Positions 1-64,000 of a stretch of DNA of 64,000 nucleotides are shown in pieces. The notes under the pieces are model-generated. The model searched no databases and was not told the DNA's origin. It saw only the letters and a list, made by a program, of their open reading frames with translations. The DNA is from Algibacter miyuki (GTDB taxonomy: Bacteria; Bacteroidota; Bacteroidia; Flavobacteriales; Flavobacteriaceae), in contig NZ_JAUFQP010000007.1 in NCBI RefSeq assembly GCF_030409805.1, forward strand, positions 620,001 through 684,000. Direction: 5' to 3'. The position numbers were made by a program, and so were the translations under genes. Position 1 is the stretch's first letter. Each line of letters begins with the position of its first letter.

Positions 1-351
1 CGTATTCATTTTGAACTTTTTAAAGCTTCGAAACCCGCTGAAATAGCAAAAGAAACAACGGTATCTAGTGGAAACACAAAAATTACAGTTACGGTTGATG
101 ATGAAACCACCACGTTTGATATGTCGCAAAAACAAACCCTTTTGGAAGCGGCTTTAGATGAAGATTTAGATGCACCATACTCTTGCCAAGGTGGAATTTG
201 TAGTAGTTGCTTAGCCCGTGTAACCGAAGGTACCGCTGTGATGCGCCAAAACAATATTTTAACAGAAAGCGAAGTGGCTGAAGGCTTAATTTTAACCTGC
301 CAAGCGCATCCAACAAGCGATACACTTTCTATCGATTTTGACGACGTTTAA
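1..351 (+). CDS. Ferredoxin reductase, C-terminal 2Fe-2S domain (5' partial)
   Basis: Only the last 116 residues lie in the window; the reading frame is open from base 1, so the start and the FAD/NAD domains are outside. The visible part is a plant-type 2Fe-2S ferredoxin domain. Cysteines at visible residues 62, 67 and 70 (C-x4-C-x2-C) and a fourth in LTCQAHP are the cluster ligands. This arrangement is typical of the C-terminal domain of PaaE/KshB-like ferredoxin-NAD(P)H reductases, which pass electrons from NAD(P)H through FAD to an iron-sulfur protein or oxygenase. The physiological partner cannot be told. An internal ATG at 121 is not the real start because conserved ferredoxin sequence begins upstream of it. 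Confidence 0.85.
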   Translation, partial: RIHFELFKASKPAEIAKETTVSSGNTKITVTVDDETTTFDMSQKQTLLEAALDEDLDAPYSCQGGICSSCLARVTEGTAVMRQNNILTESEVAEGLILTCQAHPTSDTLSIDFDDV

Positions 352-366
352 AAAAGCAACATTTTA

Positions 367-855
367 ATGGTTCACCTTATTGTTGGAAATACAGGATCTG
401 GTAAAACAACCTATGCGCAAGCTTTAAAAGCAAATACAAACGCTATTGTTTTTTCTATTGATACTTGGAACAAAACCTTATTCCTTCCAGATAAAACCCC
501 AACTGATGGCTTAGAATGGTTTTTGGAACGCATTGAACGTTCGGAAACTATGATTTTAGATTTAATACACCAGTTAGAAAAAACAGGCACCGATTCCATT
601 TTAGATTTAGGGCTTTCAAAATTTAAACATCGTGAAAAGTTTAGAGCCTTTTGCTCTGAAAACAACTATGAAATAACCACTCATTTTCTAGATATTCCCA
701 AAGCTGTAAGACTCGAAAGGGTTTTAAAACGCAATTCCGAAAAAGGAGATACTTTTGAGTTTGAAGTTAGCCAATCAGACTTTGATTTTATGGAAAACTG
801 GTTTGAAACACCAACCGATACAGAGCTGAAAAACAGCACAATAATTCGCCAATAA
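367..855 (+). CDS. Small P-loop ATPase/kinase-like protein
   Basis: A 162-residue protein with a clear Walker A motif, GNTGSGKTT at residues 7-15, right after a hydrophobic first strand. Its size and layout resemble the AAA_33 or zeta-toxin/nucleoside-kinase-like family of small ATP-binding proteins, with a lid-like segment rich in Arg (KAVRLERVLKR) in the second half. The substrate is unknown. It starts 15 bp after the stop of the ferredoxin reductase and could be co-transcribed with it. There is no partner antitoxin-like gene, so a toxin role is not supported. Confidence 0.75.
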   Translation: MVHLIVGNTGSGKTTYAQALKANTNAIVFSIDTWNKTLFLPDKTPTDGLEWFLERIERSETMILDLIHQLEKTGTDSILDLGLSKFKHREKFRAFCSENNYEITTHFLDIPKAVRLERVLKRNSEKGDTFEFEVSQSDFDFMENWFETPTDTELKNSTIIRQ

Positions 856-887
856 AATTATCTCTCCGACATTATAACTAAACAAAC

Positions 888-1493
888 ATGAGTAAAAGTA
901 AACGCATTCGTCAAAAAATTAAACGTAATGCTCGAATTTCAAAATATGTAATCTACAAAGAAACTCTAGTAGATTACAGAGAGAAATTTTGGTCGTTTAT
1001 TGGTGCTTTTACAGGTATTGGTCTTATCGCGTTTATTCAATCCAAATACTTATTAGAAACTGAAAACATGTTTCTTATTGGCTCATTTGGTGCTTCAAGT
1101 GTATTAGTGTTTGGAGCCATACAAAGCCCCTTAGCGCAACCCCGAAATGTTATAGGCGGACAAATAATTTCGGCACTCATTGGAGTTACAATAGCTAAAT
1201 TTATACCTGATATTATTTGGCTTACCGCACCACTAGCCGTAGCCACATCTATAATTGCCATGCAGTTTACAAAAACCTTGCATCCGCCAGGTGGAGCAAC
1301 CGCACTTATTGCCATTATAGGTACAGAAAATATTAAAAATTTAGGCTATTTCTACGTATTATCTCCCGTTTTATCTGGCTCATTAATACTATTATTTGTC
1401 GCATTAATTTTTAATAACATGACCAAACATAGGTCTTACCCAACCAACGGCAGGTTAACTCAAGTATTTAAAAGTAAAGGATTAAAGAAATAG
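888..1493 (+). CDS. HPP family integral membrane protein
   Basis: A 201-residue protein with a basic N-terminus and about four to five hydrophobic segments between residues 35 and 175. The family signature HPPGGATAL is at residues 132-140, and a conserved PLAQPRNVIGG loop lies at 81-91. HPP proteins are inner-membrane proteins; some are linked to nitrite transport in chloroplasts and cyanobacteria, but no substrate can be assigned here. There is no CBS domain. The gene follows the P-loop ATPase by 32 bp and converges on the family 9 glycosyltransferase, leaving a 12 bp gap with no obvious terminator. Confidence 0.85.
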   Translation: MSKSKRIRQKIKRNARISKYVIYKETLVDYREKFWSFIGAFTGIGLIAFIQSKYLLETENMFLIGSFGASSVLVFGAIQSPLAQPRNVIGGQIISALIGVTIAKFIPDIIWLTAPLAVATSIIAMQFTKTLHPPGGATALIAIIGTENIKNLGYFYVLSPVLSGSLILLFVALIFNNMTKHRSYPTNGRLTQVFKSKGLKK

Positions 1494-1505
1494 AAAAAAG
1501 ACCGA

Positions 1506-2525
1506 TTAAATAATAGCTTTTATTTTAGAAACTATGGTTTCTGGAGCGATACTTCCAGCGGCACCTTTATAATTTTCAGGATATTTATTTCCATAAATTG
1601 ATGTTGGAATTTCTGGGAATTTCTCCCTATCAGCCACTAAGCAATAATCTTTAGGCTGATTAAATGGAGCAAAACCAGCAAACGGATGCGTAACACCCCA
1701 AACAGTAACGACCTTTACCCCTAACATAGCTGCCATATGCGCGTTTCCGGAGTCCATAGCTAACATCACATCTAAATTCGAAATAAGGTCTAATTCCTCA
1801 TCGAAACTTAGCGTTCCAGCGACGTTAATCACGTTTTCAAAAGTATTTTGAAATTCATTTAAAATAGCAACCTCTTTTTTTCCTCCACCAAAGAGTACGA
1901 TATTATAATCTTCTGAAAGGGTTTCAATAACCTCTTTCATTAAATTTAGAGGATACATTTTTCCCTCATGGGCTGCAAATGGTGCAATACCAATCAATTT
2001 TTTAAAACTATGCCCAACAATAGTTTGAAGTTCTGGACTTAAAATGGCACGTTGAGGAAAGCTTGGATTCGATAATTCCACCGGAAATCCCAAGGTTTCA
2101 AAAACATCAGCATAACGTTGATGTGTTGTTTTTAATTGCTGAAATTTTTCACCAGAAACCAATGCTTTTTTCTCAGCTCTACCCTTATCAATTTGAATTG
2201 TCTTTTTTCCGAAGAAGAATTGTTTTAAAATATTACTACGTAACACATTGTGTAAATCCGCAATAACATCAATATTTAGTGCTTTTAATGCTTTTGATAA
2301 TTTCCAAAGTCCTATAACACCTTTGTGCTCGCCATTTACATCGGCATGAACCACTGTTACATTTGGCAAACCTCTAAAAAATGGCGTAAAAAAAGCGCGT
2401 GTTAAAACCGTTAATTTAAGCGTCGGATATTTTTGGATTAAGGCTCTTAAAACAGGAATCGTCATAGCAACATCTCCCATCGCAGAAAGCCTTATTACTA
2501 AAATGTTTTGGCTTGGTTTAGACAT
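1506..2525 (-). CDS. Glycosyltransferase family 9 (heptosyltransferase-like)
   Basis: A 339-residue protein that starts with the GT9 N-terminal pattern (ILVIRLSAMGDVAMTIPVL). Its C-terminal nucleotide-sugar half contains GIAPFA near residue 180 and DSGNAHMAAMLG near 258-269. GT9 enzymes such as WaaC and WaaF add heptose or related sugars from ADP-sugars to the lipopolysaccharide core at the inner face of the inner membrane. The sugar in this lineage is not known. It lies just downstream of the DUF4254 gene, separated by a hairpin terminator. Confidence 0.85.
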   Translation of the reverse strand: MSKPSQNILVIRLSAMGDVAMTIPVLRALIQKYPTLKLTVLTRAFFTPFFRGLPNVTVVHADVNGEHKGVIGLWKLSKALKALNIDVIADLHNVLRSNILKQFFFGKKTIQIDKGRAEKKALVSGEKFQQLKTTHQRYADVFETLGFPVELSNPSFPQRAILSPELQTIVGHSFKKLIGIAPFAAHEGKMYPLNLMKEVIETLSEDYNIVLFGGGKKEVAILNEFQNTFENVINVAGTLSFDEELDLISNLDVMLAMDSGNAHMAAMLGVKVVTVWGVTHPFAGFAPFNQPKDYCLVADREKFPEIPTSIYGNKYPENYKGAAGSIAPETIVSKIKAII

Positions 2526-2539
2526 GTGAATTTGGAACT

Positions 2540-2582
2540 AAAAAAAACGGACGCTGCCAAAATAAAAGCAACGTCCGTTTTG
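2540..2582 (-). terminator. Rho-independent terminator after the DUF4254 gene
   Basis: A 10-bp perfect stem (2544-2553 with 2572-2581, core CGGACG/CGTCCG), extendable with one mismatch. On the minus strand it is followed by a T-run. It lies between the DUF4254 stop and the GT9 start, so it should end the DUF4254 transcript. Confidence 0.7.
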
Positions 2583-2595
2583 TATGGTTTTATAA

Positions 2596-3201
2596 TTATT
2601 TTTGACCTCTTAAAACAGGGTTTAATTCATCATCATTGTACATTTTCATTTGCTTATACACTTTCATGTATTTATCACCTTTTTCTATATCGGCAAGCAA
2701 GGTATCAATAGCTGTAGATAAATCTATACGTTGTTCTAATAAAATATCTAGTTTGGTTTGGCAAGCCGCTCTATGCGCATCAGAAGCATCGGTACGGGTT
2801 GCTTCCTCATTCATATGATATACTTTTAAGGCTAAAATAGATAAACGATCTACACCCCAAGCTGGACTTTCGGTATTAATTGTAGCATCCGCTTTCACCT
2901 CAACATCTTTATATTTCTCTAAAAAATAGCTATCGATATATTCTACCATATCCGTTCTATCTTGGTTAGAGGCATCAATTTTACGCTTCAATGTTAACGC
3001 CGCAACAGGGTCTATTTGTGGATCACGAATAATATCTTCATAATGCCATTGCACGGTATCAATCCAACATTTTCTGTACAATAAATGCTCTAATAAATCA
3101 CTTTCCGCGTAAGCGTTTGTAAAAGGTTGATCTACCGTATTAATAATGTGGTATTTCGCTATAACGTCTTGAAATATTTTGTTGGCTTTAGTTGTAAACA
3201 T
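2596..3201 (-). CDS. DUF4254 domain-containing protein
   Basis: A 201-residue soluble, mostly helical protein recognised as the DUF4254 family by its LLYRKCWIDTVQWHYEDIIRDP block and its later EYIDSYFLEKY and SPAWGVDRLSILALKVYHM blocks. The family is uncharacterised but in Bacteroidota often sits beside GT9 heptosyltransferase genes, as here, which hints at a lipopolysaccharide-core link. No signal peptide or membrane segment is seen. It is divergent from upp across 73 bp. Confidence 0.8.
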   Translation of the reverse strand: MFTTKANKIFQDVIAKYHIINTVDQPFTNAYAESDLLEHLLYRKCWIDTVQWHYEDIIRDPQIDPVAALTLKRKIDASNQDRTDMVEYIDSYFLEKYKDVEVKADATINTESPAWGVDRLSILALKVYHMNEEATRTDASDAHRAACQTKLDILLEQRIDLSTAIDTLLADIEKGDKYMKVYKQMKMYNDDELNPVLRGQK

Positions 3202-3274
3202 ATTGTATAAATTTTAAAATGTAAATATACTTCATATTTACTTAACTTTACTACAGAAAAACCACGTTATCATT

Positions 3275-3934
3275 ATGAAAATTCATCATTTATCAGAACA
3301 AAACTCAGTATTAAACACTTTTATTTCTGAAATACGAAACGTTGAAATTCAAAACGACAGTATGCGTTTTCGCAGAAATATTGAACGTATTGGTGAAATA
3401 TTAGGTTATGAAATGAGTAAACATTTCAACTATAAAGCTTCCACCATAAAAACACCTTTGGGTGATTGCTCCATAAATTTACTAGAAAACAATGTGGTTT
3501 TATGTTCTATTTTACGTGCCGGCGTTCCGCTACATAATGGCTTGTTAAATTATTTTGATACGGCTGAAAATGCATTTATTTCGGCTTACAGACACCACAA
3601 ACACGATCCTGAAAGTTTTGAAATTGTGGTAGAATATTTAGCCTGCCCAAGTTTAGAAAATAAGACTTTAGTTTTAGCCGACCCTATGCTAGCTACCGGA
3701 CAATCGATGTTAGCTACTTTTGAAGCTTTAAAACCTTTTGGCACACCCAAAGAAGTGCATTTAGTTAGTGCTATTGGCGCACAAGAAGGCGTCGATTTTA
3801 TTGCAGATCATTTTGATAAAAACACGCATTTATGGATTGCTGCCATTGATAAAAAATTAAACGAGAAAGGCTATATTATGCCAGGATTGGGCGACGCTGG
3901 CGACTTAGCTTTTGGTGAAAAACTACAGCATTAA
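3275..3934 (+). CDS. upp: Uracil phosphoribosyltransferase
   Basis: A 219-residue pyrimidine-salvage enzyme that makes UMP from uracil and PRPP. The family motifs are present: ILRAGVPLHNGL near residue 79, the PRPP-binding loop DPMLATGQS at 136-144, and the uracil-binding segment MPGLGDAGDLAFG near 202-214. The length matches bacterial Upp. It is divergent from the DUF4254 gene, and its last 12 bases overlap the 3' end of the convergent DUF6427 gene. Confidence 0.93.
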   Translation: MKIHHLSEQNSVLNTFISEIRNVEIQNDSMRFRRNIERIGEILGYEMSKHFNYKASTIKTPLGDCSINLLENNVVLCSILRAGVPLHNGLLNYFDTAENAFISAYRHHKHDPESFEIVVEYLACPSLENKTLVLADPMLATGQSMLATFEALKPFGTPKEVHLVSAIGAQEGVDFIADHFDKNTHLWIAAIDKKLNEKGYIMPGLGDAGDLAFGEKLQH

Positions 3935-4846
3935 CAGAACAAACGGTAAAATAATAAGCACGCCTAGAAAGATTTCTCTAAACCATTTTTCGTCAATAAT
4001 TTCAATATAATTAGCAATAATAATCGCTAATGGCGCAAATAGAAATAGAAACTCACTTCCATCTTTTACCGGAGCTAAAAAAACAATAGCAAAACCAATT
4101 ATGGCTGCCACAAGAATAGTTTTAAATGATACCCGAAAAGCCTTTTTCTTCTCTTTTATACTGTTGATATAGAACAAGGAAGACCAAATTCCGAAGGATA
4201 AAAGAATGGTTATCGCTATAATATACGATGCCGAATTATAACTATTAAAGTTAAAACTAAACTCTGGAAAACTGGTAAATGCACCAAAAAAATCATCGAA
4301 GAAAACAACCGAAGCTCCCATGGTTATAACAAAAACAGATGCTACACCGGTAAAAGGAATCACCCAATGCTTTAATTCACCATCTCTATAAAGAATCAAC
4401 GAAATGAGAATTAACACAAAAAATAAAATGGCCCAAAAATAAAAAAGTGCAGCAATAGCAAACCAAAAGGCGGCATCGAATAATTTTTTATTCAACTCTA
4501 TTTTAGAACGTAAACTAATAACGCGGCGCAAACCTAAGAGTACAAAAAAGTTTGAAAGCAGAATATTGACATTATTTGTAGTTTGTGTTAAAGTCAATAA
4601 AAACAAGCTAAACAACAAGATTTCGTAGTTGCTTTTTTTTGATAAACTGTTTTTGTTAACAATAAAATTAACCAGTAAAATGGAAGCAAAACAAACCATA
4701 AATAAGCCGCCTTCTTCAATAACAACATAGGCGTTACTCCAGCTTGTTTCTAAACCAAACCTAGCCATTACAAAAGCCAATAGCGTAATAAAAAATACGA
4801 TAATGAAATTTATTGGCTTAGATTTACTAAAAATACTTGTAATCAT
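3923..4846 (-). CDS. DUF6427-type polytopic membrane protein
   Basis: A 307-residue, very hydrophobic protein with about nine to ten predicted membrane segments and the conserved N-terminal block FMARFGLETSWSNAYVVI-like. I recognise the context upp, this gene, a 75-residue membrane protein, purD as a recurrent Flavobacteriaceae arrangement in which this gene is annotated DUF6427. Function is unknown. Its 3' end overlaps the upp stop region by 12 bp. Its start is divergent from the small membrane protein, with 72 bp between. Confidence 0.7.
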   Translation of the reverse strand: MITSIFSKSKPINFIIVFFITLLAFVMARFGLETSWSNAYVVIEEGGLFMVCFASILLVNFIVNKNSLSKKSNYEILLFSLFLLTLTQTTNNVNILLSNFFVLLGLRRVISLRSKIELNKKLFDAAFWFAIAALFYFWAILFFVLILISLILYRDGELKHWVIPFTGVASVFVITMGASVVFFDDFFGAFTSFPEFSFNFNSYNSASYIIAITILLSFGIWSSLFYINSIKEKKKAFRVSFKTILVAAIIGFAIVFLAPVKDGSEFLFLFAPLAIIIANYIEIIDEKWFREIFLGVLIILPFVLLML

Positions 4847-4866
4847 TAACTGTTTTTGTATTTTTG
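4837..4866 (+). promoter_or_regulatory. Candidate Bacteroidota promoter for the 75-residue membrane protein
   Basis: TTG at 4837-4839, a 19-base spacer, then TATTTTTG at 4859-4866. This fits the Bacteroidota consensus TTG-N17-20-TAnnTTTG. Transcription would begin near 4873, leaving a leader of about 45 nt before the ATG at 4919. The -33 element lies just inside the start of the divergent gene. Confidence 0.55.
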
Positions 4867-4918
4867 CTACGTAAATATACTAACAATTCTAACCAAGTTA
4901 GAAAATAATATACCACAC

Positions 4919-5146
4919 ATGAAAGATTTCTTTTACGCAATACAAGATTTATTTGTTGACACACTTCTTGTACCAATGGATGCATTAAGAGCTTTAGAGC
5001 TTGAAAACTGGTTTGCAGCAAGCACTATTTCTTGGATTTTTGCAATTATTGGTCTTGTAGCCATGGTTTACTGGATGCTTCAATTAAAAAAATACAGCGA
5101 TAATGACGAAGAGGACAAAAGCATTTCTGCTCACTCTTACTTATAG
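4919..5146 (+). CDS. DUF6341-type small membrane protein
   Basis: A 75-residue protein with one strong membrane segment (about residues 38-58) and an acidic C-terminal tail (DNDEEDKSISAHSYL). The ATG at 4919 is preferred over an upstream TTG because the conserved family sequence begins with MKDFFYAIQDL and a good promoter lies just upstream. It is typical of Flavobacteriaceae between the DUF6427 gene and purD. Function is unknown; the close context suggests a membrane partner of the DUF6427 protein. Its 3' end overlaps purD, which converges on it, by 6 bp. Confidence 0.75.
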   Translation: MKDFFYAIQDLFVDTLLVPMDALRALELENWFAASTISWIFAIIGLVAMVYWMLQLKKYSDNDEEDKSISAHSYL

Positions 5147-6412
5147 ATCAAATCCAATATCTTTACGATAATTCATCTTATCAAAATGTAGTTTTTCTAT
5201 ATTTTGATAAGATTTTTTTATGGCCTCTTGGTACGTGTTTCCATATGATGTAATCGCCATAACACGTCCGCCAGAAGTCACAATTTTACCATCTTTAAGC
5301 TGTGCTCCTGCATGAAAAGCAATAGAATCTTCAATCGCATCAACGCCCGTAATTTCTTTACCTTTTTCGTAAGCTTCTGGATAACCCCCAGACACTAACA
5401 TAATAGTAGTTGCCGCACGCTCGTCTATTTCAATATTAATAGTATCTAAAGTTCCGTTTGCCATTGCTTGCAGAATTTCAACAAAATCGTTCTTCAATCT
5501 AGGTAATACTACTTCGGTTTCCGGATCGCCCATTCTCACGTTATATTCAATAACTTTCGGGTCGTCTCCAACTTTAATTAAACCAATAAACACAAAACCT
5601 ACATAAGGTAAATTATCTTTTTTGAAACCACTTATAGTTGGTTTTACAATGCGTTCTTCAATTTTACTTAAAAATTCGTCTGTAGCAAAAGGCACTGGAG
5701 ATACAGCTCCCATTCCACCCGTGTTTAAACCGGTATCACCTTCACCAATGCGTTTGTAATCTTTTGCGGTTGGTAAAATTTTATAATTTTCACCATCGGT
5801 TAACACGAAACAACTTAATTCAATACCGTCTAAAAACTCTTCAATAACCACTTTGTTACTCGCTTCACCAAATTTGGCATCTACCAACATACTTTTTAGT
5901 TCCGCCTTAGCTTCATCTAAATCATTTAAAATAACAACCCCTTTTCCCGCTGCTAATCCGTCTGCTTTTAACACATACGGCGCATTCAACGTTTCTAGAA
6001 AAGCATATCCTTTTTCAACAGTTTCTTTAGTAAAACTCTCGTAAGCTGCTGTTGGAATATTGTGACGGTATAAAAATTCTTTAGCAAATTCTTTACTACC
6101 CTCTAATTCAGCTGCTACTTTTTGCGGCCCAATAACAGAAACATGCTTGATAGCATCATCATTCAAGAAAAAATCGTGAACCCCCTGTACTAACGGATCT
6201 TCTGGCCCAACCACTACAAGGTCTATATTTTCGTTTAAAACCAATTCTTTAATGGCTTCAAAATCGGTTACACCAATCTTTACATTGGTCGCTACGTTTG
6301 CTGTTCCCGAATTTCCAGGAGCAACAAAAAGTGCATTACATAAAGGACTTTGAGCAATTTTCCAAGCGAATGTGTGTTCTCTTCCGCCAGAACCAAGAAT
6401 TAAAATATTCAT
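5141..6412 (-). CDS. purD: Phosphoribosylamine-glycine ligase
   Basis: A 423-residue ATP-grasp enzyme that joins 5-phosphoribosylamine and glycine to give GAR in de novo purine synthesis. The N-terminal motif ILGSGGREHTFAWK is at residues 4-17. The ATP-grasp core has VLKADGLAAGKGVVI near 147 and the signature RMGDPETEVVLPRL near 293-306. The length matches the family. It is monocistronic by position. A 6-bp hairpin with a GAAA loop lies 15-38 nt upstream of its start. Confidence 0.95.
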   Translation of the reverse strand: MNILILGSGGREHTFAWKIAQSPLCNALFVAPGNSGTANVATNVKIGVTDFEAIKELVLNENIDLVVVGPEDPLVQGVHDFFLNDDAIKHVSVIGPQKVAAELEGSKEFAKEFLYRHNIPTAAYESFTKETVEKGYAFLETLNAPYVLKADGLAAGKGVVILNDLDEAKAELKSMLVDAKFGEASNKVVIEEFLDGIELSCFVLTDGENYKILPTAKDYKRIGEGDTGLNTGGMGAVSPVPFATDEFLSKIEERIVKPTISGFKKDNLPYVGFVFIGLIKVGDDPKVIEYNVRMGDPETEVVLPRLKNDFVEILQAMANGTLDTINIEIDERAATTIMLVSGGYPEAYEKGKEITGVDAIEDSIAFHAGAQLKDGKIVTSGGRVMAITSYGNTYQEAIKKSYQNIEKLHFDKMNYRKDIGFDL

Positions 6413-6553
6413 TATTTATAGATTTTAAAATCCCATTTTCATGGGAAAAATAAATTTAGTTGTTGTTTTTCCGAAGACAAAAATAAAACTAATGCCACGA
6501 AAACACGAATATTTTTTATTTACTTTACAAAAACTATTTAAGCCTACTGTATT

Positions 6554-7864
6554 TTGAAATTATTCGACCTGTCTTTAAAACTCAATGGTTTCCCGATAAC
6601 GGAAGCTCAGGCATTTTTTCAAAAAATTCAAACAAAACAAACTCAGGATTTTAAAACCTATGTTGAAACATCAAAACAAGCCATTGTTGAGCATCATTTA
6701 AAACATAATCAGTTTTATAAAAACTTTGTTAAAGACGCGAATCCAAAAGACTGGAACAGCCTACCAGTAATGATGAAGCGCGATTTACAACAACCTCTAA
6801 ACAACCGACTTTCCGAAGGGTATGCTTCTAAAAATATTTATATAAATAAAACATCAGGCTCATCGGGAGACCCCTTTATTTTTGCTAAAGATAAATTTTG
6901 TCATGCCTTATCTTGGTCTGTTTTTATAGATCGCTATGGTTGGTTTAACCTCAATTTCAACCAATCTAAGCAAGCGCGGTTTTACGGTATTCCGTTGAAC
7001 AAAAAGGGATATTATAAAGAACGTTTAAAAGATAGATTGAGCAAACGTCATCGCTTTTCCGTTTTTGATTTAAGTGATTCCCAATTTCAGAAAAATGTAG
7101 AAAAATTCAAAAGCACTTCGTTTGACTATATTAACGGTTACACGAGCGCTATTGTACAGTTTGCGAAATATCTTGAAGCTAAAAATCTAGTCTTAAACAA
7201 CATTTGCCCATCGCTAAAAGCTTGTATTGTGACTTCAGAAATGCTTTTTGAAGATGATAAAATACTGCTAGAGCGTCAATTTGGAATTCCAATTATCAAT
7301 GAATATGGTGCTGCGGAATTGGGATTAATTGCCTTCCAAAATCGGCATAACGAATGGCTTATTAACACTCAAGATTTGTTTGTTGAAATTCTAGATGACA
7401 ACAACAACGTTTTACCTTACGGCGAAGTGGGCCGCATTGTGATAACGGCGCTTTACAATAAAGCACATCCGTTTATTCGATACGATTTAGGTGATATTGG
7501 GAAACTTTCAAAATATAGTACGCCCGAAAAACCTATTTTGGAAAGCTTAACTGGACGAACTAGTGATATTATTGAATTGCCTAGCGGAAAAAAAGCCGCA
7601 GGATTAACGTTTTATTACGTTACAAAAACCATTATTGAAAACGAAGGCAACGTTAAGGCTTTTACTATTGAACAGTTAAAACGAGATGTATTTAGAATTA
7701 GTTACGTAAGCACTTCCGCGTTAAGCGAAACCCATTTAAAAGCAATAAAAAAGGCCATAGACACATATTTAGAACCTGGATTAATGGTGAATTTCGAACG
7801 CAAAACAGAACTAAAACGCGCTAAAAGCGGTAAACTAAAGCAGTTTAAGTCTTACCTGAAATAA
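6554..7864 (+). CDS. Phenylacetate-CoA ligase-like adenylate-forming protein (CapK family)
   Basis: A 436-residue AMP-forming ligase-like protein. The P-loop-like INKTSGSSGDPFIF is near residue 97, the adenylate-binding INEYGAAELG near 247, and IRYDLGDIGKL near 315. Proteins of this family (CapK/PaaK-like) recur at the edges of capsule and O-antigen loci, where their acyl or aminoacyl substrate is unknown. No ATG is available between the upstream stop at 6539 and the conserved region; TTG at 6554 is the best start. It is the only plus-strand gene touching the polysaccharide locus. Its last 20 bp overlap the convergent glycosyltransferase. Confidence 0.8.
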   Translation: MKLFDLSLKLNGFPITEAQAFFQKIQTKQTQDFKTYVETSKQAIVEHHLKHNQFYKNFVKDANPKDWNSLPVMMKRDLQQPLNNRLSEGYASKNIYINKTSGSSGDPFIFAKDKFCHALSWSVFIDRYGWFNLNFNQSKQARFYGIPLNKKGYYKERLKDRLSKRHRFSVFDLSDSQFQKNVEKFKSTSFDYINGYTSAIVQFAKYLEAKNLVLNNICPSLKACIVTSEMLFEDDKILLERQFGIPIINEYGAAELGLIAFQNRHNEWLINTQDLFVEILDDNNNVLPYGEVGRIVITALYNKAHPFIRYDLGDIGKLSKYSTPEKPILESLTGRTSDIIELPSGKKAAGLTFYYVTKTIIENEGNVKAFTIEQLKRDVFRISYVSTSALSETHLKAIKKAIDTYLEPGLMVNFERKTELKRAKSGKLKQFKSYLK

Positions 7865-8624
7865 CCACTTCTTTAGGTTTTACAAAAAAGTGCTCTTTCA
7901 AAAATACGACCATACAATACATCGATTTTAGGGTAGAAAATCCTAAACCTTTTTTATAGACCCAGTAATTGTGCTTTACTAAACTGAATTTATTGGCAGA
8001 CATGGAGTTTTCGCGAATACGATAGTAAGCTAAAGATTCCTGAATCCCTTGTGCGGGTTTCCCTGATTTTTTTATAGCCGCCAACCACAATAACCAATCT
8101 TGTCGCTTTCGGAGATTCGGTGTGATAATTTCACCTAAAACCTTAGCGTGATACATGCCTGTTAAATTTCCGATGTAATTACTTTTCAACTCTTTTGAAT
8201 AGGACACACTTTTTAAAGCGATTTTAGCCTTGTTTAGCAATTTTCCAGACTCATTTATGAGTTCGTAACTTGTGAAGCTTACATCACACTTATTTGCTTC
8301 CATAAAGGCTAATTGTACTTCTATTTTTGTGGGTTTCCATAAATCATCTGCATCCAAAAAAGCAATATAATCGCCTTTAGCTTCCCGAATACCTTTATTC
8401 CGAGAAATCGCAGCCCCCGCATTGGTTTCGTTTTTTAAGAGCTTGATGTTTGAGTGTGAATTAAGAAAGGGCTGAACTAAATCAATCGTGCCATCTGTAG
8501 AGCCATCATCAATTAGTAATAGTTCCCAGTTTTTATAAGTCTGATTAATAACACTAGCAATGGTTTCCGAAATAAAATCTTCAGAATTAAACATCGGTGT
8601 TATTATAGAAACTGAAGCTGCCAA
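7845..8624 (-). CDS. Glycosyltransferase family 2
   Basis: A GT-A fold glycosyltransferase of about 260 residues. The family opening VSIITPMFNSEDFI is at the N-terminus, followed by LLIDDGSTDGT and the metal-binding DADD in YIAFLDADDLWKP. It should add one sugar to the lipid-linked repeat unit in the cytoplasm. The reading frame is open to a TTG at 8672, but that start would add 16 basic residues with no family match and overlap the upstream gene by 38 bp. TTG at 8624 starts exactly where GT2 proteins normally begin and leaves a 10 bp gap. The start remains an inference. Confidence 0.82.
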   Translation of the reverse strand: MAASVSIITPMFNSEDFISETIASVINQTYKNWELLLIDDGSTDGTIDLVQPFLNSHSNIKLLKNETNAGAAISRNKGIREAKGDYIAFLDADDLWKPTKIEVQLAFMEANKCDVSFTSYELINESGKLLNKAKIALKSVSYSKELKSNYIGNLTGMYHAKVLGEIITPNLRKRQDWLLWLAAIKKSGKPAQGIQESLAYYRIRENSMSANKFSLVKHNYWVYKKGLGFSTLKSMYCMVVFLKEHFFVKPKEVVISGKT

Positions 8625-8634
8625 ATGTGTTGTT

Positions 8635-9984
8635 TTAATACGCTTTTTCTTCGCCTCGTAAAGCGTTGACAAAGGTTTGAACTATAATTTTTAAATCGAG
8701 AAGTAACGACCAGTTTTCAATATAAAAAATATCATATTTCACACGATTTATAATGTCTTTATCGTCTTCTATTTCACCGCGCATACCGCTTACTTGGGCT
8801 AAGCCAGTAATACCTGGTTTTACAAAGTGGCGCACCATAAACTTATCTACTTTTCGGGCGTACATATTAGTATGACTTACCATATGAGGTCGTGGACCAA
8901 CAACAGACATGTCGCCAAAAAGCACATTAAAAAATTGAGGCAGCTCATCGATACTAGTTTTACGTATAAATGCTCCCATTTTAGTAATGCGCATATCTCC
9001 TTTGGTCGCCTGGTTTAAATGCGCATTTTCATTAGGTGTCATCGATCTAAATTTAAAACAATCGAACTCTTTATAATTGAAACCGTTTCGAGATTGTTTA
9101 AAAAACACAGGCCCTTTAGATTCTAATTTTATTAAAATCGCAATTATTGGTGTTAACCAAGATAAAACAAATACAATGATGCAAGACGAAAATAAGATAT
9201 CGAAAACACGTTTAGATATTTTATTTAAGGGCTCTTGAATAGGAATGCTTCGAAGGGATAAAATGGGAATATAATCGTAATATTCGTACTTCAATTTTTT
9301 AGAATAAATATCCTTATTATCTGGTATAAACTTAAGTTCTCTTAAGTTGTTATCGGCAAAATCTGTAAGCATGTTTATTTGCTTATTAGACAGCCCTGCT
9401 ACGGATGAATAGATTTCATGAATATCATTTTCTATAACATAATTAAAACACTTTTGAAGGGAGAAATCGTCATCCTTTATAGTAAATTGTTTTTGGAATT
9501 TATACCCAAAATCTTGTCGTGTATTAAAAATATTAATCAGTTGTCTTGTTTTTTCATTATTGCCAATAACGATAACACTTCTAAAGTTCCCCCCTAAAGT
9601 TGACCTGTATATATTTAATAAAAAATATATCAAAAACTTCACAAAAGTAACAAGTATAAAAGTGCATAATAAATAGTTTCCTAATTCAAGGCGACTGATG
9701 TTTGGTTGTTTAAAAAGACCAATAAAAGCGTATAGAATAATTGAAAAAAACAACATTTGCTTAAATAGCAATGTTAAAATTTGAACAATGCGTGTGTGTC
9801 TATGTATTTCGTAAAAATGATTTGTAAAAGCAATAATTACCCAAAAAAGACCAACATATATTAAAAAACCATACACGTTAGTTATATTTATTTCAAATAA
9901 AAAAACACAACCAACTATGATACTTAAATCTAGCAAGTACGAAATAGGCTTAATTAAGCCTGAATATCTACCTTGTTTAAACAT
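8635..9984 (-). CDS. Undecaprenyl-phosphate sugar phosphotransferase (initiating transferase)
   Basis: A 449-residue polyprenyl glycosylphosphotransferase. About four to five N-terminal membrane helices (residues 10-125) and a CoA-binding-like middle domain precede the C-terminal bacterial sugar-transferase domain from about residue 255. That domain has a membrane anchor, FKFRSM, TSIDELPQFFNVLFGDMSVVGPRPH and PGITGLAQVSG. This WcaJ/EpsE-type enzyme moves a sugar-1-phosphate, often glucose or galactose, onto undecaprenyl phosphate and so starts repeat-unit assembly. It is in the minus-strand polysaccharide run, 8 bp downstream of the UDP-glucuronate decarboxylase gene. Confidence 0.9.
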   Translation of the reverse strand: MFKQGRYSGLIKPISYLLDLSIIVGCVFLFEINITNVYGFLIYVGLFWVIIAFTNHFYEIHRHTRIVQILTLLFKQMLFFSIILYAFIGLFKQPNISRLELGNYLLCTFILVTFVKFLIYFLLNIYRSTLGGNFRSVIVIGNNEKTRQLINIFNTRQDFGYKFQKQFTIKDDDFSLQKCFNYVIENDIHEIYSSVAGLSNKQINMLTDFADNNLRELKFIPDNKDIYSKKLKYEYYDYIPILSLRSIPIQEPLNKISKRVFDILFSSCIIVFVLSWLTPIIAILIKLESKGPVFFKQSRNGFNYKEFDCFKFRSMTPNENAHLNQATKGDMRITKMGAFIRKTSIDELPQFFNVLFGDMSVVGPRPHMVSHTNMYARKVDKFMVRHFVKPGITGLAQVSGMRGEIEDDKDIINRVKYDIFYIENWSLLLDLKIIVQTFVNALRGEEKAY

Positions 9985-9992
9985 ACCTCGAT

Positions 9993-10979
9993 CTACTTTC
10001 TTATATGGTTTTTAAAATCTTTATGCTCACGTTTTAATAATTCGTTAGCTGATAGCGTTTTAAAATAATTAAAAGTAATTTTCAATCCCTCTTCTCGGGT
10101 TACTTTTGGCTCCCAATTTAATATTTTTTTTGCTAATGCAATATCCGGTTGTCTTTGCATAGGATCATCAATAGGCAAATCTTTGTAAACAACTTTTTGT
10201 TTTGTACCTGTTAACTTAATAATTTCTTCTGCAAAATCTTTTATCGAAATTTCGTGAGGATTACCAATATTTACAGGTTCGACATAATCACTGAACAATA
10301 AGTTATAAATACCTTCTACTTGATCATCCACATAACAGAATGATCGTGTTTGGGATCCGTCTCCAAAAATAGTTAAATCTTCTCCTCTTAACGCTTGCCC
10401 CATAAAAGCAGGAATTACGCGCCCATCATTTAGTCGCATTCTTGGTCCGTAGGTATTAAATATTCGTACAATGCGTGTTTCGAGGCCATGAAATCGATGG
10501 TAAGCCATAGTAATGGACTCTTGAAAACGTTTGGCTTCATCATACACCCCTCTTGGTCCAATTGTATTTACATTTCCATAATAGCTTTCAGTTTGCGGAT
10601 GCACTAATGGGTCGCCATAAATCTCGGATGTTGAAGCAATTAATATTCTTGCTCCTTTAGCTTTTGCTAACCCTAATAAATTATGCGTTCCGAGAGAACC
10701 TACTTTTAATGTTTGAATTGGAATTTTCAAATAATCAATAGGGCTTGCAGGCGAAGCAAAATGTAGAATATAATCTAATTCACCTTCAATTTTAACAAAT
10801 TCAGTAACATCATGTTCTATAAATTGGAAGTTATCATTACCTTCTAAATGGCTTATATTTTTTTTATCTCCGGTAATAAAGTTATCCATACCAATGACAT
10901 GGAAACCTTCTTTAATAAATCTATCACAAAGGTGCGATCCTAAAAAACCTGCTGCTCCTGTTATTAAAACGTTTTTCAT
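9993..10979 (-). CDS. UDP-glucuronate decarboxylase (UDP-xylose synthase-like)
   Basis: A 328-residue extended SDR enzyme. NAD-binding [10 protein letters not shown] is at residues 8-17. [11 protein letters not shown] near 73 and the long block [15 protein letters not shown] with the YxxxK catalytic pair are characteristic of the UXS subgroup rather than the plain 4-epimerases. It should convert UDP-glucuronate to UDP-xylose (or the 4-keto intermediate), acting directly after Ugd, whose gene ends 3 bp upstream. The tight spacing supports co-transcription and a two-step pathway. Confidence 0.87.
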
Positions 10980-10982
10980 AAT

Positions 10983-12383
10983 TTAATTTCCGCTACCTAT
11001 TTTGTAATATGTAAAACCTATAGTTTCCATAAGCGTTTTATCTAACACCCCTCTACCATCGAATATAAAAGCTGGCTTTTGCATGCCATTATATATTTTT
11101 TGCCAATCGTAAGTTTTAAAAACATCCCATTCAGTTAAAATAGCAACGGCGTGTACGTTATGGCAGGCTTGATATGGATCTTTCTTTACACTTAACAAGG
11201 TTCTATTCTCTTGAGGATCACGACTGTTTAAATATTCTAAATCGGCATAAATACGTTCTTCTACAACTTTAGGGTCAAACACAGAAATTAAAGCTTGTTC
11301 GTTTAAGAGATTATCAGCAACTTTAATTGCCGGAGATTCCCTGGTATCGTTTGTATCTTTTTTAAAGGCCCAACCTAAGAATGCTATATTTTTACCAGAA
11401 ACAGTATTATAAAGTGTTTTTACAATATTATCAGAAAATCGATTTTTTTGATGCTCATTCATTATAATAACTTGTTCCCAATAATCGGCCACTTCATCTA
11501 AACCATAACTTTTAGCTATATAAACCAAATTTAAAATATCTTTCTGGAAACATGAACCACCAAAACCAACAGAGGCATTTAAAAATTTAGAACCAATCCT
11601 ACTATCCATACCTATGGCTTTTGAAACCTCGCGAACATCGGCGCCTGTTTTTTCACAAATTTCAGACATCGCATTTATAGATGATACACGTTGTGCTAAA
11701 AATGCATTTGCTGTAAGTTTAGATAACTCGGAAGACCATAAATTTGTGGTTAATACTTGTGCTTTTGGAATCCAGTTTGTATATATTTCAACTAAAGACT
11801 GTACGGCTTTCTGCCCCTCGTTAGTAGCAGTATCTCCTCCAATTAATACTCTATCAGGAAATAACAAATCTTGAACAGCTGTACCCTCAGCTAAAAACTC
11901 TGGGTTTGATAATATTTGAAATTGTACACCATTACCTGTATTATCTAAAATACTTTTAATAGCAGATGCTGTTCTCACTGGTAATGTTGATTTCTCAACA
12001 ACAATTTTATCTTCCTTAGCCACTTGTGCTATTTGTCTAGCACATAATTCAATATATTTTAAATCGGCAGCCATACCTTTTCCCTTCCCATATGTTTTAG
12101 TAGGGGTGTTTACTGAAATAAATATCATTTCAGCCTCATCAATGGCTTTATTTACATCTGTTGAAAAAAATAAATTTCTACCTCTAGTTTCTTTTACAAT
12201 TTCTGCCAAACCTGGTTCAAAAACAGGTAAAGCGTCAAAATTATTCGAGTTCCACGCCGCAATTCTGGCTTCATTTATATCTACAATGGTTACTTTAATG
12301 TTTGGGCACTGTTTGGCTATTACTGCCATAGTTGGACCTCCAACGTAACCAGCTCCAATACAACATATGTTTTTAATATTCAT
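10983..12383 (-). CDS. ugd: UDP-glucose 6-dehydrogenase
   Basis: A 466-residue enzyme that oxidises UDP-glucose to UDP-glucuronate with two NAD+. It shows the Rossmann motif [11 protein letters not shown] at residues 8-18, the central STLPVRTA block, and the catalytic-cysteine segment [14 protein letters not shown] near 267-280. The C-terminal domain has [17 protein letters not shown]. Length and sequence resemble the longer eukaryote-like UGDH subgroup common in Bacteroidota. It feeds the adjacent UDP-glucuronate decarboxylase. Confidence 0.93.
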
Positions 12384-12446
12384 TTATATTATTCGTTTAA
12401 TGATAATTGTAAATCTAGAACAGTAATAATAATTACTATAAGAAAT

Positions 12447-13649
12447 TTAAAGTTTTTCGATGAAATCATTCAAAACTTTATCTTTAGAAAATTTTTCTTC
12501 AACATACAATTTAGCACCTTTACCTAATTTAGTACATAATGCTTTATCTTCTTTTAAAATCTTAATTTGATCTATAACCTGATTTGTGGACTCTCCATCG
12601 AAATAAAAACCACCATGTGAATCTTCAAAAACCATAGCAACTTCACTCTTTATGTTTCCGGTTACAATTGATGGTTTTGCACTAGCCATCATGCCAAGTA
12701 TTTTGGACGGCATCACGGTATCTATAACATCTGTTTTCTGAAACAATATATGCACATCTGCACTAGAAAGCAAACTTGCTAATTCGGCATAAGGCACCAA
12801 ATTAAAATGCTTTACAAAGTTAAAGTCTTTTATTTTTTCTAGTACGTTTTCTTTTTCAGCACCTTCTCCCACTAAGATAACCTCGACATCTGATAATTTC
12901 TCTAACTTTTTTAGAACGTTTACAAAGAAGTCCCAATCTTGTTTAGCCCCAATATTACCAGAGTATAAAATTTTGAATTTATTGGATGTTAAATATGGGT
13001 GCGTTTCTAATGTTGTTGAGCTAAACTTACTAACGTCTATCCAGTTGGTAAGATAATATGTTTTTGTATCCGTTTTAGCTTTTAGCTTTTTTATCATACC
13101 ATGACTTATGGTAGATACAATGTCTGCTTTTTTTAAAACAAAGCCTTCAATACTTTGTAAAAATTTAATAACACTTTTTTTATTTCCTTTTAGCAATCCA
13201 GAATCTATGGCAGCATCGAATTCAAAGTCTTGAATATGCACCCAATGCTTACACTTATATCTAATTTTTAAAAACCAGCCTAATAGTGCTGAAGTGGTAA
13301 ATGGTATAATGGATATAACCACATCGGGTTTATTTGTTTTGAAAAGATTTAAAAAATTTCCGAAAGTAAAACTTATTAAATGACGTATTCGTTTAATAAA
13401 AGTAGGGTCTTTAGGCACATACTGCTTACTTCTATAAACTTTAACCCCATTTATGGTTTCGTTTACAAAGTAGCCTTTAGATTTATAATCTTCTCTAATT
13501 TCCCACTGTGGATAGTAAGGAAAACCTGTAATAACGGTTACATCCAATCCTTTTGAAACCAAATATTCAGCTTTTTGGGTTGTGTACAATCCAATTGCGC
13601 TATCCTCTGGGTAATAGTTTATCCCTATTATTGTGATTCTTTTACTCAA
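12447..13649 (-). CDS. WcaI-type glycosyltransferase (GT4)
   Basis: A 400-residue GT-B enzyme opening with IIGINYYPEDSAIGLYT, the hallmark of the WcaI/WbuB subgroup from colanic acid and related loci. ILYSGNIGAKQDWD and VGEGAEKE follow in the C-terminal nucleotide-sugar domain, then MPSKILGMMASAKP in the donor-site region. TTG at 13649 is the only start that preserves the family N-terminus; no ATG is present. It overlaps the acetyltransferase upstream by 8 bp, indicating translational coupling. Confidence 0.85.
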   Translation of the reverse strand: MSKRITIIGINYYPEDSAIGLYTTQKAEYLVSKGLDVTVITGFPYYPQWEIREDYKSKGYFVNETINGVKVYRSKQYVPKDPTFIKRIRHLISFTFGNFLNLFKTNKPDVVISIIPFTTSALLGWFLKIRYKCKHWVHIQDFEFDAAIDSGLLKGNKKSVIKFLQSIEGFVLKKADIVSTISHGMIKKLKAKTDTKTYYLTNWIDVSKFSSTTLETHPYLTSNKFKILYSGNIGAKQDWDFFVNVLKKLEKLSDVEVILVGEGAEKENVLEKIKDFNFVKHFNLVPYAELASLLSSADVHILFQKTDVIDTVMPSKILGMMASAKPSIVTGNIKSEVAMVFEDSHGGFYFDGESTNQVIDQIKILKEDKALCTKLGKGAKLYVEEKFSKDKVLNDFIEKL

Positions 13650-14187
13650 AATTTCTTTTCTTTATAAACCTTACCGGTGAGCCCACGTAAACCGAAGCCG
13701 CGTCTAAATCTTTAATTACTGTACTTCTTGCTCCAACAACAACACCATCAGCTATTGTTATTCCCGGAGAAACAAAAACATCTGTAGCTAACCAACATCC
13801 GTTTCCAATGGTAATTTTCTTAGCCAATATTGGAAAATCAGATTTAGAATAGTCGTGCGTACCAGTGCAAATATAACTTTTTTGAGATATAATAGAGTTT
13901 TCGCCAATTTCAATATCGCCTAAACTGTATAATACAACATCATCGCCAACCCAACTATAATCGCCAATTTTAACCTTCCATGGATATGTTATTTGGGCAC
14001 TTGGTCTAATAATTACTTTCTTACCGATTTGAGCTCCAAAAAGGCGCAATAAAAACCTACGCCATCCATATAAAACCTGAGGAGATGTTTTAAAAAAAAG
14101 AGATTGGGTAAGCCACCAAAGTTGAACATACCATCCTGGTTTTCCACGAAAATTATCAGGAACTTTAAAGTTTTTAAGTTGATACAT
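13642..14187 (-). CDS. WcaF-type polysaccharide O-acetyltransferase
   Basis: A 181-residue left-handed beta-helix acyltransferase. The N-terminal block NFRGKPGWYVQLWW is typical of the WcaF subgroup that acetylates colanic-acid-type repeats. Hexapeptide repeats run from about residue 60 to 165, and a GTHDYS segment carries the likely catalytic His. It should transfer acetyl from acetyl-CoA to a sugar of the lipid-linked unit. It overlaps the WcaI-type gene, so the two probably act on the same or adjacent sugars. Confidence 0.85.
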   Translation of the reverse strand: MYQLKNFKVPDNFRGKPGWYVQLWWLTQSLFFKTSPQVLYGWRRFLLRLFGAQIGKKVIIRPSAQITYPWKVKIGDYSWVGDDVVLYSLGDIEIGENSIISQKSYICTGTHDYSKSDFPILAKKITIGNGCWLATDVFVSPGITIADGVVVGARSTVIKDLDAASVYVGSPVRFIKKRNFE

Positions 14188-14189
14188 TC

Positions 14190-15287
14190 TTATTTTTTAT
14201 TAATCATTCTATGATATATTTCCACCCAGTCTTTCATTCTTAAAGACCAAGAATAGTGCTTTTTAACAAAATCGAAAAGTAACCTTCCTCTTTTGTTCCT
14301 TTCTCCATCCGACCAATTAAGCACTTTATTTAAAGCTATTTTTAATTCTGATTTGTTAGGGTTAATTAACAAGCCTCCATTTTCATTCCAAGCTTTATTT
14401 AAGCCTGTTTGAAACGTTGTTATTACTGGTGTTTTTTCCATAGCAGCTTCTAAGTTCACCATTCCTACGACTTCAGAGTATGATGGTGCAATGAAGACAA
14501 AAGCATTTCTAAAAATTTTCTTTTTTTCCTCACCTTTTATTAAACCTAAAAATTGAACTTTTTCTTGAATTCCATACTTATTTACGAGTTGGTCTAATTC
14601 CAATTTGTACTCATTAAAGCTACCAACAATTTTCAATACAATGTTATCTGTTTTTAACTCTGCAAAACAACTAATTAATAAATCAATCCCTTTTTTTTCA
14701 TGTAACCTTCCTAGAAACAGAATATATTTCTCATTTGAGTCTCTTTCTTCAAGATTATCTTCTTTCTCAAAATCTACTAAATTGGGTATTTCTACAAATT
14801 TAGATTTTGGAAAAAGTTTGGTTAAGTTTTGTTGTTCATCAAAGGTAATAGCGTGTATTCTATTCGAATTAGTGTATAATTTTTTAGTTAATAAATTAAA
14901 ATATATTTTCTTTTTATACTTCCCTTTCGTCCAAAGCCATGGTTCAAACATACCATGAGGAGATATAACGTAAGATATATTATTTTTAAAAGCGTACTTA
15001 GCCGCAATATATTGAGGAAACATCCATACGCCGTGAATATGAATTAGGTTTATGCTATTTTTTAATACAATATCATTTATTTTAAGGCTCCAGTTTTTAG
15101 AGTACACCCAAGGTTTGTTTTTAGCATCGTCTACTAAATAAATACCATCTCCATTTTCTTCTTGTGAGGATAGTATAAAGGACTCAATATTCTCTAATTC
15201 GTTTAAATGTTCATTCAAATCTTTTACAACAGTCCTTAAACCACCGCTATTAACACTATAATCTTCAATGATGTGCAGAATTTTCAT
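14190..15287 (-). CDS. Glycosyltransferase family 4
   Basis: A 365-residue GT-B retaining glycosyltransferase. The N-terminus has the SGGLRTVVKDL acceptor loop and HIHGVWMFPQ. The C-terminal half has ILFLGRLHEKKGID and the donor-site motif IAPSYSEVVGMVNLEAAMEKTPVI (E-x7-E type) near 268-290. Sugar specificity cannot be read from the sequence. It lies 2 bp before the WcaF-type gene and follows the O-antigen-ligase-like gene. Confidence 0.85.
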   Translation of the reverse strand: MKILHIIEDYSVNSGGLRTVVKDLNEHLNELENIESFILSSQEENGDGIYLVDDAKNKPWVYSKNWSLKINDIVLKNSINLIHIHGVWMFPQYIAAKYAFKNNISYVISPHGMFEPWLWTKGKYKKKIYFNLLTKKLYTNSNRIHAITFDEQQNLTKLFPKSKFVEIPNLVDFEKEDNLEERDSNEKYILFLGRLHEKKGIDLLISCFAELKTDNIVLKIVGSFNEYKLELDQLVNKYGIQEKVQFLGLIKGEEKKKIFRNAFVFIAPSYSEVVGMVNLEAAMEKTPVITTFQTGLNKAWNENGGLLINPNKSELKIALNKVLNWSDGERNKRGRLLFDFVKKHYSWSLRMKDWVEIYHRMINKK

Positions 15288-15311
15288 AAAACGCCTTTGT
15301 TATATTCTATA

Positions 15312-16568
15312 TTATTTATTTTGATAGGACAAAATTCTACCTTTAAATGGATACAAAAATAAAACAAATGAAGTGATAAAAGACCATAAAATTATTGGTA
15401 CTTGTCTTTCTAAAAGGGTTTCGGTGAACATTTGTAAAATAAAAAAACACTGAATCCATAAAATAAAAATGAGTTGATTGTTTATACATGTTTTAATAAT
15501 GCTGAACAATAATAGTGTTAAGCCAATTATTCCTATGGCACCAACACCTAAATACATACTTATAAATTGATTGTGCGCGTCGTACTTTTTTATTAGAAGA
15601 TCCTTGTAGTTTTTTTCTTCGTAAATCTTATTAAGATCATTTTGCACATCGCCTATACCTGTACCAAAAAAAGGATTCACCTTAAAGGCTAATTCAATAG
15701 CAGATTCTGTAACTCGTTTTCTTTGATCTGTTGAATCATCTTTTGTTCTTTTTTCGCCTTTTATTGAATAATATATTTCTTGGATTTCATAATTAATAGA
15801 CGGAATTTTATAACAGGAATATATAGCAATTAATGCAAGTGCTGATACTGCAATAATTCTATATTTTAATATTTTCACTTGGTAAAACAAAAACCATAGT
15901 AAAAATAAGCCAACAAATGCTACAGCAACCTTACTAATCATTAACACTAATATAACTAAGAATATAAAGCTTGATAAAAAGAAATAAATTTTACTGATTT
16001 TATTTTCATGAAATAACTTGCACACAAGTACAAAAGCCACAACAATAATAAGCGAAAAATAAACAGGTTCTAAATTCCAATAGGGAAGATTTGAAGCTGC
16101 CGATTTAAAAAAAAAACCTGATGGAAATCTAAAATGGGGGTTGGCAGAGACTTTTACAAAAGGAAGGTAGAGTATATATATTATAGATAGTAATAATGAA
16201 CTTAGCGTATAAATTAATTGAAATTTAGACCATTTTAACTTGAGTAAAGAAATAGAGTCTTTGTTTAATAAAAAAAAACTAAGAGGTACAATAAGTAAAG
16301 AAAGCCTTGTTTCAAAAACTTTAGCCAGCCCATATCCTACATCTTCTGAATATAAAGCTGATACTAAAAACAATAAATAGGGAATAATTGCTATAAAAAA
16401 CACCTTGTAATTTAAGTTGTTTTTATGGTTATAAAAAAAGCTTATTACGGTTGCTATAAAAAATATAATAACCGGTAACCCTAATAATTTGACTGGCAGC
16501 AATGGAAATATTGCAAAAAACAAAAAACTAACTGTTAAATACTTTTTATAAGGTAGATTTCTTAACAT
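15312..16568 (-). CDS. O-antigen ligase/polymerase family membrane protein
   Basis: A 418-residue polytopic protein of about eleven or twelve membrane segments. A periplasmic loop contains NPFFGTGIGDVQNDL followed by DAHNQFISMYLGVGAIGIIG, the conserved His region of the O-antigen ligase (Wzy_C/WaaL) superfamily. It may ligate the finished chain to lipid A-core or act as a polymerase. The ATG at 16568 is preferred over a TTG 12 bases upstream. It is 12 bp from the second polymerase-like gene. Confidence 0.8.
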   Translation of the reverse strand: MLRNLPYKKYLTVSFLFFAIFPLLPVKLLGLPVIIFFIATVISFFYNHKNNLNYKVFFIAIIPYLLFLVSALYSEDVGYGLAKVFETRLSLLIVPLSFFLLNKDSISLLKLKWSKFQLIYTLSSLLLSIIYILYLPFVKVSANPHFRFPSGFFFKSAASNLPYWNLEPVYFSLIIVVAFVLVCKLFHENKISKIYFFLSSFIFLVILVLMISKVAVAFVGLFLLWFLFYQVKILKYRIIAVSALALIAIYSCYKIPSINYEIQEIYYSIKGEKRTKDDSTDQRKRVTESAIELAFKVNPFFGTGIGDVQNDLNKIYEEKNYKDLLIKKYDAHNQFISMYLGVGAIGIIGLTLLLFSIIKTCINNQLIFILWIQCFFILQMFTETLLERQVPIILWSFITSFVLFLYPFKGRILSYQNK

Positions 16569-16580
16569 TCTAAAATACAA

Positions 16581-17789
16581 TTAACTGATTCTTTTGATTT
16601 TGAATTTTGGCAGCATAAAAAAGAACATAAATAGGAAAAAAAACATTTCTTCAGGAAAATAGTGCCCCATTCTTATCAATTTTAGTAAAAAGTAAATAAA
16701 GAACCCTGTACATATAGCTTTTTTCTCTGAGGAATAATTTGTGAAATGTGCTTTTAAACCAAGAAACAGAAATATAATTATAAAGAATAACCCAAACAGG
16801 CCAAAGTCCGACAAAACCCTTAAAAACAAGGAGTTAGCATCCTCTCTATTTAAGTCGTCCATTCCTATAATATAAATAAAATCGGGTATATTTAATTCTT
16901 TTATATAATAATCGTGCCTGTAACCAAACGAGCCTAACCCAGTGCCTATAATATAATCACCAAAATTATTTACTGCTACATAACCATTTTTTAATAATGC
17001 GTAAGTGCTAATATTAACCTGCCTAGAAAATGTTTGAGTTTGAAATACTTCTAGGTTTTCTAAAGTTGAGTTTAATCTAGATTGAAAATGATCATTGTTC
17101 TGTAAAAAAGGAATAACTATAAAGAACGGGATTATGGTAAAACCTAAATATTTTAACGTTTCCTTTCGTAAGAATAGAAATAATAAAATAATTAAAACGC
17201 CTATATATCCCAATGAAGACTTGGCTAAAATAATACCTAAAAACAGTATAAAAGCATTCCTGTATTTTTTTTGTTTTAAAAAATAATACAATGCTGGTAT
17301 ATTAACAATTATAAACTTAGAAGGTTCAGACATTAAACCATCCATTCGGTTTGTTTCTTTATCTAATAAACCTGTTGGGTAAAAAATAATTGCTATAACA
17401 CAGAATATTATTGTTAATTTCAGATAGATTTTAAAGAGCTTATTTATATCGTAAACAATGAAAACATTATTAAAATATACAGCTGCAAAAGAGATTCCAA
17501 TAAATTGCTTAATAAGATAAATTAATGGCGTACCAAATAAAACATAAGTTATAAAACCATGTACCAAAGCAAACCCTAAGAATAAAAATAAATACTTATT
17601 CAGCTTAACCCCATATTTTAAATATATCATTAAACTGTTAGTAATTAAAAAAAGATAATAGAGTTTCAAATCAATGATAGGTAGGCCTGTAATTACAAAG
17701 CCTTGCATAAAAACCATTAAAACAGAAGTAAACTCAAGGTAAGAGTCTATTGAGAACTTTGTTCTAATTTTAAAATCTGTATTTATCAT
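16581..17789 (-). CDS. Wzy-like O-antigen polymerase
   Basis: A 402-residue protein with about ten to twelve membrane segments and a large loop between them (about residues 225-310). It holds LGSFGYRHDYYIKELN and an acidic DDLNREDANSLFLRVLSDFG segment. This topology and low conservation are typical of Wzy polymerases, which join lipid-linked repeat units on the periplasmic face. Assignment rests on topology and context, not on a strong motif. The neighbouring ligase-like protein is the alternative polymerase. Confidence 0.65.
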   Translation of the reverse strand: MINTDFKIRTKFSIDSYLEFTSVLMVFMQGFVITGLPIIDLKLYYLFLITNSLMIYLKYGVKLNKYLFLFLGFALVHGFITYVLFGTPLIYLIKQFIGISFAAVYFNNVFIVYDINKLFKIYLKLTIIFCVIAIIFYPTGLLDKETNRMDGLMSEPSKFIIVNIPALYYFLKQKKYRNAFILFLGIILAKSSLGYIGVLIILLFLFLRKETLKYLGFTIIPFFIVIPFLQNNDHFQSRLNSTLENLEVFQTQTFSRQVNISTYALLKNGYVAVNNFGDYIIGTGLGSFGYRHDYYIKELNIPDFIYIIGMDDLNREDANSLFLRVLSDFGLFGLFFIIIFLFLGLKAHFTNYSSEKKAICTGFFIYFLLKLIRMGHYFPEEMFFFLFMFFFMLPKFKIKRIS

Positions 17790-17835
17790 TTAATAATGGG
17801 TTCTTCTTTTTTATTACTTTCTTTTTATTCTAGTA

Positions 17836-18504
17836 TTAATAAACATAACCTTCTGTTCGTTTAAAATACTTGGCATCTTTAGTAAGTGCTGTAACAGGTT
17901 TTGCAGGAATTCCCCCATATAAAACATACTCTTCTTCGTAGGCCTTATTTAACAAGGCTTTTGCTCCTAACACAGAATACGAAGGTAATACGGCCCCACC
18001 GAGTATAACACTATTAGTACCAATAAAACTATAATCTCCAATTTTTATAGGCTTACTATCTTGCCTATTATCTTCAATATTTATAGAGTGCGTAAGTAAT
18101 TGAGAATAATAACCTGCAATAGTTACATAGCTCCCTATGTTTACTTGATTTGTGCAATCTATATGATGATGTTTAGTTATAGCAGAATTATCTCCCAAAA
18201 TTAATTCACTCCTTCTTTCTTTTTGATGTTTAAAATGTAAAGATTCTGAATTAACAGGAAAACCTGTAATCCAATTTAATCGTGCAATAGATGCATTTTC
18301 TCCTAAAACCATTAGTTCTAGGTTTACGGCCACATTTAAGTGTCCTATTTCGCTTCCTTTAGCCATTTTTAACATTCTTGGGTATATATAAGAGAACCCA
18401 ATTCTAGCTTCAGAATGGATATCATATTTCCAAATTTTTATTAAGAAGAATCGCCTAATTTTCCATGGAAAAAAGAGAATAATGATGGATAATATTTTTT
18501 TCAC
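17836..18504 (-). CDS. Hexapeptide-repeat acyltransferase
   Basis: A protein of about 222 residues with a hydrophobic, basic N-terminal stretch (about residues 1-25) and left-handed beta-helix repeats through most of the rest. It has HHHIDCTNQVNIGSYVTIAGY and a C-terminal GGIPAKPVTAL typical of LbH O-acetyltransferases. There is no ATG near the start: GTG at 18504 gives a natural MKKIL-like N-terminus, and TTG at 18513 is the alternative. It is 15 bp after the upstream glycosyltransferase. Likely role: O-acetylation of a sugar in the repeat unit. Confidence 0.75.
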   Translation of the reverse strand: MKKILSIIILFFPWKIRRFFLIKIWKYDIHSEARIGFSYIYPRMLKMAKGSEIGHLNVAVNLELMVLGENASIARLNWITGFPVNSESLHFKHQKERRSELILGDNSAITKHHHIDCTNQVNIGSYVTIAGYYSQLLTHSINIEDNRQDSKPIKIGDYSFIGTNSVILGGAVLPSYSVLGAKALLNKAYEEEYVLYGGIPAKPVTALTKDAKYFKRTEGYVY

Positions 18505-18519
18505 CTTAAACAATTTTAA

Positions 18520-19314
18520 TTACAATTTTAAATACCGTTTTAGGTATATCGAAATGTTTGCCATTCGAAAAAGAAAACTTTCAATTACAATATCAGAAAA
18601 ACCAACCGATTTAAAATTCGATTCATTTAATAATTTAATATACTCTGCGCCTTGGGTTTCTTTATCTGAAGATAATTGTCCTGCTTGAAGGGTATATGCT
18701 GCAGCTAATACATTAACGTATTTAAATTTAGTATTTAGATCAATTGCTTCAACCCAAAATTTAGAATCGGCAATTAGTTTGTAACTTTCGTCGAAGCCAC
18801 CTATTATATAAAACAATTCACTTTTAATCAATGTGGACTGCTGTGTAAAGAGCACTATTTTTTTAGACAATAATGCTTTAAAAGCTTTATATCTTGATGA
18901 GGATGTTTGTTCACCTATAATTGTATCTTCTTCCGACATAAACATGGTTCTTCCATAAACGGCATCTAAGTCTTCATCATTATCCATTGCCGAAAACAGT
19001 TTTTTAAAATCTGGCAACCAATAATCATCATCATTTATAAACGTAACGTATTTATAGTTTTTGGCATATTTACCAATAGCATTATTTAATGCTGAATAAA
19101 TACCCTTTCTTCCTTCTGGTTCTGGAATAATTTCTAAAAACGGATACTTTTTTGAAAGTCCATCTATTTTTGATTTTGGACAAGTTAAAATATGTTTTAC
19201 CCGATTTCCACCATATGATATAACCGATTTTATAGTTCTGTCTAGGGTCTCACGAGAACCAAGTGTCGCCGTTATAACTAATGTATCAGGTATTACTGTT
19301 TTTTTATTTTCCAT
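18520..19314 (-). CDS. Glycosyltransferase family 2-like protein
   Basis: A 264-residue protein with GT-A features: LVITATLGSRETLDRTIKSV at the N-terminus, then YVTFINDDDYWLPDF carrying the DDD metal motif near residue 93, and a GGFDESYKLIADSKFWVEA block, which in GT2 enzymes shapes the acceptor site. It probably adds one residue of the repeat. It is first of a run after a 181 bp AT-rich gap that separates it from the SGNH hydrolase gene. Confidence 0.8.
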   Translation of the reverse strand: MENKKTVIPDTLVITATLGSRETLDRTIKSVISYGGNRVKHILTCPKSKIDGLSKKYPFLEIIPEPEGRKGIYSALNNAIGKYAKNYKYVTFINDDDYWLPDFKKLFSAMDNDEDLDAVYGRTMFMSEEDTIIGEQTSSSRYKAFKALLSKKIVLFTQQSTLIKSELFYIIGGFDESYKLIADSKFWVEAIDLNTKFKYVNVLAAAYTLQAGQLSSDKETQGAEYIKLLNESNFKSVGFSDIVIESFLFRMANISIYLKRYLKL

Positions 19315-19495
19315 AATAATTTTTAGCGTATTATTATCCTGTTAAGTTTACAGTTAATTACTGTTTGTTATGGTTTTACTACATTTAATCTTTCATGTAC
19401 TAAACTTAAACGATATTTATTCAACACTATCTAGATAGTCATTTTCAATATTTTTTAGAATTCATGCTGCAGTTATTATAGATAACATGCATGTA

Positions 19496-21166
19496 TTATA
19501 TTTTTAATAATTCATTACTTAAAACCTCCCCTATTCTTTTTTTTATTTCAGGAAACCAATGTGTTCCATCGCTACAAAATTGAGGTGCATTTTCAAAATT
19601 TAAATCAACCTTATTCATTAAATCAACCCAATCTGCCATGGACCATTTGGCTACAGTTTTGCTGTCTTTTCTTATACTATTAAAAATCCACTCTCTATCT
19701 TCTTTTGCTTTTTTAGCATTCCAACCATCCTTCCATACACCATGCCCTTCGCTATTTAATTCACCCGTTAAATGAGTAGGTGAAATTGGAATAGATGCTA
19801 ATAAAAATTTCGCATTTGGATTAACTAATTTTAACTGCATAATATATGCAGCAAACGTTTGTTTATAACCAAATACTTCCTCTTTAGTTTTACCATTCAT
19901 AGCATTAAATAAGGCTAGTTTTTTAGAGACAGTTTCAGGACTGTCACCATAAAACGGATAATTATCTATAACAGCTTGTATAGTTTCTAGGGAAAGCACT
20001 CCTCCGCCTTCGGCATCATTTGTTGAAAGAGGTAAAATATAATAATCTATATTTTTATTTGAAAGTACAATATCTTTTAAAGTTTTCGAATAAAACCAAA
20101 ACATATTTGATCGTTTGGAATTTTTACTCTGATATTTAATAGAGTGGCCTCCTTTTGCCATTGAAATCACATTCATACCTGTTTTTCTAGCAATCATACG
20201 TTGAAATATACGATCTTGATGTTGGCTATCTCCTACAATTATACATGTTTTCCCTATTTTATCTGAATTCTTTGTTTCAGCTTCAGATTGATAATCATAG
20301 AACGGATCTAAGGTATACTTCCCTTCTATAAGCACTGGATTAAAAATTTCAAAAGTATTTACCTTATTCGGACTCTCATGATGTATTGCTATAGATATTA
20401 CATAACGCAATACACTAAAATCTAAAGTTAAAAAACTATAATCTTTATAAACTTCCGTTACTTCGGCACATGGCGGCGCTTCTCTTTGCACACCCCATCT
20501 AAGCATTTTACTTCCTACTGTTTTTAGTTGGCTATTTGTTAACCTATATGGAACACCATTAACTCCTGTTATATAAATTCCATTACCGTTTAACACCTCT
20601 GTATTTACCCAAAAGCCTCCCATTAGGTTGGAACTATCGGAAATATAATCACTAGGAAGTCTTATGTATATCACTCTTGCGTCACTATCATTATACTGCC
20701 CTGGAGATAAAGATTCTTTAAGAAAACTATTGTCAGCACTAATAATACGTCCTCTATTTAATTCCTTTGTATTTACAAATTTAGAATCAACGGGTACACC
20801 TAATTTATCTCGGCCTAAAGTTTTCCACCCATCGTTAAGTTGTGGCGGGTAGGATTCTAATGTTTCATCATACAAATTTCCAATACTCCAAACAAGGTTA
20901 TGGGCATTATACCCCCTTTCTAACACCTTAGACTCTAAATTTAAAGAATCCGTGTTTGTAATTGCCTCAGTAGTATAAATTTCCCAGGTTGGTGTCTCTA
21001 AAAAAGCAGCACTTCTATCTGTTAAACTTACTAAACTACTTATGTGCAGATAACCATTATACTCAAACAGTGCGGTTGTATTTCCAAAAGTAGCTATGGA
21101 GTTTAACAAACAACTACATAACAGACATAACACTGTAAAATATTTTGTATTTAAAAGTACTGTCAT
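19496..21166 (-). CDS. Secreted SGNH/GDSL-family hydrolase
   Basis: A 556-residue protein with an N-terminal hydrophobic signal peptide (about residues 8-28), so it acts in the periplasm or outside. The first 290 residues form an unrecognised, probably beta-rich domain. The C-terminal half is SGNH-like: block I GDSQ with Ser314, a Gly near 339 (AKGGHS), block III Asn383 in STND, and block V Asp533/His536 in SDGTHW. Such enzymes are esterases or acyltransferases on carbohydrates. Position in the polysaccharide locus suggests removal or transfer of acyl groups on the polymer. Specific activity is an inference. Confidence 0.72.
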   Translation of the reverse strand: MTVLLNTKYFTVLCLLCSCLLNSIATFGNTTALFEYNGYLHISSLVSLTDRSAAFLETPTWEIYTTEAITNTDSLNLESKVLERGYNAHNLVWSIGNLYDETLESYPPQLNDGWKTLGRDKLGVPVDSKFVNTKELNRGRIISADNSFLKESLSPGQYNDSDARVIYIRLPSDYISDSSNLMGGFWVNTEVLNGNGIYITGVNGVPYRLTNSQLKTVGSKMLRWGVQREAPPCAEVTEVYKDYSFLTLDFSVLRYVISIAIHHESPNKVNTFEIFNPVLIEGKYTLDPFYDYQSEAETKNSDKIGKTCIIVGDSQHQDRIFQRMIARKTGMNVISMAKGGHSIKYQSKNSKRSNMFWFYSKTLKDIVLSNKNIDYYILPLSTNDAEGGGVLSLETIQAVIDNYPFYGDSPETVSKKLALFNAMNGKTKEEVFGYKQTFAAYIMQLKLVNPNAKFLLASIPISPTHLTGELNSEGHGVWKDGWNAKKAKEDREWIFNSIRKDSKTVAKWSMADWVDLMNKVDLNFENAPQFCSDGTHWFPEIKKRIGEVLSNELLKI

Positions 21167-21222
21167 TCTAACTTGATTATTTTATTATGGTTTTATTTTT
21201 AATAATATACCACTATAATACT

Positions 21223-21810
21223 CTATATAATTCTCTTTATAAATTTTATAGGATTACCTCCCCATATTTCGTTTGCTGGAATAGACTTTGATACAACACT
21301 TCCTGCAGCCACAACAGAATTTTCGCCAATTTTTACACCTTTTAATATAATGCTTCCGGTACCTATGAATACTCCTGAAGCGATAAAAACAGGTTTAGTT
21401 TGAATGTTTTGTTCTGGTATTGCTAACCTATCTTCTATTTTAACCGAATGAAAATCTGTATCATAAATTTTACAATCGCCACCTATTAAAACATTATTTT
21501 TAATTACAATTTCTTGTGCACAATAAATTGCTGTATTGGATATGCCCACACGATCTCCTATACTTAATTTGGCATTTTTACCAACTACTATACTAGTAAA
21601 AGTTTGACCTCCTATTGGATTAAAAAAATAGTTTGAATTAATGGTAACATCATCACCAACTTCCAAAAGGCCTCTTCCTTTTAAAAATAGCCCTCCATTT
21701 ATCTTTAAATTTTTTCCGGTTTTTACCTTAAATAAACTTAGTTTAATAAAGTTAGTTACTTTGCTTTTTAGAAACCAAAGATTTACTAGTAAATCATAAA
21801 GTTTTTTCAT
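21223..21810 (-). CDS. Hexapeptide-repeat O-acyltransferase
   Basis: A 195-residue left-handed beta-helix protein. The conserved segment DCKIYDTDFHSVKIEDR carries the likely catalytic His. The C-terminal GVKIGENSVVAAGSVVSKSIPANEIWGGNPIKFIK is the maltose/galactoside acetyltransferase (NodL/WcaB-like) pattern. It would O-acetylate a sugar using acetyl-CoA. Its ATG overlaps the TGA of the upstream GT4 gene (ATGA), showing tight coupling. Confidence 0.85.
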   Translation of the reverse strand: MKKLYDLLVNLWFLKSKVTNFIKLSLFKVKTGKNLKINGGLFLKGRGLLEVGDDVTINSNYFFNPIGGQTFTSIVVGKNAKLSIGDRVGISNTAIYCAQEIVIKNNVLIGGDCKIYDTDFHSVKIEDRLAIPEQNIQTKPVFIASGVFIGTGSIILKGVKIGENSVVAAGSVVSKSIPANEIWGGNPIKFIKRII

Positions 21811-22961
21811 TTTGATAGCGCTAACAATCCATCATAAATTTCATGAATCTTTTTGTTATTATTATTTTCACAGAACATATCTAAAGCATAAGTTCTGGCA
21901 TCTTTTTTCATTTGATTTAAAACGTCTTGGTTAGATTTTAAGTATAGAATTTTATCTACTGCATATTCTACATTTCCAAAATCGTACAAATACCCGGTTT
22001 TATTATTTAATAAAAGAGTGTTTTGAGATTCAACATTTGAAACTAAAACAGGAATTGACAAAGATTGAGCTTCAATTATCGACCTAGAAAAATGTGGTTC
22101 TTTAAAAGGACTTAATAATAAATCAATCATTTGCATTTTGTCGTTTACATTAGATACCATACCTTTTAAAATAACATTTTCAGGCATTTTATTAGCAATT
22201 CCTACTATTTCTTTGGGTAATAGTTCTGGCTCAAAACCATAAATTATAATTTTTACCGATGCTTTTAAACCGTATAAAGCCTGAGCAATTTTTAATATAT
22301 CTTCTATACCATTTTCAATATTAAATCGTGCAAAATAACCAATAACAAAATCTTCATCATTAAAACCTAATTCTTTTCTCTCGATATTTCTAATTTGCTC
22401 GTTGTAGCTATAGAGATTAGTATCTATAGAGTTTTTTACAACTTGATGTTTTGAGTTTTTAAAAGGTAGTGATTCAAAATCATTTATGGGAATAAAAAAA
22501 TCACAATATTTATTATTAAATCGCTTTAAAATATTTCCGAAAAAATTATTTAAAAGAGGTTCTCTAACATGACTTACTACCTTTATATCTTTAAAGAAAA
22601 CTTTACTTATAAATGCATATATAAACAAGCAGGTTGTGTTTAAATGAACGATATCTGGTTTCGTTTTAGAAATTATTTTATATGCCGCAATAGCGTTAGG
22701 GATTACATAGAGAATATTTTTTACGAATAACCTAAAACTCATTGAAGACACTGTAGTTCCATGAAAAGCGAACAATCTTTTTTCACTAACAATAACGTCA
22801 TTGTACCCATTATCAAACAACCTTTTTGCAGGGCCATCAATAAGCATAAAAACCGTAGCATTGTAAGTTTTTCTATCTAACCCATTTAAAAGTATAGATA
22901 AACTCTTAGGTGCTCCGCCTAATTCTCCTGCGTGGTGTATGTATAGAATTTCTTTTTTCAA
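21807..22961 (-). CDS. Glycosyltransferase family 4
   Basis: A 384-residue GT-B enzyme. The N-terminal acceptor loop is HHAGELGGAPKSLSIL. In the C-terminal domain VIGYFARFNIENGIEDIL and LLSPFKEPHFSRSIIEAQSLSIPVLVS provide the donor-site E-x7-E-like motif. No ATG exists upstream, so TTG at 22961 is taken as the start because it sits right at the family N-terminus. It is coupled by an ATGA overlap to the acyltransferase that follows. Confidence 0.83.
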   Translation of the reverse strand: MKKEILYIHHAGELGGAPKSLSILLNGLDRKTYNATVFMLIDGPAKRLFDNGYNDVIVSEKRLFAFHGTTVSSMSFRLFVKNILYVIPNAIAAYKIISKTKPDIVHLNTTCLFIYAFISKVFFKDIKVVSHVREPLLNNFFGNILKRFNNKYCDFFIPINDFESLPFKNSKHQVVKNSIDTNLYSYNEQIRNIERKELGFNDEDFVIGYFARFNIENGIEDILKIAQALYGLKASVKIIIYGFEPELLPKEIVGIANKMPENVILKGMVSNVNDKMQMIDLLLSPFKEPHFSRSIIEAQSLSIPVLVSNVESQNTLLLNNKTGYLYDFGNVEYAVDKILYLKSNQDVLNQMKKDARTYALDMFCENNNNKKIHEIYDGLLALSK

Positions 22962-23004
22962 TATGTAAGTTGTATAGCTTTTTAGTTTTAATAAAAAGGT
23001 TTGA

Positions 23005-24150
23005 TTAAATATTTTTATTCCAAATCAAATTCCACATCTCATTCACTTTCTTATCTATTTTTACTCTACTTTCTTTTAGTTTGTCTCGCACAATTTCATT
23101 TTCTGTCTTATCTAACAATGTTTTAACAACTTTGTTTAATTCTCCAATTTCAGGTTTTAAGCCAATTATATAATCTTTACTTAATCCAAAATCATTGAAT
23201 AACATTTCATACTTATGATTCCAACTGGTTGACAAACATGGAACTCCTTGATTTAAAGCACTAGCTACACCATGAAATCTTGAAGAAATAACCATATACG
23301 AAGATCCAATAATACCTTTAACCTCTTTTGCATTAAACCCGTTAAGTATATCTAAAGGTTTATTTGAATTTTTGCTTATTAAGTTACAAATTTCTAGATC
23401 TCCTATTCCTTCATGATTAAGTAAAAACGGTTCTCTTCCAGACTCTCGTATAATTGATATGAGGTCTCCCATAACGCTTAAATACTCGTTTTTACTACTA
23501 TTGGCGTGAGTAATCATTTTTTTATTAGGAATAATACACACCTTATCTTTAAGTTGAATATCTAGTTTTGGTAGTACTCCTTTAACTAACAAGGTAAAAT
23601 CAGTACATAGTTGTACCTTATCTTTATCCGCACCGGCTTCGAGTATAAAATTATATGATATTTCTTCTCTTGCAAAAATAATATCTGCATACTTGTTTAT
23701 AATCTCAACAGCTCTTTTTCCTTCATTAGTTTTAAACGGACCAAATGCCTGAGGTAAAAAAATAATTTTAGTTCCTTTAGATTTAAGTTTTTTATAGTAA
23801 TTTTCTAACTCATCTAACCTTTCTTTTGTATAATTCCATTGGTCGGAAAACTGAAACCCTGCAGCATCTAGCAGGAGGTTAACTCCTTTTACAGGATGCT
23901 TAGAGGTGAAAAAGGTATAAGGTAATTTAAGTCTGCGTAAAACACCTACTGGATATTTTGAATTTCTTAACCAAAACCTTTGATGTATAGCTAGGTTCGT
24001 TGAAAATTTTTGACTTTTTTCTCCTATATTATTTGTGTTATAATAAACTGTTGCTTCCGGATGGTGTTTTTCTATTTGCTCCAATAAAGCTACAAGCATT
24101 AACTCGGCACCTTTATTTAAAGTGTTTGTACCATCAATTTGAATTACCAT
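23005..24150 (-). CDS. Polysaccharide pyruvyl transferase family protein
   Basis: A 381-residue GT-B-like protein of the pyruvyl transferase family (CsaB/WcaK type). It starts IQIDGTNTLNKGAELMLVALLEQI, with FLPQAFGPF near residue 132, FAREEISYNFI near 160 and a C-terminal VISSRFHGVASALNQGVPCL block near 290. These enzymes add a pyruvate ketal from phosphoenolpyruvate to a sugar, giving the polymer negative charge. The gene's start lies inside the 3' end of the nitroreductase-family gene (17 bp overlap), so the two are translated together. Confidence 0.85.
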   Translation of the reverse strand: MVIQIDGTNTLNKGAELMLVALLEQIEKHHPEATVYYNTNNIGEKSQKFSTNLAIHQRFWLRNSKYPVGVLRRLKLPYTFFTSKHPVKGVNLLLDAAGFQFSDQWNYTKERLDELENYYKKLKSKGTKIIFLPQAFGPFKTNEGKRAVEIINKYADIIFAREEISYNFILEAGADKDKVQLCTDFTLLVKGVLPKLDIQLKDKVCIIPNKKMITHANSSKNEYLSVMGDLISIIRESGREPFLLNHEGIGDLEICNLISKNSNKPLDILNGFNAKEVKGIIGSSYMVISSRFHGVASALNQGVPCLSTSWNHKYEMLFNDFGLSKDYIIGLKPEIGELNKVVKTLLDKTENEIVRDKLKESRVKIDKKVNEMWNLIWNKNI

Positions 24151-25210
24151 AGTTATAAGTTCTAATATGTTCTAATGTTCTTTTTTCTGAAAATGCTACT
24201 TTCCCTAATGGATCAGGATAACCAACAGCCATACACATTATTGGGCGTTGATGTTTTTCTAGTTTTAATATGTGTTCCATCTTCTTTTCTAGCACTTCTA
24301 CATCTGGCCAATTTATAGCACAACTACTAAGCCCTAAAGTTTCTAATGCTAACATGAAAGACATATTGGCTAATGAGGCATCAATATAAATTACATGTCT
24401 ATCTCTTTCATCAAAATAAGCATCTAGATTACCTAAAACAACAATTATAGTCTGAATACCATCTACATACCCTCTAACGCCTCCAGGAAGGTTTACCACT
24501 CCTTTTAAAAGTTCTGGGTCGTCTATGACTCTATACTCAAAAGGCTGTCTATTACATGCGCTAGGCGATTGTGCAGCTGCAAGTATAGCTTTATCTATTA
24601 ATGTTCTAGGAACTTTTTTATCTAAAAACCAACGAACAGATCGCCTAAAACGCATTAACTTAAAAAAATCTTCATACGAAATGTTTGGTTTCTCTTCTTC
24701 TAATCTATGATAAGGTATTGATTTCTCTATACCGTTAGATGAAGCCTCATTAGTTTTTACATTAATAACTTTATTATTAAATTTAGTAGCCAATTTACTT
24801 ATTAGCTCATTATCACCGCTCGTTGAAAAATATTCACTTAGCACATCATAAAACCATTTATATTGCAAGTCTATATCTATTTTTTTTGGATCCCATATAT
24901 TTAAGAAAGCCTCTATAGTTTCTTCAATATAGTCTAAAGCAAAAACATCTCTTCTAGGACGCATTAGTAACCCTTTTTCTATTCTATGAGTATTACGTAT
25001 TAAGGTATAAATGTTTGCTTTATCTCTTTCTAGCTCTTTTAAATGATTTATTTTACCTTTTAAAACAGCATGTTGCTCTCTATTAAAAGTAGATGAGAAT
25101 AAAAAATAATATAATTTACTAAAAAACGGAGTTGCGATAAAATAGCGAGGTAAAATATTATTTTTAAATAATAATACCTTGAAATATAATTTGCCTAATA
25201 TTTTTTTCAT
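24134..25210 (-). CDS. Nitroreductase-family flavoprotein of polysaccharide loci
   Basis: A 358-residue protein. The C-terminal part, from about residue 185, is a nitroreductase fold: RFRRSVRWFLDKKVP, then AAAQSPSACNRQPFEYRV for FMN binding, and a late MCMAVGYPDP. The first 180 residues are a separate helical region with a distinctive RNTHRIEKGLLMRPRR block. Nitroreductases use FMN and NAD(P)H, but no redox step is obvious in this polymer. It overlaps the pyruvyl transferase gene, implying a shared function. Substrate is unknown. Confidence 0.78.
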   Translation of the reverse strand: MKKILGKLYFKVLLFKNNILPRYFIATPFFSKLYYFLFSSTFNREQHAVLKGKINHLKELERDKANIYTLIRNTHRIEKGLLMRPRRDVFALDYIEETIEAFLNIWDPKKIDIDLQYKWFYDVLSEYFSTSGDNELISKLATKFNNKVINVKTNEASSNGIEKSIPYHRLEEEKPNISYEDFFKLMRFRRSVRWFLDKKVPRTLIDKAILAAAQSPSACNRQPFEYRVIDDPELLKGVVNLPGGVRGYVDGIQTIIVVLGNLDAYFDERDRHVIYIDASLANMSFMLALETLGLSSCAINWPDVEVLEKKMEHILKLEKHQRPIMCMAVGYPDPLGKVAFSEKRTLEHIRTYNYGNSN

Positions 25211-25217
25211 AAAACAA

Positions 25218-26642
25218 TTAAAGTACGTTCTTTAAAATATTTTCAATGTTTTTCTTTTCCATAAAATATACACTTACAAGGTAAGATATAGCATAGACGA
25301 TTGACAAAATAAAAATATTTTCAATTTTAAAACTAATTAATATATAAACTATACAAACGGATAATAACAATGATGCAATAGCACTTCTAACAGCTTTAAA
25401 AACATCAAATATAGTAAGTCCAACCTCTTTATTAAGCACGATTAGCGCAGTAACAACTAAGGTTATTTTATTAAACACAATGGCATATGCGGCTCCTACG
25501 AGACCGAAATAACTAACTCCTACATACAATGATGGAATAAGAATTAAAATAGTTAATCCTATAATTATTTTCATTTCAACCTTTGGCTTTCCTAAACCTC
25601 TTATTAGTGTTCCAAATGAATTTACTAATAAATGAACCATTACAGCTAAAGATAATATTTTTAGAGGAATTACCGCTTGCTCCCATTTATCTCCGAAAAA
25701 ACCAACAATGATATCTCTAGAAAACACAATCAAAAAAGTCATTATAGGATAAATAATAATAGCATTAAAATTTACTATTTTTAAAAAATAATCTTTAAGC
25801 TGCTCTTTATTATCCTGAGATTTTCCATAGACAGGAAACATTACTTTACCTAAAATAGCACTTATCATCTGCCTTAGTTGCTCTGTTAAAGAAAAAGATA
25901 AAGTATATGCACCAAGTAAGGAGGATCCTAAAATTTTTCCAACAATTAAATTATCAATATTATAAGTTAGGGTGCTAAAAATACTAGTTCCGGTAGAATA
26001 GGCTCCAAAACCAAATATGCTTTTAAAATAATCTTTATTCCATTCAAATGTAGGTTTCCATTTAATTGCGACATATAAAAATGGAATTGTTAATCCTAAA
26101 GCCAAAACATTATTTATTACAAGCGCCCATATACCCATGTCTGAATATGCTGCAATTAGTGCTAACACACCAGCTATTAAAGCAGAAATATTGAATATTT
26201 TTGCAATTTTCCTAAAATCCATAGCTCGGGTTAATATTACAACGTGAACTAAACTTAATGGCCTAATTAAAATGCTTAAACTTAAAACAGGAAATAATGT
26301 GGTAAGAATGGGTTCATTATAAAAATGCGCTGCAAATGGACCAATAATAAAGCTTGTTATAGCATACAATAGTATGCCCCAAATTAAACCACTCCAAAAT
26401 GCGGTTGAATACATCGCCTTAACCTCTTCTTCTTCTTTACGCTGTATCAATGCCGCGCTCATACCTAGCTCTGATGCTCCATCGGCTATTACAATAAATA
26501 CGGTACACATCCCAACTAAGCCAAACTCATTTGGCAAAAGTATTTTAGCAAGAACAAGTTTAATAGAAAATTTAAATAAAAATTCTAAAAAAAACTGGAT
26601 TCCGGTCCACTTTATTCCTGATATAATTTTTTTAGAATCCAA
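25218..26642 (-). CDS. Wzx-type polysaccharide flippase
   Basis: A 474-residue MATE/MOP-superfamily exporter with about twelve to fourteen membrane helices. Its N-terminal block SGIKWTGIQFFLEFLFKFSIKLVLAKILLPNEFGLVGM is typical of WzxC-like lipopolysaccharide biosynthesis proteins. It should flip the undecaprenyl-linked repeat unit across the inner membrane. TTG at 26642 is the only start available before an in-frame stop. It ends 7 bp before the nitroreductase gene and begins 9 bp after fcl. Confidence 0.87.
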   Translation of the reverse strand: MDSKKIISGIKWTGIQFFLEFLFKFSIKLVLAKILLPNEFGLVGMCTVFIVIADGASELGMSAALIQRKEEEEVKAMYSTAFWSGLIWGILLYAITSFIIGPFAAHFYNEPILTTLFPVLSLSILIRPLSLVHVVILTRAMDFRKIAKIFNISALIAGVLALIAAYSDMGIWALVINNVLALGLTIPFLYVAIKWKPTFEWNKDYFKSIFGFGAYSTGTSIFSTLTYNIDNLIVGKILGSSLLGAYTLSFSLTEQLRQMISAILGKVMFPVYGKSQDNKEQLKDYFLKIVNFNAIIIYPIMTFLIVFSRDIIVGFFGDKWEQAVIPLKILSLAVMVHLLVNSFGTLIRGLGKPKVEMKIIIGLTILILIPSLYVGVSYFGLVGAAYAIVFNKITLVVTALIVLNKEVGLTIFDVFKAVRSAIASLLLSVCIVYILISFKIENIFILSIVYAISYLVSVYFMEKKNIENILKNVL

Positions 26643-26651
26643 ATTGATTTT

Positions 26652-27698
26652 TTAAGCCTTTAAATACCATTTATAAACAGCTTTTATGCCTGCTTCTAAA
26701 TCCACCTTATACTTCCAACCTAAACCATTAAGCTTAGAAACATCGGTTAATTTTCGCATAGTACCATCTGGCTTGTCTACATTAAATACTAAATCGCCGT
26801 TAAAACCAATAATTTGTTTAATAGTTTCGGCCAATTCTTTAATAGATATATCTTTTCCTGTACCAATATTAATATGGGTGTTTCTTATTTCTTTATCATC
26901 TTTATTATGAGTATCGGTAAAGCTTCTATTTTCCATAATAAAAACACAGGCATCTGCCATATCTTCACTCCATAAAAACTCTCGTTTTGGCTTTCCTGAC
27001 CCCCATATTTCAACACTGTTTTCAGAAACTCCAAATTGGCTTAAATAAGCCTTAGCTTCTTCTATAGAACTTACTCCTAAATTCTTTAAAACCTCATCAT
27101 GCCTAGATTCCGACATTAGTTTAGCTAAATAAATTTTACGTATTAATGCTGGTAATACATGAGATTTTTCTAAATCGAAGTTATCATTTGGGCCATACAA
27201 ATTCGTAGGCATTACCGAAATAAAATTAGTACCATATTGCAAGTTATAGCTCTCGCACATTTTAATACCAGCTATTTTAGCAATAGCATAAGGCTCATTA
27301 GTATACTCTAATGTATCGGTTAGTAAGCTATTCTCCAGCATAGGTTGCGGTGCATTTTTAGGGTATATACATGTACTTCCTAAAAACAATAGTTTTTTAA
27401 CTTTGTTTACGTAGCTTTGATGAATTACGTTGTTTTGTATCATCAAATTTTCGTAAATAAAATCTGCCCTATAAACATTGTTTGCAACAATACCTCCAAC
27501 TTTTGCTGCAGCTAAAAATACATATTCTGGCTTTTCCGCTTCAAAAAAGTTAGCCACTGCTTGTTGGTTAGACAAATCTAACTCCTTATGGGTTCGTGTT
27601 ACTATATTTGAATATCCTTTAGATTTCAGGTTTTCTAATATCGCACTCCCAACTAAACCTCTGTGACCTGCAATATAAATTTTAGAATTAGTATCCAT
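26652..27698 (-). CDS. fcl: GDP-L-fucose synthase
   Basis: A 348-residue SDR enzyme (WcaG) that performs the epimerase and reductase steps from GDP-4-keto-6-deoxymannose to GDP-L-fucose. NAD(P)-binding [10 protein letters not shown] is at residues 11-20. The catalytic Ser lies in [14 protein letters not shown] and the Tyr/Lys pair in YAIAKIAG. Its length is larger than the E. coli enzyme because of an insert around residues 205-240 ([14 protein letters not shown]), common in Bacteroidota. It sits directly after gmd (5 bp gap). Confidence 0.93.
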
Positions 27699-27703
27699 TA
27701 AAT

Positions 27704-28822
27704 TTATTCAAAATAATTTTTAATTCGATATCCACCGTCTAATAAATACTGTTGTTTCTCCATTAGCATAATATCACTAGACATCATGTCTTTTACTAAT
27801 GCTTCTAAATCGTACTCTGGTACCCAACCTAATTTTTCTTTTGCTTTTGTGGCATCACCAATTAACAAATCAACTTCTGTTGGTCTAAAATATTTTTCAT
27901 CTACAGCAATAACCTCTTTTCCTATTTCTACTTGAAATTTAGGGTTGTTACAGGCTTTAACATAGCCTTTTTCATCAGAACCAGTGCCTTTAAATTCTAG
28001 TTCAATACCAACCTCGTTAAAGCTCATTTTTACAAAATCTCTAACGGTAGTGGTTTTATTCGTTGCAATAACCCAATCTTCAGCTTCATCTGCTTGAAGA
28101 ATCATCCACATCATTCTCACATAATCTTTAGCATGTCCCCAATCTCGTTGAGCATCTAAATTTCCTAAATAAATTTTATCTTGTAATCCTAAAGCTATTT
28201 TAGAGGTCGCTCTTGTAATTTTTCTAGTAACAAATGTTTCCCCTCTTACTGGGGATTCATGATTAAATAAAATACCATTACATGCGTATATTCCGTATGC
28301 TTCTCTATAGTTAACAGTTATCCAATATGCATACATTTTTGCAACTGCATATGGACTTCTTGGATAAAAAGGTGTTTTTTCTGTTTGCGGTACTTCTTGA
28401 ACTTTACCATACAATTCTGAGGTAGACGCTTGATAAATTCTTGTCTTTTTTTCCATCCCTAAAAAACGAATAGCCTCCAAAAGTCTTAATGTACCGATAC
28501 CATCAGCATTAGCAGTATATTCAGGCATTTCAAAAGAAACATGAACGTGACTCATAGCGGCCAAATTATATATTTCGTCTGGCTGAACTTCTTTTATTAA
28601 GCGTGTTAAGTTCGTGCTATCTGTTAAATCCCCATAATGTAGAAAAAAATTACGATCTTCCACATGAGGGTCTTGATATAAATGATCTATTCGCCCGGTA
28701 TTAAATAATGATGAACGTCTTTTAACACCATGAACTTCATATCCTTTTTTTAATAGGAATTCACTTAAGTAAGCTCCATCCTGTCCTGTAACCCCTGTAA
28801 TTAATGCTACTTTTTTTTGCAT
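27704..28822 (-). CDS. gmd: GDP-mannose 4,6-dehydratase
   Basis: A 372-residue SDR enzyme that converts GDP-mannose to GDP-4-keto-6-deoxymannose, the first step to GDP-L-fucose. NADP-binding [15 protein letters not shown] is at residues 10-24. [14 protein letters not shown] and the catalytic [12 protein letters not shown] with [12 protein letters not shown] (YxxxK) are all present, as is [16 protein letters not shown]. The substrate GDP-mannose must come from manA/B/C genes outside this window. Confidence 0.95.
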
Positions 28823-28850
28823 TTTTTAATAGTATATTTTAAATAAATAA

Positions 28851-29630
28851 TTAATTTGCTAAAACTGAGTTTTTTGGTCTAGTAGCAAAAGTACGATAAT
28901 TGTTTGCTTTAACAAGTTTTATATCTTCAAGCTTGTTGTTATCTGTAAGTATTTTCTTAGCAAAATCATACCAAGTCATAGCCTTTTTATCTGTAAAATG
29001 ATGAATTCCAAAGTGGTTGTTTTGGATTAATTTGAAAAGATAATCTGCTAAGTTAACAGTATTTGTAGGACAACCTGTTTGACTATCTATGATACTGAGT
29101 TCTTGCTCTGTTTTACTTTTTTCTAATATGGTTTTGTAAAAATTCTTTCCATATTTTTTACTATACAACCAAGACGTTCTCACAATAAAATATTTTTCTA
29201 AAGTCTCTTTAATATAGTTTTCCCCCTTCAATTTAGACTTTCCATATTCATTTATTGGATTTGGTTCATCTGTCACGATGTATGGTGTAGTTTTCTCTCC
29301 ATCGAAAACATAATCTGTAGAAACATGAATTAAAATACTGTTTGTTTCTTTACAAGCTTCAGCAATGTTTTTAACCCCTTCAGCATTAACTTCAAAAGCT
29401 ATCATTGGTGTTTTTTCAGCCTGTTCTACATTGGTATATGCAGCACAATTTATGCAGTAATCAAAATTGTTTTTTCTAAAAAAATCAAGAACATCTTGTT
29501 TTTTAGTTATATCTAAATCTTTACTTGTTGCAAATATAAAATCAAGATTATTTGTGTTTTCTGTAAAGCGCTCTGCGATGGTTTTTCCTAACTGTCCTCC
29601 AGCTCCTGTAACTAATACTCTAGTATTCAT
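28851..29630 (-). CDS. rfbD: dTDP-4-dehydrorhamnose reductase, short C-terminus
   Basis: A protein of about 259 residues of the RmlD family, reducing dTDP-4-keto-rhamnose to dTDP-L-rhamnose. GAGGQLGKTIAERF lies near the N-terminus, HVSTDYVFDGEKTTPY near 125 and INEYGKSKLKGE (YxxxK) near 150. Family members usually run to 280-300 residues. Here the protein stops right after RPKNSVLAN, where others continue for about 25 residues to a P-x-W-R segment. Only 28 bp separate the stop from gmd. The ATG at 29630 is preferred over an adjacent TTG. It overlaps rfbC by 11 bp. Confidence 0.88.
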   Translation of the reverse strand: MNTRVLVTGAGGQLGKTIAERFTENTNNLDFIFATSKDLDITKKQDVLDFFRKNNFDYCINCAAYTNVEQAEKTPMIAFEVNAEGVKNIAEACKETNSILIHVSTDYVFDGEKTTPYIVTDEPNPINEYGKSKLKGENYIKETLEKYFIVRTSWLYSKKYGKNFYKTILEKSKTEQELSIIDSQTGCPTNTVNLADYLFKLIQNNHFGIHHFTDKKAMTWYDFAKKILTDNNKLEDIKLVKANNYRTFATRPKNSVLAN

Positions 29631-30171
29631 CAACTAAACTTTTAAATGTAGGTAATTCCATATCTTTTTCAGAAACTATCAGGTTTTCCCTGGAAAGCCC
29701 CCAATTAATATTTAATATTTCATCATTAAACAAAATCCCAGATTCGGCATTTTTATTGTAGAAGTTATCACATTTATATGAAAATATAGTATCATTTTCT
29801 AATGCTAAAAACCCATGTGCAAAGCCGCGCGGAACATACAACTGTTTGTGTTTAGTTTCATCTAAGACTATAGAGAAATGTTGCCCAAATGTTGGAGAAG
29901 TTTTTCTTAAATCAACACACACATCTAAAACGCTTCCTTTTATTACTCTGACTAGTTTAGACTGAGCAAAATCTCCGGTTTGAAAATGCAGTCCTCTTAA
30001 GACTCCTTTTGATGATATAGATTGATTATCTTGAACAAAATTAGTATTAATACCGGTTTGCTTTTCAAAAATTGCTTTATTAAAACTTTCAAAAAAACAA
30101 CCTCTTTCGTCCTCGAAAACTTTTGGAGTAAGTACAAAACAACCTTCTAAAAATACTTTTTCAACTAGCAT
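29620..30171 (-). CDS. rfbC: dTDP-4-dehydrorhamnose 3,5-epimerase
   Basis: A 183-residue cupin-fold epimerase (RmlC). The signature VLRGLHFQTGDFAQSKLVRVIKG is near residues 57-80, with the catalytic His in RGLHFQ. LYVPRGFAHGFLAL follows near 130. It acts on the RfbB product before RfbD. It ends 11 bp inside the start of rfbD and begins 7 bp after rfbA, so the four rfb genes form one operon segment. Confidence 0.94.
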   Translation of the reverse strand: MLVEKVFLEGCFVLTPKVFEDERGCFFESFNKAIFEKQTGINTNFVQDNQSISSKGVLRGLHFQTGDFAQSKLVRVIKGSVLDVCVDLRKTSPTFGQHFSIVLDETKHKQLYVPRGFAHGFLALENDTIFSYKCDNFYNKNAESGILFNDEILNINWGLSRENLIVSEKDMELPTFKSLVDEY

Positions 30172-30178
30172 CTGTTTA

Positions 30179-31033
30179 TTATAATTGTTTTAAATATTCA
30201 CCATACCCGCTCTTCAGTAAAGGCTCGGCTAGCTTATCTAATTGATTTTTTCCTATATAACCCATTTTATAGGCTACTTCTTCTATACATCCTATTTTTT
30301 GCCCTTGTCGTTCTTCTATAACTTGCACAAATTGTGATGCCTGCATAAGTGATGTGAACGTACCGGTATCTAACCAAGCGGTTCCTTTATCTAAGATTTG
30401 AACTTTTAAGTTTCCTTTTTCTAAATAAACTCTATTAACATCAGTAATTTCTAATTCTCCTCGAGAACTAGGTTTGATTGATTTTGCTATCTTAACTACA
30501 GAATTATCATAAAAATAAATCCCAGGTACAGCATAATTAGATTTAGGCTCTTTTGGTTTTTCTTCAATAGAAATAGCATTATTATTAGCATCAAATTCTA
30601 CTACACCATAACGTTGAGGATCTTGCACGTGATAAGCAAAAATAACGCCTCCTGTTGGGTTAAAATTGAATTTTAAAGTGTCATCTAACCCCGATCCGTA
30701 AAAAATATTATCGCCCAATATTAAGGCAACACTATCATTTTTAATAAATTTCTCTCCAATAATAAATGCTTCTGCTAAACCGTTTGGTTGCTCCTGAATG
30801 GCATACTCGAAAACACATCCAAAACTACTTCCGTCACCCAAAAGCTCCTTAAATTTAGGTAAATCTTTTGACGTTGAAATTATTAATATTTCTTTTATCC
30901 CCGCACTCATTAATGTTGTAACCGGATAATATATCATAGGCTTATCATAAATTGGCATAAGCTGCTTACTTACTACTTTTGTAAGTGGATATAATCTAGT
31001 TCCCGAGCCACCTGCTAATATGATTCCTTTCAT
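30179..31033 (-). CDS. rfbA: Glucose-1-phosphate thymidylyltransferase
   Basis: A 284-residue nucleotidyltransferase that makes dTDP-glucose from glucose-1-phosphate and dTTP. The signature [16 protein letters not shown] is at residues 3-18, followed by [36 protein letters not shown] and [10 protein letters not shown] follow in the body and C-terminal part. Length fits RmlA. It commits glucose-1-phosphate to the dTDP-rhamnose branch. It lies between rfbC and rfbB with gaps of 7 and 5 bp. Confidence 0.95.
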
Positions 31034-31038
31034 TATTT

Positions 31039-32049
31039 TTAATATTTCTTAATATACCAATCTATGGTTTTCTTTATACCTGTCTCAAAGTTTTCTTGAG
31101 CATTCCAACCCAACTCTTCCTCAATTTTAGAAGCATCTATAGCGTATCTAAAATCGTGCCCAGGCCTGTCTTTCACAAAAGTTATTTGCGCTTTATACGA
31201 TTCCTTTTTAGGTAATACTTCATCTAAAACATTACAAATAGTATTTGCAATATATAGGTTATCTCGCTCATTTTTCCCTCCAATATTATAGGTTTCTCCT
31301 AAAACACCTTTTTGGAAAACCAAATCTATACCTGTGCAATGATCTTCTACATACAACCAATCACGTATATTTAAACCATCACCATATATTGGAATATTTT
31401 CTCCTGAAAGGGCTTTTCTAATTATGGTTGGAATTAACTTTTCGTCATGTTGTTTAGGGCCGTAATTATTAGAACAATTTGTGGTTACAACACTCATTCC
31501 ATAAGTGTGATAATAGCTTCTTACAATAAAATCAGATGAAGCTTTAGAGGCGCTGTAAGGGCTGTTTGGAGCGTAAGGTGTGGTTTCTGTAAACAAACCT
31601 TCTTTACCTAATGTACCATAAACCTCATCGGTTGAAATATGATGAAACCTCGCTTCTTTAAACTCCGGTTTTACCTTAAAAGGACCATCCATCCAAAAAT
31701 GCTTTGCGACATCTAATAAATTAAAGGTTCCTAATACATTAGTGTTAATAAAAGCAAATGGGTTCTCTATAGAATTATCTACATGAGATTCCGCCGCAAA
31801 ATGGATCACAGATGTAAAACCATGTATTTTGAATAAGCTTTCTATTAAGCCCCTATCACATATATCTCCTTCAACAAAAGTATAGTTATCGTGTTTTTTT
31901 ATATTGTCTAAATTAGAACTATTTCCAGCATACGTAAGCTTATCTAAATTTAGAATACAATCGTTAGGGTAATGCGAAAGATAGTATTCTATAAAATTAG
32001 AACCTATAAACCCAGCACCACCTGTAATTAATATGCTTTTAGGCTTCAT
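31039..32049 (-). CDS. rfbB: dTDP-glucose 4,6-dehydratase
   Basis: A 336-residue SDR dehydratase (RmlB). NAD-binding [16 protein letters not shown] is at residues 8-23. [20 protein letters not shown] and [11 protein letters not shown] with [11 protein letters not shown] (YxxxK) give the active site. It converts dTDP-glucose to the 4-keto-6-deoxy form. Its start overlaps the 3' end of the Wzz-like gene by 11 bp, which ties sugar supply to chain-length control in one transcript. Confidence 0.95.
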
Positions 32050-33100
32050 AATTAATAATATATGCTATACTTTTTCTAACTAAATAACCTACTATGAGAA
32101 GTATAAATGCTAAGACAGGAAAAATAAGAGAATACCTGTTTTTCCAACTATGATATTTAGTTCCAACTTCTTGAAATCCTGATATTGTATCAAAAAACAC
32201 ATCCTCTTCAACTTTTTGTGATTCCAAAGCACTTAATTCCTGCTGTAAGCCTATTTGCTTTTCAAGTAAATCAAATTCTCGTGTCACTGTTTTTTCTTGA
32301 ACAAGAACTCCATCCTTAGACATTGAAATAGACTGGTTATCATTACGCTTAGATTCACCCTCCATTACAGATATGTATACATTTTTTAACGAATCAATCT
32401 GTTTTAAAGAGCTTTTAACTCTAGCCTTTCGAATATCTATAAGTGAATCTCTCTTTTTCATCTTTTTAGTAGAGTATGAATTTGTAAACGTTGAATTCAA
32501 CCCATCTTCTAAAGATTTAAAGATATCTTTTTTTTCTGAAACTACACTAATTTGAAAAATATCCCCCGTATATATACTTCGGTTTTCAATGTAATCTTTA
32601 AAACTAACTCCTTGAGCCCTAACACTATCTATAGACCTAACAAATCTATCATATTGAATAATTCTATCATTCTCCGTTTCAGGACCAGGACTAATTTTAA
32701 ATTCTTGTAATTGAACAGCGTCTTGTTCATCAATACTAAAAAGATCTGCTAAAGATTTATAATCTTCCACTCCAATTAATGCATTATAATAATTTACATT
32801 AGTCACTAATTGAAATTTAGAATCGAAATAAGGCTTAACTAGCATAGAAGAAGAAAAAACAGGTTTCTTCGTCTTTTCTAACCCATAGCCTAATACCCCT
32901 GCTATTATTACAGAAACAACAATAATCTTTATATTATCTAAAACAGCTCTTAAAGCATAAATAATAACCGAAAAAATAGTTTTAAATATAGAACCAATAA
33001 ACGTAAAAAGTCTATCAAAAGCATTTCCGATAAGTTTAAATAGTTGTCCTAAATCTACTTCTTCAGATTGTTTTGGTTGTTGTGGCAATTCTTTACTCAT
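32039..33100 (-). CDS. Wzz-like chain-length determinant protein
   Basis: A 353-residue protein with the PCP topology. A cytoplasmic N-terminus precedes a hydrophobic stretch around residues 40-75, the main membrane segment being NIKIIVVSVIIAGVLGYGL. A long extracytoplasmic, helix-rich region (about 80-318) follows, then a second membrane segment near 320-342 and a short tail. No kinase domain is present, unlike Wzc. It is presumed to set O-chain length with Wzy. The family match is by architecture and position at the head of the rfb run, with low sequence conservation. Confidence 0.7.
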   Translation of the reverse strand: MSKELPQQPKQSEEVDLGQLFKLIGNAFDRLFTFIGSIFKTIFSVIIYALRAVLDNIKIIVVSVIIAGVLGYGLEKTKKPVFSSSMLVKPYFDSKFQLVTNVNYYNALIGVEDYKSLADLFSIDEQDAVQLQEFKISPGPETENDRIIQYDRFVRSIDSVRAQGVSFKDYIENRSIYTGDIFQISVVSEKKDIFKSLEDGLNSTFTNSYSTKKMKKRDSLIDIRKARVKSSLKQIDSLKNVYISVMEGESKRNDNQSISMSKDGVLVQEKTVTREFDLLEKQIGLQQELSALESQKVEEDVFFDTISGFQEVGTKYHSWKNRYSLIFPVLAFILLIVGYLVRKSIAYIINYEA

Positions 33101-33104
33101 AATC

Positions 33105-34796
33105 TTAACTTAATATTTGTTCTAATATGGTTCTTGTTATTAAATATGTTGGCCTTACACCAGAGGCCCCTAGGCCTCCTGAAGCTAATGTTGCTCCTGT
33201 TTCTAATGGATTATCACTAGCATAATAAGCATAACGCACTTTTACATTTGGACTAATACTTCTTCTAACTTTAGATGCTGCTTGTATGGCTTTTTGGTAA
33301 TGTGCACCTTCCATTTCTAATCCAATTACATTCCATGTGGAATTGTAAAAGAATTTCAAAATATCCTTATTCTGAAGAGACGTACCTAAAACAGTAATCA
33401 TAGCACCATCATAAACATTTACGCCTTTTCCTTCTAAATCAGATCTTTTTAATTCGTTTTCAAATGGGTAATTATCGGCGGTACCTTCAAATATATGTGC
33501 TGTAGGTATCATAATATCGCCTTTTCCGCCTTCTAAAATACCTGCTTTTCCCATAATAGATAAAGACTCGACGTTTAAATGAATTTTCTCTTGGCCTTCC
33601 ATTTCGTAAGGCTTCAATAATTCATCAATAGTTTCATAAGCCTGCTCACCGAAAGCATAATCCATAACAACGATTACAGGTTGTTTTTCTTTTAAAACCG
33701 TTTCGTCGGTTTCAATATCTAATTTAGTCTGGTCAATTTTACTGGTATCAAATATTTGCACATCGATATTAACTCCCGATGTATCTTTAATATAAAACAT
33801 ACCTTTTTGCAAGGCTTCCTTGGTAATTTTACTGCGTAAACTCTCGTTTTCTTTACGACTTAAAGATTCATATACTTGAAATATATCTTTCTTTGCTACA
33901 ATAGTTTTTAAGGCATTAGGAGTAAAAAGTGTATTCATTACACTATGCATATTTGCACTTATAATATGAATTGGCCTACCCAACAAACCGTTTTTATGCA
34001 ACGTTTTCTTAATGGTATTTGCCCAAATCTCCCCATGAATATGGTGCCCAATACGCTCCCTTAAAACAGGACTAAACGTAACGGTACGCTTGTTATTATT
34101 TACGAGTTCCTCAATGGCAAGTTTCCCTAACCAATACACAATATGCAACAAACGATCTGGTTGCGTTGCTGTTGCAAAGGCATCATAAACCTTAGTGATT
34201 TCGTTAAAGGTTCTACCTAAAATATTAGCAGCATGAGTTATAGCAACTTCGCGCTCTACAAGCGTGAGTTTCTTTTTAGATAAAACAGCATTTTCTAATT
34301 TTATCCAGTCGCGTGTAGTTACCCCTTCATCATTAATAATTACTCGATTACTAATTTTATGAGATTCTACAAATAGAAAAGTTAAGTGTGTTAATATATC
34401 ATAGATTTCCGAACGCCCGCGAGTGATTTCAATGTTCATTTGTTCGTCATCGATACGATAACAATTACGGCGGCGTTTTGGTGGAATTATAGGCTCGAAA
34501 TGCGAATCGGCATAACCTTCATCGCTAGTTAAATTGATAAACATGCACTCTTCTATACCAATTGGTAACCTATCAATAACATAAAGCAAACCTTCTAATT
34601 CAGCTTTTTCGTCTCCAATAGAACCGTAAATTTCTGGACGCAACAACAGCAAGGCACTCCTTAAAGTTTCGCCAGAAATCCCCATTGGTTTATAAAAACC
34701 ACGGTTAAACAAATGCCTCATCGTAATATACATACGCTCAATGGCATTCGAGCTTTCCTGAGCCCTAGTACGTTCGTGGTGTTGTTTATTGTTCAT
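33105..34796 (-). CDS. DUF6909-type protein with a nucleoside-phosphorylase-like C-terminus
   Basis: A 563-residue soluble protein with no signal peptide, of a type I associate with the Bacteroidota DUF6909 family. The first 300 residues are helical and unassigned. The last 200 residues have features of the PNP/MTAN phosphorylase superfamily: GLEMEGAHY at 492-500 resembles the ME-x-G/ESA ribose-binding motif. RYAYYASDNPL, about 20 residues later, resembles the R-x-ISD motif that follows it. Activity is not known. It lies 4 bp upstream of the Wzz-like gene, possibly by operon fusion rather than function. Confidence 0.6.
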   Translation of the reverse strand: MNNKQHHERTRAQESSNAIERMYITMRHLFNRGFYKPMGISGETLRSALLLLRPEIYGSIGDEKAELEGLLYVIDRLPIGIEECMFINLTSDEGYADSHFEPIIPPKRRRNCYRIDDEQMNIEITRGRSEIYDILTHLTFLFVESHKISNRVIINDEGVTTRDWIKLENAVLSKKKLTLVEREVAITHAANILGRTFNEITKVYDAFATATQPDRLLHIVYWLGKLAIEELVNNNKRTVTFSPVLRERIGHHIHGEIWANTIKKTLHKNGLLGRPIHIISANMHSVMNTLFTPNALKTIVAKKDIFQVYESLSRKENESLRSKITKEALQKGMFYIKDTSGVNIDVQIFDTSKIDQTKLDIETDETVLKEKQPVIVVMDYAFGEQAYETIDELLKPYEMEGQEKIHLNVESLSIMGKAGILEGGKGDIMIPTAHIFEGTADNYPFENELKRSDLEGKGVNVYDGAMITVLGTSLQNKDILKFFYNSTWNVIGLEMEGAHYQKAIQAASKVRRSISPNVKVRYAYYASDNPLETGATLASGGLGASGVRPTYLITRTILEQILS

Positions 34797-34812
34797 AGTT
34801 CAATTTGGTTTG

Positions 34813-34820
34813 CAAAGGTA
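34813..34820 (-). promoter_or_regulatory. Candidate -7 element for the DUF6909-type gene
   Basis: On the minus strand this reads TACCTTTG, a perfect TAnnTTTG. It ends about 16 bp upstream of the ATG at 34796, giving a very short leader. No TTG was found at the usual distance, so this is a weak call. Confidence 0.35.
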
Positions 34821-34841
34821 ATACTATTTTTATTAATCCGA

Positions 34842-36323
34842 TTATTTAATCTGTTCAACGATTTTTCTGTCATTAGACAATCTCGGAATTTTGTTCTGTC
34901 CGCCTAATTTTCCAATAGACTTCATATAGTTCTGAAAACCACCAATTTCAACCTTTGTAATTTTTAGAGGTTGCAGCACTTTTCCTTTTATTAAATCGAA
35001 ATAATAACTATTTTGCTTTTGAAGTGATGCATCTAACTTTTTCGCTAAACCGGAAAGATCATCGGGTTCATTTTCAAACTCTACAAACCATTCGTGATAC
35101 GGCAAGCCTTCCGAAGGATTAATTTGCGGTGCCACCGTAAATTCTGAAACTCGAACATCAGAATTAGCCGTAGCTTCTTGCATAGCGTGTTCCACTTCTT
35201 TACCTATTACATGTTCGCCAAAGGCCGAAATAAAATGCTTTATACGTCCCGAAACAATAACCCGATAAGGTTTTATAGAGGTAAATTCAATGGTATCTCC
35301 AATATTATACCCCCAAAGTCCTGCATTGCTAGAAATAATCATTACATAATTTACACCCAGTTCAACCGCTCCGATAGTAATTCGTTTTGGATTATTTTCA
35401 AAAAACTCATCAGCCTTAATAAACTCGTAAAAAATGCCAGAATTTAACTGAAGCAACATGCCTTTTTCATTCTGTTTATCTTGAAAGGCAAAAAAGCCTT
35501 CACTTGCCGGATATAATTCTATACTGTCTACTTTTCTTCCAATAAGGTTTTCAAACTTGGCGCGGTAAGGCTCATAATTAACGCCTCCGAATATAAATAA
35601 GTTGAAGTTTTTAAAAACATCGCCAACTTTCTGACCTGTTTTCTGCTGAATTTTTTCAAAATACATTTGCACCCATGACGGAATTCCGGAAATAATGGTC
35701 ATGTTTTCTGGTAATGTTTCTTCTACAATAGCATCTACTTTGGTTTCCCAATCGTCAATACAATTGGTTGCTAAAGAAGGTAATCTATTCTTTTGAAGAT
35801 ATTTTGGTACATAATGCGCCACAATACCCGAAAGACGTCCCAATTGCACACCATTTTGTTCTGTTAAAATAGGACTCCCTTGCAAGAAAATCATTTTACC
35901 ATCCACAAACTTAGCGTTGCCAGTTTCGTGTATATACATTAAAATGGCATTTCGAGCCGATTCTACATGACTCGGCATACTTTCTTTGGTAATCGGAATA
36001 TATTTTGCTCCCGAAGTAGTACCCGATGTTTTTGCAAAATAAAGCGGTAAACCTTTCCAAAGTACATTTTTTTCGCCAGCTACTACTTTTTCAACATAAG
36101 GTTTTAAAGCCTCGTAATCTCTAACAGGAACACGTTTTACAAAATCGGCGTGAGTATTGATACTTATAAAATCGTGATCTTTACCAAAAGTTGTTCCCCC
36201 AGCACTTGCTATTAAACTTTGAAAAATTTTCTCCTGTGTTTCCACAGGGTTATTAGCCCATTTTTGAATGGATTTATATACCTTTTTTGCAAATGGTTTT
36301 GCTAAAATTGACTTTATCGACAT
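34842..36323 (-). CDS. GH3 auxin-responsive promoter family protein
   Basis: A 493-residue protein of the bacterial branch of the GH3 superfamily of acyl-adenylating enzymes. YFAKTSGTTSGAKYIPIT near residue 105 is the ATP-binding P-loop. LYPASEGFFAFQD near 290 and YNIGDTIEFTS near 345 are adenylation-fold motifs. In plants GH3 enzymes join amino acids to hormones; the bacterial substrates are unknown. The gene is on the same strand as the DUF6909 gene, 45 bp upstream. Confidence 0.85.
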   Translation of the reverse strand: MSIKSILAKPFAKKVYKSIQKWANNPVETQEKIFQSLIASAGGTTFGKDHDFISINTHADFVKRVPVRDYEALKPYVEKVVAGEKNVLWKGLPLYFAKTSGTTSGAKYIPITKESMPSHVESARNAILMYIHETGNAKFVDGKMIFLQGSPILTEQNGVQLGRLSGIVAHYVPKYLQKNRLPSLATNCIDDWETKVDAIVEETLPENMTIISGIPSWVQMYFEKIQQKTGQKVGDVFKNFNLFIFGGVNYEPYRAKFENLIGRKVDSIELYPASEGFFAFQDKQNEKGMLLQLNSGIFYEFIKADEFFENNPKRITIGAVELGVNYVMIISSNAGLWGYNIGDTIEFTSIKPYRVIVSGRIKHFISAFGEHVIGKEVEHAMQEATANSDVRVSEFTVAPQINPSEGLPYHEWFVEFENEPDDLSGLAKKLDASLQKQNSYYFDLIKGKVLQPLKITKVEIGGFQNYMKSIGKLGGQNKIPRLSNDRKIVEQIK

Positions 36324-36464
36324 TTATTTTTTAATGCGTTTTAAATCCGTTAATAATTAAACTACCACGCGCACTGGCGAAACTTGATAAAATATTACCA
36401 AACCCTTTAAATAGATTAGGTTCCGAAATTTACTGAAATTATTTTGGTTTCGCTTCATAATAAA

Positions 36465-36587
36465 CTACTCAATATTTAAGCCTTCAACCAAATTATTGAC
36501 TTTATATAACTTCCTGTTATCATTATCAAGATACACTATATTATTTAATTGCGATTGATAATTTATAGTCCCTATAAAAAGTTTCAT
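36465..36587 (-). CDS. Possible 40-residue small ORF
   Basis: An ATG-initiated frame of 40 codons that begins 30 bp after the stop of the M23 peptidase gene, on the same strand. The translation begins MKLFIGTINYQSQLNN and is not low complexity. No homology is recognised, and in AT-rich DNA an ORF of this size can arise by chance. It is the only item noted in the 294 bp gap between the M23 and GH3 genes. Confidence 0.15.
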   Translation of the reverse strand: MKLFIGTINYQSQLNNIVYLDNDNRKLYKVNNLVEGLNIE

Positions 36588-36617
36588 TCCTTTTCATTTC
36601 CTATAAGAAAAATGTGT

Positions 36618-37487
36618 TTACTTAAAATCTATAAAGTTTGTTGGATTAATTGGGTATCCATCATTCCAAAGTTCGAAATGTAAATGCGGTCCAGTAGAAA
36701 GTTCTCCCGTATTTCCTGCGGTTGCAATAACCTCGCCTGCTTTAACTAAATCGCCTTGCGCTTTAGTTAGAGACGCATTGTGTTTATAGACCGAAATAAG
36801 TCCGTAACTATGCTCAATTATAGCCACATAACCTGTACTAGCCGTCCACTCGGCAAAAATTACAATACCATCTGCGGTGGCTTTTATTGGTGTATCTTTT
36901 GAGACCACAATATCTACTGCATAATGCTTCTCTTTTACATTATAAGCTTCACTAATAGGGCCGTTTGCTGGAGGAAACAATATAAAATTACTTGCCGATG
37001 TTGCCGACTCGAATAAATTATATTTATCTTCCTTATCCACCTTTTCACGAAGTAGAGAATCGGCAGACGACGGTGTTAAATCTACTTCACTTGCTTCTAA
37101 CTTCACCGCTTCAATAATAGAATCTTTATTAAAATCCGAAGGGCTTAAATCTCCTTTTAGTACTTTTTTTATGGAAGCATAATACAATTCGTTTAAAGAA
37201 ATTGCTTTTTGCAACGAATCGGTTTTATAATTTAACTCGGTGGCTTTCTTTTTTAATGCTGTTGAAGAATAGCCTGGAATATATTCCCTAAGCGGGGTAA
37301 ATGCAATTAAAGCATAGGTTGCTGCTACTAAAAAAATGGCAGATAACGATATTAAAACAAACACATTTAAACGTGTTAATTTAAGTGATAACCGCTCTTC
37401 GAACGTATTTTCGTTAAGAATAACAAGCTTATACTTATCGAGTAGTTTGCGTCTTATTTTTTTAGGTTTCTTCTTTTCTTCTTTCAT
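36618..37487 (-). CDS. M23 family peptidase (LytM domain)
   Basis: A 289-residue membrane-anchored protein. A basic N-terminus precedes one membrane helix (about residues 43-68), then a periplasmic helical segment and a C-terminal LytM/M23 domain. The zinc ligands are present: H188-x3-D192 and the HLH motif with H268 and H270 in GPHLHFELW. It probably cleaves peptidoglycan cross-links or activates amidases. The complete metal site argues for activity rather than an EnvC-like dead domain. Confidence 0.88.
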   Translation of the reverse strand: MKEEKKKPKKIRRKLLDKYKLVILNENTFEERLSLKLTRLNVFVLISLSAIFLVAATYALIAFTPLREYIPGYSSTALKKKATELNYKTDSLQKAISLNELYYASIKKVLKGDLSPSDFNKDSIIEAVKLEASEVDLTPSSADSLLREKVDKEDKYNLFESATSASNFILFPPANGPISEAYNVKEKHYAVDIVVSKDTPIKATADGIVIFAEWTASTGYVAIIEHSYGLISVYKHNASLTKAQGDLVKAGEVIATAGNTGELSTGPHLHFELWNDGYPINPTNFIDFK

Positions 37488-37601
37488 TTAAAAACAAAAA
37501 TAAATAGAATTTATTAAGTAATTACGAATTCAGCAGTTTAAATGGATGTTAAACCATATGCTAAAGTTATGTTTAAAACGATATTATTTAAGTTTAATTA
37601 T

Positions 37602-37609
37602 TAACTTTG
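37602..37609 (+). promoter_or_regulatory. Candidate -7 element for tatA
   Basis: TAACTTTG matches the Bacteroidota TAnnTTTG word and ends 19 bp upstream of the tatA ATG. The matching -33 TTG is not evident at 17-20 bp, so confidence is moderate to low. Confidence 0.4.
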
Positions 37610-37628
37610 CAGAACAAAATTAATAATT

Positions 37629-37814
37629 ATGATATCATCAAACATATTTTTAGGAATGATTGGAGCACCACAAATTATATTAATTGTAGTGGTTGTTTTA
37701 TTATTATTTGGAGGTAAGAAAATACCCGAATTAATGCGTGGACTTGGCAGTGGAATTAAAGAATTTAAAGATGCTAGTAAAGAAGAAGATGCTGCAAGCG
37801 ACAAAAAAGAATAA
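37629..37814 (+). CDS. tatA: Twin-arginine translocase subunit TatA/TatE
   Basis: A 61-residue protein with a single N-terminal membrane helix, then FGGKKIPELMRGLGSGIKEFKDA, the amphipathic helix and hinge Gly that define TatA/E. The acidic/basic tail is typical. It oligomerises to let folded twin-arginine substrates cross the inner membrane. tatC is not in the window. It is monocistronic, between a perfect TAnnTTTG element and a strong terminator. Confidence 0.92.
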   Translation: MISSNIFLGMIGAPQIILIVVVVLLLFGGKKIPELMRGLGSGIKEFKDASKEEDAASDKKE

Positions 37815-37830
37815 ACTATTTCTAGTTATA

Positions 37831-37870
37831 AAAAAAAGACCAATATTTATATAAATATTGGTCTTTTTTT
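37831..37870. terminator. Bidirectional terminator between tatA and the DUF4837 gene
   Basis: A near-perfect 20-bp inverted repeat (core GACCAATATTTAT with ATAAATATTGGTC) flanked by A-run and T-run on the two sides. It lies between convergent genes and can stop both transcripts. Confidence 0.85.
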
Positions 37871-37887
37871 ATGCTTATTTTTAAGGG

Positions 37888-38895
37888 TTACTTAATTTTA
37901 ACCGATCGAATAATCGCTTCCAATTCTAACATATAATTGCGTTTTTCTACGGAAGGAGCAAAAGCAAAACCTTCTACAACTACCCAACGCTTATTAATTT
38001 TATCTTCAATAGTATAATTTATAAATGGGCCGCCCATAAAATCCGCTTTTAAATCCCAAAGTCCCTTGGTTTCAAAAGCAGGTTTGTTGTCTATTATAGT
38101 TTCTCCAAAGAACGGCGTGTATGCGTTTTCAGTAACCATATACGACTCTACTTTTTCGCCATTAGCAAGTACATCACCATCTTGTCTTCCGCGGATATAA
38201 AGCTCTCCAACGGAATCTCTTATTTTAATAATTTGATTTACCATACTATCGTTTTTCGTAATAGCATCAAACGGGATATCGTAAATTAACAAATTGGTGG
38301 TTCCTGTTGTAATTTCTTTTCTAATCCAGAAGAAATTATCAGCTTCTTTCGCAATAATATAAATGGAAGGAAAATCTATAGTAAGTCCTAATTTCTCTTC
38401 AATAGCAGTATAAGTATGATGCGATTTACTCATTTGCCTCATACGTTCATTAAGTTCTACATTTCGAAATAACTCAATAATTTTTTCAGCATTGGTATTT
38501 AAAACATCAATTATTTCTTGTCTCGTTTTACCTGTGATTGTAACTACTTTTTGAGGCTTCGCATATACATCGTCAACAATGTTAATACCTGCTTCTTTAC
38601 CCATTTCCACTTTTAAAACCGTTCTGTTTTTAGTTACAAAACCAGAAAAAACAGATGTTGGAATCTGGCTAATTGAAAACATAGGCTCATCTTGCGGAAG
38701 CCCATAAATAGGCGTTGCCAGCACATTCCTAATCGCTTCACCTACACTACCATCCCACATTTCGTTTTCTAATACTACAGAAACATGACTCATGTTTCCA
38801 GAAGAATCTGGTAACATCGATTGATCTTTTGTTTTTTTATCGCCGCAAGACACTAATAACATTAAGGCTATTGCAGAAAAAATAATTTGTCGCAT
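37888..38895 (-). CDS. DUF4837 family lipoprotein
   Basis: A 335-residue protein with a lipoprotein signal; the lipobox LLVSCG places the lipidated Cys at residue 17. The remainder is a soluble, probably outer-membrane or periplasmic-face domain with the conserved VVLENEMWDGSVGEAIRNVLATPIYGLPQDEP segment near the N-terminus. I recognise this as the DUF4837 family of Bacteroidota, function unknown. It lies 16 bp downstream of the lytic transglycosylase gene on the same strand, suggesting a cell-envelope operon. Confidence 0.8.
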   Translation of the reverse strand: MRQIIFSAIALMLLVSCGDKKTKDQSMLPDSSGNMSHVSVVLENEMWDGSVGEAIRNVLATPIYGLPQDEPMFSISQIPTSVFSGFVTKNRTVLKVEMGKEAGINIVDDVYAKPQKVVTITGKTRQEIIDVLNTNAEKIIELFRNVELNERMRQMSKSHHTYTAIEEKLGLTIDFPSIYIIAKEADNFFWIRKEITTGTTNLLIYDIPFDAITKNDSMVNQIIKIRDSVGELYIRGRQDGDVLANGEKVESYMVTENAYTPFFGETIIDNKPAFETKGLWDLKADFMGGPFINYTIEDKINKRWVVVEGFAFAPSVEKRNYMLELEAIIRSVKIK

Positions 38896-38911
38896 AATAA
38901 GATTTAATTTG

Positions 38912-40498
38912 TTAGAGTTTAGCTATTTTCAGTTTCATACCGGGTTTCAAACTACTACCACTAAAACCGTTCCAATCTTTAATATCTTGAACAGAAACTC
39001 CGGGATATTTTTGAGAAATACTCCATAACGAATCTCCGTTACCCACCGTATAATATGTTACAGGTCCAGAAATAGCCTTCGGTTTACTCGCTACTTTAGG
39101 TGTTGAACTCGTAGAAACATTAGGTTTTTTATTAAAAATAGTTAATCGTTGTCCAATTTTAAGGTTGTTACTACGTAGGCCATTCCAACGTTTTATTTCA
39201 CTCACTCGAACTCCAAATTGTCTAGAAATTTTCCCTAAATAATCGCCCGATTTCACACGATAAGTCACTTTATCATCCGCCTTAAAAAATTGAGGCAAAG
39301 GTTTTTCTCGTTTTTCAAATTCCGCTTTAGCGTAAGCATAAATAGAATCTTCATTATTTACAAACTTCCCAATCACTTCATTAGGCAGTCTTAAGCTGTA
39401 ATTTTCATCCTTTATAAAAGGAACAACATCTAGTTTATATGAAGGATTTAAAAATTGTAGTTTCTCAATTGGCACACTGGTTACTTCGGAAACTTGATCG
39501 AGCGTTATCATGCGTTTTACATGAATGGTATCGGTTTCAAAATAAGCAATTTCTGGTTTATATTTTGTAAAACCATGTTCTTCGGCATATTCAAAAATAT
39601 ACATATTTGCTAAAAATGCAGGTAAATATCCAGCGGTTTCGCGTGGTAAATTATGCCTGATATTCCAATAATTTCGATAACCACCAGAACGTCTAATCGC
39701 TTTAGATACATTCCCTGGACCAGAATTATAAGCCGCTAAAGCCAAATCCCAATCGCCAAAAATGCCATATAATCTGGATAAATATTGAGATGCTGCAATG
39801 GTCGATTTTATAGGATCGCTACGTTCATCTACATAACTACTCACATCTAAGCCGTATTCTTTTCCTGTAGCAAACATAAATTGCCACAAACCAGTTGCGC
39901 CAACCCTAGATTTTGCGCGTGGTTTTAACGCCGACTCTACAATGGCTAAATATTTTATTTCTAACGGAATATTTTGATTGTCTAATTCGCGCTCGAACAT
40001 TGGAAAATAAAAAGCACTTAATGTTATTAAGGACTGTAAATGCTTACGTCTACGCTTTAAATACGATTTTATAACACTTTCTAAAGATGGATTGTATTCC
40101 ACATTAAATGGCGTGCGCGCATCAAGCCGTTTTAGCCGTGCTTTTAACGTATCTGTAGATAACTCGGGATATTCAACAGGTTCGTATGTTAACTCGCTTA
40201 CCGACTTGTAAATGGTGTCAAAAAGGTTATTATTATATAATTCTTCGTACCATCTTTCGTCAATTTTAGCCGCAAACTCATTGTCTTTTAAAGTTCTAAA
40301 GGACGAACTATCTTTAAGCACTTGAATACTATTAGTGGTTTGCGTTGTATTATCAATTAAAGAATCTTTCATTGTACCAGCTTCCTGAGCGAGCGAATCT
40401 TTAATTTTTACAGTTTGTACTATGGTCGAATCAGCCTCTTGCGAAAAAGAAAAGCTGACGCTAATAAATAATAAGATTATAAAAAATCGGAAAGTCAT
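38912..40498 (-). CDS. MltD-like lytic transglycosylase with two LysM domains
   Basis: A 528-residue secreted protein with a signal peptide at residues 1-20. An SLT domain spans about 160-310, with the catalytic Glu188 in AIVESALKPRAKS, then GLWQFM and AYNSGPGNVSKAI. Two C-terminal LysM repeats lie at about 416-459 and 482-526 for peptidoglycan binding. It cuts the glycan strand to form anhydro-muropeptides. It appears to be co-transcribed with the DUF4837 lipoprotein. Confidence 0.9.
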   Translation of the reverse strand: MTFRFFIILLFISVSFSFSQEADSTIVQTVKIKDSLAQEAGTMKDSLIDNTTQTTNSIQVLKDSSSFRTLKDNEFAAKIDERWYEELYNNNLFDTIYKSVSELTYEPVEYPELSTDTLKARLKRLDARTPFNVEYNPSLESVIKSYLKRRRKHLQSLITLSAFYFPMFERELDNQNIPLEIKYLAIVESALKPRAKSRVGATGLWQFMFATGKEYGLDVSSYVDERSDPIKSTIAASQYLSRLYGIFGDWDLALAAYNSGPGNVSKAIRRSGGYRNYWNIRHNLPRETAGYLPAFLANMYIFEYAEEHGFTKYKPEIAYFETDTIHVKRMITLDQVSEVTSVPIEKLQFLNPSYKLDVVPFIKDENYSLRLPNEVIGKFVNNEDSIYAYAKAEFEKREKPLPQFFKADDKVTYRVKSGDYLGKISRQFGVRVSEIKRWNGLRSNNLKIGQRLTIFNKKPNVSTSSTPKVASKPKAISGPVTYYTVGNGDSLWSISQKYPGVSVQDIKDWNGFSGSSLKPGMKLKIAKL

Positions 40499-40728
40499 AA
40501 AAATTATTCAGTTCGTTAATCAACGATATTGTGGCTAAAGTCGTGTTTTTTAAAGGAACTTGAAAACTAAATATAAATTACTTTAAAAAACAAACCCCTT
40601 TTACCTCTCCCAATTTACGACAAAAACGAGGCTTTAGGTTATTTAATATTAGTAGAATTTATTTACTGTACAAATAAGCCCTCTGCAAACACATTCAGTA
40701 ATAAAACATTAGGTTTACGTGAACAAAA

Positions 40729-40773
40729 AAAATCATCTTGAATTCCTTAAAAAAAGAAAAACAAGATGATCTT
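40729..40773 (-). terminator. Terminator downstream of pgk
   Basis: Stem ATCATCTTG (40732-40740) pairs with CAAGATGAT (40762-40770). On the minus strand a T-run follows the stem. It is about 20 bp after the pgk stop. The loop is long (21 nt) and A-rich. Confidence 0.65.
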
Positions 40774-40793
40774 ATAGTATATTTAAAAACTTA

Positions 40794-41981
40794 CTATTTT
40801 AAAATAGCAGCAATACCCGGAAGTGTTTTTCCTTCTAAGCTTTCTAACATTGCACCACCACCAGTACTTACGTAGCTCACTTTATGTTCGAAACCAAATT
40901 GTTTTACTGCAGCAACAGAATCTCCTCCACCAACAAGTGAAAAAGCACCTTTTTTAGTGGCTTCAGCAATAGAATTTCCTAATTCTATAGTTCCGCCAGC
41001 AAAACTTTCCATTTCAAAAACACCTAATGGCCCATTCCATAGGATGGTTTTACATTGCATAACTACATCATGAAATATTGCTCTAGATTTTGGTCCAGCA
41101 TCTACACCTTCCCAACCATCAGGAATAGCGTTAATATCTACAATTTGCGTATTTGCATCGTTACTAAAATCATCTGCAGCAATAGTATCTACAGGGATAT
41201 GAATTTGTACGTTTTTTTCTTTCGCTTGCTTTAAAATTTCTAAAGCTAAAGGCATTTTATCGTCTTCACAAATCGAGTTTCCAATTTTTCCACCTTGTGC
41301 TTTTACAAAAGTAAATGCCATACCACCACCAATAATAAGGTGATCTACTTTATCAAGAATGTTCTCAATAATTGTAATTTTAGACGATACTTTCGCTCCA
41401 CCAAGAATAGCTAAAACTGGTTTTTCACCCGTTTCCATAACTTTATTAATACTTTCAATTTCTTGCGCTAATAAATTTCCGAAGCATTTTTTACCTTCAA
41501 AAAATTGAGCCACAATAGTTGTAGAAGCATGTGCACGGTGTGCTGTTCCAAAAGCATCATTCACATAAATATCACCTAACTTAGAAAGTTTTTCAGCAAA
41601 AGCCTCATCACCAGCAGTTTCTTCTTTATAAAAACGTAAGTTCTCTAATAATAAAACTTCTCCTGGCTCTAAACTAGCCGCTGCAGCTTCAACATCAGCA
41701 CCAATACAATCGGCAACCGTTTTAACACCAACACCTAAAATATCTTCTACTTTTTTTGCAATATGCTTTAATGAAAACTCATCTTGAAAGCCTTTTGGAC
41801 GACCTAAATGCGACATTAAGATACAGCTTCCACCGTCTTCTAAAATTTTAATAATAGTCGGTTTTGCCGATACAATTCTTGTAGCATCAGTAACTTCAAA
41901 CTTATCATTTAAAGGCACATTAAAATCGACACGGATTAATGCTTTTTTATTTTTGAAATCAAAATCGTTAAGCGTTTTCAT
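40794..41981 (-). CDS. pgk: Phosphoglycerate kinase
   Basis: A 395-residue glycolytic enzyme that transfers phosphate from 1,3-bisphosphoglycerate to ADP. N-terminal RVDFNVPL is at residues 17-24; [33 protein letters not shown] and the C-terminal [15 protein letters not shown] nucleotide site are all present. The length is standard. A perfect TACATTTG -7 element lies 37-44 bp upstream, and a terminator follows, so it is probably monocistronic. Confidence 0.96.
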
Positions 41982-42017
41982 TTATTTATATGTTTTAATT
42001 TTTAACTCTGTGATTCA

Positions 42018-42025
42018 CAAATGTA
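42018..42025 (-). promoter_or_regulatory. Candidate -7 element for pgk
   Basis: Reads TACATTTG on the minus strand, a perfect TAnnTTTG, about 37 bp upstream of the pgk ATG. No clear TTG was found at the -33 spacing. Confidence 0.38.
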
Positions 42026-42219
42026 ACTAAATAAACAGCCAATTAAAACGTGTTTTTTTACGAAAACGATGTAGAAACCCGATAATTTTTAAATTAATGA
42101 ATTATCACTCGCTTTTACTGAAAAACAAAACAGCAATTACTTGGAAAAAAAATATTAAAAACACTACGGAAACCGCTTGATGGTATTCAAATTCGCAAAA
42201 TTTTATGTAGGTTTGTTTT

Positions 42220-43374
42220 ATGCTTTTTAAAGACGTTTTAGGACAAGAACATATCAAAAACCATTTAACCACAAGCGTGGATAATGGTAGAATTGCCCAC
42301 GCCCAATTATTTGTGGGTAACGAAGGCTCAGGCACGCTACCCATGGCTATTGCTTATGCCCAATACTTATTATGCGCCAATACCGAAGGTGAAAACGAGA
42401 ATGGAAATACCGCTTGTAATTTAAAATTCAACAGTATTTCACATCCCGATTTACACTTTGCTTTTCCTGTAACCACCAGCGATAAAGTAAAAAGTAAACC
42501 GGTTTCTAGTTTTTACTTAGAAGAATGGCGAAAACTACTAAAAGAACAACCTTACGGTAACTTATTCGATTGGTATAAACTTTTAGGTGTTGATAATAAA
42601 CAAGGTCAAATTGGTGTAGAAGAAGCTCACAATATCGTGAAATCGCTTACACTGAAATCTTACGAAGGCGGTTACAAAGTGATGCTAATTTGGATGGCCG
42701 AAAAAATGAATGGCGCCTGTGCTAATAAGCTTCTAAAATTAATTGAAGAACCACCAAATAAAACGGTTTTCATTTTAATTACTGAAGATGAAGAGCAGAT
42801 TATAAACACCATTAAATCGCGTTGTCAAATTTTACATTTTCCGCCATTAGCCGAAGATGTTATTGTTGACGCTCTAGTGAAACAGTTTAATATTGACAGA
42901 AATGTAGCTACGAAAATAGCACATCAATCGAACGGAAATTACAATAAAGCCTGCGATTTAGTCTATCAAGATTCCGAAGATAACCAATTTGAAACCTGGT
43001 TTATTTATTGGATTCGTAGCGCCTTTAAAGCCAAAGGAAACAAAGCTGCTATTCTAGATTTAATAAGCTGGAGTGAAGATATTGCCAAAACCGGACGCGA
43101 AACACAAAAGCAGTTTTTAAACTTCTGTTTAGATTTTTTCAGACAAGCATTGTTGCTAAATTATAATGCCGAAGAACTCGTGTTTTTCGAGCCACAAACC
43201 GAAAAATTTAAACTTGAAAACTTCGCCCCTTACGTACACGGCAATAATATAATGGATATTAGCAATGAACTTCAAGATGCAATTTACCATATTGAACGTA
43301 ACGGAAATTCTAAAATAATCCTTACCGATTTATCTATAAAACTAACGCGTTTACTGCACAAAAAAGCCAACTAA
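42220..43374 (+). CDS. holB: DNA polymerase III subunit delta'
   Basis: A 384-residue clamp-loader subunit. It opens with LFKDVLGQEHIKNHL and has the degenerate P-loop region FVGNEGSGTLPM near residue 29, consistent with a delta' that does not hydrolyse ATP. Later come the HPDLHFAFP, LIEEPPNKTVFILITEDE and TIKSRCQILHF (SRC-like sensor) blocks. The four-Cys zinc module is incomplete; only two of its Cys are visible (CANTEG...TACN). It converges on the OmpH-like gene across a bidirectional terminator. Confidence 0.9.
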   Translation: MLFKDVLGQEHIKNHLTTSVDNGRIAHAQLFVGNEGSGTLPMAIAYAQYLLCANTEGENENGNTACNLKFNSISHPDLHFAFPVTTSDKVKSKPVSSFYLEEWRKLLKEQPYGNLFDWYKLLGVDNKQGQIGVEEAHNIVKSLTLKSYEGGYKVMLIWMAEKMNGACANKLLKLIEEPPNKTVFILITEDEEQIINTIKSRCQILHFPPLAEDVIVDALVKQFNIDRNVATKIAHQSNGNYNKACDLVYQDSEDNQFETWFIYWIRSAFKAKGNKAAILDLISWSEDIAKTGRETQKQFLNFCLDFFRQALLLNYNAEELVFFEPQTEKFKLENFAPYVHGNNIMDISNELQDAIYHIERNGNSKIILTDLSIKLTRLLHKKAN

Positions 43375-43411
43375 CGCATTGTATTTTTCAATTTTAATTA
43401 AGTAATAAACA

Positions 43412-43451
43412 TAAAAAAGTCCTATGAAATTCACATTCCATAGGACTTTTA
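43412..43451. terminator. Bidirectional terminator between holB and the OmpH-like gene
   Basis: A 12-bp perfect stem, AAAAGTCCTATG (43415-43426) with CATAGGACTTTT (43439-43450), with A- and T-runs at its ends. It sits between convergent stops. Confidence 0.82.
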
Positions 43452-43471
43452 CTTTATATATTATTTAAAGC

Positions 43472-44005
43472 TTATTTTGCTTTATTATAATCAGCATTTA
43501 AAGCTTCAGTAACAGTTTTAGTTAAATCACTTTTTTCTTCACCATACATCACCGTTGCAGCAGCATCACTAGTTCCTAAAATATAGTTATAACCGTTAGC
43601 TTTACCGTATTCTCCAACAAAAGCTTTTACCTTAACAATAACAGAATCGATATCCGCTTGAAACGCTTGCGTTATTTGTTGTTGCTCTACTTGCATTTGT
43701 TGTTGTAACTGTTGTTGCTTTTGTTGCAAACCAGCCATTAATTCTTCAGCCTTTTTTCTGTTATTTCTTTGTGCTAATTTTTGAGCTTCGGCTTGTCCTT
43801 TTTGAGCTTCTGTTTGAAACGCTAAACCAATACTATCTGCTCTTTTTCTAAAAGCGTCGTCTTTCGCTTGGTATTTTGCTTCTAAATCAATTTTCTCTTG
43901 ATAATCGTTAATTAAAGCTCCGTTATCTACAAAACCAATTTTGTTTGGTTTTTCACAAGATGCTAAAACAAGCATCGCGATGGCAACATAAAGTATGTTT
44001 TTCAT
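43472..44005 (-). CDS. OmpH/Skp family lipoprotein
   Basis: A 177-residue protein with a lipoprotein signal (LVLASCEKP, Cys at residue 17). A long Gln-, Lys- and Ala-rich coiled coil (about residues 35-125) follows, then a small conserved end (NGYNYILGTSDAAATVMYG). This is the Skp/OmpH periplasmic chaperone fold, which holds unfolded outer-membrane proteins; the lipid anchor is usual in some Bacteroidota versions. A perfect TACATTTG element is 47-54 bp upstream. Confidence 0.85.
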   Translation of the reverse strand: MKNILYVAIAMLVLASCEKPNKIGFVDNGALINDYQEKIDLEAKYQAKDDAFRKRADSIGLAFQTEAQKGQAEAQKLAQRNNRKKAEELMAGLQQKQQQLQQQMQVEQQQITQAFQADIDSVIVKVKAFVGEYGKANGYNYILGTSDAAATVMYGEEKSDLTKTVTEALNADYNKAK

Positions 44006-44051
44006 TTTTATTTTTTTTTGATTAGTTTTTGGTTAATTTTTTTAATCCGAA

Positions 44052-44059
44052 CAAATGTA
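44052..44059 (-). promoter_or_regulatory. Candidate -7 element for the OmpH-like gene
   Basis: Minus-strand TACATTTG, a perfect TAnnTTTG, about 47 bp upstream of the start. No good TTG at the expected -33 distance, so only moderate support. Confidence 0.38.
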
Positions 44060-44256
44060 ATAAAGTAAGCTTTAAAACGACATGTAATTATTCGGATTTT
44101 AACATATAAAGAAACTTTATCGTAAAAGAGCGATTTCATAATCAATTCTTATAAAAAATACCCGCTTTTAAAGCGTTTTAAGCGCGTTTCTAAAAATCGC
44201 CTAGTATTTTATCATTACAAACAAAAACCTCTATAATATGTATTTATAAATCGTTT

Positions 44257-45117
44257 TTAGATGTTTTTAATCACATAAATTAAAGAAGAAGCCTCTTTTG
44301 AGCTAAATGATTTGATATTAGAACGCAAACCATACCAAAACCCTTTTACCGGATTCATTTTACCTGTTTTATATTTTTCTGAAAGCATACTCACATAAAA
44401 CGCATCAAACAACATCGGTTTTGTTTTTACAACAGCCATGTCTTGTTTAGAAACTAATTTAGAAATAGATTCTTGATTAAAATGCCAAAGATGTCTTGGC
44501 ACATCAAAAGCTGCCCAATACTTTTTATAATGTTTCGCATCGAAACTTTTATAATTTGGTACCGCAATAATTAAAGTTCCGTTTGGCTTTAAAAGATTTT
44601 TAAAGGTTTTAAAATGATCTTCTAAATTTGGTAAATGCTCTAAAACATGCCAAAGCGTAATCACATCAAAAGTTTGTGATTTAAATTTTTCTAACTGCTC
44701 CGTTTTAAAAACAGATTGATTTGTTTTTTTATTCGCTATACCCCTAGCCTCTTCGTTCGGTTCAATACCAAAAACCGTCCATTGGTTTTGTTGTGCGGTT
44801 TGTAAAAAATCTCCGGTACCACAACCTACATCTAAAAGCTTTTTTGTTTCGGAAGTAAAAGAATTTATTAATTTCAATTTCTTTTTAAGTGAAATGCTAC
44901 GCACCAAATGATACACTTTTTCGAATAGATTTCTTTTAGAATCTGTATGCGAAATATAATCTTCACTTTGATAATAACCAGGTAACTTTTCCGAAGTTGG
45001 TTGCGGTGTAGTTTCTAAAAACCCAAATTCTGAGTTTTCAATTAACTGAAAAGTTTCACCAGAAACTGAATAATCTTTTACTTTTAAATACGTTTTTGTT
45101 GATTGATTTTGCACCAC
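44257..45117 (-). CDS. Class I SAM-dependent methyltransferase
   Basis: A 286-residue methyltransferase. After an N-terminal domain with the KDYSVSGETFQLIENSEFGF segment come motif I LLDVGCGTGDFLQTA (near residue 91), VFGIEPNEEA, ITLWHVLEHLPN and LIIAVPNY. Related proteins carry a Cys-rich zinc site at the N-terminus; here those Cys are missing, as is common in this lineage. The substrate is unknown. The only start is GTG (45117, or the next codon at 45114). No neighbour gives a functional hint. Confidence 0.83.
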   Translation of the reverse strand: MVQNQSTKTYLKVKDYSVSGETFQLIENSEFGFLETTPQPTSEKLPGYYQSEDYISHTDSKRNLFEKVYHLVRSISLKKKLKLINSFTSETKKLLDVGCGTGDFLQTAQQNQWTVFGIEPNEEARGIANKKTNQSVFKTEQLEKFKSQTFDVITLWHVLEHLPNLEDHFKTFKNLLKPNGTLIIAVPNYKSFDAKHYKKYWAAFDVPRHLWHFNQESISKLVSKQDMAVVKTKPMLFDAFYVSMLSEKYKTGKMNPVKGFWYGLRSNIKSFSSKEASSLIYVIKNI

Positions 45118-45436
45118 GAACTTCGTAATTTATTTTATTGATATTCTAAAAACGATTGCTTCATATAAATAAAGAGAAGCTTTGTTTGTTATTCTTTTAT
45201 TCGATATAATTCTGAAGTTGATAAAACCTAAACTATTTATGGATTCAATTTTACGTCTTAAATTAACTCTTATGCTCCCTGATTGATCACACTTTTAAAT
45301 ACAATCTTCTTTCAATTTAAAACTATATTAATTTAAAACCCCTCTTACTTTTCATAAAAAAGACTAACATCTTGTCTTATCTATTCCATGCTTCACAAAC
45401 GAAAAAAGCATTAAAAATTAATCGAAAAATAAAACT

Positions 45437-45452
45437 TGTTCCACGTGGAACG
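45437..45452. promoter_or_regulatory. parS-like chromosome partition site 1
   Basis: TGTTCCACGTGGAACG matches 15 of 16 positions of the ParB-binding consensus TGTTnCACGTGnAACA; only the last base differs. It is 60 bp past the mnmG stop, just outside that gene's terminator. Together with the second site it brackets mnmG. ParB binding is inferred from the motif. Confidence 0.75.
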
Positions 45453-45453
45453 T

Positions 45454-45505
45454 AAAAAAACATAATATTATTCTGAAGAAAAACAATGTCTTTATTCAGA
45501 ATAAT
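45454..45505 (-). terminator. Terminator downstream of mnmG
   Basis: An 11-bp perfect stem, ATTATTCTGAA (45467-45477) with TTCAGAATAAT (45495-45505). A run of seven T lies on the minus strand a few bases after it. It is 7 bp after the mnmG stop. Confidence 0.7.
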
Positions 45506-45512
45506 AACCCTT

Positions 45513-47384
45513 TTATCTTCCCATATAAACTAACAATACCGAAATATCATTAGGAGATACACCACTTATTCTTGATGCTTGAGAAACCGTTGCCGGTTGT
45601 ATTTTTTTTAGTTTTTGGCGCGCTTCTAAACTCATCGATTTAATTTGAGAATAATCAAAACCTTCAGGGATTTTTACATACTCCAAACGTGTTAACTTAT
45701 CTGCATTGTTTTTCTCCTTAGCAATATATCCAGAATATTTTACTTGAATTTCGGTTTGCTCTAACACTTCCCTAACCAAATTATTTTCTTGAATATATGC
45801 TTCTACACTTTCAATTTTACGAACATCGTCCATATCAATATTAGGTCTAGAAAACACTTTAAACAATTTACCAGATTGTTTAACAATGGCAGAATTTTTA
45901 GATTCCAAAATAGGATTTATCAATTCTGGCTTTACACTTTCGGTTTCAAAAAACTTAACAAACTTTGCAGCAGCTTCATGTTTTTCTTCCATAGTTTTTA
46001 AACGTTTTTCAGAAGCTAACCCTAATTCAAAACCTTTAGGTGTTAATCTTAGATCGGCATTATCTTGACGTAAAAGCGTTCTATATTCCGCACGAGATGT
46101 AAACATCCTATAAGGCTCTTCTGTTCCTTTTGTAATTAAATCATCGATTAAAACACCAATATAAGCCTCATCTCTTTTTAACGTAAACGCTTCTTTTTCT
46201 TGCGTTTTTAAACTAGCATTTATACCAGCCATTAAACCTTGAGACGCTGCTTCTTCATACCCTGTAGTTCCATTTATCTGTCCCGCGAAATATAAACCTT
46301 CAACAAGTTTAGTTTCTAAAGTATGCTTTAATTGTGTTGGCGGAAAATAATCGTACTCAATAGCATAACCTGGTCTAAAGAATTTTACACCTTCAAAACC
46401 AACTACAGAACGCAACGCTTTAAACTGAACATCTTCTGGCAACGATGTAGAAAAACCGTTCACATAAACCTCACACGTATTCCAACCTTCCGGTTCAATA
46501 AACAACTGATGACTATCTTTATCTGCAAAACGATTAATTTTATCTTCAATAGAAGGACAATATCTTGGTCCTAAACTTTTAATTCTACCGTTAAACATTG
46601 GCGACCTATCAAAGCCTTCTCGAAGCAAATTATGAACTTCAAGACTTGTATATGTCATGTAACATGATCGTTGTTTTTCTAATGGTTTTGTTATATCTAA
46701 ATAAGAGAATTTCTCCGGGTTAGCATCACCAGGTTGCTCTACCATTTTAGAATAATCAAGACTACGCCCATCAACTCTTGGCGGTGTTCCTGTTTTCATT
46801 CTACCAGACTCAAAACCTAATTCAACCAACTGTTCTGTAATTCCAGTCGCGGCTCTTTCCCCCGCTCTACCACCACCAAAGTTTTTATCTCCGATGTGTA
46901 TTAAGCCATTTAAAAAAGTACCATTTGTTAATACAACAGACTTGGCTTTTATACTAATTCCTAAAGAAGTTTTTACACCAACTACTTTATGATTTTCTAC
47001 AATTAAACCAGAAACCATATCCTGGTAAAAATCAAGATTTGGAGTACCTTCTAAAAGCATTCTCCAGTCTTCTGCAAAACGCATTCTATCACTTTGAACC
47101 CTCGGACTCCACATCGCAGGTCCTTTAGATTTATTAAGCATTTTAAACTGAATAGCCGATGTATCAGAAACAATTCCACTATACCCACCAAGCGCATCAA
47201 TCTCACGAACAATTTGTCCTTTTGCAATACCTCCCATAGCAGGATTACAAGACATTTGCGCAATGTTTTGTAAGCTCATTGTAACAAGTAATGTCTTACT
47301 TCCTAAATTAGCAGCAGCGGCTGCGGCTTCACTTCCAGCGTGCCCACCACCAACAACTATAACATCATATACTTCGTTAAACAT
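45513..47384 (-). CDS. mnmG: tRNA uridine-5-carboxymethylaminomethyl modification enzyme MnmG
   Basis: A 623-residue FAD enzyme (GidA). With MnmE it forms the cmnm5 group on U34 of several tRNAs. The FAD-binding [12 protein letters not shown] begins at residue 10. [53 protein letters not shown] and [20 protein letters not shown] are family signatures. The C-terminal MnmE/tRNA-binding domain is complete. The gene is flanked by two parS-like palindromes. mnmE is not in the window. Confidence 0.96.
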
Positions 47385-47409
47385 GATTTTTATTTTTTAA
47401 ATTTTGAAG

Positions 47410-47425
47410 TGTTCCACGTGGAACA
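47410..47425. promoter_or_regulatory. parS-like chromosome partition site 2
   Basis: TGTTCCACGTGGAACA is a perfect 16-bp palindrome and a full match to TGTTnCACGTGnAACA. It lies 26 bp upstream of the mnmG start, between mnmG and ybeY, so ParB bound here could also influence mnmG transcription (inference). Confidence 0.82.
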
Positions 47426-47466
47426 CAAATATTTCGAGAGCCATAAAAAACTAAACAGGGGATTTT

Positions 47467-47877
47467 TTATTTCACCTTAGCAAGATAATACTCCTCTTTT
47501 TCACGCATTATTTGAGCGTCATTTTCAGTCTTATCTTTGTACCCACAATAATGCAAAACACCATGAACAATAACACGATTTAATTCTGAATTAAAGTCTA
47601 CTTTAAAATCTTTAGCATTATCCTCTACACGTTCTACAGAGATAAAAATATCACCTTGCACAAGTTTTCCCATAGAATAATCGAAACTAATAACATCTGT
47701 TAAGGTATCGTGATCTAGAAACTCTACATTCAATTTATGTAGATATTCATCATCACAAAACACGTAATTTATTTCTTCCAACTTATATCCTTCTTCTGAA
47801 ATAACACTAGAAATCCAAGTCGCAATCGCTTCTTCATTTTCTATTTTAAACTCCGTTTCGTAATTAAAATCAATCAT
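47467..47877 (-). CDS. ybeY: Endoribonuclease YbeY
   Basis: A 136-residue metal-dependent RNase that takes part in 16S rRNA 3'-end maturation and ribosome quality control. The metal motif is H105-GVL-H109-YCGYK-D115. Two of the usual three His are kept, while the third position is Asp, a form I associate with Bacteroidota. LNVEFLDHDTLTDVISFDY near residue 49 is the family core. It overlaps the DUF4175 gene by 8 bp and is co-transcribed with it. Confidence 0.92.
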   Translation of the reverse strand: MIDFNYETEFKIENEEAIATWISSVISEEGYKLEEINYVFCDDEYLHKLNVEFLDHDTLTDVISFDYSMGKLVQGDIFISVERVEDNAKDFKVDFNSELNRVIVHGVLHYCGYKDKTENDAQIMREKEEYYLAKVK

Positions 47878-50800
47878 GGCTTTCCTTGAAATATTCTTGA
47901 ACTTTCTTTTTATAAATTTGCTGCAAAGGTAAGCTTTGTCTGTTCAATATTTCAGTGGTTTTAAAATATTGTTTAGCCGTTGGTATTTGGCTATTCGAGT
48001 TATTATCAAAACCTATCCTATTCGTTTCAGATTCTCGTTTATCTTCTTCACCTTGCTGAAAGGATGCCTCTTGCATTTTCATCAATTGATGCTTTAACTG
48101 CATCATTTTTTGAAGGGTTCTGTTATTGAAACCATTATTCAATAACTCCATTTCTACAGATTCCATTTGCCGTAATAATTGGTCGGCATTTCCACGCGTA
48201 CCTTTCTTACCTTCTTTAGCCAGTTGCTCCTCTAAAGCCATACGTAATTCTTGTTGTTGCTGATAGATTTTATAAAGTTCTCCATTTAAATCTTCACCAA
48301 AACCCTCTCCATTTTCTCCTGTTTTTCCTCCGTCTTTTCCACCTTTACCTTCAGAACCTGCCTTACCCGTTTCACCAGGACTACCATTATCACCTTCCTT
48401 ATCCCCTTCACCTTCTTTACCATTTTCCTTTTTTCCTTTTCCATCCTTAGGTTTTCCTTGATCAGATTTTTTCAACCCCTCTTTCATCATCTCATTCAAT
48501 TGCTCCTGAGTCATAATCATATCAGGTAATTGAGAATCACCATCCTGCCCTTTACCCTGAGACATACTCATATTTTCTTCCATATTATCAAGCACATCAC
48601 TTAGCATATTTGCCAAATTATTAGCAGCTGTAACCGTGAACTGTTGCGCAGAAATACCTTGATACAATTGATTTTCTGCCAAAACTTCCACAGCCTTATC
48701 CATATTATAAAACACCTCGGTAATTTCTTTATTCACCGATTCCGAAAGCTTTGGTTGACGTAAAGACAACGCAAATAAACTATCATCAACATGCTCGAAA
48801 TTTTCTTTTAAATCATTTTGTTTTTTAAGGTAAGAAGCGTATTTATTATTGTTCACATCTATAGTACTAAACCCATCCATTAAAGCTTCTTGATCGAAGG
48901 AAAATAAAACTAAGTTATCCAAAATCTGACGTAACATTTCAATATCTTCTTCCATTTTATCTCCAGACATACCACTCATAGCTTGACTCATTTGCTGACT
49001 CATTTCCATCATTTTCTTAGCCGCTTTCTTCTGGCTTTTTTTGGCGTCTCTTTTACTTTCTTTACCCGATGGATTAGCTTCGGGATTTTCAGGTTTAGCG
49101 GTTTCATTTTTTTCTAAAGCATCCGATGCTTTCTTTTGCTCCTGCTCTACTTCCTGCTCGTCTAATTTATCACGAGGTACTTCAACCTTCTTCTTTAAGG
49201 CCTTTCCTTCTTTTTCTAATTCTACAATATCTTTTTTGAATTCTTGAAATTTTTCATTCAAAGCATCCTGCTTTTCTTTAGTATTTTCTTGATCTTTTTC
49301 GTTGGCCAATTTCTCTTGATCTACCGCCAACTTCATTAAATCTTCCTTAAGTTTTTCTAGTTTCTTTTCAACATAAAAACGTTTGGTAAGCTCTAATAAC
49401 TGCTGTAAACTTTTCTTTTTATTCTTATTCTCCTTAGCCAATTCATCTAATTTTTCAACAAGACGTTCTTTACTAATTTTATCTTGAAGCTTTTTAAGTT
49501 CATCTAAAAGCTTTTCATCTTGCTTCAATTTTTCTTCGTTTTCATCTAAACGTTTCTGAAGATCTTCCTTAAAAATATCGTCCTTTTTATTTTCTTTCTG
49601 AAAGTCTTCTAAATTATCCTTTAGCTTCTTATTGAAACTTTTCATCATTTCATCTTGCTGTTTCTGACGTTTAAGAAAAGACTCTAATTTCTTTTTATCA
49701 TTAAAATTTAAACTTGATTTCTCTTTTTGCATTTTAGAAATTTCTTCCAATTTCTTTTCCTGCTCATCAAAATTTTCCAACGACTTATTTAAATCTTGTA
49801 TACTTTCCTGTTGTTCTTGAAGCTGTTTTTGCTCTTCTTCGCTATTTGTGCGTTTTCTATAGCTAAAAACTTGACTTTTTACGCTTTTAAAGCTATTAAC
49901 TACATCATTATCAAATAGTTGAAAATACAATTCATAAGAAATACCTGCTTCAACCTCAAAATTATCAGGAAACGCACTAATAAACTCTCCTAAATTGGAA
50001 TTTGGAATCGAAATTGTTTTTACAGTTTTATTCGATTCTTCTTCCGAAGGATAATAAACCAGTTGTAATTTACTAAATCCATAATCGTCGCTTACCTGTC
50101 CATAAAAATATAACGACTGATTATCCACACTATCTCTTTGCACTTTTAATCTTAATTCTGGATATTCATCTTTTACAACACCAATATTGAACGCTAGGTT
50201 TTCATAATGCTTCAAATTCGTGTTGCTTGTGCTTAGCGTATATGAGAAATTTTTAAATATTTTTTGTTTTACGCCAAATACGTCAGCACCCTCTTTTTTG
50301 AAATTTATAGTGTCTTTTGATAATAATTGCACCTCACTAGTAGATTTCGTTTTTAATTGCCAACTAATTTCTGTGCCTTCCGGTACTAAAGCATTTCCTG
50401 TACTTTTTAATGTTTGAGTTTTCTTATTTGTATAATTCGGAAAATCTAAAATCATTTCGAAATCTAAAAGTGATGGCACTTCTAAAACTTCAATCGCATA
50501 ATTTTTAGAACGCACCTTGTTAGCCGATAATTGAAATTCTACTCCTGTTTTAAGTTGCGGAAAAATATATTCAAACTCCCCTACATTTTTCTGTTGTAAA
50601 AAATAAGTTTCATCATTATAAGTTATTTGCACCGTTTCCGGCATAACCTCCCCTGCTGTTTTTACAATGAGTTTAAAATCTTTATTCTCTATAGCTTTCA
50701 AATTTTCGTTAACCACAAAAAACTGAAAAGGCGCTGGCGGTTCGTAAGCTGTTTTATAATTTACAACACGTGTATAACTATCGCTAAACCAATTGAAATT

Positions 50801-51310
50801 TCCAGTAAAAAAAGTGAGTAGTAAAATAACTACCGGAATGGCCGCATACTTTAAATACCCAAGATTCTTCTTAAAATTTATAGCTAGTTTAAACGGAATT
50901 GGATTTAACTCCAAAGATTTCTGATTGATACTCGCTAGAAGTAATTCCGATTTAGAATCACTTTCATTAAGTTGAAGTACATTCAATAACTTATCATTCA
51001 CTTCAGGAAAATGTTCCCCGATTAATTTTGAGGCCTCCTTATAGTTAATCCCCTTTTGAAGTTTAAACAATTTAGCAAGCGGTACAAAGATAAATTTGAT
51101 TAACAAGCCTAATTCAACAGCAATAAACAGCCAAAACAAAACACTTCGCGCCGTGGTATTTAACCATAAAACCGACTCTATAAAAAGCGTAAACAGAAAA
51201 TAAAGTAGCCCAATGGCAAAAAACAAGATGGCACCTTTAAGCAATTCATTGGTATAAAACCGCTTAATAAAGGCTTCTAATTTATGTTGTATATTTTCGA
51301 AATTATTCAT
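47870..51310 (-). CDS. DUF4175 family giant membrane-anchored protein
   Basis: An 1146-residue protein. Two membrane helices lie near the N-terminus (about residues 22-48 and 52-75), with a third near 150-172. A beta-rich extracytoplasmic region runs to about 480. A very long Lys/Glu/Gln coiled coil (about 490-850) follows, then a Gly/Lys/Glu collagen-like low-complexity stretch near 945-1003 and a helical tail. This is the DUF4175 family of Bacteroidota, function unknown. It heads a two-gene operon with ybeY. Confidence 0.82.
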   Translation of the reverse strand: MNNFENIQHKLEAFIKRFYTNELLKGAILFFAIGLLYFLFTLFIESVLWLNTTARSVLFWLFIAVELGLLIKFIFVPLAKLFKLQKGINYKEASKLIGEHFPEVNDKLLNVLQLNESDSKSELLLASINQKSLELNPIPFKLAINFKKNLGYLKYAAIPVVILLLTFFTGNFNWFSDSYTRVVNYKTAYEPPAPFQFFVVNENLKAIENKDFKLIVKTAGEVMPETVQITYNDETYFLQQKNVGEFEYIFPQLKTGVEFQLSANKVRSKNYAIEVLEVPSLLDFEMILDFPNYTNKKTQTLKSTGNALVPEGTEISWQLKTKSTSEVQLLSKDTINFKKEGADVFGVKQKIFKNFSYTLSTSNTNLKHYENLAFNIGVVKDEYPELRLKVQRDSVDNQSLYFYGQVSDDYGFSKLQLVYYPSEEESNKTVKTISIPNSNLGEFISAFPDNFEVEAGISYELYFQLFDNDVVNSFKSVKSQVFSYRKRTNSEEEQKQLQEQQESIQDLNKSLENFDEQEKKLEEISKMQKEKSSLNFNDKKKLESFLKRQKQQDEMMKSFNKKLKDNLEDFQKENKKDDIFKEDLQKRLDENEEKLKQDEKLLDELKKLQDKISKERLVEKLDELAKENKNKKKSLQQLLELTKRFYVEKKLEKLKEDLMKLAVDQEKLANEKDQENTKEKQDALNEKFQEFKKDIVELEKEGKALKKKVEVPRDKLDEQEVEQEQKKASDALEKNETAKPENPEANPSGKESKRDAKKSQKKAAKKMMEMSQQMSQAMSGMSGDKMEEDIEMLRQILDNLVLFSFDQEALMDGFSTIDVNNNKYASYLKKQNDLKENFEHVDDSLFALSLRQPKLSESVNKEITEVFYNMDKAVEVLAENQLYQGISAQQFTVTAANNLANMLSDVLDNMEENMSMSQGKGQDGDSQLPDMIMTQEQLNEMMKEGLKKSDQGKPKDGKGKKENGKEGEGDKEGDNGSPGETGKAGSEGKGGKDGGKTGENGEGFGEDLNGELYKIYQQQQELRMALEEQLAKEGKKGTRGNADQLLRQMESVEMELLNNGFNNRTLQKMMQLKHQLMKMQEASFQQGEEDKRESETNRIGFDNNSNSQIPTAKQYFKTTEILNRQSLPLQQIYKKKVQEYFKESHD

Positions 51311-51333
51311 GCTTTTACAAAAACTATTGGGAA

Positions 51334-51360
51334 CAAAAGTATTAACCCACTAAACTACAA
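51334..51360 (-). promoter_or_regulatory. Candidate promoter for the DUF4175-ybeY operon
   Basis: On the minus strand, TTG (51358-51360), 16 bases, then TACTTTTG (51334-51341). It matches the Bacteroidota consensus with a spacer one base short. The -7 element ends 23 bp upstream of the DUF4175 ATG. Confidence 0.42.
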
Positions 51361-51398
51361 TTTTATTTTTTACAAGGTTTATAATAAGTTGTTAATTG

Positions 51399-51406
51399 TA
51401 TCTTTG
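51399..51406 (+). promoter_or_regulatory. Candidate -7 element for gltX
   Basis: TATCTTTG, a perfect TAnnTTTG, about 93 bp upstream of the gltX ATG. That would give a leader of roughly 85 nt, long enough to include the hairpin at 51459-51480. A -33 TTG is not clear. Confidence 0.4.
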
Positions 51407-51458
51407 CCAAAATTCCTGAAACAAGCAATGATTTTGGGGTTAAAACAATTCAATCCAC

Positions 51459-51480
51459 ACTTAAATGTTCGCATTTAAGT
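51459..51480 (+). promoter_or_regulatory. Perfect 9-bp hairpin with TTCG loop in the gltX leader
   Basis: ACTTAAATG, loop TTCG, CATTTAAGT. The stem has no mismatch and ends 19 bp before the gltX ATG. No T-run follows, so it is not a standard terminator. In RNA it would be a UUCG-capped hairpin closed by G-C. Its role, possibly leader structure for translation control or mRNA stability, is an inference. Confidence 0.45.
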
Positions 51481-51499
51481 ATTACTATAAATTAAAAAC

Positions 51500-53011
51500 A
51501 TGACCAAAAATGTTCGTGTGCGTTTTGCACCAAGCCCAACAGGACCGCTACATATTGGCGGCGTTCGTACAGCATTATTCAATTATTTATTCGCTAAAAA
51601 ACACAACGGAACTTTTATTTTAAGAATAGAAGATACCGACCAAAACCGTTATGTAGAAGGTGCCGAACAATATATTATTGATGCTTTAAAATGGTGCGGC
51701 ATGCCATTAGATGAAGGTCCAGGAACCAACGAAAAATTTGGTCCATACCGTCAAAGTGAACGTAAACCATTATATAAAGCTTACGCTGAAGAATTAATTG
51801 CATCAGGAAATGCTTACTACGCTTTTGATACTGCCGAAACTTTAGATGCTGAAAGAAAACAATGCGAGGCCAATAAAGAAACCTTTATTTATAATTGGCA
51901 TAATCGCCTAAAATTGAGTAATTCTTTATCGCTTAGCGCGGAAGAAACTCAGGCTAAGTTAGATGCTGGCGACGATTACGTGATCCGTTTTAAAAGTCCG
52001 CAAGACGAAACACTTCATCTAAAAGATATTATCCGTGGCGATATAAAAATTGATACTAACATTTTAGATGATAAGGTTTTATTTAAAAGTGATGGTATGC
52101 CAACCTACCATTTAGCGAATATTGTGGACGACCATTTAATGGAAATCTCGCATGTAATTCGTGGTGAAGAGTGGTTACCATCTTTGGCATTACACTACCA
52201 ATTGTACAAAGCTTTTGGATGGGATGCGCCAGAATTTGCACACCTTCCACTTATTTTAAAACCAACAGGAAAAGGAAAATTAAGCAAGCGTGATGGCGAT
52301 AAATTAGGGTTCCCTGTTTTTCCATTATTGTGGGAAGATCCAAAAACGAACGAAATTTCTAGAGGTTATAAAGAAGATGGATATTTTGCCGATGCTATGG
52401 TAAATTTCCTTGCTTTTTTAGGTTGGAATCCAGGAACAGAACAAGAGATTTTTACACTAGAAGAATTGGTTGCCGCTTTCGATTTGAAAAAAGTAAACAA
52501 GTCTGGTGCACGTTTTGATCCGGATAAAATTAAATGGTTTAACCACCATTATATGCAAGAACAAAATAACGAAGAGTTAGCAGATATATTCAAAAATTCA
52601 AGACCAGAATTAGCAGATATCGATACAAGCTACATTGCAATGGCCATAAATTTAATTAAAGAACGTGCTACTTTTGTGAGCGATTTCTGGGATTTAAGCC
52701 ACTTCTTTTTTGTTACACCAACATCTTATGATGAAAAAGCATCTAAAAAAGCTTTAAAAGAAGGTACAGACGACATTATGAAGCAACTTATAGCCGTTTT
52801 AAACGCAAATACCGAATTTTCGGTAGAAACGCTTACTACAGAGATCAAAGGCTGGATAACAAGCAACGAAATCAGTTTTGGAAAAGTAATGATGCCTTTA
52901 CGTTTAGCACTTGTTGGTGCTTTACAAGGTCCTGATGTTTTCGATATTATGTACATGATTGGAAAAAACGAAACCGTTAAGCGTATTGAAAAGCTAATTG
53001 CTACAATATAA
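51500..53011 (+). CDS. gltX: Glutamyl-tRNA synthetase
   Basis: A 503-residue class I aminoacyl-tRNA synthetase. The PSPTGPLHIGG motif (HIGH class, residues 11-21) and the KLSKR motif at 260-264 bind ATP. RIEDTDQNR is near 42-50, and the C-terminal anticodon-binding helical domain is complete. It charges tRNA-Glu. A separate glnS is present about 6 kb downstream, so Gln-tRNA can be made directly. A structured leader precedes the gene. Confidence 0.96.
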   Translation: MTKNVRVRFAPSPTGPLHIGGVRTALFNYLFAKKHNGTFILRIEDTDQNRYVEGAEQYIIDALKWCGMPLDEGPGTNEKFGPYRQSERKPLYKAYAEELIASGNAYYAFDTAETLDAERKQCEANKETFIYNWHNRLKLSNSLSLSAEETQAKLDAGDDYVIRFKSPQDETLHLKDIIRGDIKIDTNILDDKVLFKSDGMPTYHLANIVDDHLMEISHVIRGEEWLPSLALHYQLYKAFGWDAPEFAHLPLILKPTGKGKLSKRDGDKLGFPVFPLLWEDPKTNEISRGYKEDGYFADAMVNFLAFLGWNPGTEQEIFTLEELVAAFDLKKVNKSGARFDPDKIKWFNHHYMQEQNNEELADIFKNSRPELADIDTSYIAMAINLIKERATFVSDFWDLSHFFFVTPTSYDEKASKKALKEGTDDIMKQLIAVLNANTEFSVETLTTEIKGWITSNEISFGKVMMPLRLALVGALQGPDVFDIMYMIGKNETVKRIEKLIATI

Positions 53012-53030
53012 ATTTAGGTTTCCTTAAAAT

Positions 53031-53080
53031 AAAAAAAGGTCTCTAAGTAGTTTTTAAACTATTTACAGACCTTTTTCTTT
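53031..53080. terminator. Bidirectional terminator between gltX and the glycosidase gene
   Basis: Stem AAAAAGGTCT with AGACCTTTTT, outer arms at about 53033-53042 and 53067-53076. A second inner pairing lies around AGTAGTTT/AAACTATT. It lies between convergent genes. Confidence 0.75.
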
Positions 53081-53092
53081 ATAAATACGTTC

Positions 53093-54208
53093 CTAATGCT
53101 TCAAAGGAATCACCATATTCCACGTGTTTTCAAACTTCCAAGCTTCAGGTCCATTACCAACCGCAGCAAATAAATGCGTAGGCTTTCCATCTTCAACTAA
53201 AACAAAAGGACGTTCAAAATGATTTTGGTGAGATGTTGATCCATCGTCCCATAATACATCACGACTGTATGCTTTTACATTTTCGAATAAGTTCCATTTT
53301 ACACCATCTTTAGACCAAATATGGATACCTCCACCTTCTTCTCCACAAATTTCACCAGAGCGATCTTTCATAACACCTTCATATCTATCGCCTGCCCACC
53401 AAATGTATGGATCTTCAACATCTACATGGCTATTACCAGGGGTTTCAAACCTAAAAACAGGTTCTTCACTTAAACGCTTGTACTCCCCTTTTGGGTTATC
53501 TGCCATAGCAACACCTAACAATAATGGCGGTTTTGGAGTTACAGAAGATTTATACATCAGTAAAATTTTACCAGTTTGTGGATCTACTGCTGGAGAAGGA
53601 TTAGACGTAATAGTCGCATCCCAATGTCCTGGTCTAGGCTCAATAACAGGTTTATCAACACGTTCCCATGGGCCAAAAATAGAATCACTAATTGCTAAAC
53701 CAACACGCTTATTTAACCAAGCAGCATTCCAATCGTAACCATCTGGTTTTGGATTCTCTTTTGTGGGTTGATCAAAATCGTAAGTCGTCCCAAAATGATA
53801 TAATAAATACTTGTCTTTATATTTTACAATTCTTGGATTGTGCGTACACATGCCATCAAAAAATTCCTTTCCACGAACAGGAAGCACCACTTCTTGAAAT
53901 TCGTAAGGTCCAACAGGCGTATCGGCCACAGCACGAACCACTTCAGAATTTGTCACCCAATTACCAAAACCAACATCTTTAGACCATCGGGAGGCAAACA
54001 TATGGTATTTACCATCTTCCCCTTTTATAACAGACGATCCCCAAATCCAGTAATTATCGTCACGAAACCCACCGCCAATTGGTGCCGGTAAAACGCGATC
54101 TATAAATGCCTCTGGTGGTTTATTATCTCCCATACAAGATAGTAAACTAATGGATGATAATGCCAATGAGCCTTTAATTGTGGTATCAATAAATGTTCTT
54201 CTTTTCAT
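53093..54208 (-). CDS. Secreted lipoprotein glycoside hydrolase, beta-propeller type (GH43-like)
   Basis: A 371-residue protein. The N-terminus combines an RRTF twin-arginine-like motif at residues 3-6 with a lipobox LLSC (Cys at 25), so it may be Tat-exported and lipidated. The body shows five-bladed-propeller repeats: DDNYWIWGSSVIK, MCTHNPRIVKYKDKYLLYHFG, HWDATITSNPSPAVDP, HVDVEDPYIWW and FERPFVLVEDG. Acidic residues occur where clan GH-F/J enzymes (GH43, GH117) have their catalytic groups. Substrate is unknown; family assignment is tentative. It is 18 bp downstream of the outer-membrane barrel gene. Confidence 0.68.
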   Translation of the reverse strand: MKRRTFIDTTIKGSLALSSISLLSCMGDNKPPEAFIDRVLPAPIGGGFRDDNYWIWGSSVIKGEDGKYHMFASRWSKDVGFGNWVTNSEVVRAVADTPVGPYEFQEVVLPVRGKEFFDGMCTHNPRIVKYKDKYLLYHFGTTYDFDQPTKENPKPDGYDWNAAWLNKRVGLAISDSIFGPWERVDKPVIEPRPGHWDATITSNPSPAVDPQTGKILLMYKSSVTPKPPLLLGVAMADNPKGEYKRLSEEPVFRFETPGNSHVDVEDPYIWWAGDRYEGVMKDRSGEICGEEGGGIHIWSKDGVKWNLFENVKAYSRDVLWDDGSTSHQNHFERPFVLVEDGKPTHLFAAVGNGPEAWKFENTWNMVIPLKH

Positions 54209-54226
54209 GCTTATTTTTTTTGAATT

Positions 54227-54910
54227 TTAAAACGAAATTTCTGCTCCTAAAACCAACATGGTTTGGTTGCCTTCAAAACGAGAATTTCCGCCAGAAAAAT
54301 CTAAAGGTTGTTTTTCAATTTTCTTTAAAATATTGGTAAATCCGTAAATATATTGTGCTTTCAACTTAAAATTTTTCACACCAACCGAAGCTCCTACTAC
54401 CCCATTAAAATTAAACTGCGAAATATTTTTAATATCGTTAGCCGATAAATTTAGGTAATTATTGATGTAATAATTCTCTTGAGACCTATCATTTAATTCT
54501 AACTTGCCATTATATTGCAACATAGGCCCTAAATCTATGGTGAAATATTGCGGTACAACTTTTATCTGCATTAATAAAGCTACTTGAGCAGCAAACATTT
54601 TATAATCAATATAAGTTGTTTCATTACTAATTAAATCTGGTCTACCTAGTACTTCCAAGTGGTTTTCTGAGAGTTGCATACCAAAACTAACATTGTACCA
54701 ACGGTTAGGTATATCTACCGTTGCAGCCATTCCACCGGTAAAACCTTGTGTGCTTTTTGTTGTAAAATTATCGGTTACAATATCAAATTGTGTAATTCCT
54801 CCCGAGATGCTAAAACCATTAGTAATTCTATAATTTCCTTTTTGTGCAAAAGATTTTGTAACAAAGCATAGGGTTATAACTACTAATAGTAAAGGTTGAT
54901 TATATTTCAT
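54227..54910 (-). CDS. Outer-membrane beta-barrel protein (PorT-like)
   Basis: A 227-residue protein with a signal peptide (about 1-22, cut after SFA) and alternating aromatic/hydrophobic strands ending in LVLGAEISF, a terminal Phe typical of barrels. Size and pattern suit an eight-stranded OmpA-like or PorT-like barrel. No clear family motif, and function is unknown. It probably shares a transcript with the lipoprotein glycosidase. Confidence 0.7.
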   Translation of the reverse strand: MKYNQPLLLVVITLCFVTKSFAQKGNYRITNGFSISGGITQFDIVTDNFTTKSTQGFTGGMAATVDIPNRWYNVSFGMQLSENHLEVLGRPDLISNETTYIDYKMFAAQVALLMQIKVVPQYFTIDLGPMLQYNGKLELNDRSQENYYINNYLNLSANDIKNISQFNFNGVVGASVGVKNFKLKAQYIYGFTNILKKIEKQPLDFSGGNSRFEGNQTMLVLGAEISF

Positions 54911-54987
54911 ACTAGTTCGGGATATAAACCACCAAATATAGTTTAATTTTTGTATCTTAATTTTCTAATCATTTAATAAAAAATTCT

Positions 54988-55914
54988 ATGGATTTCGTTT
55001 TCATTCCTCTTATTGTATTTGGACTATTTATTTTAATTTCATCATTCTTTACGGTGAAACAACAAACTGCAGCTATTATAGAACGCTTTGGGCGCTTCCA
55101 AGGTATACGTCAATCTGGTTTACAATGGAAAATTCCATTAGTAGATCGTATTTCAGGCCGTTTAAGCCTAAAAATTCAGCAATTGGATGTTATTGTAGAA
55201 ACTAAAACTAAAGATGATGTATTTGTACGTCTAAAAGTTTCTGTGCAGTATAAAGTTATTAAAGAAAAAGTAGAAGATGCTTTTTACAAGCTCGATTACC
55301 CACACGATCAAATTACAAGTTATGTATTTGATGTGGTACGTGCTGAAGTTCCAAAAATGATTTTGGATGACGTGTTTTTAAGAAAAGATGATATCGCCAT
55401 TGCTGTAAAAACAGAATTAAACGATGCCATGCAAAATTATGGTTACGATATTATAAAAACTTTAGTAACAGATATTGACCCAGATGCACAAGTAAAAGAA
55501 GCCATGAACCGTATTAATGCTGCCGATAGAGAAAAAACAGCGGCACAATATGAAGGTGATGCAGCACGTATTTTAATTGTAGAGAGAGCTAAAGCGGAAG
55601 CAGAAAGTAAACGTTTACAAGGACAAGGTATTGCAGATCAACGTCGTGAAATTGCACGTGGTTTAGAAGAATCGGTTGAAGTATTAAACAAAGTAGGTAT
55701 TAACAGCCAAGAAGCATCGGCATTAATTGTAGTTACACAGCATTACGATACTTTACAAGCCATTGGTAGCGAAACTAATAGTAACTTAATTTTACTACCA
55801 AATTCGCCACAAGCCGGAAGCAATATGCTAAACGATATGGTGGCTAGTTTTGCAGCAAGTAACCAAATTGGTGAAGCCATGAAAAACAATAAAAAGAAAG
55901 AAATTAAAGAATAG
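54988..55914 (+). CDS. SPFH/Band 7 domain protein (stomatin/QmcA-like)
   Basis: A 308-residue protein with one N-terminal membrane helix (about residues 3-22). An SPFH domain follows: IIERFGRFQGIRQSGLQWKIPLVDRI, then VRLKVSVQYKV and DVVRAEVPKMILDDVF. A coiled-coil region rich in Ala/Glu/Arg comes next, near 180-225. Such proteins form oligomeric membrane microdomain scaffolds, often with a NfeD partner; none is seen here. The gene is monocistronic and has its own terminator. Confidence 0.9.
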   Translation: MDFVFIPLIVFGLFILISSFFTVKQQTAAIIERFGRFQGIRQSGLQWKIPLVDRISGRLSLKIQQLDVIVETKTKDDVFVRLKVSVQYKVIKEKVEDAFYKLDYPHDQITSYVFDVVRAEVPKMILDDVFLRKDDIAIAVKTELNDAMQNYGYDIIKTLVTDIDPDAQVKEAMNRINAADREKTAAQYEGDAARILIVERAKAEAESKRLQGQGIADQRREIARGLEESVEVLNKVGINSQEASALIVVTQHYDTLQAIGSETNSNLILLPNSPQAGSNMLNDMVASFAASNQIGEAMKNNKKKEIKE

Positions 55915-55942
55915 ACTTAACCTATATTTCTATGTTGAAATT

Positions 55943-55976
55943 AAATCCTCAAAGGTTATCCTTTGGGGATTTTTTA
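55943..55976. terminator. Terminator after the SPFH gene
   Basis: AAATCCTCAAAGG (55943-55955), TTAT loop, CCTTTGGGGATTT (55960-55972), then TTTT. One G-T pair is in the stem. It serves the SPFH gene and possibly the convergent GNAT gene. Confidence 0.78.
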
Positions 55977-55989
55977 TAAAATAATAACT

Positions 55990-57150
55990 TTATTCCGCTT
56001 TAAATGGATGTCTTGGTTCCCAATCCTGAGTTGGATCCATTAGTTTAAAAATTTGTTTTAAAGCCGCATTCATAAGTACATTCGTATGCTTTAAATACAC
56101 CAACATCGGTTTAGCCTCGGCTCCTACCGAACTTTTAATTTCCATAGCTGTACGCGCATAAACAATGGTTTTAAATTGGTTTTCTATACCAAATTTAAGC
56201 ATATCGTAAAGCATATTTAAATACAACTGATTTTTATATTGATGTTCGCTATCGTAACCTAAAAAATAGGTTTCTAAAGATTTATTATTCCGAATTAAAG
56301 TATAAAACCCAACCAGTTTATCTTCCAAATAATAACCAAAAATTCTAAAATTTTCTTTTAGTTGAAATTTCAAACTATAAAAATGATTTTCAGGTAGAAT
56401 GAAGGTGTTAAACTTCGCATTATTAGATACATTTAAATACAACTGATGCAATGTTTGACTGTTATTTTTAACGTCATCTATAGATAATTCAACGGCTTTT
56501 ATACCATTTAATTTCTTTCTAGCCCGTTTATAACGGTCTCGATATTTTTTCTGTAATGCGGCTGTATAATCTTCAATAGTAACCCAATTTCTTTTAACCG
56601 AAAATATCATATTAGGTTGTACCACAACCTGATGCAGTTTTGCAGCATCTAAGCTTTCTTTTTCTTTATGTATGGAATCATTTTCAAAATAATCTTTCAG
56701 CACAAACATTCTAATGGTTTTATTCTGTTTGGCTTTTATGATGGACTTTATTTCATACAAAGCCGTTTGAGTGATTTTAAAAAAAGCTTCCTGAGATATG
56801 TCTTTTCTTTTAAAATATAATCCGTGTTGCCCAGTCTGCGTTAAATTCCCAATTACTAAAATATTTCCCTTTAAAATTTTAGAAATTAAATCGCGTAAAT
56901 AAGATTTTAAACAAGATATATCGGTCTTTCTAAACATATCTTTCAAATACAATTGTACCCGTTGCGTCACAGCTACACCAACCAAAATATCCTTTTTAAA
57001 AACACCAATGTAAAACAACTCCAAATTATTTGGAGCTGCAATTTCCAACGCTTGTAAATAGGCCAGTTGCAAAAATACATCGTGCTTTACAAGAGGATCC
57101 CAACCTTCTGGAAGGTCCTTAAATGAATAATAAATTTTATAATGTATCAA
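55990..57150 (-). CDS. GNAT/FemAB-like acyltransferase
   Basis: A 386-residue protein with the double-GNAT layout seen in FemAB-like and N-acyl transferases. A C-terminal GNAT-like block, FRIFGYYLEDKLVGFYTLIRN, and YFLGYDSEHQYKNQLYLNMLYDM carry the acceptor and cofactor regions. A basic RDRYKRARKKLNG helix precedes them. Substrate is unknown. No ATG occurs before the conserved start, so TTG at 57150 is used. Neighbouring genes give no clear hint. Confidence 0.68.
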   Translation of the reverse strand: MIHYKIYYSFKDLPEGWDPLVKHDVFLQLAYLQALEIAAPNNLELFYIGVFKKDILVGVAVTQRVQLYLKDMFRKTDISCLKSYLRDLISKILKGNILVIGNLTQTGQHGLYFKRKDISQEAFFKITQTALYEIKSIIKAKQNKTIRMFVLKDYFENDSIHKEKESLDAAKLHQVVVQPNMIFSVKRNWVTIEDYTAALQKKYRDRYKRARKKLNGIKAVELSIDDVKNNSQTLHQLYLNVSNNAKFNTFILPENHFYSLKFQLKENFRIFGYYLEDKLVGFYTLIRNNKSLETYFLGYDSEHQYKNQLYLNMLYDMLKFGIENQFKTIVYARTAMEIKSSVGAEAKPMLVYLKHTNVLMNAALKQIFKLMDPTQDWEPRHPFKAE

Positions 57151-57152
57151 TA

Positions 57153-57190
57153 GAAAAATAAAAGACTGAAAATTACAATTCTCAGTCTTT
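57153..57190 (-). terminator. Terminator after the DUF1761 gene
   Basis: AAAGACTGA (57161-57169) pairs with TCAGTCTTT (57182-57190). On the minus strand T-rich sequence follows. It lies between the DUF1761 stop and the GNAT start. Confidence 0.6.
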
Positions 57191-57216
57191 AAATATGTTA
57201 AAAGTTTACAAAAATA

Positions 57217-57702
57217 TTATTCCCAACCACAAATAATTGCGCCCATAATACCCAAGGTTACAGTCCAATATCCAGCATTTATAAAAATGTATTTAGCACT
57301 TTTACGCTCGAATAACGCATTAGTTCCAATAATGGGTAGCGCCACAAAAAGACCTGCTAAAACACCATGTAAACCGCCATGTTTATAGGTTCTAAAAGCA
57401 TCCCCATAATCGTCCATAAAAGCATCGTAAGAAGGTAATGCTTTAGTAGCATCTCCTCCAATAAGACTTAACGCACCTGTTTGATGAATACTCATTTGCA
57501 TCATAGTCATTGCTAATAAAAAGGCAAAAATAAAGGCTAGAATAAAAATTTTAATCATGTTACCACCCTTAATTTGCGCATCCGTTATATTAGCTTCTTT
57601 CATCCAAACAGTGCCAAATACTTTTGGATTATACCAAATAAAACCGACCACTAAAGCAGAAATAGCAGCTACCAGAATAGCTGTAAAGTTTAAAAAATCC
57701 AT
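57217..57702 (-). CDS. DUF1761 family membrane protein
   Basis: A 161-residue protein with four membrane segments. The DUF1761 hallmark ALVVGFIWYNPKVFGTVWMKE is near residues 17-37, with the acidic DAFMDDYGDAFRTYKHGGLHG in the central loop. Function is unknown. It is followed by its own terminator, so it is probably monocistronic or the 3' end of a unit with the TPM gene upstream. Confidence 0.85.
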   Translation of the reverse strand: MDFLNFTAILVAAISALVVGFIWYNPKVFGTVWMKEANITDAQIKGGNMIKIFILAFIFAFLLAMTMMQMSIHQTGALSLIGGDATKALPSYDAFMDDYGDAFRTYKHGGLHGVLAGLFVALPIIGTNALFERKSAKYIFINAGYWTVTLGIMGAIICGWE

Positions 57703-57758
57703 AGTAAAAAATATTAGTTAGTCTTTAAATGTACGAAAATAACTGCTTCTATAGTATA

Positions 57759-58841
57759 TTACCAACTTCCGCTAGCACCACCGCCACCAGAACTTCCACC
57801 ACCACCAGAAAAACTACTACTAGACGATGAACCTATATAACTTGAGCTAGAACCGCTAGAAGAAAAATTCTTGCTCATATATTTTTTATCATTCTTTAAC
57901 AATGAAAATTTTAAAGGTTCGTATTTTATACTAGACCGTGTAGAAAAAACAATAATTAATGGCAGAATAATAAACACCAAAACAACAAAAATAATGATGT
58001 TGCTTGAATTTAAAAAGGAGGCTTCTTCTAAAAGATCAAAAGGATCAATTACATCATTTTCATCTACTTGAGTACTAATAATCATTACTGCAAAAAACAG
58101 TGGCAAGACTATAAAAGGTAAACTAAACAACACCAAAAATAAGGACGAAATTAATATAAAAGGAAAGGAAACAACACTCACTTTTCCTGTTATTAAACCT
58201 CTAAAAACATTAAGTACTTTTTTATAACCAGCATAAAACGTAAAACCTCCAGCCCCTATAAAAATGCTAAAAAATAGCGTTAGCGCCCCGCCAATTAAAA
58301 TTTTACCCCAAAGTGGCACTTCATTTTCTTCTTCAATTAAATTAGCAAACTCGTCACGGTATTTAGGATCGTCAATAAGTTTTACTATTTCCGAAGTTGC
58401 TAAGTTTACACCTTTAAAAAAGTCGCCTTTTTTAAATTCAGGCGTCATGGTTTTTCTAATAATTCGAGATGCAAAAGCATCGGTAACTATAGGTTCTAAC
58501 CCACGGCCAACTTCAATCCTAAACTTTCTATCGTTTTTAGAAACTAAGATTAAAAGTCCATTATCGGCTTCTTTTTGTCCGAGTTTATTCCTATTAAACA
58601 CCTGGTAAGCATAATTTTCCACCGTATTATTTCCTAAGGAATTAATAGTTAAAACAACAATTTGATGCGTCGTTTCGGTTTCGTAAGCTTTTAGTTTTCC
58701 CCGAAGTTCTAGGGTTTCGCTTTCGCTGAAAAGATGAGCGTTATCGGTTACAATTTCGGTTAGAATAGGAAAATCCTCTTGCCCGTTGGTTTGTTGAAAC
58801 CAAACAAAAAACAAGAGGATTATTAATTTTAATTTACTCAA
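57759..58841 (-). CDS. TPM domain membrane protein (YgcG-like)
   Basis: A 360-residue protein with a signal peptide (about 1-20). A TPM domain spans about 27-165, containing FSESETLELRGKLKAYETETTHQIVVLTINSL and NGLLILVSKNDRKFRIEVGRGLE. Three to four membrane helices (about 180-300) follow, then a C-terminal Ser/Gly-rich tail ending GGGGASGSW. Such proteins are linked to membrane quality control or stress, with phosphatase activity shown for the plant TLP18.3 domain. No ATG is available; the TTG at 58841 is used. Confidence 0.85.
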   Translation of the reverse strand: MSKLKLIILLFFVWFQQTNGQEDFPILTEIVTDNAHLFSESETLELRGKLKAYETETTHQIVVLTINSLGNNTVENYAYQVFNRNKLGQKEADNGLLILVSKNDRKFRIEVGRGLEPIVTDAFASRIIRKTMTPEFKKGDFFKGVNLATSEIVKLIDDPKYRDEFANLIEEENEVPLWGKILIGGALTLFFSIFIGAGGFTFYAGYKKVLNVFRGLITGKVSVVSFPFILISSLFLVLFSLPFIVLPLFFAVMIISTQVDENDVIDPFDLLEEASFLNSSNIIIFVVLVFIILPLIIVFSTRSSIKYEPLKFSLLKNDKKYMSKNFSSSGSSSSYIGSSSSSSFSGGGGSSGGGGASGSW

Positions 58842-58862
58842 ATGTTATAAGTAAGCTTGTAT

Positions 58863-60872
58863 TTAATTGAACGTTTTAGCTTCTTCAACTAATAACTCAT
58901 TTTTATCTTCTAATGCTTTTTCAATAAAGGCATTAATATCATCATTTTTGGCCTGTCCGTTTTCTACTAAAACTTTCAAAATAAGGGTCACAGCAATACG
59001 CGTTCCTACTTTTTTAACAGCGGTGTTAAAAAGTGGTTCTACCTCATCATAAGTCACGTCTTTGGCTAGTTCTAAAATTTCAGCTCTAACTTTTAGTCGT
59101 TTTTCTTCAGGTAAATTTGTATACTTTTTACCTAATTTTTGAATGACATCAATCGCTTTTCTTTGCGACTGTTGTTGTGGCTTTTGCTTGTTAGTATTCG
59201 CATTTGTATTAGCTGCTGGTTGTGGTTTAACCTTAGCCCAAGAATCACGTAATCCAACGGTTTTATTAAATACTAACTTATCTGAAGCCGAATCGTTATC
59301 CACATTAAAATAACCCAAACGTTGAAATTGGAACCTTTGACCTATTTCAGCATCTTGTAAACTTGGCTCAACAAAAGCTTCAACCAATTTTAAAGAATCT
59401 GGATTTATAAATTCCATAAAGTCTTTATCTTGATGACTATCTGGAGCTTCATCTAAAAATAAACGATCGTATTCTCTAACTTCTGCTTTTACAGCATGTT
59501 TTATAGAAACCCAATGCAAGGTTCCTTTTACACGACGTTCCGTATCATCGGAATAGGTACAATGTACTTCTGTAATATTACCGTTAGCATCCTTTACAAC
59601 CGATTCTGCTTTAATAATATAAGCGTTTTTCAATCGTACTTCTCCGCCTAATTTCAAACGGAAAAACTTATTACTAGCTTCTTCTTTAAAATCTTCTTTT
59701 TCTATATAAATTTCACGAGAAAATGGCACTTTTCTAAAACCAGCGGCATCATCTTCTTGATTATTTTCAGCATCAAACCATTCCTCTTTATCTTCTGGAT
59801 AGTTCGTAATTACCACTTTAATCGGGTCTAAAACCGCCATAACACGTGGTGCCGTTTTATTTAAATCTTCACGAATGCAAAATTCTAAAAGCGATACATC
59901 TATCACGTTTTCACGTTTAGCAACACCTACAGTTTCAACAAATTTTCTAATAGCTGTTGGCGTATAACCTCTACGACGCAAACCAGAAATAGTTGGCATA
60001 CGTGGATCGTCCCAACCATTTACCACACCATCTTCTACCAATTTAAGCAACTTACGTTTACTCATTATGGTGTAACTTAGATTTAAACGGGCAAATTCAC
60101 GTTGTTTTGGTCGTAATTTATCTTCTGTAACTACTTGGTCTAAAAACCAATCGTAAAGCTCTCTATGAGGTTTAAATTCAAGCGAACATAAGGAATGTGA
60201 TACTTGTTCTAGGTAATCACTCTCACCATGCGTCCAATCATACATTGGGTAAATACACCAATCGTTTGCAGTTCTGTGGTGATGTTTCTTTAAAATACGA
60301 TACATAATCGGGTCACGCATTAACATATTTACATGTTGCATATCGATTTTAGCACGTAAAATATGTTCACCTTCATTAAATTCTCCCGCTTTCATACGTT
60401 CGAATAAATCGAGGTTTTCTTCAACCGTTCTATTTCTAAAAGGTCCATCAACACCTGGTTGTGTAGGCGTTCCTTTTTGTTCGGCCATCGCTTCGCTAGA
60501 CTGCGAATCGATATAAGCTTTTCCTTCTTTTATAAAATATACGGCCCAATCGTAAAGTTGCTGAAAATAATCGGACGAGAATAATTCCTTATCCCATTTA
60601 TACCCCAACCACGATACATCTTCCTTAATGGCATCTACATATTCCTGCTCTTCTTTAGCCGGGTTTGTATCATCAAAACGTAAGTTTACGGGTGCATTAT
60701 ATTTTTCACCTAAACCAAAACTAATACCTATAGCTTTAGTGTGGCCAATGTGCAAATACCCATTAGGCTCTGGCGGAAATCTAAAACGAAGATTTTCTTT
60801 TGGCATTCCATTTGCCAAATCTTCTTCTATAATTTGCTCTAAAAAATTGAGTGATTTTCTTTCTTCAGACAT
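58863..60872 (-). CDS. glnS: Glutaminyl-tRNA synthetase with C-terminal extension
   Basis: A 669-residue class I synthetase. The HIGH motif is at 41-44 (PNGYLHIGHTKA) and MSKRK at 270-274. The anticodon-binding barrels end near residue 550 with NKTVGLRDSWAKV. About 120 further residues follow: a low-complexity Asn/Gln linker and a helical domain not obviously YqeY. It charges tRNA-Gln directly. The ATG at 60872 is chosen over a TTG seven codons upstream because family sequences begin there. It is divergent from the Zn-ribbon gene. Confidence 0.94.
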   Translation of the reverse strand: MSEERKSLNFLEQIIEEDLANGMPKENLRFRFPPEPNGYLHIGHTKAIGISFGLGEKYNAPVNLRFDDTNPAKEEQEYVDAIKEDVSWLGYKWDKELFSSDYFQQLYDWAVYFIKEGKAYIDSQSSEAMAEQKGTPTQPGVDGPFRNRTVEENLDLFERMKAGEFNEGEHILRAKIDMQHVNMLMRDPIMYRILKKHHHRTANDWCIYPMYDWTHGESDYLEQVSHSLCSLEFKPHRELYDWFLDQVVTEDKLRPKQREFARLNLSYTIMSKRKLLKLVEDGVVNGWDDPRMPTISGLRRRGYTPTAIRKFVETVGVAKRENVIDVSLLEFCIREDLNKTAPRVMAVLDPIKVVITNYPEDKEEWFDAENNQEDDAAGFRKVPFSREIYIEKEDFKEEASNKFFRLKLGGEVRLKNAYIIKAESVVKDANGNITEVHCTYSDDTERRVKGTLHWVSIKHAVKAEVREYDRLFLDEAPDSHQDKDFMEFINPDSLKLVEAFVEPSLQDAEIGQRFQFQRLGYFNVDNDSASDKLVFNKTVGLRDSWAKVKPQPAANTNANTNKQKPQQQSQRKAIDVIQKLGKKYTNLPEEKRLKVRAEILELAKDVTYDEVEPLFNTAVKKVGTRIAVTLILKVLVENGQAKNDDINAFIEKALEDKNELLVEEAKTFN

Positions 60873-60984
60873 ATTTAAATCAATAAGCTTCAAAATTACA
60901 TAAATTCAAGTTATTTTTGACCTATTCTAAGCAAGAAGCGTAACAAATTTGGATTAATTGTGACTAACGTTTTAAAGTTATAAT

Positions 60985-61194
60985 ATGAAAACTAATAATT
61001 ACAGTTGTCCGAAATGCCAAAATAGAGAATTTGAAACCAGTGAAATGCGCGCCACCGGTGGAACATTATCTAAAATATTTGATGTTCAGAACAAAAAATT
61101 CACCTCAGTAACCTGCACTCGTTGCACGTATACCGAATTTTACAAAGCCAAAACAAGCGCCTTGAGTAATATTTTTGATTTATTTACAAGCTAA
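60985..61194 (+). CDS. Small Zn-ribbon protein (DUF2082-type)
   Basis: A 69-residue protein with two Cys pairs, CPKC near residue 8 and CTRC near 44, forming a zinc ribbon. The segment GGTLSKIFDVQNKKFTSVTC is the typical body of the predicted nucleic-acid-binding Zn-ribbon (DUF2082) family. Its function is not known. Its stop TAA overlaps the folB ATG (TAATG), so the two are translationally coupled. Confidence 0.85.
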   Translation: MKTNNYSCPKCQNREFETSEMRATGGTLSKIFDVQNKKFTSVTCTRCTYTEFYKAKTSALSNIFDLFTS

Positions 61195-61553
61195 TGGGAA
61201 TTATAAAAGTTGAAAACATCAGGGTATTTGCACACCATGGTTGTTTAAAAGAAGAAACAAAAATTGGTAGTGATTATCGTGTAGATTTAAAAGTAAAAGC
61301 CGATTTACAAACTTCAGCAAACACAGATAAACTAAGTGATACTGTAGATTACGTGTTTCTAAACCGTATTATAAAAGAGGAAATGGATATCCCATCTTAC
61401 TTACTAGAAACGGTTGCCAAACGTATTTTAAACCGTATTTTCAACGAAGATAAAATGGTAAAAAAAGCAACTGTTTGGGTAAGCAAATTAAACCCGCCAA
61501 TAGGTGGTGATGTTCAGCGTGTTACTATAAAAATGAGTAAAAAACAGAAATAA
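61194..61553 (+). CDS. folB: Dihydroneopterin aldolase
   Basis: A 119-residue folate-pathway enzyme that cleaves 7,8-dihydroneopterin to 6-hydroxymethyl-dihydropterin and glycolaldehyde. FAHHGCLKEETKIGSDYRVDL near the N-terminus carries the conserved Glu of the pterin site. LLETVAKRI near 70 and a Lys in WVSKLNPPIGG near the end complete it. Length fits the family. It is coupled to the Zn-ribbon gene through a TAATG overlap. Confidence 0.92.
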   Translation: MGIIKVENIRVFAHHGCLKEETKIGSDYRVDLKVKADLQTSANTDKLSDTVDYVFLNRIIKEEMDIPSYLLETVAKRILNRIFNEDKMVKKATVWVSKLNPPIGGDVQRVTIKMSKKQK

Positions 61554-61566
61554 GTGAATTTATACA

Positions 61567-61595
61567 TTGTAAAATGTAAATTTTTTTTACATTTG
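61567..61595 (+). promoter_or_regulatory. Promoter of the tRNA-Cys gene
   Basis: TTG at 61567-61569, an 18-base spacer, then TACATTTG at 61588-61595. This fits the TTG-N-TAnnTTTG consensus, and the mature tRNA begins 15 bp after the -7 element, a plausible start-site distance. It is the best promoter match in the window. Confidence 0.65.
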
Positions 61596-61610
61596 CAGTC
61601 CACTAATTTT

Positions 61611-61681
61611 GGTGTCGTGGCCGAGTGGCTAGGCTCAGCTCTGCAAAAGCTGCTACAGCGGTTCGAATCCGCTCGACACCT
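61611..61681 (+). tRNA. tRNA-Cys (anticodon GCA)
   Basis: A full cloverleaf of 71 bases. The acceptor stem is GGTGTCG with CGACACC (7 bp, perfect). The anticodon stem CAGCT/AGCTG encloses loop CTGCAAA, giving anticodon GCA for Cys. The T-arm AGCGG-TTCGAAT-CCGCT is canonical. Discriminator U follows; CCA is not encoded. It is a single tRNA with its own promoter and terminator. Confidence 0.95.
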
Positions 61682-61685
61682 CAAC

Positions 61686-61720
61686 AAAAAAGCTTCCTAA
61701 GAAATTAGGAAGCTTTTTTT
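61686..61720. terminator. Terminator after tRNA-Cys
   Basis: A 15-bp perfect inverted repeat (core AAGCTTCCTAA with TTAGGAAGCTT), GAAA loop, followed by T-run. It lies 5 bp after the tRNA and can also stop the convergent LysE-family gene. Confidence 0.88.
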
Positions 61721-61772
61721 ATTTGTAGTCGTTTATTTATAATTATTAAGAAAAAAATTAATCCAAAGTTCT

Positions 61773-62453
61773 CTAATTAATCGGACTAATTTGCTCCAAT
61801 TTTTCTTTAAGTAGTTCCTTTTCCTTCGGAAAAAATCCTTGTACCAAAAGCAGCACGCCAAAGCCAAATATTACTAATGAAATGACTTTTTTTGTTTTAT
61901 AAATAAGCCGCGGTGTTAGTTTGTTTTTTAGTTTTTTAGCAACTATAATTTTAGCTAAATCGGTTATAAAATAAACAATTAAAATAGTACTTAAAAAAAC
62001 GATTACTCCATTTTTAGATGTGGTTAAAGAGTTAGCCAGAACAATAAAAGCTACCCAACCTAACAGCACACCAATATTTATAAAGTTGAGTAAAAAGCCT
62101 TTTAAAAATAACTTTCCGTAGCCTTTTTTTATTTCAACTTTATGATACTCACGCACAATTTCACGGAATGATTTAGATGTTTTTACGAATGAAATAAGTC
62201 CGTAAACCAATAGCAATACACCGCCAAAGACTAAAAAGTTAGGATCGTCCTTTATTTTTTCAAGCAGTTTATTGGTACTAAAAAAGGCAACTAATATAAA
62301 AATAATATCGGCCAACATCACGCCACTATCAAATATTAAAGCACTCCTAAAACCTTTTGTAGCACTGGTTTCTAACAGTACAAAAAAGACTGGACCAATG
62401 GTGAAAGCTAGAATAATTCCGAAGGGAATAGCGGTTAAAATATCGTCGAACAT
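61773..62453 (-). CDS. LysE family transporter
   Basis: A 226-residue membrane protein with six hydrophobic segments. The family N-terminus IPFGIILAFTIGPVFFVLLETSATKGFRSAL has the GP motif near residues 20-21. LysE/RhtB proteins export amino acids such as lysine, threonine or homoserine lactones. The substrate cannot be determined here. The gene stands alone, facing the tRNA-Cys gene. Confidence 0.85.
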   Translation of the reverse strand: MFDDILTAIPFGIILAFTIGPVFFVLLETSATKGFRSALIFDSGVMLADIIFILVAFFSTNKLLEKIKDDPNFLVFGGVLLLVYGLISFVKTSKSFREIVREYHKVEIKKGYGKLFLKGFLLNFINIGVLLGWVAFIVLANSLTTSKNGVIVFLSTILIVYFITDLAKIIVAKKLKNKLTPRLIYKTKKVISLVIFGFGVLLLVQGFFPKEKELLKEKLEQISPIN

Positions 62454-62918
62454 AATATTGTAAACAAATTATACCAAATATAATTAGAGTCTGTATTATA
62501 AATGGTATTACAAAGTAATGAAATATTTTAGACACCCTTTTTATTTACACATCAAATTTCTAAATAGTTTTTACCGCTTTACTTTATAAGCAAGAAACAG
62601 CGGTATGTAATTTATAGGTTTTATAACACCTCAAAACTTTTATTTCTGGTAACATACTTTGTTTCTAATAAAAATAAACCACTAATTAAAACCTTGTTGG
62701 CATTCTTTAAGCAAACAGCTCGGGTAATATTTACCCAATAATCTTCTTTTTTATACACTTTTTACACAATAGAAATGACTCGTTTATTTTACAAAAAATA
62801 TTAAACTACTATTTATCAATGTATTACATATTTTAATTGATTTCATTTTAGTTACGGCACATTTATTTCAATTAACTCATCGTAAAACAATTTACAATAA
62901 TTATAAAAGCATAAAATC
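62454..62918. other. AT-rich intergenic region upstream of the PepSY-like tandem array
   Basis: A 465 bp stretch between divergent genes. No supportable ORF, tRNA or hairpin terminator was seen. It must hold the promoter or promoters for the LysE gene and for the tandem secreted-protein genes, but no complete TTG/TAnnTTTG pair is evident. The long upstream region suggests regulated expression (inference). Confidence 0.5.
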
Positions 62919-63263
62919 ATGAAAAAATTAATTTTAACAATAGCGTTCGTAGCAGGTGGATTATCAACTTACGCTTTACAGATCAACCCAACTCAATCGG
63001 ATATCACAACTATTTCTATCACTGAAGAATTTAAAGAAGTTGCTTTAGAAAACGTACCAACTGCAGTTACTGAAGCAGTAGCTAGAAATTTTTCAACAGC
63101 AACCTTAAAAAAAGCTTATGTAAACAGTGTTGAGCAATACAAACTTGAACTTACTATCGACGGTACAGATAATGTTGTTTATGCCGATAAAGATGGTAAC
63201 TGGTTAAAATTGACAGATATCGGAACTCCAGCTCAAGATACAGAAGAAACCATTGAACAATAA
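62919..63263 (+). CDS. Small secreted PepSY-like protein, tandem copy 1
   Basis: A 114-residue protein with a classic signal peptide (about residues 1-20, MKKLILTIAFVAGG then cleavage near YA-LQ). The mature part has VPTAVTEAVARNF and, later, QYKLELTIDGTDNVVYADKDGNWLK. This is the alternating pattern of PepSY-like/DUF2874 domains (periplasmic, beta-lactamase-inhibitor-like fold). A short acidic tail ends it. Function is unknown. It is the most diverged of three copies, with about 16 differences from copy 2. Confidence 0.8.
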   Translation: MKKLILTIAFVAGGLSTYALQINPTQSDITTISITEEFKEVALENVPTAVTEAVARNFSTATLKKAYVNSVEQYKLELTIDGTDNVVYADKDGNWLKLTDIGTPAQDTEETIEQ

Positions 63264-63299
63264 TAATTATAAATAGTAACCCCTTAAAACAAAAACATC

Positions 63300-63644
63300 A
63301 TGAAAAAATTAATTTTAGCAGTAGCATTCGTAGCAGGTGGATTATCAACTTACGCTTTACAAATCAACCCAACTCAATCGGAAATCACAACCATTTCTAT
63401 CACTGAAGAATTTAAAGAAGTTGCTTTAGAAAACGTGCCAGCAGCAGTTACTGCAGCAGTAGCTAAAGATTTTTCAACAGCCACTTTAAACAAAGCTTAT
63501 GTAAACGGTAGCGAACAATATAAACTTGAAATCACTATCGACGGTACAGACAATGTTGTTTATGCTGATAAAGATGGTAACTGGTTAAAAGCATCAGACG
63601 TTGAAGCGCCAGCTCAAGATACAGAAGAAACCATTGAACAATAA
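63300..63644 (+). CDS. Small secreted PepSY-like protein, tandem copy 2
   Basis: A 114-residue protein with the same layout as copy 1: signal peptide, PepSY-like body and an acidic TEETIEQ tail. Amino-acid differences from copy 1 are scattered, with no change in length. It starts 36 bp after the stop of copy 1; the spacer has no terminator, so read-through co-expression is likely. Function is unknown. Confidence 0.8.
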   Translation: MKKLILAVAFVAGGLSTYALQINPTQSEITTISITEEFKEVALENVPAAVTAAVAKDFSTATLNKAYVNGSEQYKLEITIDGTDNVVYADKDGNWLKASDVEAPAQDTEETIEQ

Positions 63645-63681
63645 TAATTTATAAATAGTAACCCCTTAAAACAAAAATATC

Positions 63682-64000
63682 ATGAAAAAATTAATTTTAG
63701 CAGTAGCATTCGTAGCAGGTGGATTATCAACTTACGCTTTAGAAATCAACCCAACTCAATCGGAAATCACAACCATTTCTATCACTGAAGAATTTAAAGA
63801 AGTTGCTTTAGAAAACGTGCCAGCGGCAGTTACTGCAGCAGTAGCTAAAGATTTTTCAACAGCCACTTTAAACAAAGCTTATGTAAACGGTAGCGAACAA
63901 TATAAACTTGAAATCACTATCGACGGTACAGACAATGTTGTTTATGCGGATAAAGATGGTAACTGGTTAAAAGCATCAGACGTTGAAGCTCCAGCTCAAG
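63682..64000 (+). CDS. Small secreted PepSY-like protein, tandem copy 3 (3' partial)
   Basis: The first 106 codons are present and the gene runs off the end of the window. Over that length the protein differs from copy 2 at one residue (Gln to Glu at position 21, next to the predicted signal cleavage site). Its ATG at 63682 follows a duplicated spacer. More copies may lie beyond the window. Confidence 0.82.
   Translation, partial: MKKLILAVAFVAGGLSTYALEINPTQSEITTISITEEFKEVALENVPAAVTAAVAKDFSTATLNKAYVNGSEQYKLEITIDGTDNVVYADKDGNWLKASDVEAPAQ

Follow-up and report, generated by a model that had tools for sequence, protein, structure and literature searches.

The window that we analysed (64,000 nucleotides of Algibacter miyuki, G000:C3:620001-684000) ends inside a tandem array of genes for a small, apparently secreted protein, and the surrounding locus (L003, G000:C3:676000-694000) carries the rest of the array and the genes behind it (Table 1). 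A sequence-only reading of the window had reported at least three head-to-tail copies of a 114-residue protein; the array is real and holds four copies in all. Copies 1 and 2 and copies 2 and 3 follow each other head to tail with start-to-start distances of 381 and 382 bp. The near-identity of copies 2 and 3 and the figure of about 86% for copy 1 both hold, with measured protein identities of 99% (copy 2 against 3) and 86% (copy 1 against 2). In DNA, copies 2-4 are 97-99% identical to one another and 88-90% identical to copy 1. The spacers of 36, 37 and 38 nt are themselves copies of one another, so that their duplication was also read correctly. Across the rest of the source genome, the only matches other than the four copies had E values of 0.23 and 0.40.

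The concern that copy number might be an assembly artefact finds little support in the data. The array lies inside one contig of 1,139,518 bases (1.14 Mb; the genome comprises 4.94 Mb in 24 contigs), its copies differ, and four copies are likewise present in G680, a genome of the genus assembled as a single contig, which together make an artefact unlikely; further identical copies may have collapsed in assembly. The source assembly (G000) is rated 99.06% complete and 6.01% contaminated. Synonymous and non-synonymous differences number 3 and 1 between copies 2 and 3, 8 and 0 between copies 2 and 4, and 9 and 1 between copies 3 and 4 (C-terminal end excluded). Because these differences are almost all synonymous, copies 2-4 have been kept functional as silent changes accumulated.

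Table 1. Features of the array locus in window coordinates; positions past 64,000 are window-equivalent.
Feature	Position	Strand	Remarks
Enhancer-like direct repeat TATACA-N5-TACACA	62752..62768	+	proposed upstream activating sequence (UAS) of the adjacent NtrC-family response regulator
Sigma-54-like -24/-12 element CGGCACATTTATTTCA	62855..62870	+	conserved upstream of first copies
Array copy 1	62919-63263	+	114 aa, secreted PepSY-like protein (predicted)
Array copy 2	63300-63644	+	114 aa
Array copy 3	63682-64000, continuing beyond the window to 64026	+	
Array copy 4	64065-64397, past the window edge	+	110 aa, C-terminus shorter
Terminator-like hairpin	between copy 4 and the response regulator		read by eye
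NtrC-type sigma-54 response regulator (RR)	64512-65852	+	
Hybrid histidine kinase (HK)	65845-68268	-	807 residues; convergent with RR

The N-terminus of the array protein reads as a signal peptide ending in STYA and has no lipobox cysteine; we predict that the protein is secreted to the periplasm or the surface. Its description as PepSY-like finds support at the level of the family profile and the fold, whereas the window sequences alone match weakly. Copy 1 scores 14.9 bits against PF11396 (PepSY_like), below the curated cut-off of 28.3, copy 2 gave no PF11396 match, and NCBIfam gave none for a window copy. Searched singly against solved structures, a window protein returned unrelated matches only (E 0.35 or worse). 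Among 55 aligned family members, 31 match PF11396 at E<=0.01 (best 9.5e-6), and the profile search finds 3db7 as the best solved relative at E 6.6e-4. An AlphaFold2 model built on the alignment of 55 relatives has a core at residues 41-100, with block means of 89-93 pLDDT and the order strand, helix, three strands, flanked by a signal region and a C-terminal tail of low confidence. We took as the PepSY_like/DUF2874 fold a helix packed on a beta-sheet, as in 3u1w, 4hbr, 4k61 and 4fr9. The solved structures closest to the model are Bacteroides/Parabacteroides periplasmic proteins, DUF2874/BLIP-like, and the five best rows are all periplasmic proteins of the DUF2874 kind from these genera. The best VIA-align Z is 7.9 (3u1w, 69 residues, 3.1 A), in a range (under 8) that can reflect a common arrangement, and the best Foldseek E for the model is 0.012. 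With moderate confidence, then, we regard the array protein as a single-domain PepSY-like protein.

Conservation of the array, the regulator and the kinase

The clue to the role of the array lies past the window edge, in a two-component system that the sequence-only reading could not see. The regulator behind the array has the receiver, sigma-54 interaction (AAA+), lid and Fis-type HTH domains of an NtrC-type activator. Its loop, as read from the sequence, is GSFTGA, which we take to be the consensus of such activators, and rpoN is present in the source genome. In the kinase we found HisKA, HATPase and receiver domains; a Pfam Hpt domain was not found, and a C-terminal His is kept in 38 of 38 aligned kinases. 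A search for named domains in the sensor found none. By eye, the part outside the membrane would span about residues 30-275, and the first 310 residues of the Algibacter lectus orthologue are predicted to be all-helical (mean pLDDT 77, pTM 0.51); that model had no Foldseek match at E<=0.001, the McpS and TorS sensor domains being among the weak ones. Because the kinase gene is convergent, it does not belong to the array mRNA in the sense direction. Terminator-like hairpins between the last copy and the regulator were seen by eye in the loci inspected. Next to the kinase gene, on its upstream side, is a gene for a DUF2807 (head GIN domain) protein (L003:12430-13104). An upstream LysE-type gene was considered as a part of the module and rejected; it occurs in 2 of the 39 named loci (both Algibacter), besides L010 and L013.

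These 39 named loci were found through the array protein alone. The regulator lies downstream in all 39 and the kinase in 38, the exception being L062 (Tenacibaculum sp. 1_MG-2023), which keeps the array and the regulator and has no kinase. The place of the kinase is occupied there (L062:8099-11078) by three tandem lipoprotein-like frames with a signal ending in TACG, itself a young-looking array. The named loci closest to the source array are from Algibacter (Flavobacteriaceae). Among 299 Flavobacteriaceae genomes, searched for both the array protein (E<=0.001, 93 positive) and the regulator (E<=1e-120, 94 positive), 89 have both, four the array protein alone, five the regulator alone and 201 neither, counts that are not corrected for kinship; each search was positive in 72 genera. 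Only one of the pair is thus present in 9 of the 98 positive genomes. Among the 78 genomes with matches listed, 73 have the array directly upstream of the regulator and in the same orientation, at a median distance of 164 bp; in the other five, the protein match lies elsewhere than beside the regulator. A draw of 395 genomes of the phylum yielded 36 with matches, 25 in Flavobacteriaceae and 11, weaker (best 1.4e-16), in other families of the class. With array, regulator and kinase recurring together across one family of marine and soil bacteria, an envelope signalling system not yet characterised seems a better reading than an isolated gene duplication.

Copy number varies within this arrangement. 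Five genomes of the genus carry 4, 3, 2, 2 and 4 copies, G680 being one of those with four. Across 40 loci (L071 cut at a contig end; copy 2 of L074 a doubtful member on a very long branch) we counted 94 array frames, with at least two copies in 33 loci and a maximum of five; G532, from the phylum draw, has six matches in a row. In a protein tree with few columns and many weak forks, copies 2-4 of the source genome cluster together, and Arenibacter copies 1, 2 and 3 mostly cluster across species. Calling the array recent is apt for copies 2-4 in A. miyuki, but some paralogues, as in Arenibacter, are old. From the 33 multi-copy loci and the two patterns in the tree, we conclude that the locus normally holds more than one copy and that copies have turned over at some loci. 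The earlier suggestion of selection for high or variable output remains putative and fits the array. In the Arenibacter loci L065, L070, L072, L074 and L077, the copies stand about 200-480 bp apart, with terminator-like hairpins and promoter-like elements of their own, and do not look like one operon.

The region upstream of the first copy

The stretch of 465 bp ahead of copy 1 had been described as gene-free, which is correct at 62454-62918, but it is not featureless and looks like a regulatory region. A TGGCAY with a T-rich spacer precedes the first copies and is exact in 35 of 39 loci; it lies 56-78 bp before the called start, save in L076, where the start is called too far upstream. In A. 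miyuki we predict transcription to start at about 62881. Further upstream lies a TAYACA-N4/5-TAYACA repeat, scored with gaps of 3-5 allowed. It is perfect (12 of 12 letters) in 23 of the 39 loci, and 3 of 1950 shuffled controls reach that score. Measured from the TGGCAY, the perfect repeats fall at two distances roughly a helical turn apart, -92/-93 in 11 loci and -103 to -105 in the other 12. The other 16 loci have no perfect UAS, and six of them, Gelidibacter (4) and Wenyingzhuangia (2), reach only 9 of 12, the commonest shuffle score, so that the repeat there is diverged or absent.

In the source genome, the combined UAS + GGCAY pattern occurs once, at 62752, with none in the control. We also scanned 80 genomes, comprising 62 of the 89 double-positive ones, three more of the genus and 15 without the module. 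Of 43 matches, 22, each in a different genome, fall no more than 400 nt ahead of an array gene; the strict pattern is missing at the array from 43 of the 65 genomes that bear the module. The remaining 21 matches, two of them in genomes without the module, compare with nine in the control, and for this reason other targets of the regulator may exist. One possible second target is an off-array enhancer and GGCAY found in nearly the same form at G680:C1:3238844-3238944 and G681:C28:37598-37698. Another off-array match, TAYACAGGNGTTACACA, recurs in similar form in G072, G248, G014, G142, G196, G189, G297 and G250; it resembles a piece of conserved coding sequence and is probably unrelated to regulation.

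Later copies can carry such elements too. The 11 Arenibacter loci hold 23 later copies, of which 15 come with a separate TGG[CT]A[CT] element and upstream repeat, the latter relaxed to TAY[AC]CA and scored without a shuffle control, and 12 of these 15 repeats lie at -92 to -94; the site of copy 2 in L070 is oddly placed. The eight later copies without the elements are all copy 2, and, L074 left aside, the three of these loci that were inspected (L065, L072 and L077) read CGGTAT at that place. Two other candidates were set aside. A sigma-54-looking site spotted by eye at 62698, TGGCATTCTTTAAGCA, is not the one conserved in relatives and was dropped; and TTGGCAYRNNNNWTTKCW alone is uninformative, since a genome scan gave five sites against four in the control.

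Proposed mechanism and its alternatives

We consider it likely that the array is a target, and probably the main one, of the adjacent kinase and regulator, in a regulatory architecture with a secreted output. The architecture of the module is well supported by the array itself, synteny, co-occurrence, conserved cis elements and domain content, and because the strict pattern marks nothing but the array in the source genome, the pathway probably has the array as its main output. From this architecture we infer the following steps. The membrane-bound hybrid kinase, with its predicted all-helical outside sensor, would detect an envelope or outside signal, and phosphate would then flow from HisKA to the receiver, on to the conserved C-terminal His and finally to the NtrC-type regulator. 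Binding of the regulator to the TAYACA repeat about 100 bp upstream, together with sigma-54, would drive one mRNA carrying all array copies. The output would be a pulse of small single-domain PepSY-like proteins delivered to the periplasm or surface, presumably with a job in the periplasm. These proteins may in addition bind the sensor of the kinase and so dampen or adjust its activity, in the manner of DbfQ in Vibrio, an added feedback for which we rate the prospects no better than about even.

It is quite possible, if short of what we expect, that the array proteins are output and nothing else, that is, secreted effectors (metal, calcium or haem binding, protease inhibition, envelope protection) that never touch the kinase and whose copies raise the dose. 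The strict UAS + GGCAY pattern, found solely at the array in the source genome, favours such a role, for a loop of pure feedback would be purposeless. The closest folds include 3u1w and 3db7, titled calcium-binding or calcium-regulated, and the Bacteroides pair BT0922-BT0923 is listed as iron-regulated (PMC10434189). However, periplasmic partners encoded beside kinases can act on them, as described for two such systems (PMC12714742, PMC6075780), and retention of the array with the regulator fits either reading.

Conversely, the array could act purely as a negative feedback ligand that sets the gain of the kinase, with copy number as the tuning knob. The Vibrio system offers a precedent, in that phosphorylation of DbfR raises its own operon and DbfQ pushes DbfS toward phosphatase, and array copies vary from 1 to 5 as the regulator and the kinase stay single. 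We nevertheless find this unlikely; the strict pattern picks out no second target of the regulator in the source genome. What these two alternatives leave goes mainly to a combination of output and feedback. On a broader scale we can only speculate, with some doubt, that the family shares an undescribed phosphorelay whose single sigma-54 regulator acts on little else than an expandable array of secreted PepSY-like proteins, and that copy number (in Arenibacter, the number of promoter-gene units) evolves as a gain control for envelope signalling.

The choice of sigma factor is the weakest link of our regulatory reading. groES is reported as a sigma-54 target in Flavobacterium psychrophilum (PMC9723704) and is presumably under sigma-54 in relatives too. 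A sigma-54 promoter would show GG at -24 and GC at -12 with fixed spacing, together with an upstream enhancer. We took the TGGCAY closest to groES on its upstream side in the source genome and 24 relatives; position -13 is G in 25 of 25, whereas the array sites have T or C there in 38 of 38 and G in none. Both sets share the -24 half, which is part of the search pattern, and the T-rich spacer. Five members of the genus (L122-L124, L126, L127) have another element, TGGCATTTTTTATTTC, some 41 bp above the sigma-54-like site of groES; it resembles the array promoter. Because the -13 G is absent from all 38 array sites, use of sigma-54 in array transcription is probable rather than proven, and the promoter is best described as sigma-54-like, with a -12 half that may be degenerate or shifted. 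This departure from the groES sites would suit a sigma-A or ECF promoter, with the neighbouring regulator controlling something else. We judge that to be improbable, as enhancer-driven promoters are usually laid out in this way, with a TGGCAY, a T-rich spacer and a repeat at a set distance upstream, and the array and the regulator are retained and lost together. Finally, a neutral recent duplication or an assembly artefact of no special role, to which the 97-99% DNA identity of copies 2-4 might point, is hardly credible and already contradicted by arrays in many genera, four copies in a single-contig genome, the synonymous bias and the conserved upstream elements.

Comparison with known systems

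In ZraP with ZraSR and CpxP with CpxAR, a two-component system acts on the adjacent gene of a small periplasmic protein, and ZraR is NtrC-type. ZraP and CpxP differ from the array protein in fold and are single copy.

The array module also resembles DbfQRS of Vibrio cholerae and DbfQRS-like modules (Nguyen et al. 2025, PMC12714742), in which a small Sec-secreted PepSY protein is encoded beside a kinase and a response regulator. As described there, the PepSY protein DbfQ binds the kinase DbfS and shifts it to phosphatase, and phosphorylation of DbfR raises the module promoter; the PepSY gene of DbfQRS is thus under a regulator-activated promoter, which for the array module is a prediction. In Pseudomonas, two PepSY genes lie upstream, another likeness (PMC12714742). 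A DbfQRS-like module is marked by a gene for a small secreted protein of PepSY type no more than four genes away from a kinase or regulator; the array module has this arrangement, its PepSY label resting on the profile and fold evidence above. Unlike DbfQRS as described, it has an NtrC-type sigma-54 regulator, a hybrid kinase with a receiver and a conserved C-terminal His, a convergent kinase gene, and 1-5 copies set off from the regulator by a terminator-like hairpin, and it belongs to Flavobacteriaceae. DbfQRS-like modules are named from Proteobacteria, Terrabacteria and Fusobacteria in PMC12714742, and the word stem 'bacteroid' occurs 0 times in its main text. Within the accessible portions of the open-licence literature on PepSY with Flavobacteria/Flavobacteriaceae or with sigma-54, we found no description of the array with its regulator and kinase.

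QseE/QseG/QseF of Escherichia coli (PMC6075780) is alike in having a periplasmic partner encoded with a kinase and a sigma-54-dependent regulator. QseG differs from the array protein in being an outer-membrane lipoprotein that stimulates its kinase, and neither a PepSY fold nor tandem copies figure in the description given in PMC6075780. Together, the precedents of DbfQ with DbfS and of QseG with the sigma-54 regulator QseF suggest a feedback role of the array proteins on the kinase. In Bacteroides, BT0922-BT0923 (3db7 is BT0923) form a neighbouring PepSY_like pair that shares one table row with a PAS sensor kinase and is up about 2- to 5-fold under iron depletion (PMC10434189); on the strength of that response, iron or calcium would be reasonable candidate signals for the array module. 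The array profile matches 3db7 twice along its chain, whereas the array protein is one domain.

What we describe is, in our view, the PepSY-plus-two-component module in the form that it takes in Flavobacteriaceae, under sigma-54-type control and with an array that can expand. An anonymous duplicated protein thereby becomes one of three parts of a signalling module that can be tested. For this module, which 89 of the 299 sampled genomes of the family carry, we predict an enhancer, a promoter and a regulator. It would carry the idea of PepSY proteins paired with two-component systems over to Bacteroidota and to control by sigma-54, and its natural copy-number series, from one to five or six, lends itself to asking how a signalling circuit responds to tandem dosage.
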